NCBI GenBank assembly: GCA_947588845.1
Contig: CANQAR010000026.1
Coordinates: forward strand, 1 to 40,575
DNA: 40,575 bases
From: an uncultured Lachnospiraceae bacterium
GTDB lineage: Bacteria; Bacillota; Clostridia; Lachnospirales; Lachnospiraceae
Direction: 5' to 3'
Below the pieces are notes generated by a model, which did no database searches, was not told the DNA's origin, and worked only from the letters and a program-made list of their open reading frames with translations. A program made the translations under genes and the position numbers. Positions 1-40,575 of the stretch are shown here, piece by piece; positions within the stretch are counted from its first letter, which is position 1, and every line of letters starts with the position of its first letter.

Positions 1-28
1 AATCTGACACAGTCAGAAAGGAAGGAGG

Positions 29-48
29 ATTCTCTCTTTGGAGAGAAT
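29..48 (+). promoter_or_regulatory. Leader hairpin between ribosome binding site and start codon of the EamA transporter
   Basis: ATTCTCTC and GAGAGAAT are perfect 8-base arms around a TTTG loop. The hairpin lies between an AAGGAGG at 22-28 and the ATG at 54. Folded, it would bring the distant AAGGAGG to within about 5 bases of the start codon. Unfolded, the GGAGAG at 40-45 in the 3' arm could serve as the ribosome binding site. It could therefore affect translation, but this is inference. Confidence 0.5.
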
Positions 49-53
49 ATAAA

Positions 54-944
54 ATGGAAGCAAAAAGAACAGGTAAAAACAGATCCGCATATGCAGGCGC
101 TGCGGTCATTGCCGCAGGCTGCATGTGGGGAAGCATGGGACTTTGGGTACGCCGTTTTTCGGCGGAAGGTCTGGACTCTCTGCAGATTCTGGCGCTGCGC
201 GCCGTGGTGGCGGCGGTTGTGCTTGGAATCTTTCTTCTTTTATATGACAGAAAACTTCTGCGGATTCGAATAAAGGATTTCTGGTGCTTTCTGGGGACCG
301 GGATTTTCAGTCTTTTATTTTTCGGATACTGCTATAACCGGACGATCCTGCTGACTTCCCTGTCGGTGGCCGCGATTCTGCTCTACACGGCTCCCGCCAT
401 GGTAATAATTATGTCAGTGTTTTTGTTTAAAGAGCGGATGACGAAGCGGAAGCTTTTTGCTCTTTTGCTGGCATTCGCGGGCTGTGTGCTGGTGACCGGC
501 GTGCTGGAAGGTTCGCAGGCCGTGAGCGCGCTGGGGATTCTGACCGGACTTGGCAGTGGTTTCGGGTATGCGCTGTATTCGATCTTCAGCAGATTTGCAC
601 TGGAGCGAGGATATCATCCTCTGACCATAACTTTTTACACGTTCGTGTGTACCCTGGCCGGTGCGCTGCCTCTTGCGGACTGGATGCCGATCGGCGATTT
701 TTTTGTTCAGAATTTCGGAAATCTGCCATATACGGTCGCCTACGGCGTTGTAACGACGGGACTGCCGTATATTCTCTATACTTCCGGACTGCGCTATGTG
801 GAGAACAGCAAAGCCTCGATCATGGCGACGGTCGAGCCGGTCGTGGCAACGCTGATCGGAGTACTGATCCTGCATGAGCAAATGACGGTTTTGAGCGGTG
901 CGGGTGTGGTGTTTGTGCTGGCTGCGCTGGTGGTGCTTTCGTAG
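54..944 (+). CDS. DMT-superfamily (EamA) inner-membrane transporter
   Basis: This 296-residue, very hydrophobic protein has about ten predicted membrane segments arranged as two EamA repeats, the usual size for the drug/metabolite transporter superfamily. The first repeat opens with AAGCMWGSMGLWVRRF and the second with GFGYALYSIFSRFAL. The conserved segment near the C-terminus, SIMATVEPVVATLIG, matches the family's last-but-one helix. Members export or import small metabolites or amino acids; the substrate cannot be read from sequence. The ATG at 54 begins directly at the first helix and follows a hairpin-containing leader. The gene stands alone here; the next gene is about 240 bases downstream and no clear terminator was seen. 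Confidence 0.9.
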   Translation: MEAKRTGKNRSAYAGAAVIAAGCMWGSMGLWVRRFSAEGLDSLQILALRAVVAAVVLGIFLLLYDRKLLRIRIKDFWCFLGTGIFSLLFFGYCYNRTILLTSLSVAAILLYTAPAMVIIMSVFLFKERMTKRKLFALLLAFAGCVLVTGVLEGSQAVSALGILTGLGSGFGYALYSIFSRFALERGYHPLTITFYTFVCTLAGALPLADWMPIGDFFVQNFGNLPYTVAYGVVTTGLPYILYTSGLRYVENSKASIMATVEPVVATLIGVLILHEQMTVLSGAGVVFVLAALVVLS

Positions 945-1182
945 AAATCAGTGAGGCATACTGTTGGGATCAAAAGATGCCAGATGTTCTGTCTCTTTTT
1001 TCGCTTTGTCCCGAGATAAAAATTCAAGGGTCTTTGATTTTGAAATTAACGCAGCGTTGTACAGGAGTTTTGTAAAGAAGATTTTCGGAGGATCAGAGAC
1101 AGTGCAGTCAGAAAGAGTAAAGGGAAGATTATGACGGCGTTCCGCGCTGCGGACACTGCCATGGAAAGGGAGTTGAGAGACG

Positions 1183-1431
1183 ATGACAGGAATTATCGAA
1201 ATTGATGTCCACAAGATGAACGTGGAGGAAGCGCTGAACGCGATTCAGAAACAGATTGATAATGCAGGAAAGAGCGTGTACCGGATTCGCGTGATTCATG
1301 GATACCATGGGGGAACCCGAATCGCGGCAGGAATTCGGGAGGAATTCGGCTATGAGCGGGAACCGAAGGTGAAGCGGATTGTGATGGGGCAGAATCAGGG
1401 GATCACGGAGCTGATTCTGCGGGAATTTTAA
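1183..1431 (+). CDS. Small Smr-domain protein
   Basis: The 82-residue product is essentially one Smr (MutS2 C-terminal-like) domain. It opens with the typical strand TGIIEIDVHKMNVEEAL and carries RIRVIHGYHGGTRIAAG, which matches the domain's HG.G.G signature, although here as HGYHGGT. Stand-alone Smr proteins bind or nick nucleic acid; MutS2-type Smr domains act on branched DNA or on collided ribosomes. The specific role here is unknown. The start has GGGAG upstream with rather long spacing. The 238-base gap before it holds nothing clear beyond a small GC hairpin at about 1138-1155. A structured repeat begins 18 bases after the stop. Confidence 0.85.
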   Translation: MTGIIEIDVHKMNVEEALNAIQKQIDNAGKSVYRIRVIHGYHGGTRIAAGIREEFGYEREPKVKRIVMGQNQGITELILREF

Positions 1432-1448
1432 AGAAGTTATTATATAAT

Positions 1449-1503
1449 GTCTGCTGATGCAGACCTGAATCCCACGCGCAAAACTTGCAAGCGAGTTTTG
1501 AAA
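1449..1503. repeat. Dispersed structured repeat, family C copy 1
   Basis: Two adjacent hairpins are visible: GTCTGC-tgat-GCAGAC at 1449-1464 and CAAAACTTGC-aa-GCGAGTTTTG at 1479-1500. The block aligns without gaps to 13275-13329. About 52 bases align with roughly 17 differences, all but one of them transitions. The second stem shows one compensatory change (C-G to T-A) and three wobble-preserving changes between the copies, although two of its pairs are lost in copy 2. Confidence 0.65.
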
Positions 1504-1510
1504 TCTTTCC

Positions 1511-1564
1511 TTGCACTGGTCTTCTGAAAAATATATAATATTTCCTGAGATTATAGGAAATATT
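1511..1564 (+). promoter_or_regulatory. Promoter and operator-like palindrome of the HTH-AAA-nuclease gene
   Basis: TTGCAC at 1511-1516 and TATAAT at 1534-1539 are separated by 17 bases, a good sigma-A promoter. A perfect inverted repeat, AATATTTCCT and AGGAAATATT at 1537-1546 and 1555-1564, overlaps the -10 box and the start region. The gene it controls encodes an N-terminal helix-turn-helix, so autoregulation is plausible. A strong AAGGAGG lies at about 1574 before the ATG at 1588. Confidence 0.7.
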
Positions 1565-1587
1565 TCTGATAAAAAGGAGGAAATATC

Positions 1588-3459
1588 ATGCCTGACGGAA
1601 ATATGATCGGAAGCAGCAAGGCTGCTGAAATTTTGCGGATGAGTCCCCGCAGAGTCGGACAGCTGTGCAGCGAGGGCAGGCTGGAGGGCGCAAGAAAGAT
1701 CGGACGGAACTGGTTTGTGCCGGAGGAAAGTGTTCTGGCGCTGATAAAAAAGAAGGATTCCGGCAGGAAGCAAAAATCTGCAGAGAAAGAGACACGCCTT
1801 CCCTGTGCGGTTGGAAGTACTTCGTACAGGGAGATCCGGGAAGAAAGCTATTATGTGGATAAGACGCTTCTTATTCGTGATTTGATTGATGATAAAAATG
1901 CAGTCACTTTGTTTACCAGGCCGAGGAGATTTGGAAAAACGCTGGCGCTGAGTATGATCAGGACTTTTTTTGAGAAAACACAGGAAGATACCTCTGTTTA
2001 TTTTAAGGATATGAATATCTGGCGGTGCGGAGAAAAGTATACGCGGCAGCAGGGAAAATATCCGGTTGTCTGGCTGACTTTCAAAGATATAAAGTTCAAT
2101 AACTGGAAAGACTCCATGGAGGCTTTTTGTCTGGTCTTAAAAGACGAATACAAGCGGCATGCGGAACTCTCCGACAACCCGGAACTGGATGAGGATGACA
2201 GAGATTATTACCGCAGAATGATCCGAAAGGAGTTGAGTCCGGTCGAATATACGCGCTCCCTGCTTATTCTTACCAGGATGCTGAAAAAAGTGCATGACAC
2301 AAATGTGGTAATTCTGATTGATGAGTATGACACGCCCATCCAGCAGGGATATTCCTGCGGATTTTATGAGGATGTCATTGCTTTTATGAGGAATTTTCTT
2401 TCTGGCGGACTGAAAGACAATGAAAATCTGGCTTTTAGCGTACTCACTGGTATCCTGCGGATATCAAAAGAAAATTTGTTCAGCGGACTTAACAACCTTA
2501 CGGTAAACACGGTAATCGATCAGAAATACAGTGAGTACTTTGGATTTACGCGCAAAGAGGTAAAAGCTCTGGCTGACTATTATGGAAAAGCAGAAAAAAT
2601 CGGGGAAATCGAAGACTGGTATGACGGATATCTGTTTGGAAATACGGAAATTTTTAATCCCTGGTCCGTGATGAATTATTTCAGCAGTGATCTGCAGCCC
2701 AAAGCATTCTGGGCCAATACCAGCGACAATGCGGTTATCCGGGAAATTCTGAAAAATATTACGCCGGAAATTTCAAAAGAACTGACATTGTTGCTTCAGG
2801 GAGAAACGATTCATACATTTTTGGATATGGAAGTTCTGTATCCCAGACTTGCGGATGAACCAGAGCATATCCTGAGTTTTCTTCTTGTGGCCGGGTATTT
2901 AAAACTTGTGGAGCCTGTCCTGGAGACGGAGACGGGCACTTATGGAGTGCTTGCTCTGCCGAATAAAGAAGTCCGCCGCATTTACCGGACAGAAATTACA
3001 GGTTGGCTGCGCAGTGTAGCTTCCGGAAATATCGTATCAGGTATAGAGAACGCGCTGATGAAAAATGACGGGGAGAGTCTTCAGAGAAACCTGCGGTTGT
3101 TCATGCTTCGGTCAGTCAGCAATTTTGACGGTGCGGCGGAAGGGGTTTATCACGGTATGGTGCTGGGGCTGACTGCAGTCATGGCGGGGAGATATCGGAT
3201 CCGTTCCAATCGGGAAGTGGGAGAGGGCCGGTTTGATCTGCAGATGGAGCCGGAAGTTCCACAGTTTCCGGGGATAGTTATGGAATTTAAAGCGGTCAGA
3301 AAAGGAGAACGTGTTTCGCTGGAGGAGAAAGCTCTGGAGGCGCTGAAGCAGATTGAAGACAGGAAATATGATACGGATCTGAAGGAAAAAGGCTGTTATA
3401 CCATATACAGGTACGGAATTGCTTTCTGCGGCAAGGATGTGGCGGTAGAAACAGAATAG
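1588..3459 (+). CDS. HTH-AAA ATPase-like protein with C-terminal PD-(D/E)XK nuclease domain
   Basis: The 623-residue protein combines three parts. Residues 6-55 resemble an excisionase/MerR-type DNA-binding helix-turn-helix (SSKAAEILRMSPRRVGQ, then a wing ending RNWFVPEESV). Residues 75-400 match the AAA-ATPase-like family PF09820, with YYVDKTLLI, the phosphate-binding RPRRFGKTL at 111-119 and the Walker B stretch VVILIDEYDTP at 240-250. The C-terminal domain matches the PD-(D/E)XK family PF08011, with RFDL followed by IVMEFKAV. The biological role of this abundant gut-anaerobe family is not established. The copies at 10917 and 33670 lack the helix-turn-helix, so this one is a fusion variant. 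It has its own promoter with an overlapping palindrome, and a strong ribosome binding site sets the start. Confidence 0.85.
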   Translation: MPDGNMIGSSKAAEILRMSPRRVGQLCSEGRLEGARKIGRNWFVPEESVLALIKKKDSGRKQKSAEKETRLPCAVGSTSYREIREESYYVDKTLLIRDLIDDKNAVTLFTRPRRFGKTLALSMIRTFFEKTQEDTSVYFKDMNIWRCGEKYTRQQGKYPVVWLTFKDIKFNNWKDSMEAFCLVLKDEYKRHAELSDNPELDEDDRDYYRRMIRKELSPVEYTRSLLILTRMLKKVHDTNVVILIDEYDTPIQQGYSCGFYEDVIAFMRNFLSGGLKDNENLAFSVLTGILRISKENLFSGLNNLTVNTVIDQKYSEYFGFTRKEVKALADYYGKAEKIGEIEDWYDGYLFGNTEIFNPWSVMNYFSSDLQPKAFWANTSDNAVIREILKNITPEISKELTLLLQGETIHTFLDMEVLYPRLADEPEHILSFLLVAGYLKLVEPVLETETGTYGVLALPNKEVRRIYRTEITGWLRSVASGNIVSGIENALMKNDGESLQRNLRLFMLRSVSNFDGAAEGVYHGMVLGLTAVMAGRYRIRSNREVGEGRFDLQMEPEVPQFPGIVMEFKAVRKGERVSLEEKALEALKQIEDRKYDTDLKEKGCYTIYRYGIAFCGKDVAVETE

Positions 3460-3560
3460 CTGTAAGTGTCTGGGAAAAACAAACGCAGCGTCCGCTTTCG
3501 ACTTACGTAGGGAACAGAATCAACTATTCGTGTAATTTAATGTAAAAATAAAGAAAACTT

Positions 3561-4568
3561 TGCGAGAGGGCGCTCACGGCGCTGAAATATTTTTGTGAAA
3601 ATGCTCCGGATTACCATGTGATCGCGGCGGGGAGTCTGCTCGGCGTTGCGGTGAACAGAGCGAGATTTTCTTTTCCTGTGGGGAAGGTCGATATAAAGAC
3701 GCTGTATCCCATGGATCTGGAGGAATTTATGAAAGCTCTGGGGGAGGATGTTTTGGCGGAGCAGATCAGAAAGAGTTTCCAGACGGATACGCCTTTGCCG
3801 CAGGCGCTGCACGATGCGGCAATGCGGCTTTACCGTCAGTATCTTGTGGTTGGAGGTATGCCGGAATGCGTGATGCAATATGCCAGTACGAAAGATTTTA
3901 TTCTTGTCCGTCATACGCAGGATACAATTCTGACCAGCTATCTGAATGATATGAGCAAGTACAACAATTTGAACGAGATTAAAAAGACACGTCTCGCCTA
4001 TGATAATATCACGGTGCAGCTCTCAAAAAAGAATACCCGTTTCCAATATAAGCTTCTTAAGAAAGGCGGGAGAGCCTCCGAGTTTGAGAATGCCATAGAA
4101 TGGCTTTGCCTGTCCGGGATTGTGTCGCAGGTGTATAAGGTTGAGCAGGCCAGGAAGCCTCTGGAAAATTATCGGGATATCGATGCGTTTAAGATTTATG
4201 TCTCGGATCTGGGACTGCTCTGCGCAAAGAAGGATCTGACTGCCGGCGATATACTTTATATGACAGAGGAACTGGATGATTTTAAAGGCGGGCTTACTGA
4301 GAATTATGTAAATGTGCAGCTTACGATAAATGGATATCAGACGTATTACTGGGAGTCCGCACGTGGAGCGGAAATTGATTTTGTGATCCAGAGGGAAGGG
4401 CGGCTTATCCCCATCGAGGTTAAGTCAGCCGATAATACAAAGGCCAAAAGTCTGAAAATTTATATGGATACGTATAAACCTGATTACGCGATCAAGTTGT
4501 CAGCAAAAAATTTTGGCTTTGAGGACGGGAAGAAAACAGTTCCTCTCTATGCCGCGTTTTGCATCTGA
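3561..4568 (+). pseudogene. 5'-truncated DUF4143-type ATPase (AAA_14/DUF4143)
   Basis: The reading frame is open from the TGC at 3561 and reads CERALTALKYFCENAPDY before IAAGSLLGVAV, the standard sequence just after Walker B in AAA_14/DUF4143 proteins. An in-frame TAA at 3549 precedes it, and the upstream 90 bases contain no P-loop or DEIQ motif. The N-terminal third with the ATP-binding loop is therefore missing. The rest, about 335 residues, is intact and ends with the DUF4143 nuclease-like region (GAEIDFVIQREGRLIPIEVK). A GTG at 3618 could start a shorter protein but has no good ribosome binding site. This is most likely a deletion remnant next to the unrelated AAA gene upstream. Confidence 0.8.
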
Positions 4569-4605
4569 AGATAGCGCAGCTTTGTCATAAAAGAAATCTT
4601 GAAAA

Positions 4606-4775
4606 AAGGGGCTGTCGGGAAATATCTGGCAGGACTTGTTACAAATTCGCTGTTCATCTTGTCTGTGTTACATCTGTCTGCGACGGACTACATCCGCCTT
4701 CAGACATCTGTCACAGACATGTGTACAACCAGATTATAACAAGTTCCTGGCTGACGTATTTCCTGACAGCCCTTT
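4606..4775. mobile_element. ~170-base palindromic MITE-like element
   Basis: The left end AAGGGGCTGTCGGGAAAT and the right end ATTTCCTGACAGCCCTTT are inverted copies. Complementarity continues inward: the left arm through 4641 and the right from 4737 both reach the outer TTGTTA/TAACAA, and an inner pair TGTCTGTG and CACAGACA flanks the centre. The whole element can fold into one long hairpin and codes for nothing. The GGGGCTGTCG end resembles terminal repeats of IS1182-like elements; this link is from memory. A shorter relative lies at 36613-36678. Confidence 0.65.
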
Positions 4776-4780
4776 GTTGC

Positions 4781-4840
4781 GAACGCGCCCGCGACAAGGA
4801 GAGAAACGGACAAAGGAAGTTTCTCGAATCTGCGCGAGGC
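4781..4840 (+). repeat. 60-base direct repeat, copy 1
   Basis: Copy 1 starts GAACGCGCCCGCGACAAGG and matches 4918-4977 at 51 of 60 positions; all nine differences are transitions. It contains the hairpin arms GAGAAAC and GTTTCTC. In copy 2 the second arm is GTTTCTT, which keeps the pair as G-U. Confidence 0.7.
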
Positions 4841-4917
4841 AAGCGAGGGAGGAGAGTGGATGCGGAGCCGGATTCATGCGAGAGCAGTGAAGGAGGAAGA
4901 GCAGATATGAACCGCGC

Positions 4918-4977
4918 GAACGCGCCCGCGATAAGGAGAGAAACGAACGAAGAAAGTTTCTTGAGTCTGTGCGAAAC
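4918..4977 (+). repeat. 60-base direct repeat, copy 2
   Basis: Copy 2 starts GAACGCGCCCGCGATAAGG, 137 bases after copy 1 and in the same orientation. It differs only by transitions, and the hairpin is retained through a wobble pair. Confidence 0.7.
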
Positions 4978-4990
4978 AAAAATAAACATC

Positions 4991-5019
4991 TTGACAGGAA
5001 ATATACTAATAGATATAAT
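4991..5019 (+). promoter_or_regulatory. Perfect consensus promoter upstream of the TetR gene
   Basis: TTGACA at 4991-4996 and TATAAT at 5014-5019 are spaced by exactly 17 bases. The next start codon is at 5183, implying a leader of about 155 bases. The surrounding AT-rich DNA is typical of a strong sigma-A promoter. Confidence 0.75.
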
Positions 5020-5182
5020 TATAGACATAGTGATTATAAAAATACAGATATGTAATAACTCGATGACGGGGAATAACCGTATTACAGTTCGTACATCAGA
5101 TATTCTGCGAGGTGATTTTCGCGCAGACCATGAGCAGCAGTAACAGTAACTTTCCGGCTATGGGAAGGGAGGCGCATATTAT

Positions 5183-5752
5183 ATGGAAGAAAAAAATTCG
5201 AGGAAAATGGATCGCCGCACCATGTACACCCGCATGGTTATTAAGGAGGCGCTGCTGGTGCTCCTTGGGGAAATGGATTTTTCGGAGATTACGGTGGCGG
5301 GTCTTTGCCGCGAGGCGGAGATCAACCGCGGCACTTTTTATCTGCATTACAATGGGATTGATCAGGTCGTGGAGGAACTGCTCGACGACGCGCTGGCAAA
5401 TTCTCACAGTGTATTGCAGCAGGTCGGATGCGGGATTTCTGCGGGAGAGAAATGCGGATATCCTTTCTGTCAGTTTCTGAGGGAAAATAAAAAGTATCAG
5501 GCGCTCTTTTTTTCTGATTCGCTGCGGCCATATGTGCTCAGGCGTGTGGCGGACATCTCGAAAGACCGTCTGGCGGACAGATTGAAGGAGGAGTCTGGCT
5601 GTTCGGAAAAGGTTTTGCAGGCACTGTATCATTTTCAGATCAATGGCTGCCTCTCGATCTGCAAGCATTATGTTGACGCGCCGGACGAGGAGTGGACTGA
5701 GATTCAGCAGGGCGTGGACCGTTTTCTGAGAACGGGATTTCAGAATCTGTAA
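5183..5752 (+). CDS. TetR/AcrR-family transcriptional regulator
   Basis: The 189-residue product has the TetR layout. The N-terminal helix-turn-helix spans about residues 20-60, with ITVAGLCREAEINRGTFYLH as the core, where the second helix and the tyrosine-rich recognition helix are characteristic. A divergent ligand-binding domain follows; its C-terminal stretch QINGCLSICKHYVD resembles the TetR_C_7-type domain of clostridial members. Such proteins repress nearby transport or detoxification genes when no ligand is bound. The adjacent genes on the same strand encode a cysteine-rich protein and a MoxR/VWA pair, but co-regulation is unproven. A GGGAGG sits about 12 bases before the ATG, and a consensus promoter lies at 4991. 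Confidence 0.85.
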   Translation: MEEKNSRKMDRRTMYTRMVIKEALLVLLGEMDFSEITVAGLCREAEINRGTFYLHYNGIDQVVEELLDDALANSHSVLQQVGCGISAGEKCGYPFCQFLRENKKYQALFFSDSLRPYVLRRVADISKDRLADRLKEESGCSEKVLQALYHFQINGCLSICKHYVDAPDEEWTEIQQGVDRFLRTGFQNL

Positions 5753-5852
5753 AGAATCAGGAAAATGATAACCATGACAAAAGGGGCAAATGACGGTTTC
5801 TGTGGTTTCAAAATTTGCAAAGAACAGAAAAGGTGAGAAGGAGGGATATCAT

Positions 5853-6125
5853 ATGTTGTTTGAAGGATGCCAGGGAAAAGAGGGAGTGAAGATACTGGAA
5901 AAGGTCTGTCCCGATTGCGGAAACGTTGTGGAGATGATGTCCACGGATGTGTGTACGGAGTGCGATCAGTGCGGACATTTCTTTTACAATGATCAGATGG
6001 ACTGTGTCTGGACCTGCCCGAACGCGGTAAAGTGTGTCGGAGAACATCTTTACGCGCGGCTGCAGGAGGCGAAGGAGCTGGAAGAGATCGAACTGCGCGA
6101 GTTTGAGGACTCGGATGAGTGGTAG
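5853..6125 (+). CDS. Cysteine-rich small protein with zinc-ribbon-like motifs
   Basis: The 90-residue product carries CPDCG, CTECDQCG and CVWTCPNAVKC, enough cysteines to bind one or two metal ions, followed by an acidic, glutamate-rich C-terminal helix ending FEDSDEW. The ATG at 5853 is preferred over upstream in-frame codons because GAAGGAGGG lies about 8 bases before it. No characterised family was recognised. It precedes the MoxR-type ATPase by about 90 bases in the same direction and may belong to the same transcription unit, perhaps as a metal-sensing or redox partner. That role is inference from position only. Confidence 0.7.
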   Translation: MLFEGCQGKEGVKILEKVCPDCGNVVEMMSTDVCTECDQCGHFFYNDQMDCVWTCPNAVKCVGEHLYARLQEAKELEEIELREFEDSDEW

Positions 6126-6218
6126 GAGTGCAGGAAGGTAAGGTAATAAAGAGATGGCCGTCTGGTTGGTCCATTGCATGCGAAAATTAAACATAACAAG
6201 GGGACAGGAGGATTGAAG

Positions 6219-7259
6219 ATGAGAAATCATTTTCATGATGTTTTGTGCCTGAGTGAGGTGAAAGGAATGGATATAAACATGAACAAGGAAAATCATATTC
6301 AGAATTATTTACAGGAACAGGGGATCTCGCAGGAGCTGATCTCCCAGGTGGAAGAATTTCGGAAGATGTACGAGGTGGATCCGCTGGTTGAGGAACGGAT
6401 CGCCGATCCGGAGATGCCGTTCTATGGAAAGGATACGCTGGAGATTGCGATCACCGCGATTCTGCAGGGGGAAAATCTACTGCTGTCCGGGGGAAAGGCC
6501 ACGGGAAAGAACGTCCTCTGTGAGACGTTGTCCTGGATTTTCGGGCGTCCGGCCTATGATATCTCGTTTCATGTAAATACGGACAGCGCTTCTCTGATCG
6601 GGACGGACACGTTCCGGAATAATGAAGTCCAGCTTCGAAAGGGCCCAGTATACCAGTGCGCGGAATTTGGCGGATTCGGTATTCTGGATGAGATTAACAT
6701 GGCAAAAAATGACGCGGTCTCCGTGCTTCACGCTACGCTCGACCACAGGCGGAGGATTGATGTTCCAGGATACAACCGGATTCTGCTTCACCCGGCGGCC
6801 AGATTTATCGGTACGATGAATCAGGGTTATGCGGGGACACGCGAACTGAACGAGGCGCTGGTGTCCCGTTTCCTGGTGGTGGATATGCCGAAGCTGGACG
6901 AGGAGACGCTGACGTTCCTTCTGCGGAAGCGTTTTCCGGATATGAAACAGGAGGCGCTTACGCAGTTTGCCGGGCTGTTTCTTGATCTGCAGAGGAAAGC
7001 TGACAATGGCGAAATCTCCACGAAGTCTCTGGATCTTCGAGGGCTGATCGCCGGGATCAAGACGATCCGTTCCGGTCTTTCGCCGGCCAAAGCAGTCCGC
7101 ATCGGCATTCTGAACAAGAGTTTTGACGCGTTCGAAAAGGAGATCCAGGAGGATGTCGCCAATACGAGAATTCCTCGAAGCTGGACGAGAGCTGATGTTT
7201 TTGAGTTATTGCCGGCTTCGGATCCGCGTTTCGATTCCGCGAAGCTGAATCAGGGATGA
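6219..7259 (+). CDS. MoxR-type AAA+ ATPase
   Basis: The 346-residue protein is a MoxR/CbbQ/NorQ-like AAA+ ATPase. It shows Walker A as GGKATGKN, Walker B as GILDEINMAK, sensor 1 as GTMNQGYAGT, and the arginine-containing ELNEALVSRF. The Walker A ends in Asn where Ser or Thr is usual. These ATPases work with a VWA-domain partner, the next gene, to remodel or activate a target protein complex in the cytoplasm. The ATG at 6219 follows GGACAGGAGG; ATGs at 6267 and 6279 are possible alternatives. The gap to the next gene is 21 bases, which supports an operon. The client protein is not encoded in an obvious way nearby. Confidence 0.85.
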   Translation: MRNHFHDVLCLSEVKGMDINMNKENHIQNYLQEQGISQELISQVEEFRKMYEVDPLVEERIADPEMPFYGKDTLEIAITAILQGENLLLSGGKATGKNVLCETLSWIFGRPAYDISFHVNTDSASLIGTDTFRNNEVQLRKGPVYQCAEFGGFGILDEINMAKNDAVSVLHATLDHRRRIDVPGYNRILLHPAARFIGTMNQGYAGTRELNEALVSRFLVVDMPKLDEETLTFLLRKRFPDMKQEALTQFAGLFLDLQRKADNGEISTKSLDLRGLIAGIKTIRSGLSPAKAVRIGILNKSFDAFEKEIQEDVANTRIPRSWTRADVFELLPASDPRFDSAKLNQG

Positions 7260-7280
7260 TGTGTTTGAGAGGTGACGTGC

Positions 7281-9098
7281 ATGAAAGAAGCCGATGTTTT
7301 GATGACAAAACAGCAGCTGGAGGATCACCGGCTGGAGATCGAGAACAGGATCCGCAATCTTTTCTGGACGATCAGCGGCGATTACTCGCTGGAGGTGCAG
7401 CCGGATGCGGAGACCTTTGTCCAGTCGAGATCTCTGGCGCTCTACGATGCGATCAAGCAGGGGGCTTTCGCGCATCATTTTGACGCGCAGAAGCTCGCGC
7501 TGTACGCAATGAAAAAGCGAATGCTGGGGGCGGACGAAGAGCTGCTGATGGAGCTCGTTCAGCTATGTGTGGATGGGGCGGCGTATCCGCTTGTGTGCCG
7601 GGAGCGGAGCGGAGTGGAGGAAATCCGCCGTCAGGCGTTTGAGGATTTTCTGGAGATGGATGACGGGCCGGAAGATGGAGACAAAATACCTGCCGCGCTT
7701 GCGGTTTACCGTCTTCGGCAAAGCCTGATCCGGCGTTTTCTGGGAAGGGAGGACGACTGCCCGACAGAGCTTCTGCCGTCTGTGGAAAAGATAGAAGGGC
7801 TGGCGGAAGCCGCGGATACGGATGAGGTCATCCGGATTATCGATGCGCTTTACAATACGCTGATTGATCCGGGTTTTGAGCAGGCGCACGGAAATTTCCA
7901 GAAGATCAATTCGATTACGATCGAGGAACTGGCGGAGCATCAGCGGATGCAGGAGCTTTCGGATGACCAGATTCAGACGGTTCTGGACGAGTACATGAAT
8001 ATCATGAAGCGGGAAATGGTCCGCATGCGGAGGAAGCGCAAAAAGCAGGTCAGGAGATCTGCGCCGCAGGTTATCCAGGAGGAGGAAATTCCAGAGCCGG
8101 ATCCTGAGGCGGCCGGGAAAATCTACGATTACATGGAGCGAAATTTTGGGAAGTGCAGTGTGACGCCGCTGGAGAGAGAACGGCTGAATCACCGTTTGTG
8201 CACTGGGATTCACAGCCGGTGTTCCCTCTATTTTACGTCGGGTATCCTGCAGAATCCCGCGCTGAAGAGCACCCAGTACCTGCGCGGGCATATGCAGCAT
8301 ATGAAAAATGAGCTGTATTTTAATACGAAGAAGCATGCCGTTCGCAGAAATGTGAATGTGCTGGCAGCGATGCTGCGGCAGGTGAAGATCATGCGTCTGG
8401 ATGAGGAATCCAGCCGTGCGGATTATGGAGAGATCAATCCGACGCGGCTGTGGAAGATCGGCCGGACAGAGGACGGAAAGCTTTTTGATTTGAAGAGGAA
8501 GCGGGAGGACAACAGCTTTGTGGTGGATATTCTGCTTGACAGCAGCAGTTCCCAGGCGATCCGGCAGCCGCAGATTGCGACGCAGGGGTATATCATCAGT
8601 CAGGCCTTAAGCGAGGCAGGGATTCCGCACCGCGTCAGCAGCTTCTGTTCGTTCTGGGATTACACGATTCTGCACTGCTTCCGTGATTACGACGATCCGG
8701 CGGAGAGCAATAAGAACATCCTACAGTTCCACGCGATCGGTGAAAACCGCGACGGGCTGGCGATCCGTACGGTCTGTGCGGCTCTGCATGAGCGCGATGA
8801 GGAGAAAAAGATTCTGATCATCTTGAGCGACGGCAGGCCGAACCATCTGGGATCAAACCGGGCGGGCAGCAGGAGACCGGCGCCCTACGTGGGGGAGGAA
8901 GCAGTCAAAGACACTGCGTTTGAGGTGCGCAGGGCCCGGAACAACGGAGTCGCAGTGTTGGGTATCTTTGTAGGGGATGAGGAAGATCTTTACGTGGAGA
9001 AAAAGATCTTTGGCAAGGAATTTACTTACATCCGCAATATCAGCAGTTTTTCGCATATTGTGGGGACATATCTAAGAAAGCAGATGGAGGCGGATTGA
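7281..9098 (+). CDS. VWA-domain protein, CobT/NorD-like partner of the MoxR ATPase
   Basis: The product of about 605 residues has a long helical N-terminal half and a C-terminal von Willebrand factor A domain. The metal-ion-dependent adhesion site is LLDSSSSQ and the later ILSDGRPNHLG is the typical VWA loop seen in CobT and NorD proteins. Between them lies a basic stretch (RMRRKRKKQVRR) and an acidic linker. Proteins of this type bind the MoxR/NorQ ATPase through the VWA domain to form a chaperone-like machine. The start is set at the ATG at 7281 behind GAGAGGTG; a GTG at 7272 and an ATG at 7302 are alternatives. It follows the ATPase gene with 21 bases between them. Confidence 0.85.
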   Translation: MKEADVLMTKQQLEDHRLEIENRIRNLFWTISGDYSLEVQPDAETFVQSRSLALYDAIKQGAFAHHFDAQKLALYAMKKRMLGADEELLMELVQLCVDGAAYPLVCRERSGVEEIRRQAFEDFLEMDDGPEDGDKIPAALAVYRLRQSLIRRFLGREDDCPTELLPSVEKIEGLAEAADTDEVIRIIDALYNTLIDPGFEQAHGNFQKINSITIEELAEHQRMQELSDDQIQTVLDEYMNIMKREMVRMRRKRKKQVRRSAPQVIQEEEIPEPDPEAAGKIYDYMERNFGKCSVTPLERERLNHRLCTGIHSRCSLYFTSGILQNPALKSTQYLRGHMQHMKNELYFNTKKHAVRRNVNVLAAMLRQVKIMRLDEESSRADYGEINPTRLWKIGRTEDGKLFDLKRKREDNSFVVDILLDSSSSQAIRQPQIATQGYIISQALSEAGIPHRVSSFCSFWDYTILHCFRDYDDPAESNKNILQFHAIGENRDGLAIRTVCAALHERDEEKKILIILSDGRPNHLGSNRAGSRRPAPYVGEEAVKDTAFEVRRARNNGVAVLGIFVGDEEDLYVEKKIFGKEFTYIRNISSFSHIVGTYLRKQMEAD

Positions 9099-9186
9099 TT
9101 TAGCTGTACTTTCGGAGAAAGCTGCGGTATACTTTTCAAAGGGAATTTCTGAGTGAAGAAGGAAACTTTGGAGAGAGGTGTAAATT

Positions 9187-9828
9187 ATGAAATGTGATAA
9201 GAAAGCCATGCTGCTCTACGCGGTGACAGACCGTGCGTGGGTCGGCAGGATGAGTCTGTATCAGCAGGTTGAGGCAGCCTTGAAAAACGGCGCGACCTGC
9301 GTTCAGCTTCGCGAAAAGGAACTTGATGAAAAGGCCTTCCTGGAGGAGGCGAAGGAAATGGCTGCGCTGTGTAGAAGTTATCATGTTCCGCTTATCATCA
9401 ATGATAATGTGGACATTGCCATTGCCTGCGGAGCCGACGGCGTACATGTGGGGCAGGATGATATGGCGGCGTCCGATGTGCGCGCTCGCGTGGGTGAAAA
9501 TATGATCATCGGCGTATCCGCTCACACGGTGGAGGAAGCCTTGGAAGCGGTGAAAAACGGGGCCGATTACCTGGGACTGGGCGCCGTGTTTTCCACTTCC
9601 ACGAAAACGGACGCGGGGGCGATGTCCCACGAGACGCTGAAAGAGATCTGCGATGCGGTGAATATTCCCACGGTGGCGATCGGAGGCATTTCCCGGAATA
9701 ATCTGATGCAGCTTGCCGGGAGCGGTGTTGACGGCATCGCAGTGGTCTCCGCGATCTTTGGAGCGGAAGATCCCGGCGCGGCCGCGGCGGAGCTTGCGAT
9801 ACTCGCCCGGGAGATGGTAAAAGCGTAG
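9187..9828 (+). CDS. thiE: Thiamine-phosphate synthase
   Basis: The 213-residue protein is a TIM-barrel ThiE, which joins hydroxymethylpyrimidine diphosphate and thiazole phosphate to give thiamine phosphate. Visible family motifs are CVQLREKELD, IINDNVDIAIACGADGVHVGQ with its pyrophosphate-binding residues, and YLGLGAVFSTSTKTDA. GGAGAGAGG lies about 8 bases before the ATG. The gene sits upstream of thiD with a 146-base gap that contains a dispersed repeat. No TPP riboswitch was recognised in the 88 bases upstream, and thiM, thiC and thiG are not in the window, which points to salvage or a split pathway. Confidence 0.93.
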   Translation: MKCDKKAMLLYAVTDRAWVGRMSLYQQVEAALKNGATCVQLREKELDEKAFLEEAKEMAALCRSYHVPLIINDNVDIAIACGADGVHVGQDDMAASDVRARVGENMIIGVSAHTVEEALEAVKNGADYLGLGAVFSTSTKTDAGAMSHETLKEICDAVNIPTVAIGGISRNNLMQLAGSGVDGIAVVSAIFGAEDPGAAAAELAILAREMVKA

Positions 9829-9892
9829 CTGATGCAGCACCGGGCCGGGCCGCGCAACCTAACAGGAGGAAAAGCTGCATCCTGCTCGATTA
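9828..9892. repeat. Dispersed intergenic repeat, family D copy 1
   Basis: This block begins GCTGATGCAGC at the thiE stop and ends TCCTGCTCGATTA. It matches 21122-21182 with a length difference in the middle; the last 29 bases match at 25 positions. A short hairpin CAGGA...TCCTG is retained. It is not a terminator, because no T-run follows. Confidence 0.6.
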
Positions 9893-9974
9893 CAGGATCT
9901 GTCAGAGAATCTTAGACAAAAGTGGTTCCGGAATATAACTGAAAAATGGTGAGTGAAAAAGAGGGGGATGTAAA

Positions 9975-10769
9975 GTGAAAACAGCACTGACAATTGCGGG
10001 CAGTGACTGCAGCGGAGGCGCCGGCATTCAGGCCGACCTGAAGACGATGACAATGAACGGTGTCTACGGTATGAGCGCAATCACGGCTCTGACTGCGCAG
10101 AACACAACGGGTGTGTCAGGGATCTTTGAGGTGACACTGGAATTTCTTGAACAGCAGATTGACATGATTTTCGAGGATATCCGTCCGGACGCCGTGAAGA
10201 TCGGGATGGTCTCATCCTCCGCGCTGATCCGGGTGATTGCGGATCGACTTGGAAAATATAAGGCGGAAAATATCGTGGTCGATCCGGTTATGGTGGCGAC
10301 CAGTGGTTCGGCGCTGATGGAGACGGAGGCGGTCACGACTTTAAAGGCAGAGCTCCTGCCGCTGGCCAATGTGATAACGCCGAATATTCCTGAGGCGGAG
10401 ATCCTGGCTCAGATGAAGATTCACAGTGAAGAGGATATGACGGAAGCGGCCCGCAGGCTCTATGAACATTATAGTTGTGCGGTACTTTTAAAAGGCGGCC
10501 ACAGCGTCAATGACGCGAATGATCTACTGTATGCGGACGGCGGAGTGAAATGGTTTTACGGGAAGCGCATCCCCAATCCAAACACGCACGGGACCGGCTG
10601 CACGCTGTCCTCGGCGATCGCCTCAAATCTGGCAAAGGGATACTCTCTGGAAGATTCTGTGAAACGGGCCAAGGATTATATTTCCGGCGCGCTGGAGGCC
10701 ATGCTGGATCTGGGAAAAGGCAGCGGGCCGATGAATCACGCGTTTGCTCTGAGCGGGGAGTTTGCGTGA
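9975..10769 (+). CDS. thiD: Hydroxymethylpyrimidine/phosphomethylpyrimidine kinase
   Basis: The 264-residue ribokinase-fold protein phosphorylates hydroxymethylpyrimidine and its monophosphate to supply ThiE. The N-terminal IAGSDCSGGAGIQADLK is the ThiD signature for substrate binding. NTHGTGCTLSSAIASNLA near the C-terminus contains the catalytic GTGCT anion hole and aspartate-equivalent region of this family. Size is normal for a stand-alone ThiD. The ATG at 9975 follows GAGGGGG about 6 bases upstream. It lies downstream of thiE on the same strand, so the pair covers pyrimidine activation and coupling. Confidence 0.93.
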   Translation: MKTALTIAGSDCSGGAGIQADLKTMTMNGVYGMSAITALTAQNTTGVSGIFEVTLEFLEQQIDMIFEDIRPDAVKIGMVSSSALIRVIADRLGKYKAENIVVDPVMVATSGSALMETEAVTTLKAELLPLANVITPNIPEAEILAQMKIHSEEDMTEAARRLYEHYSCAVLLKGGHSVNDANDLLYADGGVKWFYGKRIPNPNTHGTGCTLSSAIASNLAKGYSLEDSVKRAKDYISGALEAMLDLGKGSGPMNHAFALSGEFA

Positions 10770-10916
10770 TACAGTTCACAATCTCTTTAAGTTCAGGGGA
10801 ATTTCTGTGTCGCGGAGACCGCTTCCAGGTATGCCACACGGGGGCATGAACAATGACGGTTTGTGAAAACCAGACAGGGAAATAAATTTTCCGGCAAATA
10901 GTAAGGGGGTATTGTA

Positions 10917-12629
10917 GTGGCAAGGACTGTGGGGATCGGACATCAGGATTTCGAGGTTCTGAGAAAGAACAATCTTTTCTATGTTGATAAAACGGATTTC
11001 ATCAGGGAATGGTGGGAGAATGAAGACAGTGTCACTTTGATCACCCGGCCGCGCAGATTTGGAAAGACACTTACAATGAGCATGCTGGAGAAATTTTTTT
11101 CTGTAAATTACGCCGGCCGCACGGATTTATTTGAGGGCTTGTCTGTCTGGAACCATGAGAAATTTCATGATTTGCAGGGAACTTACCCGGTGATTTCTCT
11201 CAGTTTTGCGGATGTGAAGGAGACTTCCTTTGCACAGGCCCGCAAGAAAATCTGCCGCATTATTAAGGATCTTTATGAACAGCATCGGTTTCTGCTGGAG
11301 AGCTGCGTACTCAGTGAGAACGAGAAACGTGATTTTGCTGACATTTCTGTGGATATGGAGGACTATGAGGCGTCTTATTCCCTGAAAGCTCTGTCCGGTT
11401 ATCTGTTTCGTTTTTATGGAAAGAAAGTAATTCTCCTGCTGGATGAGTACGACACGCCCATGCAGGAAGCTTATATGTATGGATACTGGGAAGAGTTCGC
11501 TTCATTTATCAGAAATCTGCTGAATGCGGCGCTTAAAAGCAACCCGTGGCTGGAGAGAGCGGTTATGACCGGGATCACCAGGGTCAGCAAAGAGTCGGTT
11601 TTTTCGGATCTGAATAATCTGGAGGTGGTCACCACCACATCAGAAAAATATGCTGACTGTTTTGGTTTTACAGAAGAAGAAGTCACGGCAGCGCTGGAAG
11701 AAGCCGGGATGGGCGAGCGCATGCAGGAGGTGAAACGCTGGTATGACGGTTTTACTTTTGGGAGCCGTGGCGATATCTATAATCCATGGTCCATTTTAAA
11801 CTATCTCGATAAAAGAAAACCAGGAGTATACTGGGCAAATACCAGCTCCAATAATCTGATCGGAAAACTGCTGCGGGAAGGAAACAAAGGAGTCAAGATA
11901 AAATTTGAGGGCCTTCTGCGCGGAGAATCGGTCGAGGCGGCGATTGATGAACAGATTATTTACAGTCAGCTTCTTACCAGAAGGGATGCCGTCTGGAGCC
12001 TTCTGCTTGCCTGCGGTTATCTGAAGGTTGTAAAAGCAGAGTTTGTGGAGCAGACAGGGAGCGTTTCCTATGAACTGGCGCTGACGAATCGGGAAGTGCA
12101 GGTTATGTTTGAACATATGATCCGCGACTGGTTTGCCGTATACGAGGATGATTATAATGATTTTATCAGAGCATTTCTGAACGGGGATCTGGATGCGATG
12201 AATGTCTATATGAATCGCGTGGCTCTGTCAATGTTCAGTTATTTTGATACGGGAAGAGGGCCGAAGGGAGAGGAGCCGGAGCGGTTTTATCATGGTTTTG
12301 TTCTGGGTCTGCTTGTGGAGCTGAAAGACCGGTATTTTGTGACTTCCAACCGGGAAAGTGGTTTCGGCAGGTACGACGTCATGATCGAGCCGAAGGACCG
12401 GACGCAGAACGCGTTTATTCTGGAGTTTAAGGTGAGAAACGAAAAAGACGAGAGAGATCTTTCTGATACGGTGGAAAAAGCTCTGCTTCAGATTGAGAAA
12501 ATGGATTATGAGGCAAGTCTGCGCGAACGAGGAATTCCATCCGCTCAGATCAGGAAATATGGATTCGCGTTTCAGGGAAAACATGTGCTGATTGGAGAGA
12601 GACTTTCCACAAACCGGGAATTGCCATAG
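10917..12629 (+). CDS. AAA ATPase-like protein with C-terminal PD-(D/E)XK nuclease domain
   Basis: The 570-residue protein is the second PF09820/PF08011-type copy. YYVDKT-like FYVDKTDFI leads into the phosphate loop RPRRFGKTL at 44-52. The Walker B stretch is KVILLLDEYDTP at 171-182, and the nuclease-like end is GRYDVMIEP at about 484 with ILEFKV around 501-506. Unlike the copy at 1588 it has no helix-turn-helix. The GTG at 10917 follows AAGGGGG; no ATG lies near the conserved start. It is isolated between thiD and a membrane-protein gene. The physiological role of the family is unknown. Overall resemblance to the other two copies is moderate, so these are old paralogs or separate acquisitions, not recent duplications. 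Confidence 0.85.
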   Translation: MARTVGIGHQDFEVLRKNNLFYVDKTDFIREWWENEDSVTLITRPRRFGKTLTMSMLEKFFSVNYAGRTDLFEGLSVWNHEKFHDLQGTYPVISLSFADVKETSFAQARKKICRIIKDLYEQHRFLLESCVLSENEKRDFADISVDMEDYEASYSLKALSGYLFRFYGKKVILLLDEYDTPMQEAYMYGYWEEFASFIRNLLNAALKSNPWLERAVMTGITRVSKESVFSDLNNLEVVTTTSEKYADCFGFTEEEVTAALEEAGMGERMQEVKRWYDGFTFGSRGDIYNPWSILNYLDKRKPGVYWANTSSNNLIGKLLREGNKGVKIKFEGLLRGESVEAAIDEQIIYSQLLTRRDAVWSLLLACGYLKVVKAEFVEQTGSVSYELALTNREVQVMFEHMIRDWFAVYEDDYNDFIRAFLNGDLDAMNVYMNRVALSMFSYFDTGRGPKGEEPERFYHGFVLGLLVELKDRYFVTSNRESGFGRYDVMIEPKDRTQNAFILEFKVRNEKDERDLSDTVEKALLQIEKMDYEASLRERGIPSAQIRKYGFAFQGKHVLIGERLSTNRELP

Positions 12630-12710
12630 AACATAAATTGTTACTATTCAGTTTCACACCTCTGATTCCGGACCATTGCAGTCATAAAACAGATAAGGAG
12701 AGGGTAACAT

Positions 12711-13250
12711 ATGCCGAAAATAATGAAAATGATCGTTTTTATCAGTTTTGTCTCCGGCGCTGCGGCCGCAGCATTGTTTTCTCATTTTAATAAAGGTGCA
12801 TATCTGACACTGGCGATTACTTTCGGTACGGTGTTTTACCATTTTGGGATCAGACTGCTGATTGGGACGTTTTACAATATTGTGATGAAAAACCGGGCAG
12901 ATTATATGAAGCGCTGGTATCAGCTCCGTCCGTGGGAGAACAGGCTGTATCAGTTTCTGCATGTGAAAAAGTGGAAAAACCACATGCCCACGTATGACCC
13001 GGATGTTTTTTCACCTCAAAAACGTACATGGGATGAGATTGCGCAGGCGATGTGCCAGTCGGAGCTGGTGCATGAGACGAATGTTGTATTCAGTTTCCTT
13101 CCGGTCACAGCATCCGTCTGGTTTGGCGCGTTTCCCGTGTTTTTGATAACATCTGTGTGCGGCGCTTTGTTTGATCTGCTGTTTGTCGCTATGCAGAGAT
13201 ATAACAGGGCGCGTATCATGAAAATTATAGACTGTTTCCGAACCTTTTGA
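12711..13250 (+). CDS. CrtO-like (glycosyl-diaponeurosporenoate acyltransferase family) membrane protein
   Basis: The 179-residue protein has two membrane helices at the N-terminus (residues 6-25 and about 30-55) and two after residue 125. A cytoplasmic segment between them carries RWYQLRPWENRLYQFLHVKK and WKNHMP. The charged pattern, a conserved E plus H before the third helix and the closing MQRYNRARIMKI, resemble CrtO-type acyltransferase-like proteins common in Clostridia. No carotenoid genes are nearby, so the real substrate is unknown and the name is a family label only. GGAGAGGG lies about 8 bases before the ATG. It is 81 bases downstream of the AAA-nuclease gene. Confidence 0.6.
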   Translation: MPKIMKMIVFISFVSGAAAAALFSHFNKGAYLTLAITFGTVFYHFGIRLLIGTFYNIVMKNRADYMKRWYQLRPWENRLYQFLHVKKWKNHMPTYDPDVFSPQKRTWDEIAQAMCQSELVHETNVVFSFLPVTASVWFGAFPVFLITSVCGALFDLLFVAMQRYNRARIMKIIDCFRTF

Positions 13251-13274
13251 CTGTTTTTATCAGGTGAAGGATAT

Positions 13275-13329
13275 CTGCTGACGCAGATTTGAATCCTGCG
13301 TATAAGGTTCACAGGAAAATTTTGAATAT
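13275..13329. repeat. Dispersed structured repeat, family C copy 2
   Basis: This copy reads ATCTGC-tgac-GCAGAT at 13273-13288 followed by TTGAATCCTGCG and an AT-rich second arm. It aligns without gaps to 1450-1503, with nearly all differences being transitions. It lies between the CrtO-like gene and the ECF sigma promoter. Confidence 0.6.
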
Positions 13330-13341
13330 TTTTTAGTTCTA

Positions 13342-13370
13342 TGAAACAATTCTGCCCCTTCCGGCGTATT
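13342..13370 (+). promoter_or_regulatory. ECF-type (SigW-like) promoter upstream of the sigma gene
   Basis: TGAAAC at 13342-13347 and CGTATT at 13365-13370 are separated by 17 bases. TGAAAC with CGTA at this spacing is the classic recognition pattern of SigW-type ECF sigma factors. It lies 98 bases before the ECF sigma gene start, so autoregulation is the simple reading. Confidence 0.65.
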
Positions 13371-13403
13371 ATCAGTGAAAAGCTTTTCAAGATAAAAGAA
13401 GAG

Positions 13404-13441
13404 TCCCGCAGCAGGCATACAATGATTCGCTGCCTGCGGGA
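13404..13441 (+). promoter_or_regulatory. Leader hairpin of the ECF sigma gene
   Basis: TCCCGCAG at 13404-13411 and CTGCGGGA at 13434-13441 form a perfect 8-base-pair outer stem, with possible inner GGC/GC pairs. It sits in the leader just before the AAGGAG ribosome binding site of the sigma gene and has no T-run, so an effect on translation or mRNA stability is more likely than termination. Confidence 0.5.
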
Positions 13442-13467
13442 ACAACAATGACTGAAGGAGACGGACA

Positions 13468-13938
13468 ATGCTGACAAAGGAAGAGTTCGCCTGTGCCGTC
13501 AGGGATTACAAGGACACGGTTTTTCGTGTGGCTTTTGGCTATATGAAGAACCAGGACGATGCGGACGACATCGCGCAGAATGTATTTCTGAAGCTTTTTA
13601 AGAGCGATACTGCTTTTGAAACTCCGGAACATCTGCGCAGCTGGCTGATCCGCGTAGCCGTCAACGAGTGCAAATCTGTTTTCCGCATGCCGTGGAGGAA
13701 GATGGAGAACATTGAGGACTATGCGGAACAGCTTGCAATGCCGACGCCAAAGCATACGGAGCTTCTCTCCACAGTGATGGGCATGCCGGAGAAGTACCGT
13801 GTGATCATCTATCTGTTCTATTATGAAGAATATTCGACAGAGGAGATCGCGGGTCTGCTTGGCGTTCCGCCCGCGACGGTCCGCACCAGGCTTGCACGGG
13901 GAAGAAAGAGACTTAAAAATATTCTGACGGAGGATTAA
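13468..13938 (+). CDS. ECF-type RNA polymerase sigma factor
   Basis: The 156-residue protein has the two-domain ECF layout. Region 2 covers about residues 10-75, including FGYMKNQDDADDIAQNVF, the -10-binding and core-binding part. Region 4 covers about 100-155, with EEIAGLLGVPPATVRTRLAR as the -35-recognising helix-turn-helix. It would direct polymerase to a small regulon, probably including its own SigW-like promoter at 13342. GAAGGAGA precedes the ATG. The anti-sigma gene starts 4 bases after its stop, so the two are translationally close. Confidence 0.9.
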   Translation: MLTKEEFACAVRDYKDTVFRVAFGYMKNQDDADDIAQNVFLKLFKSDTAFETPEHLRSWLIRVAVNECKSVFRMPWRKMENIEDYAEQLAMPTPKHTELLSTVMGMPEKYRVIIYLFYYEEYSTEEIAGLLGVPPATVRTRLARGRKRLKNILTED

Positions 13939-13942
13939 GATT

Positions 13943-14992
13943 ATGACGAATAAAGAATTGTTCCACGAGACATTTTCGCAGCTTCACGCCTCCGATACGC
14001 TCTATGAGGAGGTAATTGAAATGGCGGAAAACAGAGGAAAAAGAAGATATCATATGTTGCCAAAGGCTGCTGCCGCCTGCGCTTTAGCTGTGGCTCTGGG
14101 CGGGATCACGGTGTTTGCAGCCGCTCACGGAGATTTTTTCCAGAGCATTTTCGGCACAAAGGGGCAGGAGAATGTAGAAGTGCATGAGGTCGAGATGGAC
14201 GGACAGAGCTGGACAGCTCCGGCGCGGGAGTGGGAGACGGCGGATGAAAGCACAGCGGAACATCTGGCAGGGGAGTATACGGCGCAGATTGGAGACTCTG
14301 TTACGGTTTACGGTTATACCCTGACGGTGGATGAATATCTGATTGATGAGAATGGGATAGGGGCTGTCACGTATACGCTCACCAATCCGGACGGTCTCGC
14401 CGGAGTCTGCGACGCAGGGTACGGGGAATACTATATGTCGCCGGATGTGCCGATGAAGGAAATCAACATGAAAAGTACTAATGGGAAAAATTTTGATCAC
14501 AGAAACATTGTCGATCAGACGCAGACGACTGATACCGAATTACACGCCGTCATGTACTTTGCTCCGTTTGAAAAGCTGGAGGAAGGGGAGGAGATTCAGA
14601 TCATACATTCCGGGTATGAGATCGGTGAAAACGGAAAAGCCGCGACAGAAGAGGAGCAGAGGATTACGTTTACGCCGGACAGCTTTGTGCCTTCCGACAC
14701 ATATACAAGTGAAGCCGGATACACAGCGCACATTTCTCCAGTCGGCATTCTGTTTGACGCGCCTGTATTTGAGCGTGCGGTTCCTGGCTGGACAACACAA
14801 AAGCTGATTATCACTTACACGGATGGTTCCGTCTATCAGGCGGAAGATACAGATATCGATAATATCATCGTGGGATGCTACAGCATGGACGGTGCTCTCC
14901 TGGAAGTATTCAACCGTCTGGTGGATACGGAAAAAATCGCGTCGGTCACGGTCAACGGGCCGGACGGGGAAGATATGGTGTTTACAAAATAA
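13943..14992 (+). CDS. Membrane-anchored anti-sigma factor, DUF4179-like
   Basis: The 349-residue protein has a short cytoplasmic N-terminus (about 35 residues, the expected sigma-binding part) and one membrane helix near residues 36-56 (AAAACALAVALGGITVFAAA). A long extracytoplasmic region follows, rich in beta-type DxxGxxAVTYTLTNP segments and resembling DUF4179 proteins. These are encoded next to ECF sigma factors in Lachnospiraceae and are thought to hold the sigma inactive until a cell-envelope signal arrives. The ATG at 13943 lies 4 bases after the sigma stop; its GAGGATTAAG ribosome binding site is inside the sigma gene end. The signal is unknown. Confidence 0.8.
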   Translation: MTNKELFHETFSQLHASDTLYEEVIEMAENRGKRRYHMLPKAAAACALAVALGGITVFAAAHGDFFQSIFGTKGQENVEVHEVEMDGQSWTAPAREWETADESTAEHLAGEYTAQIGDSVTVYGYTLTVDEYLIDENGIGAVTYTLTNPDGLAGVCDAGYGEYYMSPDVPMKEINMKSTNGKNFDHRNIVDQTQTTDTELHAVMYFAPFEKLEEGEEIQIIHSGYEIGENGKAATEEEQRITFTPDSFVPSDTYTSEAGYTAHISPVGILFDAPVFERAVPGWTTQKLIITYTDGSVYQAEDTDIDNIIVGCYSMDGALLEVFNRLVDTEKIASVTVNGPDGEDMVFTK

Positions 14993-15044
14993 GAGGCGGT
15001 TACGGCTGTGCGATATGTCCCCTTCCAGGCAGACAAGTGAAATA

Positions 15045-15170
15045 ATAAAAACTTGCTTTCTTCCGGGATCCACGATCCAGTATTCACGCACTCCGTAATT
15101 TTTGTAATAGAGGATCTGATTGCCGCTCTGGATGCTGCGTTTGAAGCAGGAACCATTTTTTGAATTACAA
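15045..15170 (-). pseudogene. Uma2-family endonuclease remnant
   Basis: On the minus strand the sequence reads LYYKNYGVREYWIVDPGRKQ, which is the highly conserved C-terminal strand of Uma2 (DUF820) PD-(D/E)XK-type proteins. Just upstream a different frame reads VPASNAAS, similar to the family's SPSN segment, so a frameshift separates them. No start, no N-terminal half and no proper C-terminus remain, and the frame runs into the anti-sigma gene. It is a short scar of a lost gene. Confidence 0.6.
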
Positions 15171-15185
15171 TACACTAAAAACCTA

Positions 15186-15214
15186 TTGACATGATAGGTA
15201 AATAGATATATAAT
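15186..15214 (+). promoter_or_regulatory. Perfect consensus sigma-A promoter without a clear adjacent gene
   Basis: TTGACA at 15186-15191 and TATAAT at 15209-15214 are separated by exactly 17 bases. Transcription would start near 15221. The first intact gene downstream is tcdA at 15471, about 250 bases away, after a gene fragment. Confidence 0.7.
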
Positions 15215-15246
15215 GTGGCATATGTTGCTCGCTGAATATTCATGTC

Positions 15247-15444
15247 CTGCAGTGCAGGAAGGGAACAGCGGTCGTTGTTTCTACAAGGCCGCTGGATTTT
15301 GATGTCTGGGAGCCTGTTTCGTTCTGCCAGCTGCTGGCTTATCAGGACGGGACTCTTTTTGACACAGGGACGAAACACGAGAACGAATTTTTTGACAGCG
15401 AAGAAAAGACAAGGCTGTTATTTCTGGATTTTGCGGGATTATAA
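15247..15444 (+). pseudogene. Unrecognised C-terminal gene fragment
   Basis: An open frame ending at TAA 15442-15444 encodes about 60 residues, including RPLDFDVWEPVSFCQLLAYQ and KHENEFFDSEEKTRLLFLDF. Codon use looks protein-like, but no start codon with a ribosome binding site was found and no family was recognised. It follows a perfect promoter. It could be the tail of a lost gene or a very short expressed protein. Confidence 0.35.
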
Positions 15445-15470
15445 ATGTGATATGGGAGAGGGACGGGAAA

Positions 15471-16226
15471 ATGCTGAATCAATTTTCGAGAACGCAGCTG
15501 CTTCTGGGACAGGAAGCGATGCAGAAGCTTGCAGGATCAAAAGTGGCGGTATTTGGGATCGGCGGCGTCGGCGGCTATGTATGCGAGGCACTTGTCAGAA
15601 GCGGGGTAGGAGCTTTTGATCTGATTGACGACGACAAAGTGTGCCTGACGAACCTGAACCGCCAGATTATTGCGACGAGAAAAACGGTGGGGAAATATAA
15701 AACAGATGTGATGAAAGAGCGGATACTGGAGATTAATCCTGACGCAAGGGTCGATGTTCACAAGTGTTTTTTCCTTCCGGAAAATGCGGAGCAGTTTTTA
15801 TTTGAAGAGTATGATTATGTGGTCGATGCGGTGGATACGGTGTCCGCCAAAATTGAAATCATTCTGCGGGCGCAGGAAAAGAATGTTCCGGTGATCAGCT
15901 GTATGGGAGCGGGGAACAAGCTGGATGCCAGCGCTTTTCGTGTGGCGGATATTTATAAAACAAAAATGTGCCCGCTGGCAAAGGTGATGCGGAGAGAGCT
16001 GAAGAAAAGAGGCGTCAGAAAACTGAAAGTCGTCTATTCGGAGGAGCCACCGAGGCGTCCGCTTGAAGACATGGCGATCAGCTGCAGAGCGCATTGCATC
16101 TGTCCGCCCGGGACAAAACATAAATGTACGGAGCGAAGAGATATTCCCGGCAGCGTTGCATTCGTACCGTCAGTGGCCGGCCTTATTATAGCGGGCGAGG
16201 TAGTCAGAGATCTGGTGGGAGAGTAA
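15471..16226 (+). CDS. tcdA: tRNA threonylcarbamoyladenosine dehydratase
   Basis: The 251-residue E1-like protein belongs to the TcdA branch of the ThiF/MoeB family. It uses ATP to cyclise the threonylcarbamoyl group of t6A37 in tRNA. The nucleotide-binding loop is FGIGGVGGYVCEALVRSG, followed by DDDKVCLTNLNRQI with the adenylate-binding DD and NLNRQ motifs. The Ala-Val-Asp segment is YDYVVDAVDTVSAK, and VVYSEEPPRRP is typical of TcdA. The ATG at 15471 follows GGGAGAGGGACGGG; a GTG at 15447 is less likely. It is transcribed alone, possibly from the promoter at 15186. Confidence 0.9.
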   Translation: MLNQFSRTQLLLGQEAMQKLAGSKVAVFGIGGVGGYVCEALVRSGVGAFDLIDDDKVCLTNLNRQIIATRKTVGKYKTDVMKERILEINPDARVDVHKCFFLPENAEQFLFEEYDYVVDAVDTVSAKIEIILRAQEKNVPVISCMGAGNKLDASAFRVADIYKTKMCPLAKVMRRELKKRGVRKLKVVYSEEPPRRPLEDMAISCRAHCICPPGTKHKCTERRDIPGSVAFVPSVAGLIIAGEVVRDLVGE

Positions 16227-16264
16227 TTGCCTGGTGTATCTGTGAAGGACTTGCTATATCAGAT

Positions 16265-16303
16265 GGGGATGACTCCCGCCTCTTCAGGCGGTGAGTCATC
16301 CCC
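16265..16303. terminator. Strong hairpin between tcdA and a convergent gene
   Basis: GGGGATGACTC pairs perfectly with GAGTCATCCCC, and inside it CGCCT pairs with AGGCG around a CTTC loop. This 16-pair stem lies between two convergent genes. It has no clear T-run on either side, so it could be a weak bidirectional terminator or an mRNA end-protecting structure. Confidence 0.6.
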
Positions 16304-16438
16304 GTTACTGTGCAGCTTTTCCAGAGGGAGATGCAGATACGATCGGGGAAATGCTCCTAGTACTGCGTCCTTTTGGTTATAGAATGATTTTATAGCCGGA
16401 TATTTCTTTTGCATATTAGACAAATAAGAACTGTCATT

Positions 16439-18871
16439 TTACCGTCCGCAGCACCTTTTATATTTCTTTCCGCTGCCGCAGGGACAGGGATCGTTTCGTC
16501 CCGGCTTTTTTGTCTCCCTCTGGTAAGGAACCATATCCTTGACCGGAGCAAACATATTTTCAAAGAAAAAATCTTCCTGCGCTTCTTTTTGCGCCTGTTT
16601 CCTGAAATTCTGTAATGCCCTCATCATTTTTTTCAAATAAGGATCCCTGCTTCCAAGCTCACGTTTCAAGGGGGCCAGGAGGGATTCTGCTTTTTTAAAC
16701 TGTCCCTCGTCAAAATATCGAACAGAGGCCATGTAACGAATTTCATAGTTTTCAACAGAGAGTTTTTTCAGAATTTCCAGTATTTCTGATACAGATTTAT
16801 CGCAGTCAGGAATTTCATATGCGCCGTACAGGAGCAGCTGAATATCCGAAGGCATGAGATAGATGGGGGTATCTTTTTTTATACTGGAAGTCAGCGCGCT
16901 CTGATCAAACAGATCATAAATGGAAGCAGGCATCTCTTTTAGTTCTGCCAGCTTTCTTCTGCTGTATCCGCGAAGCATTGGGAGACCAGTGTCCATGCAG
17001 CAGGTCATCAGGGAATCCCACAGATACCAGGAAAAACTGGGCGTTTTAATCTGCAGAATGCTGATCAGATCAGCTATGATCTCAGTGGAGGATATCCCGG
17101 CGCGTGCCTTATCATACAGATTATTCATGAGTTCGCTCAGTTTGCCCTGAGGATATTTCATAAGACTGACGATCGAAGAAGCCAGGGAATCCCAACAGGG
17201 GTACAGAAGGTTCCAGCAAAGAGAGGCTTTCCTGGAATCCTCTGCGGAGAATGGATACCATTCGATATCTGACGCAAACAGAAACATTTTTCTGATGAGG
17301 ACCTCTTTATCCAGGCTGTTATCTATAATATATCTGCGTTTATCCAGGGAACAGTATGCTGTTTCTGCTTTTGCCGGCAAGTTGAAACGACAGTAAAGAA
17401 TCTTTTCAAAATCGCTCCGTACAGGTCGGGTTTTCCATAATTTCTGCAATTTTTCATATAAGGAATCAAAATCCATAATTCCGTAAAGGGCGAGAAGCTG
17501 CTCTATTTTGTCGGCAGACGACTGGATCTGCCTGATTTTTCGCTTCCAGGTCTGGCTTTTCAGCGCGTTTAAAATATCGTCGGTATCGGAAGCCCACGAA
17601 ACGACAGCGGTTTTTTGGTTGTCCTGCAAGGTTATGTTTACCTGGATCAAACCTGTCAGGTTTGCTTTTATTATGCAGAAGTTCTGTACCTCTGAAAAAA
17701 GCTGCCGTATGCTTTGCTTCTCCTGGATATACAGCAGTTCGGAGAGTTCTTCCTCGGAGAACAGATAACATAAATTCAAGGGTTTCGAGATAAATAATTG
17801 CCGGAGTAACTCCGCCAGTGAAGTTTTGGATGCGGATGCCTTTGTTGTAATTCCCCAGTATCTGCAGTAATCCAGCAGTTCCTGCCTGCTCAGCTGCATG
17901 AGATTTTGCTGTACAGTGGAAGAGGAATCGCGGGTAAGCGCCCAGTGAAAATGACCTGCAGACGTCGGAGCAGACAGTTTTTCCTCTTGCTGATCCATGC
18001 AGAAATCCCAGACTTCACTGATCATCCGCTCAATTTTGGAAGGGGTTTTTTCTTTGGAATCTGCCGGAGGCGGATCGGCATTCTGGAGCTGCATGTTTAC
18101 ATCGTATAACCGGCTCATTTCATTTGCCAGGGGAGTGAGAGCCTGCAGGATTGCTTCCGTATCTTCAGGAGAAATGTGGTCAAACATCTCTTTTATAAAT
18201 TCTTCGTCTGTCTTATCTCTCTGGTTTTTCTGCACATTTTTTTTCGGACTGCCGTCCATCTGTTTTCGGTTCCCAAACAAATGATCCAGACAGTCTTCAG
18301 GCGCATCAAACGTCACGGGAGTCAGATACTGATAGTTTAAATTTCTGAGACGGTCGTTTACTTTATCCGGTTCAAACAGTGACCTTCCAGGTTCCGGATT
18401 TTTCTGGCTGCGTTTTCTGGTGGGTTTTTCCCCGTACTCAGTGTAATCTTCCTCATCTTCCCAGTCGTCGTCTTCGGGGAAGAAATCTTCGATAAAATTA
18501 TCTCCTTTATATTTCAGGACTGAAGCGTAAGAGAATGACCAGGAAGGATCTGTCTTTTCCAGCACAATTTTATGGCGCCATTCATTTCCAAAATCATACG
18601 TATACCGGATCCATTTACACTGTTCGAGGAACTCATTCACCCGTGTATCGGATTCTTTATACGGATAATCGGCAAAGCCGTCTTCTTCCATGGAAATGAC
18701 AATTTTTCCGTCGTTTGTGCGGAAATCGTGCAGATGTGTATCTTCCCAGCCATAAATGTTCTGAATAATGGCGTGTAATGTGGAAAATGTGATATTTTTC
18801 GGAAGAATAACGCGCCGCCATACAGGTGGATGTGTTCGTTCAAGTGTAATTTTCACTATGTATCCTGCCAT
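16439..18871 (-). CDS. Large pRiA4b ORF3-like protein with C-terminal SEC-C metal-binding motif
   Basis: The 810-residue protein starts with a plasmid pRiA4b ORF-3-like domain (about residues 1-110; [16 protein letters not shown], then WEDTHLHDF and [13 protein letters not shown]). It ends with a SEC-C motif, [18 protein letters not shown], which binds zinc as in SecA. The middle 600 residues are mostly helical and unrecognised. A segment near residue 340 ([16 protein letters not shown], then SKTSLAELL) resembles a SAP-type helix-loop-helix. The ORF-3 domain is often found in mobile-element passengers, but no transposase is near. GAAAAGGGGAATTTT precedes the ATG. The length is unusual, since most relatives are under 400 residues. 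Function unknown. Confidence 0.75.
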
Positions 18872-18946
18872 AAAATTCCCCTTTTCTATGGTTTTTGTTT
18901 ATTTTATCATAGATTTCTTTTCTGGACTACTGTTTTTTCCATGTTA

Positions 18947-18986
18947 CAGGGAATGACAAAACGATTAGTGTTTTGCTCGTTCCCTG
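18947..18986. repeat. REP-like palindrome, copy 1
   Basis: CAGGGAA and TTCCCTG form the outer arms and CAAAAC and GTTTTG the inner arms of a 40-base palindrome. The reverse complement of 25056-25093 matches it at about 34 of 38 positions. It is a dispersed structured repeat. Confidence 0.65.
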
Positions 18987-19093
18987 ATAAAATCACTCCA
19001 TCGCCTCCATGCCTGCTGGCTCATCATCTTTTCCTTCCCGGCTGATATTTGTACAGTAACAGCGCAGCATACTGAAAATACCGTAAAAATGTA

Positions 19094-19123
19094 TTGATAA
19101 TGTATGTATGATTATAGTAAAAT
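19094..19123 (+). promoter_or_regulatory. Probable promoter of the flavodoxin gene
   Basis: TTGATA at 19094-19099 and TAAAAT at 19118-19123 are separated by 18 bases in AT-rich DNA. The start codon is 73 bases further on. One mismatch in each box makes this a moderate call. Confidence 0.45.
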
Positions 19124-19196
19124 TGTAATAAAAGCGAGGAAGTGGAATTAATCTTTCTGAGGCAATTAATATGTTAAAGAATGAAAGGAGATTATT

Positions 19197-19685
19197 ATGG
19201 GAGCACTGATTGTTTATTTTTCACTGGAAGGGAACACGAAATGGGCGGTAGAAAGGATCGCAGCGGAGATTCGCGCAGATAAGCTGCAGCTTATTCCAAA
19301 GGATTCTTATCCGGACAAGGGATTTGGAAAATTTTTCTGGGGCGGAAAAAGTGCTGTTATGAAAGAAGCGCCGAAGCTTCAGCCGTATCAGATCGATCTT
19401 ACAAAGTACGACCAGATCATTTTGGCGACGCCCGTGTGGGCAGGAACCTTTGCGCCGCCTCTGCGGACATTTATCATGTCGGAGAAGCTGACGGGCAAGC
19501 GGTTTGGGCTTGTGGCATGCAGCGGAGGGGGAAGTCCTGCGAAAGCTTTTGCCGGGATGAAGGAACTGCTGGGAATCAAGGAAGATGTTCCAGAGCTGGG
19601 ACTGGTTTCTCCGAAGGAAAAGCCGGATGCCGGGAATGATGCGGCCATTGCGGAATTCTGCAGTCGGCTGAGCGTTGAAGGCTGA
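19197..19685 (+). CDS. Flavodoxin
   Basis: The 162-residue protein is a flavodoxin-fold FMN-binding electron carrier. The phosphate loop YFSLEGNTKWAVE at residues 8-20 matches the flavodoxin pattern, and ATPVWAGTFAPPLRTF supplies the aromatic flavin-stacking region. ACSGGGSPAKAF is the next FMN-contacting loop. It probably passes low-potential electrons between cytoplasmic enzymes. The partner is unknown, although the flavin-dependent reductase gene at 21230 is close. AAAGGAGA lies about 7 bases before the ATG. The CmpB-type permease gene starts 20 bases after the stop, suggesting co-transcription. Confidence 0.9.
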   Translation: MGALIVYFSLEGNTKWAVERIAAEIRADKLQLIPKDSYPDKGFGKFFWGGKSAVMKEAPKLQPYQIDLTKYDQIILATPVWAGTFAPPLRTFIMSEKLTGKRFGLVACSGGGSPAKAFAGMKELLGIKEDVPELGLVSPKEKPDAGNDAAIAEFCSRLSVEG

Positions 19686-19704
19686 AGAAAGGAGAGAAAG
19701 GGCT

Positions 19705-21000
19705 ATGTCCTATAATTCTGCACAGCAGATGCTGTTTCTTTTGATCTATGGTTTTCTCGCGTGGGCAGCAGAAGCAACTTTTTTTGCTGTCAAGGAAAGA
19801 AAATTTATAAACCGCGGTCTTCTGACTCTGCCCATAAATTTTGAGATCGGGATCGTTTTTTCCAATATTGCGGTGATTCTGCCTACGATGGGGCGGAACT
19901 ATGCGGGAATGTTTCTGCTGACGCTGGCCAACCTTATTATCACCCGCGCCATTCTTGGTTTTTTCGGCAGCAGGCTTACGAAAAAGGCCAGGTGGCTGGA
20001 GGCAGCGCCGAACGGGACAGGGAAGAATCTGCTTTTCAATGTGCTGACCGCCGCGGCGATTCTGCTGATTTATCTTCTGCTGCAGCCGGCGCTGATGATT
20101 CTGGCGGAGCTGATTCCTGACATTGTTCTGGAAGTGATCCGGATTGTCGCCTGGGTGCTGATTGCCGTCGATTTTGTTACCGTCCTCATCGCGGTGAAAA
20201 AAGGAGAAGACAGCTTTAAGCAGAAAATGGAAACAGGAAGAGCGGATGCCGCCGCGGCGCGCATTGCCCGGTTTGTATGGAAGCGTCTGGAGAAGGCGTA
20301 CCCCGGCATCAGTGATGAGCAGAAGCGCGGGGACATTGTTTTTGCGAAGGGGATGAGCCTGGACAAGATTGTCTGGGTGTTCCTGATCTCAGCGCTTTTG
20401 GGAGATATCATCGAAACTTTTTACTGCCGGTTCGTGGGCGGTACCTGGATGAGCAGGTCCAGCGTGGTCTTCGGGCCCTTCAGTTTCGTGTGGGGGATAG
20501 GCGCGGTGCTGCTGACGGTGAGCCTGATACGGCTCAAGGATAAAAACGACCGCTGGGTTCTGCTTGCCGGAGCAATTCTCGGAGGCGCGTTCGAGTATAT
20601 GTGCAGTGTGTTTACCGAGATCATGTTCGGCAAAGTCTTCTGGGACTACAGCTACATGCCGCTGAACATCGGCGGGCGGACCAATGTGCTGTTCATGTTT
20701 TTCTGGGGAATTCTGGGACTGATATGGGTCAAGATCGCTTATCCGCCGCTGGACGCGTTCATTGAGAAGTTCCCGCCGGTCGCAGCGAAGGTGTTTACCT
20801 GGCTGATCATCACATTGATGACACTTAACGGTCTCTTTACGGTGATGGTGATGCTGCGCTACAACGAGCGGCAGACGGATCCGAACCCGTCCAACATGCT
20901 GGAGGAGTTTATCGACAAGGTTTATGATGATGAGTTTGTGGAGAACCGCTGGCAGAACATGGTGAGCGCGGAGAGTGAGACGGCGCAGGATAATTCATAG
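19705..21000 (+). CDS. Putative ABC-transporter permease, CmpB family, duplicated
   Basis: The 431-residue integral membrane protein matches the CmpB (putative ABC-transporter type IV, PF06541) family. It appears as two related halves. The first starts LIYGFLAWAAEATFFAVKE and the second, near residue 225, VFLISALLGDIIETFYC; the latter is followed by the family's GPFSFVWGIGAVLL and FEYMCSVFTEIMFG. About ten membrane segments are expected. The usual single-copy members are around 200-250 residues, so this is a duplicated or fused form. The ATG at 19705 is preferred over a TTG at 19675 because GAAAGGAGAG lies just upstream. No ATPase gene accompanies it, so transport coupling is unproven. Confidence 0.75.
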   Translation: MSYNSAQQMLFLLIYGFLAWAAEATFFAVKERKFINRGLLTLPINFEIGIVFSNIAVILPTMGRNYAGMFLLTLANLIITRAILGFFGSRLTKKARWLEAAPNGTGKNLLFNVLTAAAILLIYLLLQPALMILAELIPDIVLEVIRIVAWVLIAVDFVTVLIAVKKGEDSFKQKMETGRADAAAARIARFVWKRLEKAYPGISDEQKRGDIVFAKGMSLDKIVWVFLISALLGDIIETFYCRFVGGTWMSRSSVVFGPFSFVWGIGAVLLTVSLIRLKDKNDRWVLLAGAILGGAFEYMCSVFTEIMFGKVFWDYSYMPLNIGGRTNVLFMFFWGILGLIWVKIAYPPLDAFIEKFPPVAAKVFTWLIITLMTLNGLFTVMVMLRYNERQTDPNPSNMLEEFIDKVYDDEFVENRWQNMVSAESETAQDNS

Positions 21001-21053
21001 AGAAAATGAAGTTTCTGGTATTAAAGAATGACAATAGATGAAGAAAAATAAAA

Positions 21054-21090
21054 AGGGACTGGCGGAAAAAATTTCACAGTCCCTCTTTTA
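21054..21090 (+). terminator. Rho-independent-like terminator after the CmpB gene
   Basis: AGGGACTG at 21054-21061 pairs with CAGTCCCT at 21077-21084, followed by CTTTTA and preceded by a run of A. It is well placed 50 bases after the permease stop and could work for the plus strand. Confidence 0.65.
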
Positions 21091-21121
21091 ATATGCGCAG
21101 GCCCGCACAAGGAAATCAGCT

Positions 21122-21182
21122 GCTGACGCAGCATGCGGGCCGCGCGGGCGAGCAGGAGGAAAAACCGCCTCCTACTCGATTA
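21122..21182. repeat. Dispersed intergenic repeat, family D copy 2
   Basis: This block starts GCTGACGCAGC and ends CTACTCGATTA. AGGAGG and CCTCCT flank an 8-base loop in a strong hairpin inside it. It matches 9828-9892. It lies between the terminator at 21054 and the 3' end of the convergent flavoenzyme gene. Confidence 0.6.
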
Positions 21183-21229
21183 TTTTTGTTTGAAATACTC
21201 CAGGGAAATGCTGATTAAACCGGCGCTTT

Positions 21230-23176
21230 TCAGATATCCAGCGCTGCGTGATATCCCCAGTACACAGCGTTCGTGATCGTCGAAACTCTGGCGGCATCTC
21301 CGATCACGCGCACAAACGGAGCAGCATCCTGAAGCTCCGCGACAACGTCCGTTCTGGAGCGCTGGCCAAGCGCGCAGATGACGGAAGTTCCCGGCACGAG
21401 CTGTTTTTCACTGTTTTTATCCTCGCAGAGGATTCCTTCTTTTGTCACTTCCAGGCCCTTGTAGCTGGTATGTACGGTCACGTATTTCTCGATCTCCGCG
21501 AGAAGCAGCGGGCGGTGCCTTACGTTCGCGTCCGGCGCCAGCACGTCGCGCATCTCCACGAGGTGGACGTTCTTTCCTTCCATGCCGAGATGGATCGCAC
21601 ATTCGCATCCGGCCAGACCGCCGCCAAATACGACGACGTCATCCGTGACCTTGTCTTTCTCACGATAGTAGTTGTTGACCACAACTACATTATCCCCGTG
21701 CAGACCCGGAATCGGCGGTATAAGCGGCGTGGAACCGGCCGCGATGATCAGGGCGTACGGATTTTCTTTCTCTACATATTCTTTTGTGACTTCTGTGTTC
21801 AGGCGGATCTCCACGCCGGCGCGCTCCGCAAGGAGCTTGTAGGTTCCTGCCAGTTCGTACATTTCATGCTTGAACGGAAGCGCCTGCTCGCTCTTTAAGA
21901 TTCCGCCGACTTCCGATTCTTTCTCACAGAGGATGACTTCATGGCCTCTGCGTGCCGCAGTGTAGGCAGCGTAAAGTCCGCCCGGGCCGCCGCCCGCTAC
22001 CAGGACTTTTCTCCTGACAGGAGCCGGAGTGATCTCACTGCCTTCCATTTCCCTTCCGATCAGCGGATTGACCGTACATCTTCTCGTCGAGGTCGCCGCG
22101 CGCTCTGCCATACAGGTGAAGCAGCGCAGACACCGCACGATCTCTTCCTCACGGTTCTCGGTGATTTTTCTCGGAAGGAACGGGTCAGCCAGGAGCGCTC
22201 TCGCCATGTAAACGACGTCTGCTTTGCCGCTCGCGATGATTTCTTCCATCTGTGCCGGGTCGTTCAGGCCGCCGATCGTCGCTACCGGTACGGATACATG
22301 TTTTTTGATCTCTGCCGCCAGGTAGACGTTGCAGCCGTGCTCCCGGAACATGGACGGATGGGTGTTGCCAAAGCCTCTCTGGTAAGTTCCCGCGGATACA
22401 TGGAGCAGGTCGATGTAAGGCTCGATCTGCTGTGCGATCCGGCAGCCTTCCCCGAGATCATAGCCGCCCTCAAAAAGCTCGGAGCCGCTTAAACGGAACT
22501 CGATCGGGAAGAACGGGCCGACCGCCTCGCGTACGGACTTCAGCACCTCGACGGCGAAACGGCAGCGGTTCTCCAGACTTCCGCCGTACTCATCGGTACG
22601 TTTATTGAAATACGGGGAGAGGAACTGGTTGATCAGCCAGCCGTGACCGCCGTGTACCATCAGCATCTCAAAACCGGCTCTCTTTGCCAGCCCGGCCACA
22701 TGGCCATAGGACGCGACGATATCATCAATCATCTCTTTGGTGAGCGCTTTCACCTCCACACCGTCCGGACGCACCGTGTCGGACGGTCCCCACTGGTTCA
22801 TGGATTTCTGTTTGCTTTTGTCTGTCATGTAGGTGCCGGCGTACATGCCTGAGTGGGACAGCTCAAGGCTTGGCATCGCTCCGTGCCTGCGGATCGCGTC
22901 CGCCGTGTAGGTCGCGCAGGCCAGCGAGTTCAGAATGCTTTCGTCGAGATGGTAGGCGTGGCTGCCGTCCGTCTTCGGATGCACCATCAGTTCGCTGACG
23001 GTAACAGCGCCAGCGCCGCCCTTTGCGCGCAGTTCATAGAACGCGGTTGACTTCGGACCGATACAGCCGTCGTTTGTGATGTCCGTCCCGCCCATCGGCG
23101 CGGAGAACATGCGGTTGCGGAAGGTTGTCCTTCCAAGCGTGATCGGTTTGCACAGATTTGGGTACTTTCTTGTCAT
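21230..23176 (-). CDS. Old-yellow-enzyme-type NAD(P)H:flavin oxidoreductase with Fe-S cluster (2,4-dienoyl-CoA reductase-like)
   Basis: The product of about 648 residues has three parts, like 2,4-dienoyl-CoA reductase and gut enoate or bile-acid reductases. An FMN TIM barrel covers about residues 1-370 (FRNRMFSAPMGG, MVHGGHGWLINQFLSPYFNK). A 4Fe-4S motif CLRCFTCMAERA with a further Cys about 11 residues on lies near 350-370. A C-terminal FAD/NAD(P) domain follows, with GGGPGGLYAA and VVVFGGGLAGCECA. It would reduce an activated C=C bond of an unsaturated acid, steroid or flavonoid; the substrate is unknown. The ATG at 23176 follows GAAAGGAAG; an upstream ATG at 23203 is less likely. A palindrome lies in its leader at 23239-23266. 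Confidence 0.85.
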   Translation of the reverse strand: MTRKYPNLCKPITLGRTTFRNRMFSAPMGGTDITNDGCIGPKSTAFYELRAKGGAGAVTVSELMVHPKTDGSHAYHLDESILNSLACATYTADAIRRHGAMPSLELSHSGMYAGTYMTDKSKQKSMNQWGPSDTVRPDGVEVKALTKEMIDDIVASYGHVAGLAKRAGFEMLMVHGGHGWLINQFLSPYFNKRTDEYGGSLENRCRFAVEVLKSVREAVGPFFPIEFRLSGSELFEGGYDLGEGCRIAQQIEPYIDLLHVSAGTYQRGFGNTHPSMFREHGCNVYLAAEIKKHVSVPVATIGGLNDPAQMEEIIASGKADVVYMARALLADPFLPRKITENREEEIVRCLRCFTCMAERAATSTRRCTVNPLIGREMEGSEITPAPVRRKVLVAGGGPGGLYAAYTAARRGHEVILCEKESEVGGILKSEQALPFKHEMYELAGTYKLLAERAGVEIRLNTEVTKEYVEKENPYALIIAAGSTPLIPPIPGLHGDNVVVVNNYYREKDKVTDDVVVFGGGLAGCECAIHLGMEGKNVHLVEMRDVLAPDANVRHRPLLLAEIEKYVTVHTSYKGLEVTKEGILCEDKNSEKQLVPGTSVICALGQRSRTDVVAELQDAAPFVRVIGDAARVSTITNAVYWGYHAALDI

Positions 23177-23238
23177 TTTGAATCTTCCTTTCCTTCTTTG
23201 CAATAATGCAAAGTTTTTGACTCTGCTGCTGATTTATG

Positions 23239-23266
23239 AAATTCACCTTTACAGGCAGGTGAATTT
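23239..23266 (-). promoter_or_regulatory. Operator-like palindrome in the flavoenzyme leader
   Basis: AAATTCACCT and AGGTGAATTT are perfect 10-base arms around an 8-base centre. A second shorter pair, ATACT and AGTAT, lies about 25 bases further from the gene. A promoter was not clearly recognised, but the position between the likely promoter and gene suits a repressor site. Confidence 0.55.
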
Positions 23267-23453
23267 TGTAAATCATACTATTATTCAGTATAGTTTATTT
23301 GTGCCTGCAGGACAAGTCTTTTTCCTGCCAGGAATTCTCCTTTTCCGACCTGCTGAGAAAGCCCCGGACGGCGGCCATCGACGGGCATGCAACGGCGAAT
23401 GGACATTGGACAGGCAAGACAGTATGAGCAATGCAGTGACACGCATTTGGCAC

Positions 23454-23488
23454 CGGTTCTGAGTGCCAGTGGCGCTCGTTTAGAACCG
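23454..23488. ncRNA. Candidate structured RNA hairpin
   Basis: CGGTTCT pairs with AGAACCG, and GAGTGCC pairs with GGCGCTC with one G-U, around an AGT loop; a 4-base bulge GTTT separates the arms on one side. This is a strong hairpin in a gap with no gene. Whether it is transcribed is unknown. Confidence 0.35.
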
Positions 23489-23618
23489 ACCGGAACGGAG
23501 TGCAGACCCGAAGCAGAGCGAAGACCAAAGACTCCGTTGCCTGCAGCAGGTCTTTGATTGACAAGAATGATTAGAATGGTTAGAATGTGCACAGAAAGAG
23601 ACGGAAGGAGGAGATCCG

Positions 23619-24917
23619 ATGACTTTTCAGGAGAGCGAAACGGTTGAGCTGAAAACAGTTGTGGTGGAAGACATCAAAAAAGAGATTGTTGCGTTTGCCA
23701 ACAGTAAAGGAGGAAAGCTGTATATTGGAGTTCAGGACGACGGAACGGTTGTAGGGCTGGACGATCCGGACGGTGTTTCCCTGCAGGTCAGCAATATGGT
23801 TCGTGATGCGGTCAAGCCGGATTTAACAATGTTTCTGCACTATGAAACATTGATGGTGGATGGGAAAAAAATCGTTGCCGTTGACATTCAGCAGGGGACA
23901 GAGCGTCCGTACTATATTGCAAAAAAGGGACTGCGCCCGGAAGGAGTTTATGTGCTGCAGGGATATTCTTCTGTACCGGCGACTAACACGGCGATCCGGC
24001 GTATGATCAAAGAGACAGATGGCGACCATTTTGAGGAAATGCGTTCTCTGGAACAGAATCTGACTTTTCAGAGGGCGGAAAAAGAATTCGCGGATCGGAA
24101 CATAAAATTTGGACAGCCTCAAATGAAAACGCTGGGAATTATGACACAGGACGGCGTTTATACAAATCTGGGACTTCTGTTGTCGGACCAGTGCGTGCAT
24201 ACGATCAAAGCTGCAGTTTTTGAGGGGACGAATCAAAATCAGTTTAAGGACAGGAGGGAGTTTACCGGGTCGTTGTTTGCACAGATGGATGATGTTTATG
24301 ATTTTATTGATTTTCGTAATCAGATTCATTCAACTTATGACAGGCTGCGGCGTATTGACAGACGGGATTATCCGGAAGCGGCGGTCAGGGAAGCACTTTT
24401 GAATCTGCTGGTACATCGTGAATACTCTTTCCGTGCCAGTACATTTATCAGTATTTATACGAACAGGATTGAGTTTATTTCAATCGGCGGGCTGGTAAGC
24501 GGCGTCACTTTGGAAGATGTGATGATGGGGATTTCAGTCTGCCGGAATGTGAAGCTGGCAAACATATTTTACCGGTTGGATCTGATAGAGGCTTATGGGA
24601 CCGGAATACTGAAAATAATGGAAGCCTACAAGGGGAGCGGGAAGAAGCCGCGCATTGAGACATCAGATAATGCGTTTAAAATGGTTCTTCCCAATCTGAA
24701 TGCCGGGACTGAAACAGAAGAGCCGAAAAGCACAGGAGGAGAAGATCAGATAATTGCACTGATTGAAAGGCAGGGAACCGTCACAAGAAGGGAAACTGAA
24801 AAACTGCTGGGACTCGGACAGTCTGCGTGTGGGCGGCTGCTGAGGCGGATGGTAAAAGAGGAAAAGATCATTCAGAAAGGGAAAGGAAAAAGTACGCATT
24901 ATTGTCTTTCCGAGTAA
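23619..24917 (+). CDS. Schlafen AlbA_2-domain regulator with RecG-C/GHKL-like and winged-helix regions
   Basis: The 432-residue protein begins with an AlbA_2 (Schlafen-type, PF04326) domain, residues about 5-120: ESETVELKTVVVEDIKKEI then FANSKGGKLYIGVQDDG. The middle part matches the HATPase_c_4/RecG C-terminal family, with AAVREALLNLLVHREYSF, RIEFISIGG and EAYGTGILKI. The final 60 residues form a winged helix (RETEKLLGLGQSACGRLLRR). Proteins of this kind are usually annotated as putative transcriptional regulators; targets are unknown and a phage-defence role has been proposed for some relatives. GGAAGGAGGAG precedes the ATG. Similar 23-base motifs flank the gene at 23486 and 24982 in the same orientation. 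Confidence 0.8.
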   Translation: MTFQESETVELKTVVVEDIKKEIVAFANSKGGKLYIGVQDDGTVVGLDDPDGVSLQVSNMVRDAVKPDLTMFLHYETLMVDGKKIVAVDIQQGTERPYYIAKKGLRPEGVYVLQGYSSVPATNTAIRRMIKETDGDHFEEMRSLEQNLTFQRAEKEFADRNIKFGQPQMKTLGIMTQDGVYTNLGLLLSDQCVHTIKAAVFEGTNQNQFKDRREFTGSLFAQMDDVYDFIDFRNQIHSTYDRLRRIDRRDYPEAAVREALLNLLVHREYSFRASTFISIYTNRIEFISIGGLVSGVTLEDVMMGISVCRNVKLANIFYRLDLIEAYGTGILKIMEAYKGSGKKPRIETSDNAFKMVLPNLNAGTETEEPKSTGGEDQIIALIERQGTVTRRETEKLLGLGQSACGRLLRRMVKEEKIIQKGKGKSTHYCLSE

Positions 24918-24981
24918 AGCAAAGAGTGATTCGGAGAGCTTTATTCATGGCGGAGTCCACAGTGAGAGCATTCGTCCAGCG

Positions 24982-25093
24982 CCGACCGGAATAAAGTGGA
25001 GACGCGCACGAATTTGAAGTGGAAAAATGCCTCTTGGGCGGCGCAAATTCGGCGCAGGGAACGAGCAAAACGAAAATCGTTTTGTCGTTCCCT
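24982..25093. repeat. Intergenic repeat with REP-like palindrome, copy 2
   Basis: The block starts CCGACCGGAATAAAGTGGAG, similar to 23486-23508. It ends in the palindrome AGGGAACGAGCAAAACG...CGTTTTGTCGTTCCCT at 25056-25093, which is an inverted copy of the one at 18947-18986. It lies between the AlbA_2 gene and the kinase gene and may act as a weak terminator or simply as a repeat. Confidence 0.65.
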
Positions 25094-25127
25094 ATAATTA
25101 GAATGATGACCGGGGAGGGATATGATT

Positions 25128-26654
25128 ATGAAGAGGATAGGAATTGATATCGGAACGACGACGATCAGCGCCGTTGTACTTGAGGATGAAAACTATCGGG
25201 TGCTGGAATCCCGGACGGTTCCGGGCGGAACTTTTCTGGAGACGGGACATACCTGGGAACGCATCCAGGACGCGGAATTTATGGTCGGGAAAGCGAAAGC
25301 TGTGCTGGATGAACTGCTGAATAATCATCCGGATGCCGTCTCGATCGGTCTGACCGGACAGATGCACGGGATTTTATACCTTGACGCACAGGGAAGGGCG
25401 GTCAGCCCCCTGTATACCTGGCAGGATCAGCGCGGAAATCTGGCGGAATTTGACGGACGCTCCATGGTCGACTTGATTCATGACATCTGTCCGGAACCTG
25501 TGGCGGCAGGATATGGACTTGTCACGCATGCGTATCTGTGCCGGAAAGGACAGGTGCCTGCCGGGGCGGCGTCACTCTGCACAATCCCCGATTATTTTGG
25601 GATGGTTCTGACCGGCAGGAAAACGCCGCTTCTCCATATCAGCATGGCGGCAAGTCTCGGATTTTTTGTGTCAAAGGAAATTCTGACAGATCAGATTTTC
25701 TGTGGGACAGAAAGCGTTCCGCAGAATCGCGCTGAGGCGGAGTGGAAAATGTCGCTGACGCGACCCGCCGCAAACGGGGAATCCTGCAAAGAGGGATTCG
25801 ATGCTCGACAGAGAAAATTCCGGTTCCGCACGGAAGCGCTGGAAAAACTGGGCGCTGATCCGTCGGTTCTGCCTGAGGTGACGGATGAGTTTACCGTGCT
25901 GGGCAGCTACCGGGGCTGCAGTGTCACGGCGGCGCTCGGGGATAATCAGGCAAGTTTTCTCGGGGCAGTCGGTTTTGCGCTGGACACGGCCCTTCTGAAT
26001 GTGGGAACAGGAGGACAGATCTCGATTCTCTCGAAGCAGTTTTTTGAGGCGGAAGGCATTGAAGCGCGTCCGCTGACAAAAGACAGGTTTTTGCTGGTCG
26101 GATCTTCGCTCTGTGGCGGACGGGCGTATGCGATCCTGGAGAAATTTTTCCGGAACTATATGGCAGCGGCAGGAGCCGGGGATCAGGAGCAGTATGAGGT
26201 GATGGCGAGGCTGGTGCAGGAGGCGTATGTGAAAAAGGAGTCTGAGGCAGAAGAAGAGCGGGAAATATATGCAGAGAAGAGAGATTCTAAATTCATATAT
26301 GTAGAAACAACCTTCCACGGCACCCGCACAGATCCGGACAAACGCGGCAGCATTACAAATCTCAGTGAGGATAATTTCACACCGCAGAATCTGATCCTTG
26401 GCGTTCTGAACGGGATTGCGAGGGAATTGTACGATATGTACGTCCGAATCCATGAAGGGACAGGAATAACGGCGCGCAGACTGGTCGCGTCGGGAAACGG
26501 AGTGCGCAGAAATCCGGTGCTTCGTCAGATATTTGAAGAGATGTTCCAGGCCAGGCTGGAGCTTTCTCCATACGAGGAAGAGGCCGCCTGCGGGGCGGCC
26601 GCAAGCAGTGTGGGATTACCTGAATTTCCCATGGATTTTACAAAAACGCGATAG
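25128..26654 (+). CDS. FGGY-family carbohydrate kinase (sedoheptulokinase-like)
   Basis: The 508-residue protein has the two actin-like ATPase domains of FGGY sugar kinases. The phosphate-1 loop is GIDIGTTTISAVVL, the substrate region GLTGQMHGILYLD then YTWQDQRG, and the second ATP-binding region LNVGTGGQISIL with VASGNGVRRNPVLRQIFEEM. TGQMHGI in place of GQMHG variants suggests sedoheptulokinase-like or a related pentulose kinase; the sugar is not certain. The ATG at 25128 is chosen because CGGGGAGGG lies 8 bases before it; the ATG at 25122 is too close to that site. No sugar transporter or isomerase is adjacent. Confidence 0.75.
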   Translation: MKRIGIDIGTTTISAVVLEDENYRVLESRTVPGGTFLETGHTWERIQDAEFMVGKAKAVLDELLNNHPDAVSIGLTGQMHGILYLDAQGRAVSPLYTWQDQRGNLAEFDGRSMVDLIHDICPEPVAAGYGLVTHAYLCRKGQVPAGAASLCTIPDYFGMVLTGRKTPLLHISMAASLGFFVSKEILTDQIFCGTESVPQNRAEAEWKMSLTRPAANGESCKEGFDARQRKFRFRTEALEKLGADPSVLPEVTDEFTVLGSYRGCSVTAALGDNQASFLGAVGFALDTALLNVGTGGQISILSKQFFEAEGIEARPLTKDRFLLVGSSLCGGRAYAILEKFFRNYMAAAGAGDQEQYEVMARLVQEAYVKKESEAEEEREIYAEKRDSKFIYVETTFHGTRTDPDKRGSITNLSEDNFTPQNLILGVLNGIARELYDMYVRIHEGTGITARRLVASGNGVRRNPVLRQIFEEMFQARLELSPYEEEAACGAAASSVGLPEFPMDFTKTR

Positions 26655-26721
26655 TGAATTTTACTTTGTTTTTCTACAATGGCGATGTTTCAAAAAATTA
26701 TTTTTCTGAGGAGGAACCATT

Positions 26722-28284
26722 ATGAAAAACAAAGCGGCAGTGATCCTTCTGGCGTCGCTGGCAGCGGCAAGTGTGGGCTGTACGGCTCTTGCGGCCACGG
26801 AGCATTACAATGACAGCAGTCTTACCGGCGCGTCATCCGGATGGGATGAATGGACGGCAGGGTGGGAGGAGACAGCGGCGGACTTTACCAAAGTGTCCAT
26901 CACACCGGGCAGCGATGAGAGTGAGCTGAATTTTGCATGGTACAGCCAGAAGACAGACAGTGAAGCGACGCCGGTGGTGCATTTCGGAAAGGATCCTGAT
27001 GCGCTGGAAGCGTTTACCGGGGCAGCGGGCGATGTTAACACGGAACTGACCGGGGATGCGGCGTATGAGTACAATCATGTGACGGTTTCAGGGCTTGAAC
27101 CGGATACCACTTATTATTATACGGTAGAGAAGAACGGCGTCGAGACGGAAGCGAAGGAATATACGACGAAAAGTTTTGATACCGTGAAGATTCTGTACGT
27201 CGGTGATCCGCAGGTCGGCGCTTCCAAAGGGCAGACACAGGACGGCGGAGAACTGGCGGCGGACAACGGCGCGGCAAACACAGCCGCGCGCAATGACGGA
27301 TTTGCGTGGAACCGCACGCTGAACGCAGCACTGTCTGAAAATCCGGATCTGAATTTTATCATTTCCGCGGGCGATCAGGTGAATAAGACCGGAAATCCGA
27401 AGGAGGAAGAGTACGCGGCATATCTGGACGCGGAGGCACTGACAGGGCTGGCGGTCGCGACGACGATCGGCAATCATGATTCGCTGAATGAGGATTATTT
27501 CTATCATTTCTATAATCCGAACGCGACTGAATACGGCATGACGCAGGCCGGAGGGGATTACTATTACGCCTATGGCGACGGACTGTTCATCGTGCTGAAT
27601 ACGAACAATTACAATGTGGCGGAGCATGCGAAGGCGATTCAGGAGGCAGTCGACGCGTATCCGGACGCCATATGGAGGATTGTCACGATTCATCAGGATA
27701 TCTACGGCACCGGCCTCGATCACTCGGATACGGACGGCATGATCCTGCGCACGCAGCTTACGCCGGTGTTTGATTCTTTTGATATCGATGTCGTTCTGCA
27801 GGGACACGACCACACCTACAGCCGCTCCAAACTTCTGTACGGGGACGGACAGGAGCATCAGAGCTATGAATTTTCGCTCAATGAGGATGGTACGGATTAC
27901 GACTGGGATCACGCGACAAATACTGCCACGCAGGAAAAGATCGCGCTGAGTCCGGAAGAGGGGGATGCGGAAGGAGCGGCGGCGCTTGCCACATTCCAGG
28001 AAGACAACCTCTGCTACACGATCGAAGATGTGGACGGGAACACGGTCACGGATCCGCAGGGGACGCTGTATATGTCCGCGAACTCCGCATCCGGTTCCAA
28101 GTTCTATGAACTGATCAGCGCGCAGCAGGATTACATCGCGGCACGCAGCCAGAACTGGCTTCCGAGTTACTCTGTAATCACGATGGATGCGGACAGTTTT
28201 TCGATTGATACATACCAGCTGACAGAGGATGGCGCTGTGGAACCGATCGATGAGACGTTCACGATCGAGAAAACAGCACAGTGA
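26722..28284 (+). CDS. Secreted purple-acid-type metallophosphoesterase
   Basis: The 520-residue protein begins with a signal peptide (KNKAAVILLASLAAASVGC then TALAA) that would be cut near residue 25; the Cys with a weak lipobox makes a lipoprotein possible. An Ig-like N-terminal domain of purple acid phosphatases follows (about 50-150; VHFGKDPDALE, VSGLEPDTTYYYTVEKNG). The metallophosphoesterase core shows all metal-binding blocks: VGDPQVG, ISAGDQVN, TIGNHD, VTIHQDIYG and LQGHDHTYSR. It likely releases phosphate outside the cell. The tail has a WLPSYSVITMDADSF strand block. GAGGAGGAACC precedes the ATG, and YibE/F follows after a GC-rich hairpin. Confidence 0.9.
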   Translation: MKNKAAVILLASLAAASVGCTALAATEHYNDSSLTGASSGWDEWTAGWEETAADFTKVSITPGSDESELNFAWYSQKTDSEATPVVHFGKDPDALEAFTGAAGDVNTELTGDAAYEYNHVTVSGLEPDTTYYYTVEKNGVETEAKEYTTKSFDTVKILYVGDPQVGASKGQTQDGGELAADNGAANTAARNDGFAWNRTLNAALSENPDLNFIISAGDQVNKTGNPKEEEYAAYLDAEALTGLAVATTIGNHDSLNEDYFYHFYNPNATEYGMTQAGGDYYYAYGDGLFIVLNTNNYNVAEHAKAIQEAVDAYPDAIWRIVTIHQDIYGTGLDHSDTDGMILRTQLTPVFDSFDIDVVLQGHDHTYSRSKLLYGDGQEHQSYEFSLNEDGTDYDWDHATNTATQEKIALSPEEGDAEGAAALATFQEDNLCYTIEDVDGNTVTDPQGTLYMSANSASGSKFYELISAQQDYIAARSQNWLPSYSVITMDADSFSIDTYQLTEDGAVEPIDETFTIEKTAQ

Positions 28285-28290
28285 CAAGGA

Positions 28291-28324
28291 GCGCGCGGCA
28301 TCCGGTTCCGGATTGTCCGCGCGT
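28291..28324 (+). other. GC-rich intercistronic hairpin
   Basis: CGCGCGG pairs with CCGCGCG, and inside it TCCGG pairs with CCGGA around a TT turn. It lies 7 bases after the phosphatase stop and about 25 bases before the YibE/F start. Without a T-run it may cause partial termination or protect the upstream mRNA. Confidence 0.55.
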
Positions 28325-28348
28325 GGTTTGTCCAGAGCGGAGGAAATT

Positions 28349-29491
28349 ATGAGAATGCATCGATATGGCGGACTGCTCTCTGGAAAGACGGCGGTCCGGT
28401 GTTTTATGGCGGCGGTGATCTGTATTTTTGGAATCTGGGTTGTCAGGCTGAATCAGGTCAGCAGAACGGAACTGACGGTGAGGACCGGACAGAGTTTTGA
28501 GAAAGCGGTGGTGACAGAAATCCTTGCGGACAATCTGCAGGAGAACGGCACGCGGGTCGGGGAGCAGAAAGTGAAGGTACGGATGCTGACCGGAGAAAAG
28601 AAAGGGGAGGAACTGGAGATCACGAGCAGTTCCGGCTATCTGTTCGGCGCGGCGTGCAGACCCGGCATGAAAGTGATCGTTATGCAGAGTGTAGCCGGAG
28701 AGACTGTAATTGCCAGCGTCTATACGCAGGACAGGGAATGGGCGGTTTATCTGTTTGCGTTTCTGTATGTGGCCGCTCTCTGTCTGATCGGCGGATGGCA
28801 GGGGTTCAAAGGAAGCCTTGGTCTGATTTTCACATTCTTCTCCATGCTGTTTATCTATCTTCCATTGATCTACCGAGGGTATTCTCCGTTCTGGACCGCG
28901 GTGTTTCTCTGTTTTCTGACGACCGAGGTGACCATGTATCTGATCGGAGGGATGACCCGGAAAACGGCTGCGGCAACCTGCGGTACGGTCGCGGGAGTTG
29001 TGATTGCGGGGGCCTCTGCGCGGCTGTTCAGCCTGGCGTCCGGGATCACCGGTTATAATATTTCGGATATTGAAAGTCTTCTGACGCTCTGGAACACGAA
29101 CGGGATACAGGTGGGAGGACTGTTGTTTTCCGGTCTTCTGATTTCCGCGCTCGGAGCCGTGATGGATGTAGCGATGTCCATCAGCAGCGCTCTCTATGAA
29201 ATTTCCGCACAGAATCCGGAGTTTACCGGCAGAGAACTGTTTCTTTCCGGGATGCATATCGGCCGGGACATGATGGGGACGGACAGCAATACGCTCATAC
29301 TTGCCTTTATCGGAAGCAATGTCAGTATGCTGACGCTTGATTATGCTTACGCTTTGCCATACCAGCAGGTGATCAATTCAAACAACATAGGGATCGCCAT
29401 TATGCAGGGACTGGCAGGAAGCTTTGGCGTAGTACTGTCCGTTCCGGTGACCGTGGGAATCTGCACGGCGCTCTATCGTTCACGCAGATAA
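28349..29491 (+). CDS. YibE/F-family membrane protein
   Basis: The 380-residue protein has one N-terminal membrane helix (KTAVRCFMAAVICIFGIWVV), a soluble extracytoplasmic segment with an OB-like pattern (about residues 50-130, including KKGEELEITSSSGY), and about seven further helices. GWQGFKGSLGLIFTFFSML and the closing SNNIGIAIMQGLAGSFGVVL are typical of YibE/F proteins. The family is widespread in Firmicutes; the function is not known. The ATG at 28349 follows AGCGGAGGAAA and is preferred over an upstream frame start at 28229 inside the phosphatase gene. Coupling to the phosphatase gene is plausible because of the 64-base gap and same direction. Confidence 0.85.
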   Translation: MRMHRYGGLLSGKTAVRCFMAAVICIFGIWVVRLNQVSRTELTVRTGQSFEKAVVTEILADNLQENGTRVGEQKVKVRMLTGEKKGEELEITSSSGYLFGAACRPGMKVIVMQSVAGETVIASVYTQDREWAVYLFAFLYVAALCLIGGWQGFKGSLGLIFTFFSMLFIYLPLIYRGYSPFWTAVFLCFLTTEVTMYLIGGMTRKTAAATCGTVAGVVIAGASARLFSLASGITGYNISDIESLLTLWNTNGIQVGGLLFSGLLISALGAVMDVAMSISSALYEISAQNPEFTGRELFLSGMHIGRDMMGTDSNTLILAFIGSNVSMLTLDYAYALPYQQVINSNNIGIAIMQGLAGSFGVVLSVPVTVGICTALYRSRR

Positions 29492-29511
29492 TAAACGGTC
29501 ATGTGTCAGGA

Positions 29512-29844
29512 TCATTTCAGCAGTTCTTTGACCGCGAGCGCCGCCGAGCAGCCGGGGCAGTCGCAGTACAGCGCGCCGTTTGCCTTGATCTCCTTCGCGT
29601 GGGCGAGAAGATCCGCCGCCATTTTCTCCCCGAAAACTTTTGCGCCTGCTTCAGAGTCCGCAAACGCGATCAGCCCGTCGATTGGGGTGACGTCCTCATC
29701 AATCTCCGCCAGCAGAGCGGCCGTCGCGTTTGCCTCCCTGTCCGTGCCTTCGGCGTCGAGCCAGGCCTGTCCTGCCGCTTTCAGGTCTGCGCAGGAGGAT
29801 GAAGCCTCGATCATTTCTTTTACTTTCTGTCTGATTTCTTCCAT
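29512..29844 (-). CDS. Small helical protein with CDCPGC motif, unknown function
   Basis: The 110-residue product is mostly alpha-helical with an acidic middle (LLAEIDEDVTPIDGLIAFA) and ends CDCPGCSAALAVKELLK. The CxCPxC motif near residue 95 may bind a metal or form a redox pair. Short proteins with this layout occur in many Lachnospiraceae, and some databases give them a heat-shock (Hsp90) label that is not supported by any Hsp90 domain. ACGGAGG lies 10 bases before the ATG at 29844. It is convergent with YibE/F, with only 20 bases between the ends. Confidence 0.65.
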   Translation of the reverse strand: MEEIRQKVKEMIEASSSCADLKAAGQAWLDAEGTDREANATAALLAEIDEDVTPIDGLIAFADSEAGAKVFGEKMAADLLAHAKEIKANGALYCDCPGCSAALAVKELLK

Positions 29845-29931
29845 GAGAAACACCTCCGTTTTTCTTTGATTATAACGCTCCGAAACGGATTTGAAAATGG
29901 GTTTTATGTAAATCTTCAGGTTCTGCAGATT

Positions 29932-30531
29932 TTAGTCTCGGAAATATTTCAGCATTTGTATCAGTATGGGACTTTCTGACATCTCGTTGATATCTTTGCT
30001 GCGCTGACCGAATTGAACAAATTGTGAATTAGAGTAAAAATCATATAACTTTGGATTGCTGGCACATTCTATGTACACTGTTTTGCCGCCGATAATAAGC
30101 TGTGCTTCCTGCACTTTATGGCAGGCTATTGTCAATAGCTCTTTTCCGGGGATTGAGGCGGACAAAGCTGGATTGAAGTTTCTGCCTAATTGTGCGATTA
30201 AAGGCATAGAAATCAAATAACGGTCAAGTTCCCTGTCAAATTGGGAAAATTTTAATATACGCTTTTGAAGTGTTTTGCTTAATATGTTTCCGATAACCGC
30301 AACAAATTTGTTCGCCAAGGTAAAATATCCGACTAATTCTGGCTTTTTATTGTCAGAAAAAATAAGATAGGTCATGGCGATTCTCTGCTTGGAAAATTCA
30401 ATCGCTTTTGTATGTATGAAATTTTCAACATCTGTATTTTGCGGACACGTAAAACCAGAGAGGGTGGCTTTTAGTTTATCCTCCCCGTATGCATCGAGCA
30501 TTTCTAAAAGATTCAGCTCTATATAATCCAT
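29932..30531 (-). CDS. GNAT-fold acetyltransferase-like protein, probable toxin of a type II toxin-antitoxin pair
   Basis: The 199-residue protein shows the GNAT core. The FTLANK strand is central, IPGKELLTIACHKV takes the place of the acetyl-CoA loop and its helix, and TVYIECASNPKLYDFYSN matches the conserved ExxxNxxxxxFY end of the fold. It starts inside the last codon of the upstream 59-residue gene (TAATG), so the two are translationally coupled. GNAT toxins of this kind (TacT, AtaT) acetylate aminoacyl-tRNA; that activity is inferred from fold and context only. The local DNA is clearly more AT-rich than its neighbours, which suggests transfer. An alternative is an ordinary acetyltransferase. 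Confidence 0.7.
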   Translation of the reverse strand: MDYIELNLLEMLDAYGEDKLKATLSGFTCPQNTDVENFIHTKAIEFSKQRIAMTYLIFSDNKKPELVGYFTLANKFVAVIGNILSKTLQKRILKFSQFDRELDRYLISMPLIAQLGRNFNPALSASIPGKELLTIACHKVQEAQLIIGGKTVYIECASNPKLYDFYSNSQFVQFGQRSKDINEMSESPILIQMLKYFRD

Positions 30532-30710
30532 TACAATTCATCTCCGAAAAATGCTTTGATATCTTGTGTACCTTTTAGTTCTTTCACTTTGCAGCCGGAG
30601 GAAACAGGTTTTGAGGAAATAGAGGCAGCTTTTTCCAATGCTTTTACAAAAGCGGCGGCAGAATTTTTGTCATGGATTACAATATTTTTTTTAATACTCT
30701 GAGTTGCCAT
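30531..30710 (-). CDS. Small partner of the GNAT-like protein, probable antitoxin
   Basis: This 59-residue frame is shorter than common ORF cut-offs. It begins MATQSIKKNIVIHDKNSAAA, continues with an amphipathic helix (FVKALEKAAS) and ends DIKAFFGDEL. Its stop overlaps the toxin start by one base. AAGGGAG lies about 9 bases before the ATG, and a good promoter is just upstream. No ribbon-helix-helix motif of the TacA type was recognised, so it may be a different antitoxin class that binds through its C-terminal helix. Assignment rests on size, order, overlap and the promoter palindrome. Confidence 0.7.
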   Translation of the reverse strand: MATQSIKKNIVIHDKNSAAAFVKALEKAASISSKPVSSGCKVKELKGTQDIKAFFGDEL

Positions 30711-30744
30711 ATGCGTTCACTCCCTTCAAATTATTTTCGATATT

Positions 30745-30773
30745 AGTATAGTTCATTTTTTGAAAAATGACAA
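30745..30773 (-). promoter_or_regulatory. Promoter and operator palindrome of the toxin-antitoxin-like operon
   Basis: On the minus strand TTGTCA (30768-30773) and TATACT (30745-30750) are separated by exactly 17 bases. A perfect palindrome, TCATTTTT-tg-AAAAATGA at 30753-30770, fills the spacer and touches the -35 box. A protein bound there would block polymerase, as in autoregulated toxin-antitoxin operons. Confidence 0.7.
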
Positions 30774-30900
30774 TCTTTTTATCAGTAACCCACAGTTTTT
30801 TATAGATAACCAGTTACAGTTTACACTCTGAACCAAACGAGGAAAGGTATAAGCTATAACAAACAGCTAAAGCGTGGACAGGAACTCACGCTTGAGATAT

Positions 30901-31743
30901 TCATACCGGCTGCATCAACTTCCGGTACATCCCGGGCGAACAGCCCACCCGGTCGGAGAATATGTTGAGGAAGCTTCCGACGTTGTTGTAGCCTACTTCA
31001 TAGCTGATTTCCGCGACGGTCTTGCTGGTTCTGGCGAGAAGCGTCTTCGCCTGATCCATGCGGGTACTGATCACATAATCCATGGGCGAAAACCCTGTCT
31101 CCTTCTTGAAACGGTGGGAAAAGTAGTAGGGGCTCATGCCGACCCGGTCCGAGAGTTTCTGCAGGCTGATGCGCTCTCCTGTGTGATCGCGGATATAATG
31201 AATGGCCTGATTGATGGGATTGTCCTCCTGAATCATGGAGTCGTCTGCGTTGTTCAGAAGCTGCAGCAGCTGATAGACGCGCATGGACGTTGCAAACATA
31301 TTTTCAATGTGTCCGGTTTCATAAAACTGGACCGTATTGTAGAGCAGATTGCCGATCAGGAGATTGTTTTTGGAGCGGATCAGCGGGCCATACAGTTCCA
31401 GAATGTGGTTTGTGATCTCATGGGAATTGGAGCCGTCATAGTGCATGTAGGTGAACTCCAGACCATTTTCCGCCTGATAGTAATGCGGTCTGGAGCAGTC
31501 AAGCAGTACGACGTCTCCTTTTTCCGCGGCAAATTTCCGGTTGTCAAATTCCACATGCATGCGGCCTTCCCGGATATGGATGGCGAGAAGAGGCGGGTAG
31601 GAATCCCGCCGGTACATGTACCTGGAGGTGCAGAAGTAATGGCCGCACCATGTCATATAGAAGTAAAGCTGTTCCGCCAGCTCGGAAGGCGTAAAGGAAA
31701 AGCAAATGGACTTGTCAAGAACACCAATATCAGCACATTTCAT
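30901..31743 (-). CDS. AraC-family transcriptional regulator with cupin sensor domain
   Basis: The 280-residue protein has an N-terminal cupin-type sensing domain (about residues 20-160: YFYMTWCGHYFC, EKGDVVLLDCSRPHYYQ) and two C-terminal helix-turn-helix units (ISLQKLSDRVGMSPYYFSHR, then VAEISYEVGYNNVGSFLNIF). It probably senses a small molecule and controls the divergent methyltransferase-like gene at 32138, because the two share a 394-base region. GAAAGGAGG lies about 8 bases before its ATG. It is a full-length member, unlike the truncated AraC relative at 40001. Confidence 0.85.
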   Translation of the reverse strand: MKCADIGVLDKSICFSFTPSELAEQLYFYMTWCGHYFCTSRYMYRRDSYPPLLAIHIREGRMHVEFDNRKFAAEKGDVVLLDCSRPHYYQAENGLEFTYMHYDGSNSHEITNHILELYGPLIRSKNNLLIGNLLYNTVQFYETGHIENMFATSMRVYQLLQLLNNADDSMIQEDNPINQAIHYIRDHTGERISLQKLSDRVGMSPYYFSHRFKKETGFSPMDYVISTRMDQAKTLLARTSKTVAEISYEVGYNNVGSFLNIFSDRVGCSPGMYRKLMQPV

Positions 31744-31888
31744 TAAGAAGCCTCCTTTCTGTGAGGATCTGGGATATATTATTTTTTATCCTAACATATT
31801 TATCAGAAAATCACAATTTTAAATTCCCTAAAAAAGCAAGATTCATGAATATTTGTACAAGATACCCTATTTAAAAAGACAGAAATTT

Positions 31889-31897
31889 TGATATAAT
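31889..31897 (+). promoter_or_regulatory. Extended -10 promoter
   Basis: TGATATAAT (TGn followed by TATAAT) at 31889-31897 in AT-rich DNA is a good extended -10 element. The -35 region at about 31869 is poor (ATTTAA), as is common for extended -10 promoters or those needing an activator such as the divergent AraC protein. Confidence 0.55.
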
Positions 31898-31995
31898 ACA
31901 GCCATAAACAACAGAGGAAAAAACCTCAGCAGCAAAAGAACCACTAAGGAACAGCAGACCAGTGAAGAGAGTGTGAAGTTCCATACGGTATACAG

Positions 31996-32020
31996 ATGTG
32001 TCAAAGACACATTCTTTTTT
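31996..32020 (+). terminator. Attenuator-like terminator in the leader
   Basis: ATGTGTC at 31996-32002 and GACACAT at 32006-32012 pair perfectly around an AAA loop, then TCTTTTTT follows. This is a textbook intrinsic terminator placed 100 bases after the promoter and 118 bases before the start codon, so it may act as an attenuator. Confidence 0.65.
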
Positions 32021-32137
32021 CAGAATATTAAAAGCAACTTAATAACAGTAACATATAAAATAAAACGAAAGAAAAAATGTTTCAAAAACAAATATTTAAT
32101 GAACGAGAGCAGAGAATATCTTAAGGAGGAGAACAGA

Positions 32138-33442
32138 ATGATCACAGCAGAAGAAAGAGCAATTATCCGTGAGCTTGCAAAGCAGGTAAAAGATGTTTCC
32201 CAGAGACCGGAGATGAAGCAGAGAGAGAACCTCTGGTATGACCACAATGAACTGAAGACCACAGATCCGGTAATCGCCGTGTTCCCGGAGATGTCCTGGC
32301 GGCAGATCATCACCCCGGAATCCCTGCAGTGCAAATGCGATGAGGCAAGAGAGATGGAGTGGCTGCTCAGGGCGAAGCTGTTCCGCGCCAATGTGATCGA
32401 CGATGATGTGCCCGTGACGGATATCTGGGAAGTGAGAAAGATCATCACGGATACCGGCTGGGACAAACTGAATCCGAATCACAAAAACTCCGCGTTTGCG
32501 AATCCCAGCTTCCGCGATAACTGCCTTGGCGACGTGCCGCTTGCATGGCTGAACGGTTTCCATTTTGATGAGGGAGCGAAGCATTTCTCACCGATCATTG
32601 AGGAGCCGGAGGATCTGAAGCGTCTGGGGACGCCGGAAGTTATTTACCATGAGAAAGAGACCATGGAGAAGCTGAAACTGCATCAGGATGTGCTGGGCGA
32701 TATCCTTGACGTGCGTCTGGTCGGCCTGAAATATCTGTACATTGCGATGATGGAAACATATTCTGATTTCCGCGGCCTTGAGCAGGTTATGTACGACATC
32801 TACGAGGAGCCGGAGATGCTGCACGAGGCGATGCAGATCGTGGAAGACGGTTATCACGGGCTGATTGATCAGTATCTGGAGCAGGGGCTTCTCACCTGCA
32901 ACGGAAACCAGGCTTACAGCGGGTCAGGCGGACAGAGCTTTACCCACGAGCTGCCGGGCGACGACCGCGTGTGCACCGATCTGAAGGATTTCTTCGGATT
33001 TACCGAGTCTCAGGAATTCACGATGGTAGGACCGGAGCAGCACTGGGAGTTTGTAATGCAGCATGAGAAGAGAATCGGAGACCGCTTTGGTCTGACCTCT
33101 TACGGATGCTGCGAGCCGGCGGATGACAAGCTGGACTATATTTTCCAGTTCAAAACGATGCGCCGCATTTCCGTATCTCCATGGGCGAATGTGGAGAAAT
33201 GCGCGGAGCGGATCGGTAAAAAGGCAGTGTATTCCTGGAAGCCGAATCCATCTTACTATCTGAACAATTATCTTCCGACAGACACGGAGTTCATGGAAGG
33301 CTACGTAAAACATATGCTGAACAGCACGAAGAACAACTGTGCGGAAATCATCCTGAAGGATACGCATACCTGCCAGAATGATCCGATGAGATTTGGCGCA
33401 TGGGTGAAGGATGTCCGTAAGTGGATCAAAGAGACGCGCTAA
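32138..33442 (+). CDS. URO-D-superfamily methyltransferase-like protein
   Basis: The 434-residue protein belongs to the uroporphyrinogen-decarboxylase-like superfamily, which includes corrinoid methyltransferases. It has the barrel layout with VIAVFPEMSWRQI near residue 40, and later segments LTSYGCCEPADDKLD and YSWKPNPSYYL typical of this clade. Active decarboxylase residues are not recognised. Such proteins demethylate methoxylated or methylamine compounds in gut acetogens, usually with a corrinoid protein; none is encoded nearby. The ATG at 32138 follows AAGGAGG about 9 bases upstream. The gene is monocistronic, with a hairpin terminator after it, and faces the AraC regulator. Confidence 0.75.
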   Translation: MITAEERAIIRELAKQVKDVSQRPEMKQRENLWYDHNELKTTDPVIAVFPEMSWRQIITPESLQCKCDEAREMEWLLRAKLFRANVIDDDVPVTDIWEVRKIITDTGWDKLNPNHKNSAFANPSFRDNCLGDVPLAWLNGFHFDEGAKHFSPIIEEPEDLKRLGTPEVIYHEKETMEKLKLHQDVLGDILDVRLVGLKYLYIAMMETYSDFRGLEQVMYDIYEEPEMLHEAMQIVEDGYHGLIDQYLEQGLLTCNGNQAYSGSGGQSFTHELPGDDRVCTDLKDFFGFTESQEFTMVGPEQHWEFVMQHEKRIGDRFGLTSYGCCEPADDKLDYIFQFKTMRRISVSPWANVEKCAERIGKKAVYSWKPNPSYYLNNYLPTDTEFMEGYVKHMLNSTKNNCAEIILKDTHTCQNDPMRFGAWVKDVRKWIKETR

Positions 33443-33480
33443 GGTAATTGTTCCTGTTAAAGATCTTTTTTCATAATTTG

Positions 33481-33514
33481 AGGGCCGGAACCGGATATGC
33501 AGGGTTCCGGCCCT
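33481..33514 (+). terminator. Terminator-like hairpin after the methyltransferase-like gene
   Basis: AGGGCCGGAAC at 33481-33491 pairs with GTTCCGGCCCT at 33504-33514 in an 11-base-pair stem with a 12-base loop. TTGG follows instead of a long T-run. It lies 39 bases after the stop. Confidence 0.6.
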
Positions 33515-33540
33515 TTGGTCTTATGCGCAGCGAATAAAAA

Positions 33541-33579
33541 TTGATAATCCGGCGTAAAAGTGGTATCATTCTGGTATCA
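33541..33579 (+). promoter_or_regulatory. Promoter with direct-repeat operator of the third AAA gene
   Basis: TTGATA at 33541-33546 and TATCAT at 33564-33569 are spaced 17 bases apart. TGGTATCA occurs twice, at 33561-33568 and 33572-33579, 11 bases apart or about one helical turn, overlapping the -10 box. A dimeric regulator could bind there. Confidence 0.55.
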
Positions 33580-33669
33580 CTTTTTGCATGCCCAGACTTA
33601 CTGTATCGCGCCGTCGGGTTATGCCTGCCAGGAAAGATCAGGCAGTATTTTCTAACAGGGGGATGTCGT

Positions 33670-34917
33670 ATGAATTGTAGGAAGAAATTGTCTGCGGTAG
33701 GGACAGAGGATTTTTCGAAACTGCGAAAGAACGGATATTATTACGTGGATAAGACCGGGCTGATCAGTGAACTGCTGCGAAGACCGGCTGAAGTGACCTT
33801 GTTTACCCGTCCGCGGCGTTTTGGAAAAACTCTGAACATGAGCATGCTGAAATATTTTTTTGAGATGGGAAATGATCCGGCGCTTTTTGAAGGCCTGAAG
33901 ATCATGGAAGACCCGGAGCCGTGCAGGCAGTATATGGGAAAATATCCGGTAATTTTTCTGTCTCTGAAAGATGCCGCAGGTGACAGTTTTCAGGCGGCAT
34001 GCAGGATGGCGGCTGTGATGGTCAGCGTAGAAGCGTCACGGTTTGATGTTCTTCGCAATAGTCCGCGCCTTACAGAGGAGGATCGGGAATTATACGTCCG
34101 GCTGATCCGACGCGATATGGATCCGGGCACCCTGTGCAGCAGCCTGTGGGATCTGAGCAGGCTTCTGGAAAAGCATTACGGAAGTAAAGTGATTCTCCTG
34201 ATTGATGAATACGATGTGCCGCTGCAGAAGGCATTTTACGGCGGTTATTATGAACAGATGGCGGATCTGATCCGCAGCATGTTCAGCCAAGCTTTGAAGA
34301 CGAATGCCAGTCTGGAGTTCGCGGTTTTGACAGGATGCCTCCGCATTTCCAGAGAAAGTATCTTTACGGGGATGAACAATCTCCGTGTGCTGACAGCACC
34401 GGATGTGCGGTTTGAAGAACATTTTGGTTTTACGGATGAAGAAGTGCGGGAAATTCTGGAATATTATGGTCTTTCTGATGCCTATGGAGCGGTAAGAGAG
34501 TGGTATGACGGCTATCGGTTTGGCAGCAGGAATATGTACTGTCCGTGGGACGTCATGAATTATGTGGATCTTCTTCTGGCGGATCCGCAGGCACAGCCGG
34601 AAAATTTCTGGGCCAATTCCAGCGATAATGACGCAGTAAGGGAATTTGTGTATAAACTGAATACGAGTACGGCCAGGCAGGAACTGGCGGTTCTTGCGGA
34701 TGGAGGGACGATCCGAAAGGAGATTCATCAGGAACTGACTTATCGGGATATGTACAGCACGGTTGATAATTTGTGGAGTCTGCTCTATATGACCGGTTAC
34801 CTGACGGCAAGAGAGAGACCGGAGGGGAGGATGCTTACTTTGGCAATCCCGAATATGGAGATGCAGAGTATTTTTTCTTCCCAGATCATGAGTCTTTTCC
34901 GGAAAGAGATAAAATGA
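33670..34917 (+). CDS. AAA ATPase-like protein lacking the C-terminal nuclease domain
   Basis: The 415-residue product is the third PF09820-type copy: FSKLRKNGYYYVDKTGLI, then RPRRFGKTL at 47-55 and VILLIDEYDVPLQ at about 173-185. It stops at IPNMEMQSIFSSQIMSLF, the point where the copies at 1588 and 10917 continue into the PD-(D/E)XK domain. The ATG at 33670 follows AGGGGG; an upstream in-frame start at 33541 would lie in the promoter. The missing nuclease domain may reflect a natural short version or loss when the module after 34930 arrived. The response regulator gene begins 37 bases after the stop, and base composition drops in GC there. Confidence 0.75.
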   Translation: MNCRKKLSAVGTEDFSKLRKNGYYYVDKTGLISELLRRPAEVTLFTRPRRFGKTLNMSMLKYFFEMGNDPALFEGLKIMEDPEPCRQYMGKYPVIFLSLKDAAGDSFQAACRMAAVMVSVEASRFDVLRNSPRLTEEDRELYVRLIRRDMDPGTLCSSLWDLSRLLEKHYGSKVILLIDEYDVPLQKAFYGGYYEQMADLIRSMFSQALKTNASLEFAVLTGCLRISRESIFTGMNNLRVLTAPDVRFEEHFGFTDEEVREILEYYGLSDAYGAVREWYDGYRFGSRNMYCPWDVMNYVDLLLADPQAQPENFWANSSDNDAVREFVYKLNTSTARQELAVLADGGTIRKEIHQELTYRDMYSTVDNLWSLLYMTGYLTARERPEGRMLTLAIPNMEMQSIFSSQIMSLFRKEIK

Positions 34918-34954
34918 ATAGTAATAATCTATTGCAGTAGAGGAGGAGTAGCTT

Positions 34955-35617
34955 ATTTATACAATTCTTGTACTTGAAGATGATCCAGAATTAAATTATA
35001 CAATTTGCGCCGCTTTACAAAAAGAAAGTTATCGCGTTTACAATGCGTATACCTGTAAAGATGGACAAGTTCTCGCGGCCAGCCATACTTTTGACATGGT
35101 GATACTGGATATAAATTTACCCGACGGCGACGGATTCCAGTTTTGCAGATGGATAAAAGCACGAAGTAATATCTCGGTATTGTTTCTTTCCGCACGGGAT
35201 TTAGAAGAAGATGTTTTAAACGGTTATGAAACTGGAGCGGATGATTATGTGACAAAGCCTTTTTCCATGAAAATTCTGTTAAAGAAAATTTCTGTTATCC
35301 TGTCAAGGGAAATAAAAAAACCAAATATATATGACGATGGATTTTTAAAAATAGATTTTGAATTGGGGGCTGCACAAATTGAGGGAAATACTTGTTCTGT
35401 CACGCCGACGGAATACCATATTTTGAAAAAACTGATTGAGCATAAGGGACAATTATTAACCTATTCTGTTCTGTTGGATTCCCTGTGGGAAGAAGGGATA
35501 CAGTTTCTGGATAAGCATGTTCTTGCTGTCAATATCAACCGCTTGCGCAAGAAAATAGAAACAGAAGGGCATCATTATATTTCAAACGTATATGGAATGG
35601 GATATATATGGAAATAA
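34955..35617 (+). CDS. OmpR-family response regulator starting at ATT
   Basis: The frame encodes about 220 residues, the normal size of an OmpR/VanR-type regulator. The acidic pocket ILVLEDDPELN is followed by the phosphate-accepting Asp in MVILDINLPDGDGF. The C-terminal winged helix shows TPTEYHILKKLIEHKG and a VNINRLRKKIE recognition helix. No ATG, GTG or TTG exists at the natural start: the stop TAG at 34949 is followed by CTT ATT TAT. AGGAGG at 34941 is 8 bases before ATT 34955. The first in-frame ATG, at 35096, would drop the acidic pocket. The gene overlaps the kinase gene by 10 bases. Confidence 0.75.
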   Translation: MYTILVLEDDPELNYTICAALQKESYRVYNAYTCKDGQVLAASHTFDMVILDINLPDGDGFQFCRWIKARSNISVLFLSARDLEEDVLNGYETGADDYVTKPFSMKILLKKISVILSREIKKPNIYDDGFLKIDFELGAAQIEGNTCSVTPTEYHILKKLIEHKGQLLTYSVLLDSLWEEGIQFLDKHVLAVNINRLRKKIETEGHHYISNVYGMGYIWK

Positions 35618-36528
35618 TCTGCATCCTGATTATCTTGCTGCTGATGGGGATAATTTGCTGTCTTTTGTGGAAAAACCATTGTCTGAAACGGGATATTTAT
35701 GATTTTACAGAGAAATTGGAAATAAGTTTAAAAGAACTGTTAGATGGTAAAAATCTGAAGAAAGCAGTGTACAGACAAGATGATTTATGGGGGAAGGTAT
35801 ACGATAAATTATGTCGTATTTCTAATATGTACACGCACAGAAATCAGGAATTATACGAGGAAAAAGAAAATTTAAAAGAGCTGGTATCCGATACATCACA
35901 TCAGACGAAGACACCTCTTGCAAATATTAAGCTGTATCAGGAACTGCTTTTAGATGAAGTCAATACATCAGAAAGTGCAGAATATTTAACCAGAATGAGT
36001 AAGCAGGTGGATAAGCTGGATTTTCTTCTTCAAAGTATGGTGAAAATTTCAAGATTAGAAACCGGAACAATTAAAATAAAAAAATCAGAATACCCTGTAT
36101 CAGAAACCCTTGCATTGGCAATTGGAGCGGTTGTTCCAAAAGCAGACCAGAAAAACATTCAAATTCATGTTGCATATGATGAAACACTCCGATTAGAACA
36201 TGACAAAAAATGGACAGCGGAAGCCGTTTTTAATGTTCTCGATAATGCAGTCAAATATACGAGTGAAAACGGTAAGATTTACATTTCTGTATGCCGGGGA
36301 GAAATTTTTACAAAAATCAGTATTACCGATACAGGAAAAGGGATTCCTTTAGAAAGGCAGGGAACAATATTTAACCGGTTTTACCGTGAGCCGGAAGTTC
36401 ATAATACAGAAGGCGTCGGCCTTGGCTTATATCTGGCGCGAAAGATCATATCCATGCAGAGCGGCTATATAAAAGTTGAATCAGAAACAGGAAAGGGAAG
36501 TACTTTTCATATTTGTCTGCCAAATTAA
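35608..36528 (+). CDS. Sensor histidine kinase with a single N-terminal membrane helix
   Basis: The 306-residue protein has one membrane segment at residues 3-22 (ICILIILLLMGIICCLLW), no extracellular sensor domain, and a full kinase core. The H box is SDTSHQTKTPLANIK with His near residue 98. The N box is NVLDNAVKYT, G1 is ITDTGKGIP and G2 is GVGLGLYLARKI. It would phosphorylate the response regulator encoded just upstream, whose stop overlaps this start by 10 bases. A kinase without a sensor domain placed next to an FtsX-type transporter is the pattern of flux-sensing peptide-resistance systems. The gene is AT-rich like the rest of the module. Confidence 0.85.
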   Translation: MEIICILIILLLMGIICCLLWKNHCLKRDIYDFTEKLEISLKELLDGKNLKKAVYRQDDLWGKVYDKLCRISNMYTHRNQELYEEKENLKELVSDTSHQTKTPLANIKLYQELLLDEVNTSESAEYLTRMSKQVDKLDFLLQSMVKISRLETGTIKIKKSEYPVSETLALAIGAVVPKADQKNIQIHVAYDETLRLEHDKKWTAEAVFNVLDNAVKYTSENGKIYISVCRGEIFTKISITDTGKGIPLERQGTIFNRFYREPEVHNTEGVGLGLYLARKIISMQSGYIKVESETGKGSTFHICLPN

Positions 36529-36537
36529 AACGTCTGG

Positions 36538-36561
36538 AAAAATCACAATTTTGTGATTTTT
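36538..36561 (+). terminator. Rho-independent-like terminator after the kinase gene
   Basis: AAAAATCACAA and TTGTGATTTTT are perfect 11-base arms around TT, followed by TCTTTTT. It starts 9 bases after the kinase stop. The arm sequence TTGTGATTTTT is reused 27 bases downstream, so it may also be part of an operator. Confidence 0.55.
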
Positions 36562-36600
36562 TCTTTTTGTGAACGGTTTGTGATTTTTCTGTTCTATGAT
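36551..36600 (+). promoter_or_regulatory. Direct repeats upstream of the ABC transporter genes
   Basis: TTGTGATTTTT occurs at 36551-36561 and again at 36578-36588, followed by TATGAT at 36595-36600, a possible -10 box. Direct repeats before a weak promoter are typical binding sites for OmpR-type regulators, so the response regulator may activate the transporter here. Confidence 0.45.
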
Positions 36601-36612
36601 AAATAACGAGGG

Positions 36613-36678
36613 AAGGGGCTGTCGGAAAATGTCCGGTGGGATAAGCTCCCTGCTGACACATTTCCCGGCAGTCTTTTT
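36613..36678. repeat. Short palindromic element related to 4606-4775
   Basis: AAGGGGCTGTCGGAAAATGT on the left is matched by the inverse of ACATTTCCCGGCAGTCTTTTT on the right, and GGGA pairs with TCCC near the centre. The outer end AAGGGGCTGTCGG equals the end of the element at 4606. It is a shorter member of the same family and lies between the kinase and ATPase genes. Confidence 0.6.
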
Positions 36679-36724
36679 GACGAGAAAACGGATCGAGATA
36701 AAAACAAAAACGGGAGGAATGTCT

Positions 36725-37402
36725 ATGGAAAGAGTAATTGTAAAAACAAATTCTTTATCAAAACATTATCATATTGGCACTCAAACGGTAATTGCCCTGG
36801 ATGGAGTGAATTTTGAAGTAAAAGAACGGGAATTCGTTTCCATTATCGGGAAATCCGGCTGCGGAAAAAGCACGCTTTTACATATGATAGGCGGGCTTGA
36901 TCTTCCTACTTCCGGAACGGTAATTGTAGATGGTATGAATCTCTCAGAAATGAATGAAGAACAGCTTGCCCTTTTCAGAAGAAGAAAGGCGGGATTTATT
37001 TTTCAGCAGTATAATTTGATTCCGGATTTAAATATCTATGACAATATCACGTTTCCACTGGAACTTGATGGTGCTGTCGTTGATAAAGAATTTATTCAGG
37101 AATTAGTGGAAACGCTTCATATTGCAGATAAGCTGGAAATGTTTCCATCCATGCTCTCCGGCGGAGAGCAGCAGCGGGCTGCCATTGCAAGAGCTCTGGC
37201 GACAAAACCGGCGATTATTCTTGCCGACGAGCCGACAGGGAATCTTGATACTTCCGCCAGTCATGATGTCATAGGACTTTTAAAAGTGATTGCGGAAAAA
37301 TATCAGCAGACGCTGATTGTGATTACCCATGATTTGGATATTGCACAAATGGCAGACAGAACAGTCCGGCTGCAGGACGGAAAAATATGGAAGGGAAAGT
37401 GA
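36725..37402 (+). CDS. ABC-transporter ATPase for an FtsX-type permease
   Basis: The 225-residue protein is a complete ATPase of the MacB/BceA-type: Walker [11 protein letters not shown]-loop [10 protein letters not shown], signature [16 protein letters not shown], Walker [13 protein letters not shown] and the H-loop HDLD. It would energise the permease encoded next, on the cytoplasmic side. ATGs at 36719 and 36725 are both possible; 36725 is better spaced from CGGGAGG. The permease starts just after the stop (5 bases), so both are one unit. Together with the upstream kinase and regulator it forms a classic peptide-sensing and export module. Confidence 0.9.
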
Positions 37403-37407
37403 TTCTT

Positions 37408-39888
37408 ATGCTGGCAAACAATAATCGTTCCGTGATAAACAAACTTGCTGAAAATACAATACGAACAAATAAGCGGCAGTTTTTTATTCTGTTTCTTACG
37501 ATCCTGCTGTCATCTTTTATGCTTTTTTCCATTTTTACGATAGGACTGACATATTTAGATTTGAGCAGATTACAAAATACCCGTTTGTATGGTTCAGAAT
37601 ATGATATCGCTGTCATGAATGGATTCACGGAAGATCAAAGAAAGATTCTTCTCAATCGTTCTGACGTAAAAAGTGTCGGTGTACTGGCGTATTGCGGAAA
37701 TGTAAAAAGTTCTGATTCCGACCGCAGCGTCAATGCCGGGTTCTTATGGGGAGACAAAACGTATTGGGAGAGTCAGAAAGCGCTGGCAGTAACAGAAATG
37801 AAGGGGCACTATCCACAGACCCGAAATGAATTATTAGCCACGGAAGAAGTTCTTGAAGCCTGCGGGAAAAGCTCTTTGTCAGTTGGCGGCTGCCTTTCCC
37901 TGACTTATGAAGATTATACAGGTATTCATACAACAGACTTTGTGATCAGTGGTATCTGGAAAGGGTATGGCGGGGACAAGGCGAACTTCTATGTCTCAAA
38001 GGATTTTTATGAACAGACAGGTTATGATTTAGAGTCCAGCGGGATTTTACAGGTGAAGTTTAAAAGTAACTATATGACTGGAAAAACGATTGAAAAACTG
38101 AAAGAAAGTCTTGGATTATCGTTGACACAGGTTTTTCAGGCCTCGGAATACATCGAAAGATCGCTGACCATATTATTTGCAGTATTGGGACTGTGTTTTA
38201 TTATCTGCCTCAGCGCTTATTTGCTGATCTACAATATCCTTTATCTGTCGGTTTCCGGGAAAATCAGATATTATGGTCTGTTACAGACACTGGGTATGAC
38301 CAAAAAACAATTAGTCCGATTTATCCGCAAACAAATCTTGCTGGTTGGTGTGACAGGAATTACTGCGGGCATTATCCTGGGTATATCCGTTTCCCTGATT
38401 CTTGCGCCTTATGTTGTGAAAGTTTTGGGAATTTCCCTGGGAAATACAGGTTTCTACTTTTATCCGGAAGTGCTGGCATTAAGTATTTTGGTTACAGCGG
38501 CTGCAATATTATGCGGCGTCAGGAAACCGATTCATATTGCCGCGGACGTAACGCCTGTGGAGGCCGTAAAATACCGGGGAAATATTGTAATTCCCTGTGC
38601 GAGGAAAAAGAGGCAGGGTAATTTGTACTGGCGAATGGCAAAAGATCAGCTGAAAAACAATAAAAAGAGAACGGCTGTTGTTTTTCTGTCCCTTGCAATG
38701 AGTCTGATCGTATTTTTCTGCCTGACTACGCTGATTGACAGTCAGGGCAGACGAACCGTATACCCGAATTACTGGGATGCAGATTTTATTGTACATAATT
38801 CCACGCAGACAACAGAAGATATCACCTCCCTGAAGCCGGCAATCGATGATGCTTTTTTATCGGATATACAGAAAACAGCGGGTGTGGCGGAGGTTCATGC
38901 TGTAAAGGGGATTCCTGTTGTTTTTCCATATGAGGAAGGCGGTTTTTCAGATTTCTGGATAAAAGGCTGTACAAAAATGAAACCTTATCTGACTTACTCT
39001 GACGCGGTTTCAGAGTATCAGAAAAATCCTGAGAAATACTATGGGATGGTAAAGGGAATTGATGAGTCAGAATTTAACTATTTAAACGGAAGTCTTGGCA
39101 GCATCATAGATCGGCAGGAATTTTTAAGCGGCAAAACGGCAATTTTGCAGTATGCCGGATTTGAAATACCCAAAAAATGGATCGGAAGCAGCATTTCATT
39201 TTCTACAGGAAATCAAAAACAGGAAATTAAAATCGGAGCAGTCAGCTATGGGGATTATTACGGGGCAACCGTAAATTTTGGGGCAAATTTAATCGTAAGT
39301 GAAAATCATTTAGAATCGTTAACCTCAAAACCATATGTTTTAAGCCTGACTGTTAAATATAAACAATCTTACGATGTTGAAACAGAAAAGGAAATCAAAA
39401 ATATCATTGAAGCGAACCCATACAATCATGATCTGCTCTCTATTTCAAAATATGACGATATGAAAACGATCCAGGATTCGCAAAGCGGCATGTTTGAAAC
39501 AGGTACAGTCATTTCACTTCTTCTGTTACTGGTGGGGATGCTGAACTACATCAATACAATGGCAAACAGTATGCAGAACAGAAAATTGACTTTTTCCATT
39601 ATGGAAAGCGTCGGTATGTCAAAGAAACAGGTAAAAAAATTATTGATTCGTGAAGGAATGTTATATGCGGGCGGTTCTGTTTTTATTACATTAACAATCG
39701 GGACAGGTATCACCTGGTTTATTTTTCAATCTATGAATTATATGAAAATTCCATTTGCAATACCTGTGCTCCCACTGCTATGTGCAATATTACTTGTAAT
39801 GATACTATGTGCTTTGACACCGATCGTTACTTACAAAAGAACAGTGAGGAACCGTTCTGTCACGGAACGTTTACGAGAATATGAGTAA
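37408..39888 (+). CDS. ABC-transporter permease with two FtsX domains
   Basis: The product of about 826 residues begins with a membrane helix (FFILFLTILLSSFMLFSIF) and a long extracytoplasmic region. A first FtsX-type membrane block follows at about residues 250-370 (LLQTLGMTKKQLVRFIRKQ). A second helix (VVFLSLAMSLIVFFCL, near 425), another extracytoplasmic region and a second FtsX block at the C-terminus (MESVGMSKKQVKKLLIREG) complete it. This is longer than BceB-type permeases and resembles two-repeat peptide-export or detoxification permeases. The ATG at 37408 follows AAGGGAAAG; an ATG at 37387 overlapping the ATPase end is possible. Substrate, probably a peptide, is inferred from the module. 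Confidence 0.85.
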   Translation: MLANNNRSVINKLAENTIRTNKRQFFILFLTILLSSFMLFSIFTIGLTYLDLSRLQNTRLYGSEYDIAVMNGFTEDQRKILLNRSDVKSVGVLAYCGNVKSSDSDRSVNAGFLWGDKTYWESQKALAVTEMKGHYPQTRNELLATEEVLEACGKSSLSVGGCLSLTYEDYTGIHTTDFVISGIWKGYGGDKANFYVSKDFYEQTGYDLESSGILQVKFKSNYMTGKTIEKLKESLGLSLTQVFQASEYIERSLTILFAVLGLCFIICLSAYLLIYNILYLSVSGKIRYYGLLQTLGMTKKQLVRFIRKQILLVGVTGITAGIILGISVSLILAPYVVKVLGISLGNTGFYFYPEVLALSILVTAAAILCGVRKPIHIAADVTPVEAVKYRGNIVIPCARKKRQGNLYWRMAKDQLKNNKKRTAVVFLSLAMSLIVFFCLTTLIDSQGRRTVYPNYWDADFIVHNSTQTTEDITSLKPAIDDAFLSDIQKTAGVAEVHAVKGIPVVFPYEEGGFSDFWIKGCTKMKPYLTYSDAVSEYQKNPEKYYGMVKGIDESEFNYLNGSLGSIIDRQEFLSGKTAILQYAGFEIPKKWIGSSISFSTGNQKQEIKIGAVSYGDYYGATVNFGANLIVSENHLESLTSKPYVLSLTVKYKQSYDVETEKEIKNIIEANPYNHDLLSISKYDDMKTIQDSQSGMFETGTVISLLLLLVGMLNYINTMANSMQNRKLTFSIMESVGMSKKQVKKLLIREGMLYAGGSVFITLTIGTGITWFIFQSMNYMKIPFAIPVLPLLCAILLVMILCALTPIVTYKRTVRNRSVTERLREYE

Positions 39889-39892
39889 ATCA

Positions 39893-39955
39893 TGATGCTG
39901 GGGTCAAAAGGAATTTTGTCAACATGGAGCGCATGATCTTTCGACCCTGGCATCA
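39893..39955. repeat. Inverted repeat after the permease gene
   Basis: TGATGC-tg-GGGTC at 39893-39905 is the inverse of GACCC-tg-GCATCA at 39943-39955, with 37 bases between the arms. It has no T-run, so it may be a repeat or mobile-element scar and not a simple terminator. A loosely similar sequence, TGTTGGGATCAAAAGATG, is at about 961. Confidence 0.5.
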
Positions 39956-40000
39956 GATCTTTGCTATAGAAGCAGCGCCGAAAGATTTTGACGGAATAAT

Positions 40001-40507
40001 TCACCGAAACCCAATAGGGTCAAAATATTTGCGGAAAGCGGAAGGCGTGACAAGCGTATCTTTTTTGAAGGCCCGGATAAAATGCGCGGCGCTGGCGAAT
40101 CCGCACTGAAAAGCGACCTGTTCAACAGAGAGACTGGTTTCTGTTAAAAGCTGCTTGGAATTGCGCAGACGGACATCCAGAAGGTATTCGTGAGGCGCGA
40201 AGCCGGTCTCCTTTTTAAATAAGCGCGAAAAGTAATAGCGGCTCAGCGATACGGATGCCGCGATGCCGTCCACAGTGAGAGGTTCCTGGAAATGCTGCTG
40301 AATATATTCCTGCGCTTTCTGCACGGGAGCGCTGGCCAATGGTCTCTCCTGGATGATCAGAATGCTGAGGATCTGATGGATCAGAAAAGATATTTTGTGA
40401 TCGTCAGGAAACGGTTCGCTCAGCTCATTCTGCAGGAAGCTGAACAGGACGGAGGTTTTCCCTCTGTCCCGGAACAGACTGCCATGCTGCTCGTACAGTA
40501 GTATAAC
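40001..40507 (-). pseudogene. N-terminally truncated AraC-family regulator
   Basis: The minus-strand frame encodes about 168 residues and opens right after a stop at 40508-40510 with no ATG, GTG or TTG before the conserved part. It contains only the C-terminal double helix-turn-helix (LTVDGIAASVSLSRYYFSRL and VEQVAFQCGFASAAHFIRAF) and a short linker. A normal AraC protein has about 280 residues, so the sensor domain is missing. A TTG at 40339 could start a helix-turn-helix-only protein, but its ribosome binding site is weak. The truncated end lies beside the promoter of the next gene, as expected after a deletion or insertion. Confidence 0.6.
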
Positions 40508-40517
40508 CTAATTTAAT

Positions 40518-40575
40518 TAGACATACGTTTAAATTTATAGTATAATGACCTTATCAAAGGGAGGTCATGTTATGC
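40518..40575 (+). promoter_or_regulatory. Promoter and start of a gene cut by the window edge
   Basis: TAGACA at 40518-40523 and TATAAT at 40541-40546 are 17 bases apart. AAGGGAGG at 40557-40564 lies 7 bases before the ATG at 40572, of which only four bases are in the window. Nothing can be said about the product. Confidence 0.6.

Follow-up and report, generated by a model that had tools for sequence, protein, structure and literature searches.

We propose that two overlapping genes in the window, a 40,575-nt stretch of DNA from an uncultured Lachnospiraceae bacterium, form a mobile type II-like toxin-antitoxin (TA) system with an undescribed class of small antitoxin, a reading to which we assign a probability of about 0.72. 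This proposition is supported by the layout of the genes, by their near-obligate pairing and joint divergence, by the toxin-like fold of the larger product with its catalytic-type tyrosine, and by the presence of the pair in phages, satellite phages and plasmids. The TA operon would be spread by mobile elements, and its 199-residue product would be a GNAT acetyltransferase akin to AtaT, TacT, KacT and GmvT, whose toxicity in the free state would most likely consist in acetylating the amino group of aminoacyl-tRNAs, so that translation stops. The 59-residue protein, translated first from the same mRNA, would bind the enzyme directly and keep it inactive, contact probably being made by a short helix at its C-terminus and by the invariant MAT-x-[ST] at its N-terminus.

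Organisation of the two-gene unit

The first-pass annotation had described a 59-residue gene and a GNAT-fold gene that share one base within TAATG, and both ORFs are indeed found in this arrangement on the minus strand (Table 1). The overlap is likely to couple the translation of the two genes. The unit fits the layout of type II systems, namely two genes with the putative antitoxin gene first, the two overlapping or lying close to each other. Comparison with six relatives of ~80% identity (L003, L004, L005, L007, L010 and L011) gives a dN/dS of 0.05-0.16 for the GNAT gene and of 0.16-0.46 for the small gene; judged from these substitution patterns, purifying selection acts on both ORFs and both are real genes. 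The locus is AT-rich against its neighbours, as had been pointed out (GC of 0.374 for the pair and 0.481 for the window, with a lower GC than that of the pair in 4% of 780-nt windows), and the GNAT gene is present in one copy in its own genome.

Table 1. Coordinates of the two genes and of the elements upstream of them in the window.
Feature	Position	Strand	Basis or remark
-35 hexamer TTGTCA	30768..30773	-	TTG[CT][TC]A in 13/13 aligned sequences, window included
Perfect palindrome TCATTTTT-nn-AAAAATGA	30753..30770	none	8-nt arms, 2-nt loop, 18 nt
-10 hexamer TATACT	30745..30750	-	in 13/13 aligned sequences, window included
Shine-Dalgarno-like AGGGAG before small gene	30720..30725	-	sequence
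Small upstream gene, putative antitoxin, MAT-x-[ST] family, 59 aa	30531..30710	-	ORF and translation
One-base overlap TAATG, stop of small gene/start of GNAT gene	30531..30531	-	sequence
GNAT-fold gene, putative toxin, 199 aa, catalytic-type tyrosine Y166	29932..30531	-	phrog_1758, AF2 model, structure neighbours

The promoter TTGTCA-17-TATACT reported in the first-pass annotation lies 35-63 nt upstream of the start codon of the small gene. A match of this kind means little when taken alone, because shuffles of the region yield about three promoter-like matches, which is the number actually found; its conservation was evaluated in an alignment of 13 upstream sequences, 10 of which are distinct, from the window and 12 relatives, and it is kept in every one of them. 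AAGGGAG or AAAGGAG is found across the same sequences. The palindrome, which had been thought to occupy the whole spacer, is present and perfect, but it leaves two spacer bases uncovered and reaches into the -35 hexamer, of which it takes in the last three bases. It has no second copy in the window. Such a palindrome occurred in 0 of 100 shuffles of the whole window, while shuffling the AT-rich upstream region on its own produced arms of this length in 5 of 100 cases. In the 12 aligned relatives, the promoter and an A/T-rich core are kept without the perfect palindrome, and for this reason the autoregulation that had been ascribed to it is unsupported. A role of the palindrome as an operator is likewise not supported, its perfect form being confined to the window among the 13 aligned sequences and the best upstream palindrome varying from locus to locus. 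Of the type II operon architecture first suggested, the TA-like pair with a toxin-like GNAT is supported, and its control through the palindrome is not. In the satellite phage Javan54 (L058), a palindrome with perfect arms of 18 nt, much longer than that of the window, ends 52 nt before the start of the small gene.

Similarity of the GNAT protein to known toxins

The larger protein matches phrog_1758, annotated as 'acetyltransferase', in PHROGs (E 2e-40), and its AF2 model (pLDDT 92) displays the GNAT fold. The solved structures nearest to it are the GNAT TA toxins AtaT, TacT, KacT and GmvT, in agreement with the initial description of a toxin-like GNAT in a TA-like pair. The tyrosine Y166 is invariant in 102 distinct intact pairs and falls, in the alignment, on the FYxxxGF site of both GmvT and AtaT. 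The glycine-rich acetyl-CoA loop of GNATs follows the motif Q/RxxGxG/A; in the present family this loop is degenerate, G129 being the only invariant residue there, and Q114, G116 and N118 are conserved before it. Among 51 GNAT relatives, the Pfam family Acetyltransf_10 was found in 10, and the matches to NCBIfam and PADLOC were few and weak. A housekeeping acetyltransferase was ruled out by the single genomic copy, the scattered presence of the gene and its near-constant pairing with the small gene.

Pairing of the two genes

The association was evaluated in 164 loci (L001-L164) taken from genome contigs, a sample of the bacterial family, annotated phage and plasmid records and viral contigs, the genome of the window included, a locus being counted as paired when a MAT-x-[ST] ORF of 40-90 codons lies directly before the GNAT gene. 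A small-family ORF precedes the GNAT gene in 157 of them, and these paired loci span Lachnospiraceae, C. difficile, streptococcal and staphylococcal phages, satellite phages and Acinetobacter plasmids. Many near-identical phage copies are included in this collection, which comprises 95 distinct small proteins and 102 distinct intact pairs. Counted with redundant phage copies, 68 of the 157 paired loci have an intergenic gap of -1 and 28 have one of -4. The two proteins have diverged together, as the distances between small proteins and those between GNATs are correlated over the 102 pairs with r = 0.85, for a permutation maximum of 0.11.

The unpaired loci are of several kinds. The GNAT gene is broken in L013 and L027, where the small gene is present and the script had anchored on the later GNAT piece; L019 and L142 are located at contig ends, with the tail of the small gene visible in L019; in L049 the GNAT has no start and no small gene was found. 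The locus L065, on the Helicobacter heilmannii plasmid pASB1_2, has a different ORF of 92 codons before the GNAT (2227-2505, plus strand), devoid of MAT-x-[ST], which is perhaps a second type of partner. Finally, L012 has a GNAT of intact length (5001-5597, plus strand), 62% identical to that of the window, with no small gene alongside; the small gene was not found anywhere in that genome either, an empty answer that shows little for one genome.

In a less biased sample of 397 genomes from the window's family, 51 genomes, among them that of the window, have a relative of the GNAT, and all GNAT places of those genomes were taken, giving 60 loci. When an intact GNAT is defined as one frame covering model positions from 15 or lower to 180 or higher, all 42 intact GNATs have a full small gene. 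These counts (157/164 loci, 42/42 intact genes) speak against the possibility, raised in the first-pass annotation, of an enzyme that most genomes have without the small gene. The other 18 GNATs of this sample are broken or truncated, and a full small gene is kept beside nine of them, a partial one beside one and none beside eight, three of which are at contig ends. The opposite decay was not seen (9 to 0). This asymmetry was discarded as proof of a toxin and an antitoxin; it is not significant because gene length alone (600 versus 180 nt) assigns about 0.77 of the events to the GNAT, and 0.77 to the 9th power is 0.095.

The reverse search, with a profile of the small protein, gave 21 matching places, spread over 16 of 60 relatives, and 20 of these places were examined. 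A GNAT lies downstream in 18, in pieces or partial in four of them (L195, L205, L206 and L209), and no GNAT lies downstream in L192 and L210. The full small gene of L192 (genome G823; 1501-1659, plus strand), with no GNAT within 1.5 kb downstream, looks as an orphan antitoxin would look. At the level of the class, 22 of 391 genomes gave a GNAT match; among the 26 loci concerned, the small gene is present in full or in part in 21, L188 is at a contig end and four weak matches lack the small gene. These four (L183-L186, <35 bits), used as a control, are presumably other GNATs. The labels L174 and L190 designate one and the same place.

It could be argued that the GNAT is a cargo enzyme of phages and plasmids whose acetylation target is a small molecule or a protein of the host or of a phage, and that the small protein serves as its obligate subunit or specificity factor. 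The GNAT of intact length without a small gene in L012 and the degenerate acetyl-CoA loop, both of which count against the TA reading, would be consistent with such a role, and a phage GNAT with another function has been published, Rac of the phiKMV-like phages, as summarised in PMC7552054. We nevertheless consider this explanation quite unlikely, given that the nearest structures of the GNAT are tRNA-acetylating toxins, and that a full small gene kept beside nine broken GNATs, or present in L192 with no GNAT in the 1.5 kb downstream, would be odd for a mere subunit.

Conserved features of the small partner protein

Searches of Pfam, NCBIfam and PADLOC with the small protein of the window gave no match up to an E value of 5, and in PHROGs it matches phrog_3291 (E 1.9e-8); among 50 small proteins, phrog_3291, phrog_24170 and phrog_6339 are matched by 40, 26 and 19, respectively. 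The length of the partner is mostly 53-72 residues across loci. Its first residues M1, A2 and T3 are invariant in the 102 distinct intact pairs, 98 of which have Ser at position 5 and four Thr. The codons of A2 and T3 show synonymous variation, and the constraint on the N-terminus therefore operates at the protein level. The filter does not account for this invariance, because the search requiring the MAT-x-[ST] start left few exceptions; the same start was observed in none of 943 ORFs of at least 100 codons from the window, L001-L025 and L070-L164. A second conserved stretch lies near the C-terminus in the 102 pairs (I/L/V51, K/R52 and F/M/L55).

These features bear on a hypothesis in which the small ORF yields a mere leader or coupling peptide, relevant only to the translation of the GNAT gene. 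Its shortness and its position directly upstream of the GNAT gene, overlapping or close, are what such a peptide would require; the invariance of the first three residues over synonymously variable codons, a dN/dS below 0.5, conserved positions far from the start and nine full copies beside broken GNATs make this hypothesis highly improbable.

The predicted secondary structure of the partner is helix-strand-helix-strand-helix, as opposed to strand-helix-helix for ribbon-helix-helix proteins, and its fold is accordingly predicted not to be ribbon-helix-helix. Together with the absence of a Pfam match up to E 5, this prediction is in line with the earlier remark that the partner does not resemble the ribbon-helix-helix antitoxins of TacAT or AtaRT. 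Searches of Pfam with 50 relatives of the small protein, at E values up to 1, gave 31 families, of which the 25 shown each occur in one or two members and include neither DUF1778 nor DUF4065. The best of these matches is to HTH_AraC (E 0.0017, one member), and all of them were taken as chance. A profile of the small protein gave 18 matches among solved structures, headed by designed alpha-Rep repeat proteins, which were rejected as their E value of 2e-6 is summed over repeats and no single stretch is significant; the remainder were unconvincing helical matches. No structure was matched to the fold of the small part, the search with a fusion being filled by GNAT chains and BFVD returning generic GNATs. 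The read-through fusion of a relative, in which a 10-residue linker separates the two proteins, folds with a pTM of 0.87, a value given without contacts, and this model suggests a complex between the small protein and the GNAT.

A rather unlikely extension of the TA reading is that the small protein represents a class of substrate-mimic antitoxins, with its N-terminus in the active site of the GNAT at the aminoacyl position. The alpha-amino group of an unextended Met-Ala-Thr-x-Ser/Thr would then occupy the place of the aminoacyl group of the tRNA, and the small protein may itself be acetylated, which would turn the antidote into a consumable sensor. If this were true, the family would constitute the missing branch of GNAT toxins in Firmicutes and their phages.

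Relation to known GNAT systems

GNAT toxins are described in the sections of PMC9177977 drawn on here with DUF1778 antitoxins and, for a separate clade, with DUF4065 antitoxins (VcaAT). The same sections mention TA-like GNAT loci that fall outside the 'true TA clade' and have divergent short ORFs lacking DNA-binding domains, leave open 'yet unidentified antitoxins' for GNAT loci, and call homologues of GNAT toxins almost absent from Firmicutes. In K. pneumoniae, GNAT toxins were found only with ribbon-helix-helix antitoxins, according to the part of PMC9431474 concerned. Six GNAT-type TA loci have been predicted bioinformatically in S. aureus, as outlined in PMC6266405, and these predictions bear against the near absence from Firmicutes.

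The present pair resembles TacAT, AtaRT, KacAT and GmvAT in its GNAT, the nearest by profile and structure and endowed with the catalytic-type tyrosine, and in having its partner gene upstream, overlapping or close; it differs from them in that their antitoxin is ribbon-helix-helix (DUF1778), whereas its own partner has no Pfam match. With VcaA-VcaT, as characterised in PMC9177977, it shares a GNAT toxin-type protein with a swapped, non-DUF1778 partner, yet the VcaAT antitoxin is DUF4065 and the partner in the window matches no Pfam family at E values up to 5. The pair would act as a GNAT TA system does, but is placed in neither the TacAT/AtaRT nor the VcaAT class, because its partner was identified neither as DUF1778 nor as DUF4065 in the Pfam searches above. 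The TA-like bicistronic loci of PMC9177977 likewise have before the GNAT a short ORF, a candidate antitoxin without a recognisable DNA-binding domain; these ORFs are called divergent there and no family is named. In PHROGs, the pair corresponds to phrog_1758 together with phrog_3291, phrog_24170 and phrog_6339, whose entries say only 'acetyltransferase' and 'unknown function'. No publication describing a MAT-x-[ST] partner was found in the open-access literature, judged by title and the start of the abstract. The unusual antitoxin class suggested at first is favoured by a partner whose copy in the window has no Pfam, NCBIfam or PADLOC match, by its predicted non-ribbon-helix-helix fold and by its near-obligate pairing. 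If the GNAT proves toxic, the pair would add an antitoxin class, provide a candidate answer to the antitoxins left open in that part of PMC9177977, and present a short invariant N-terminus whose role is approachable by simple mutation.

Mobile elements and genomic setting

A tblastn search with the GNAT matched 20 phage records and 53 plasmid records. With the small protein of the window, no phage record was matched at E 0.1, as expected for a fast-evolving query of 59 residues, and the identification of the phage partners therefore rests on position, start motif and profiles. Fifteen phage and plasmid records were examined individually; a MAT-x-[ST] ORF stands beside the GNAT in 14 of them, unannotated in phiCD418 and SMO_1P, and the GNAT is labelled 'hypothetical protein' in 12. 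These records include the C. difficile phage phiCD418, a C. difficile plasmid carrying phage genes, the Solobacterium phage SMO_1P, and the streptococcal satellite phages Javan250, Javan54 and Javan652, the pair being at the end of the satellite in the last two. It is found directly behind the lysin in the streptococcal phages Javan118 and Javan166 and in the staphylococcal phage P954, behind an amidase in the Latilactobacillus phage TMW 1.1393 P1, and between integrase and peptidase in bajarodcaudo virus 4. The position behind the lysin is a usual place of cargo expressed in lysogens. Three Acinetobacter plasmids and one Helicobacter plasmid complete the 15 records; CheTA, an Acinetobacter system, was considered beside the Acinetobacter pairs.

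Such locations raise the question of whether the TA pair serves the defence of a prophage, satellite or plasmid against phages, by abortive infection or superinfection exclusion, in place of its own maintenance. As this proposal concerns purpose, it is compatible with the TA reading. It would agree with the cargo position in Javan118, Javan166, P954 and TMW 1.1393 P1, with the end position in Javan54 and Javan652, and with the weak match of two of the 51 GNAT relatives to the PADLOC model PDC-M42B (E 1.9e-4 at best). On the other hand, neither protein of the window matches PADLOC at E values up to 5, the remaining PADLOC matches among the 51 GNATs are weak ones to other families, each made by one to three of these GNATs, and no obvious mobile-element, phage or plasmid gene is present among the five neighbours of the window copy that were scanned. 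We regard a defensive purpose as a real but minority possibility.

In Pfam, these five neighbouring ORFs comprise a YibE/F gene, an AraC regulator and a predicted AAA-ATPase, and two have no match. Within the genus, three of 47 genomes, counting that of the window, have the flanking AraC gene at E 1e-60. In the genome G838 the entire region is present together with the pair, at 97.5% identity. In G781, homology ends at the end of the AraC gene (window 30899, L215 3321) and another set of genes lies beyond, so that this genome does not offer a clean empty site. Elsewhere in the window, a gene of 113 codons (29515-29853, minus strand) with no Pfam match has a CDCPGC motif near its end, and its relatives occur in 11 of these 47 genomes, that of the window again being counted.
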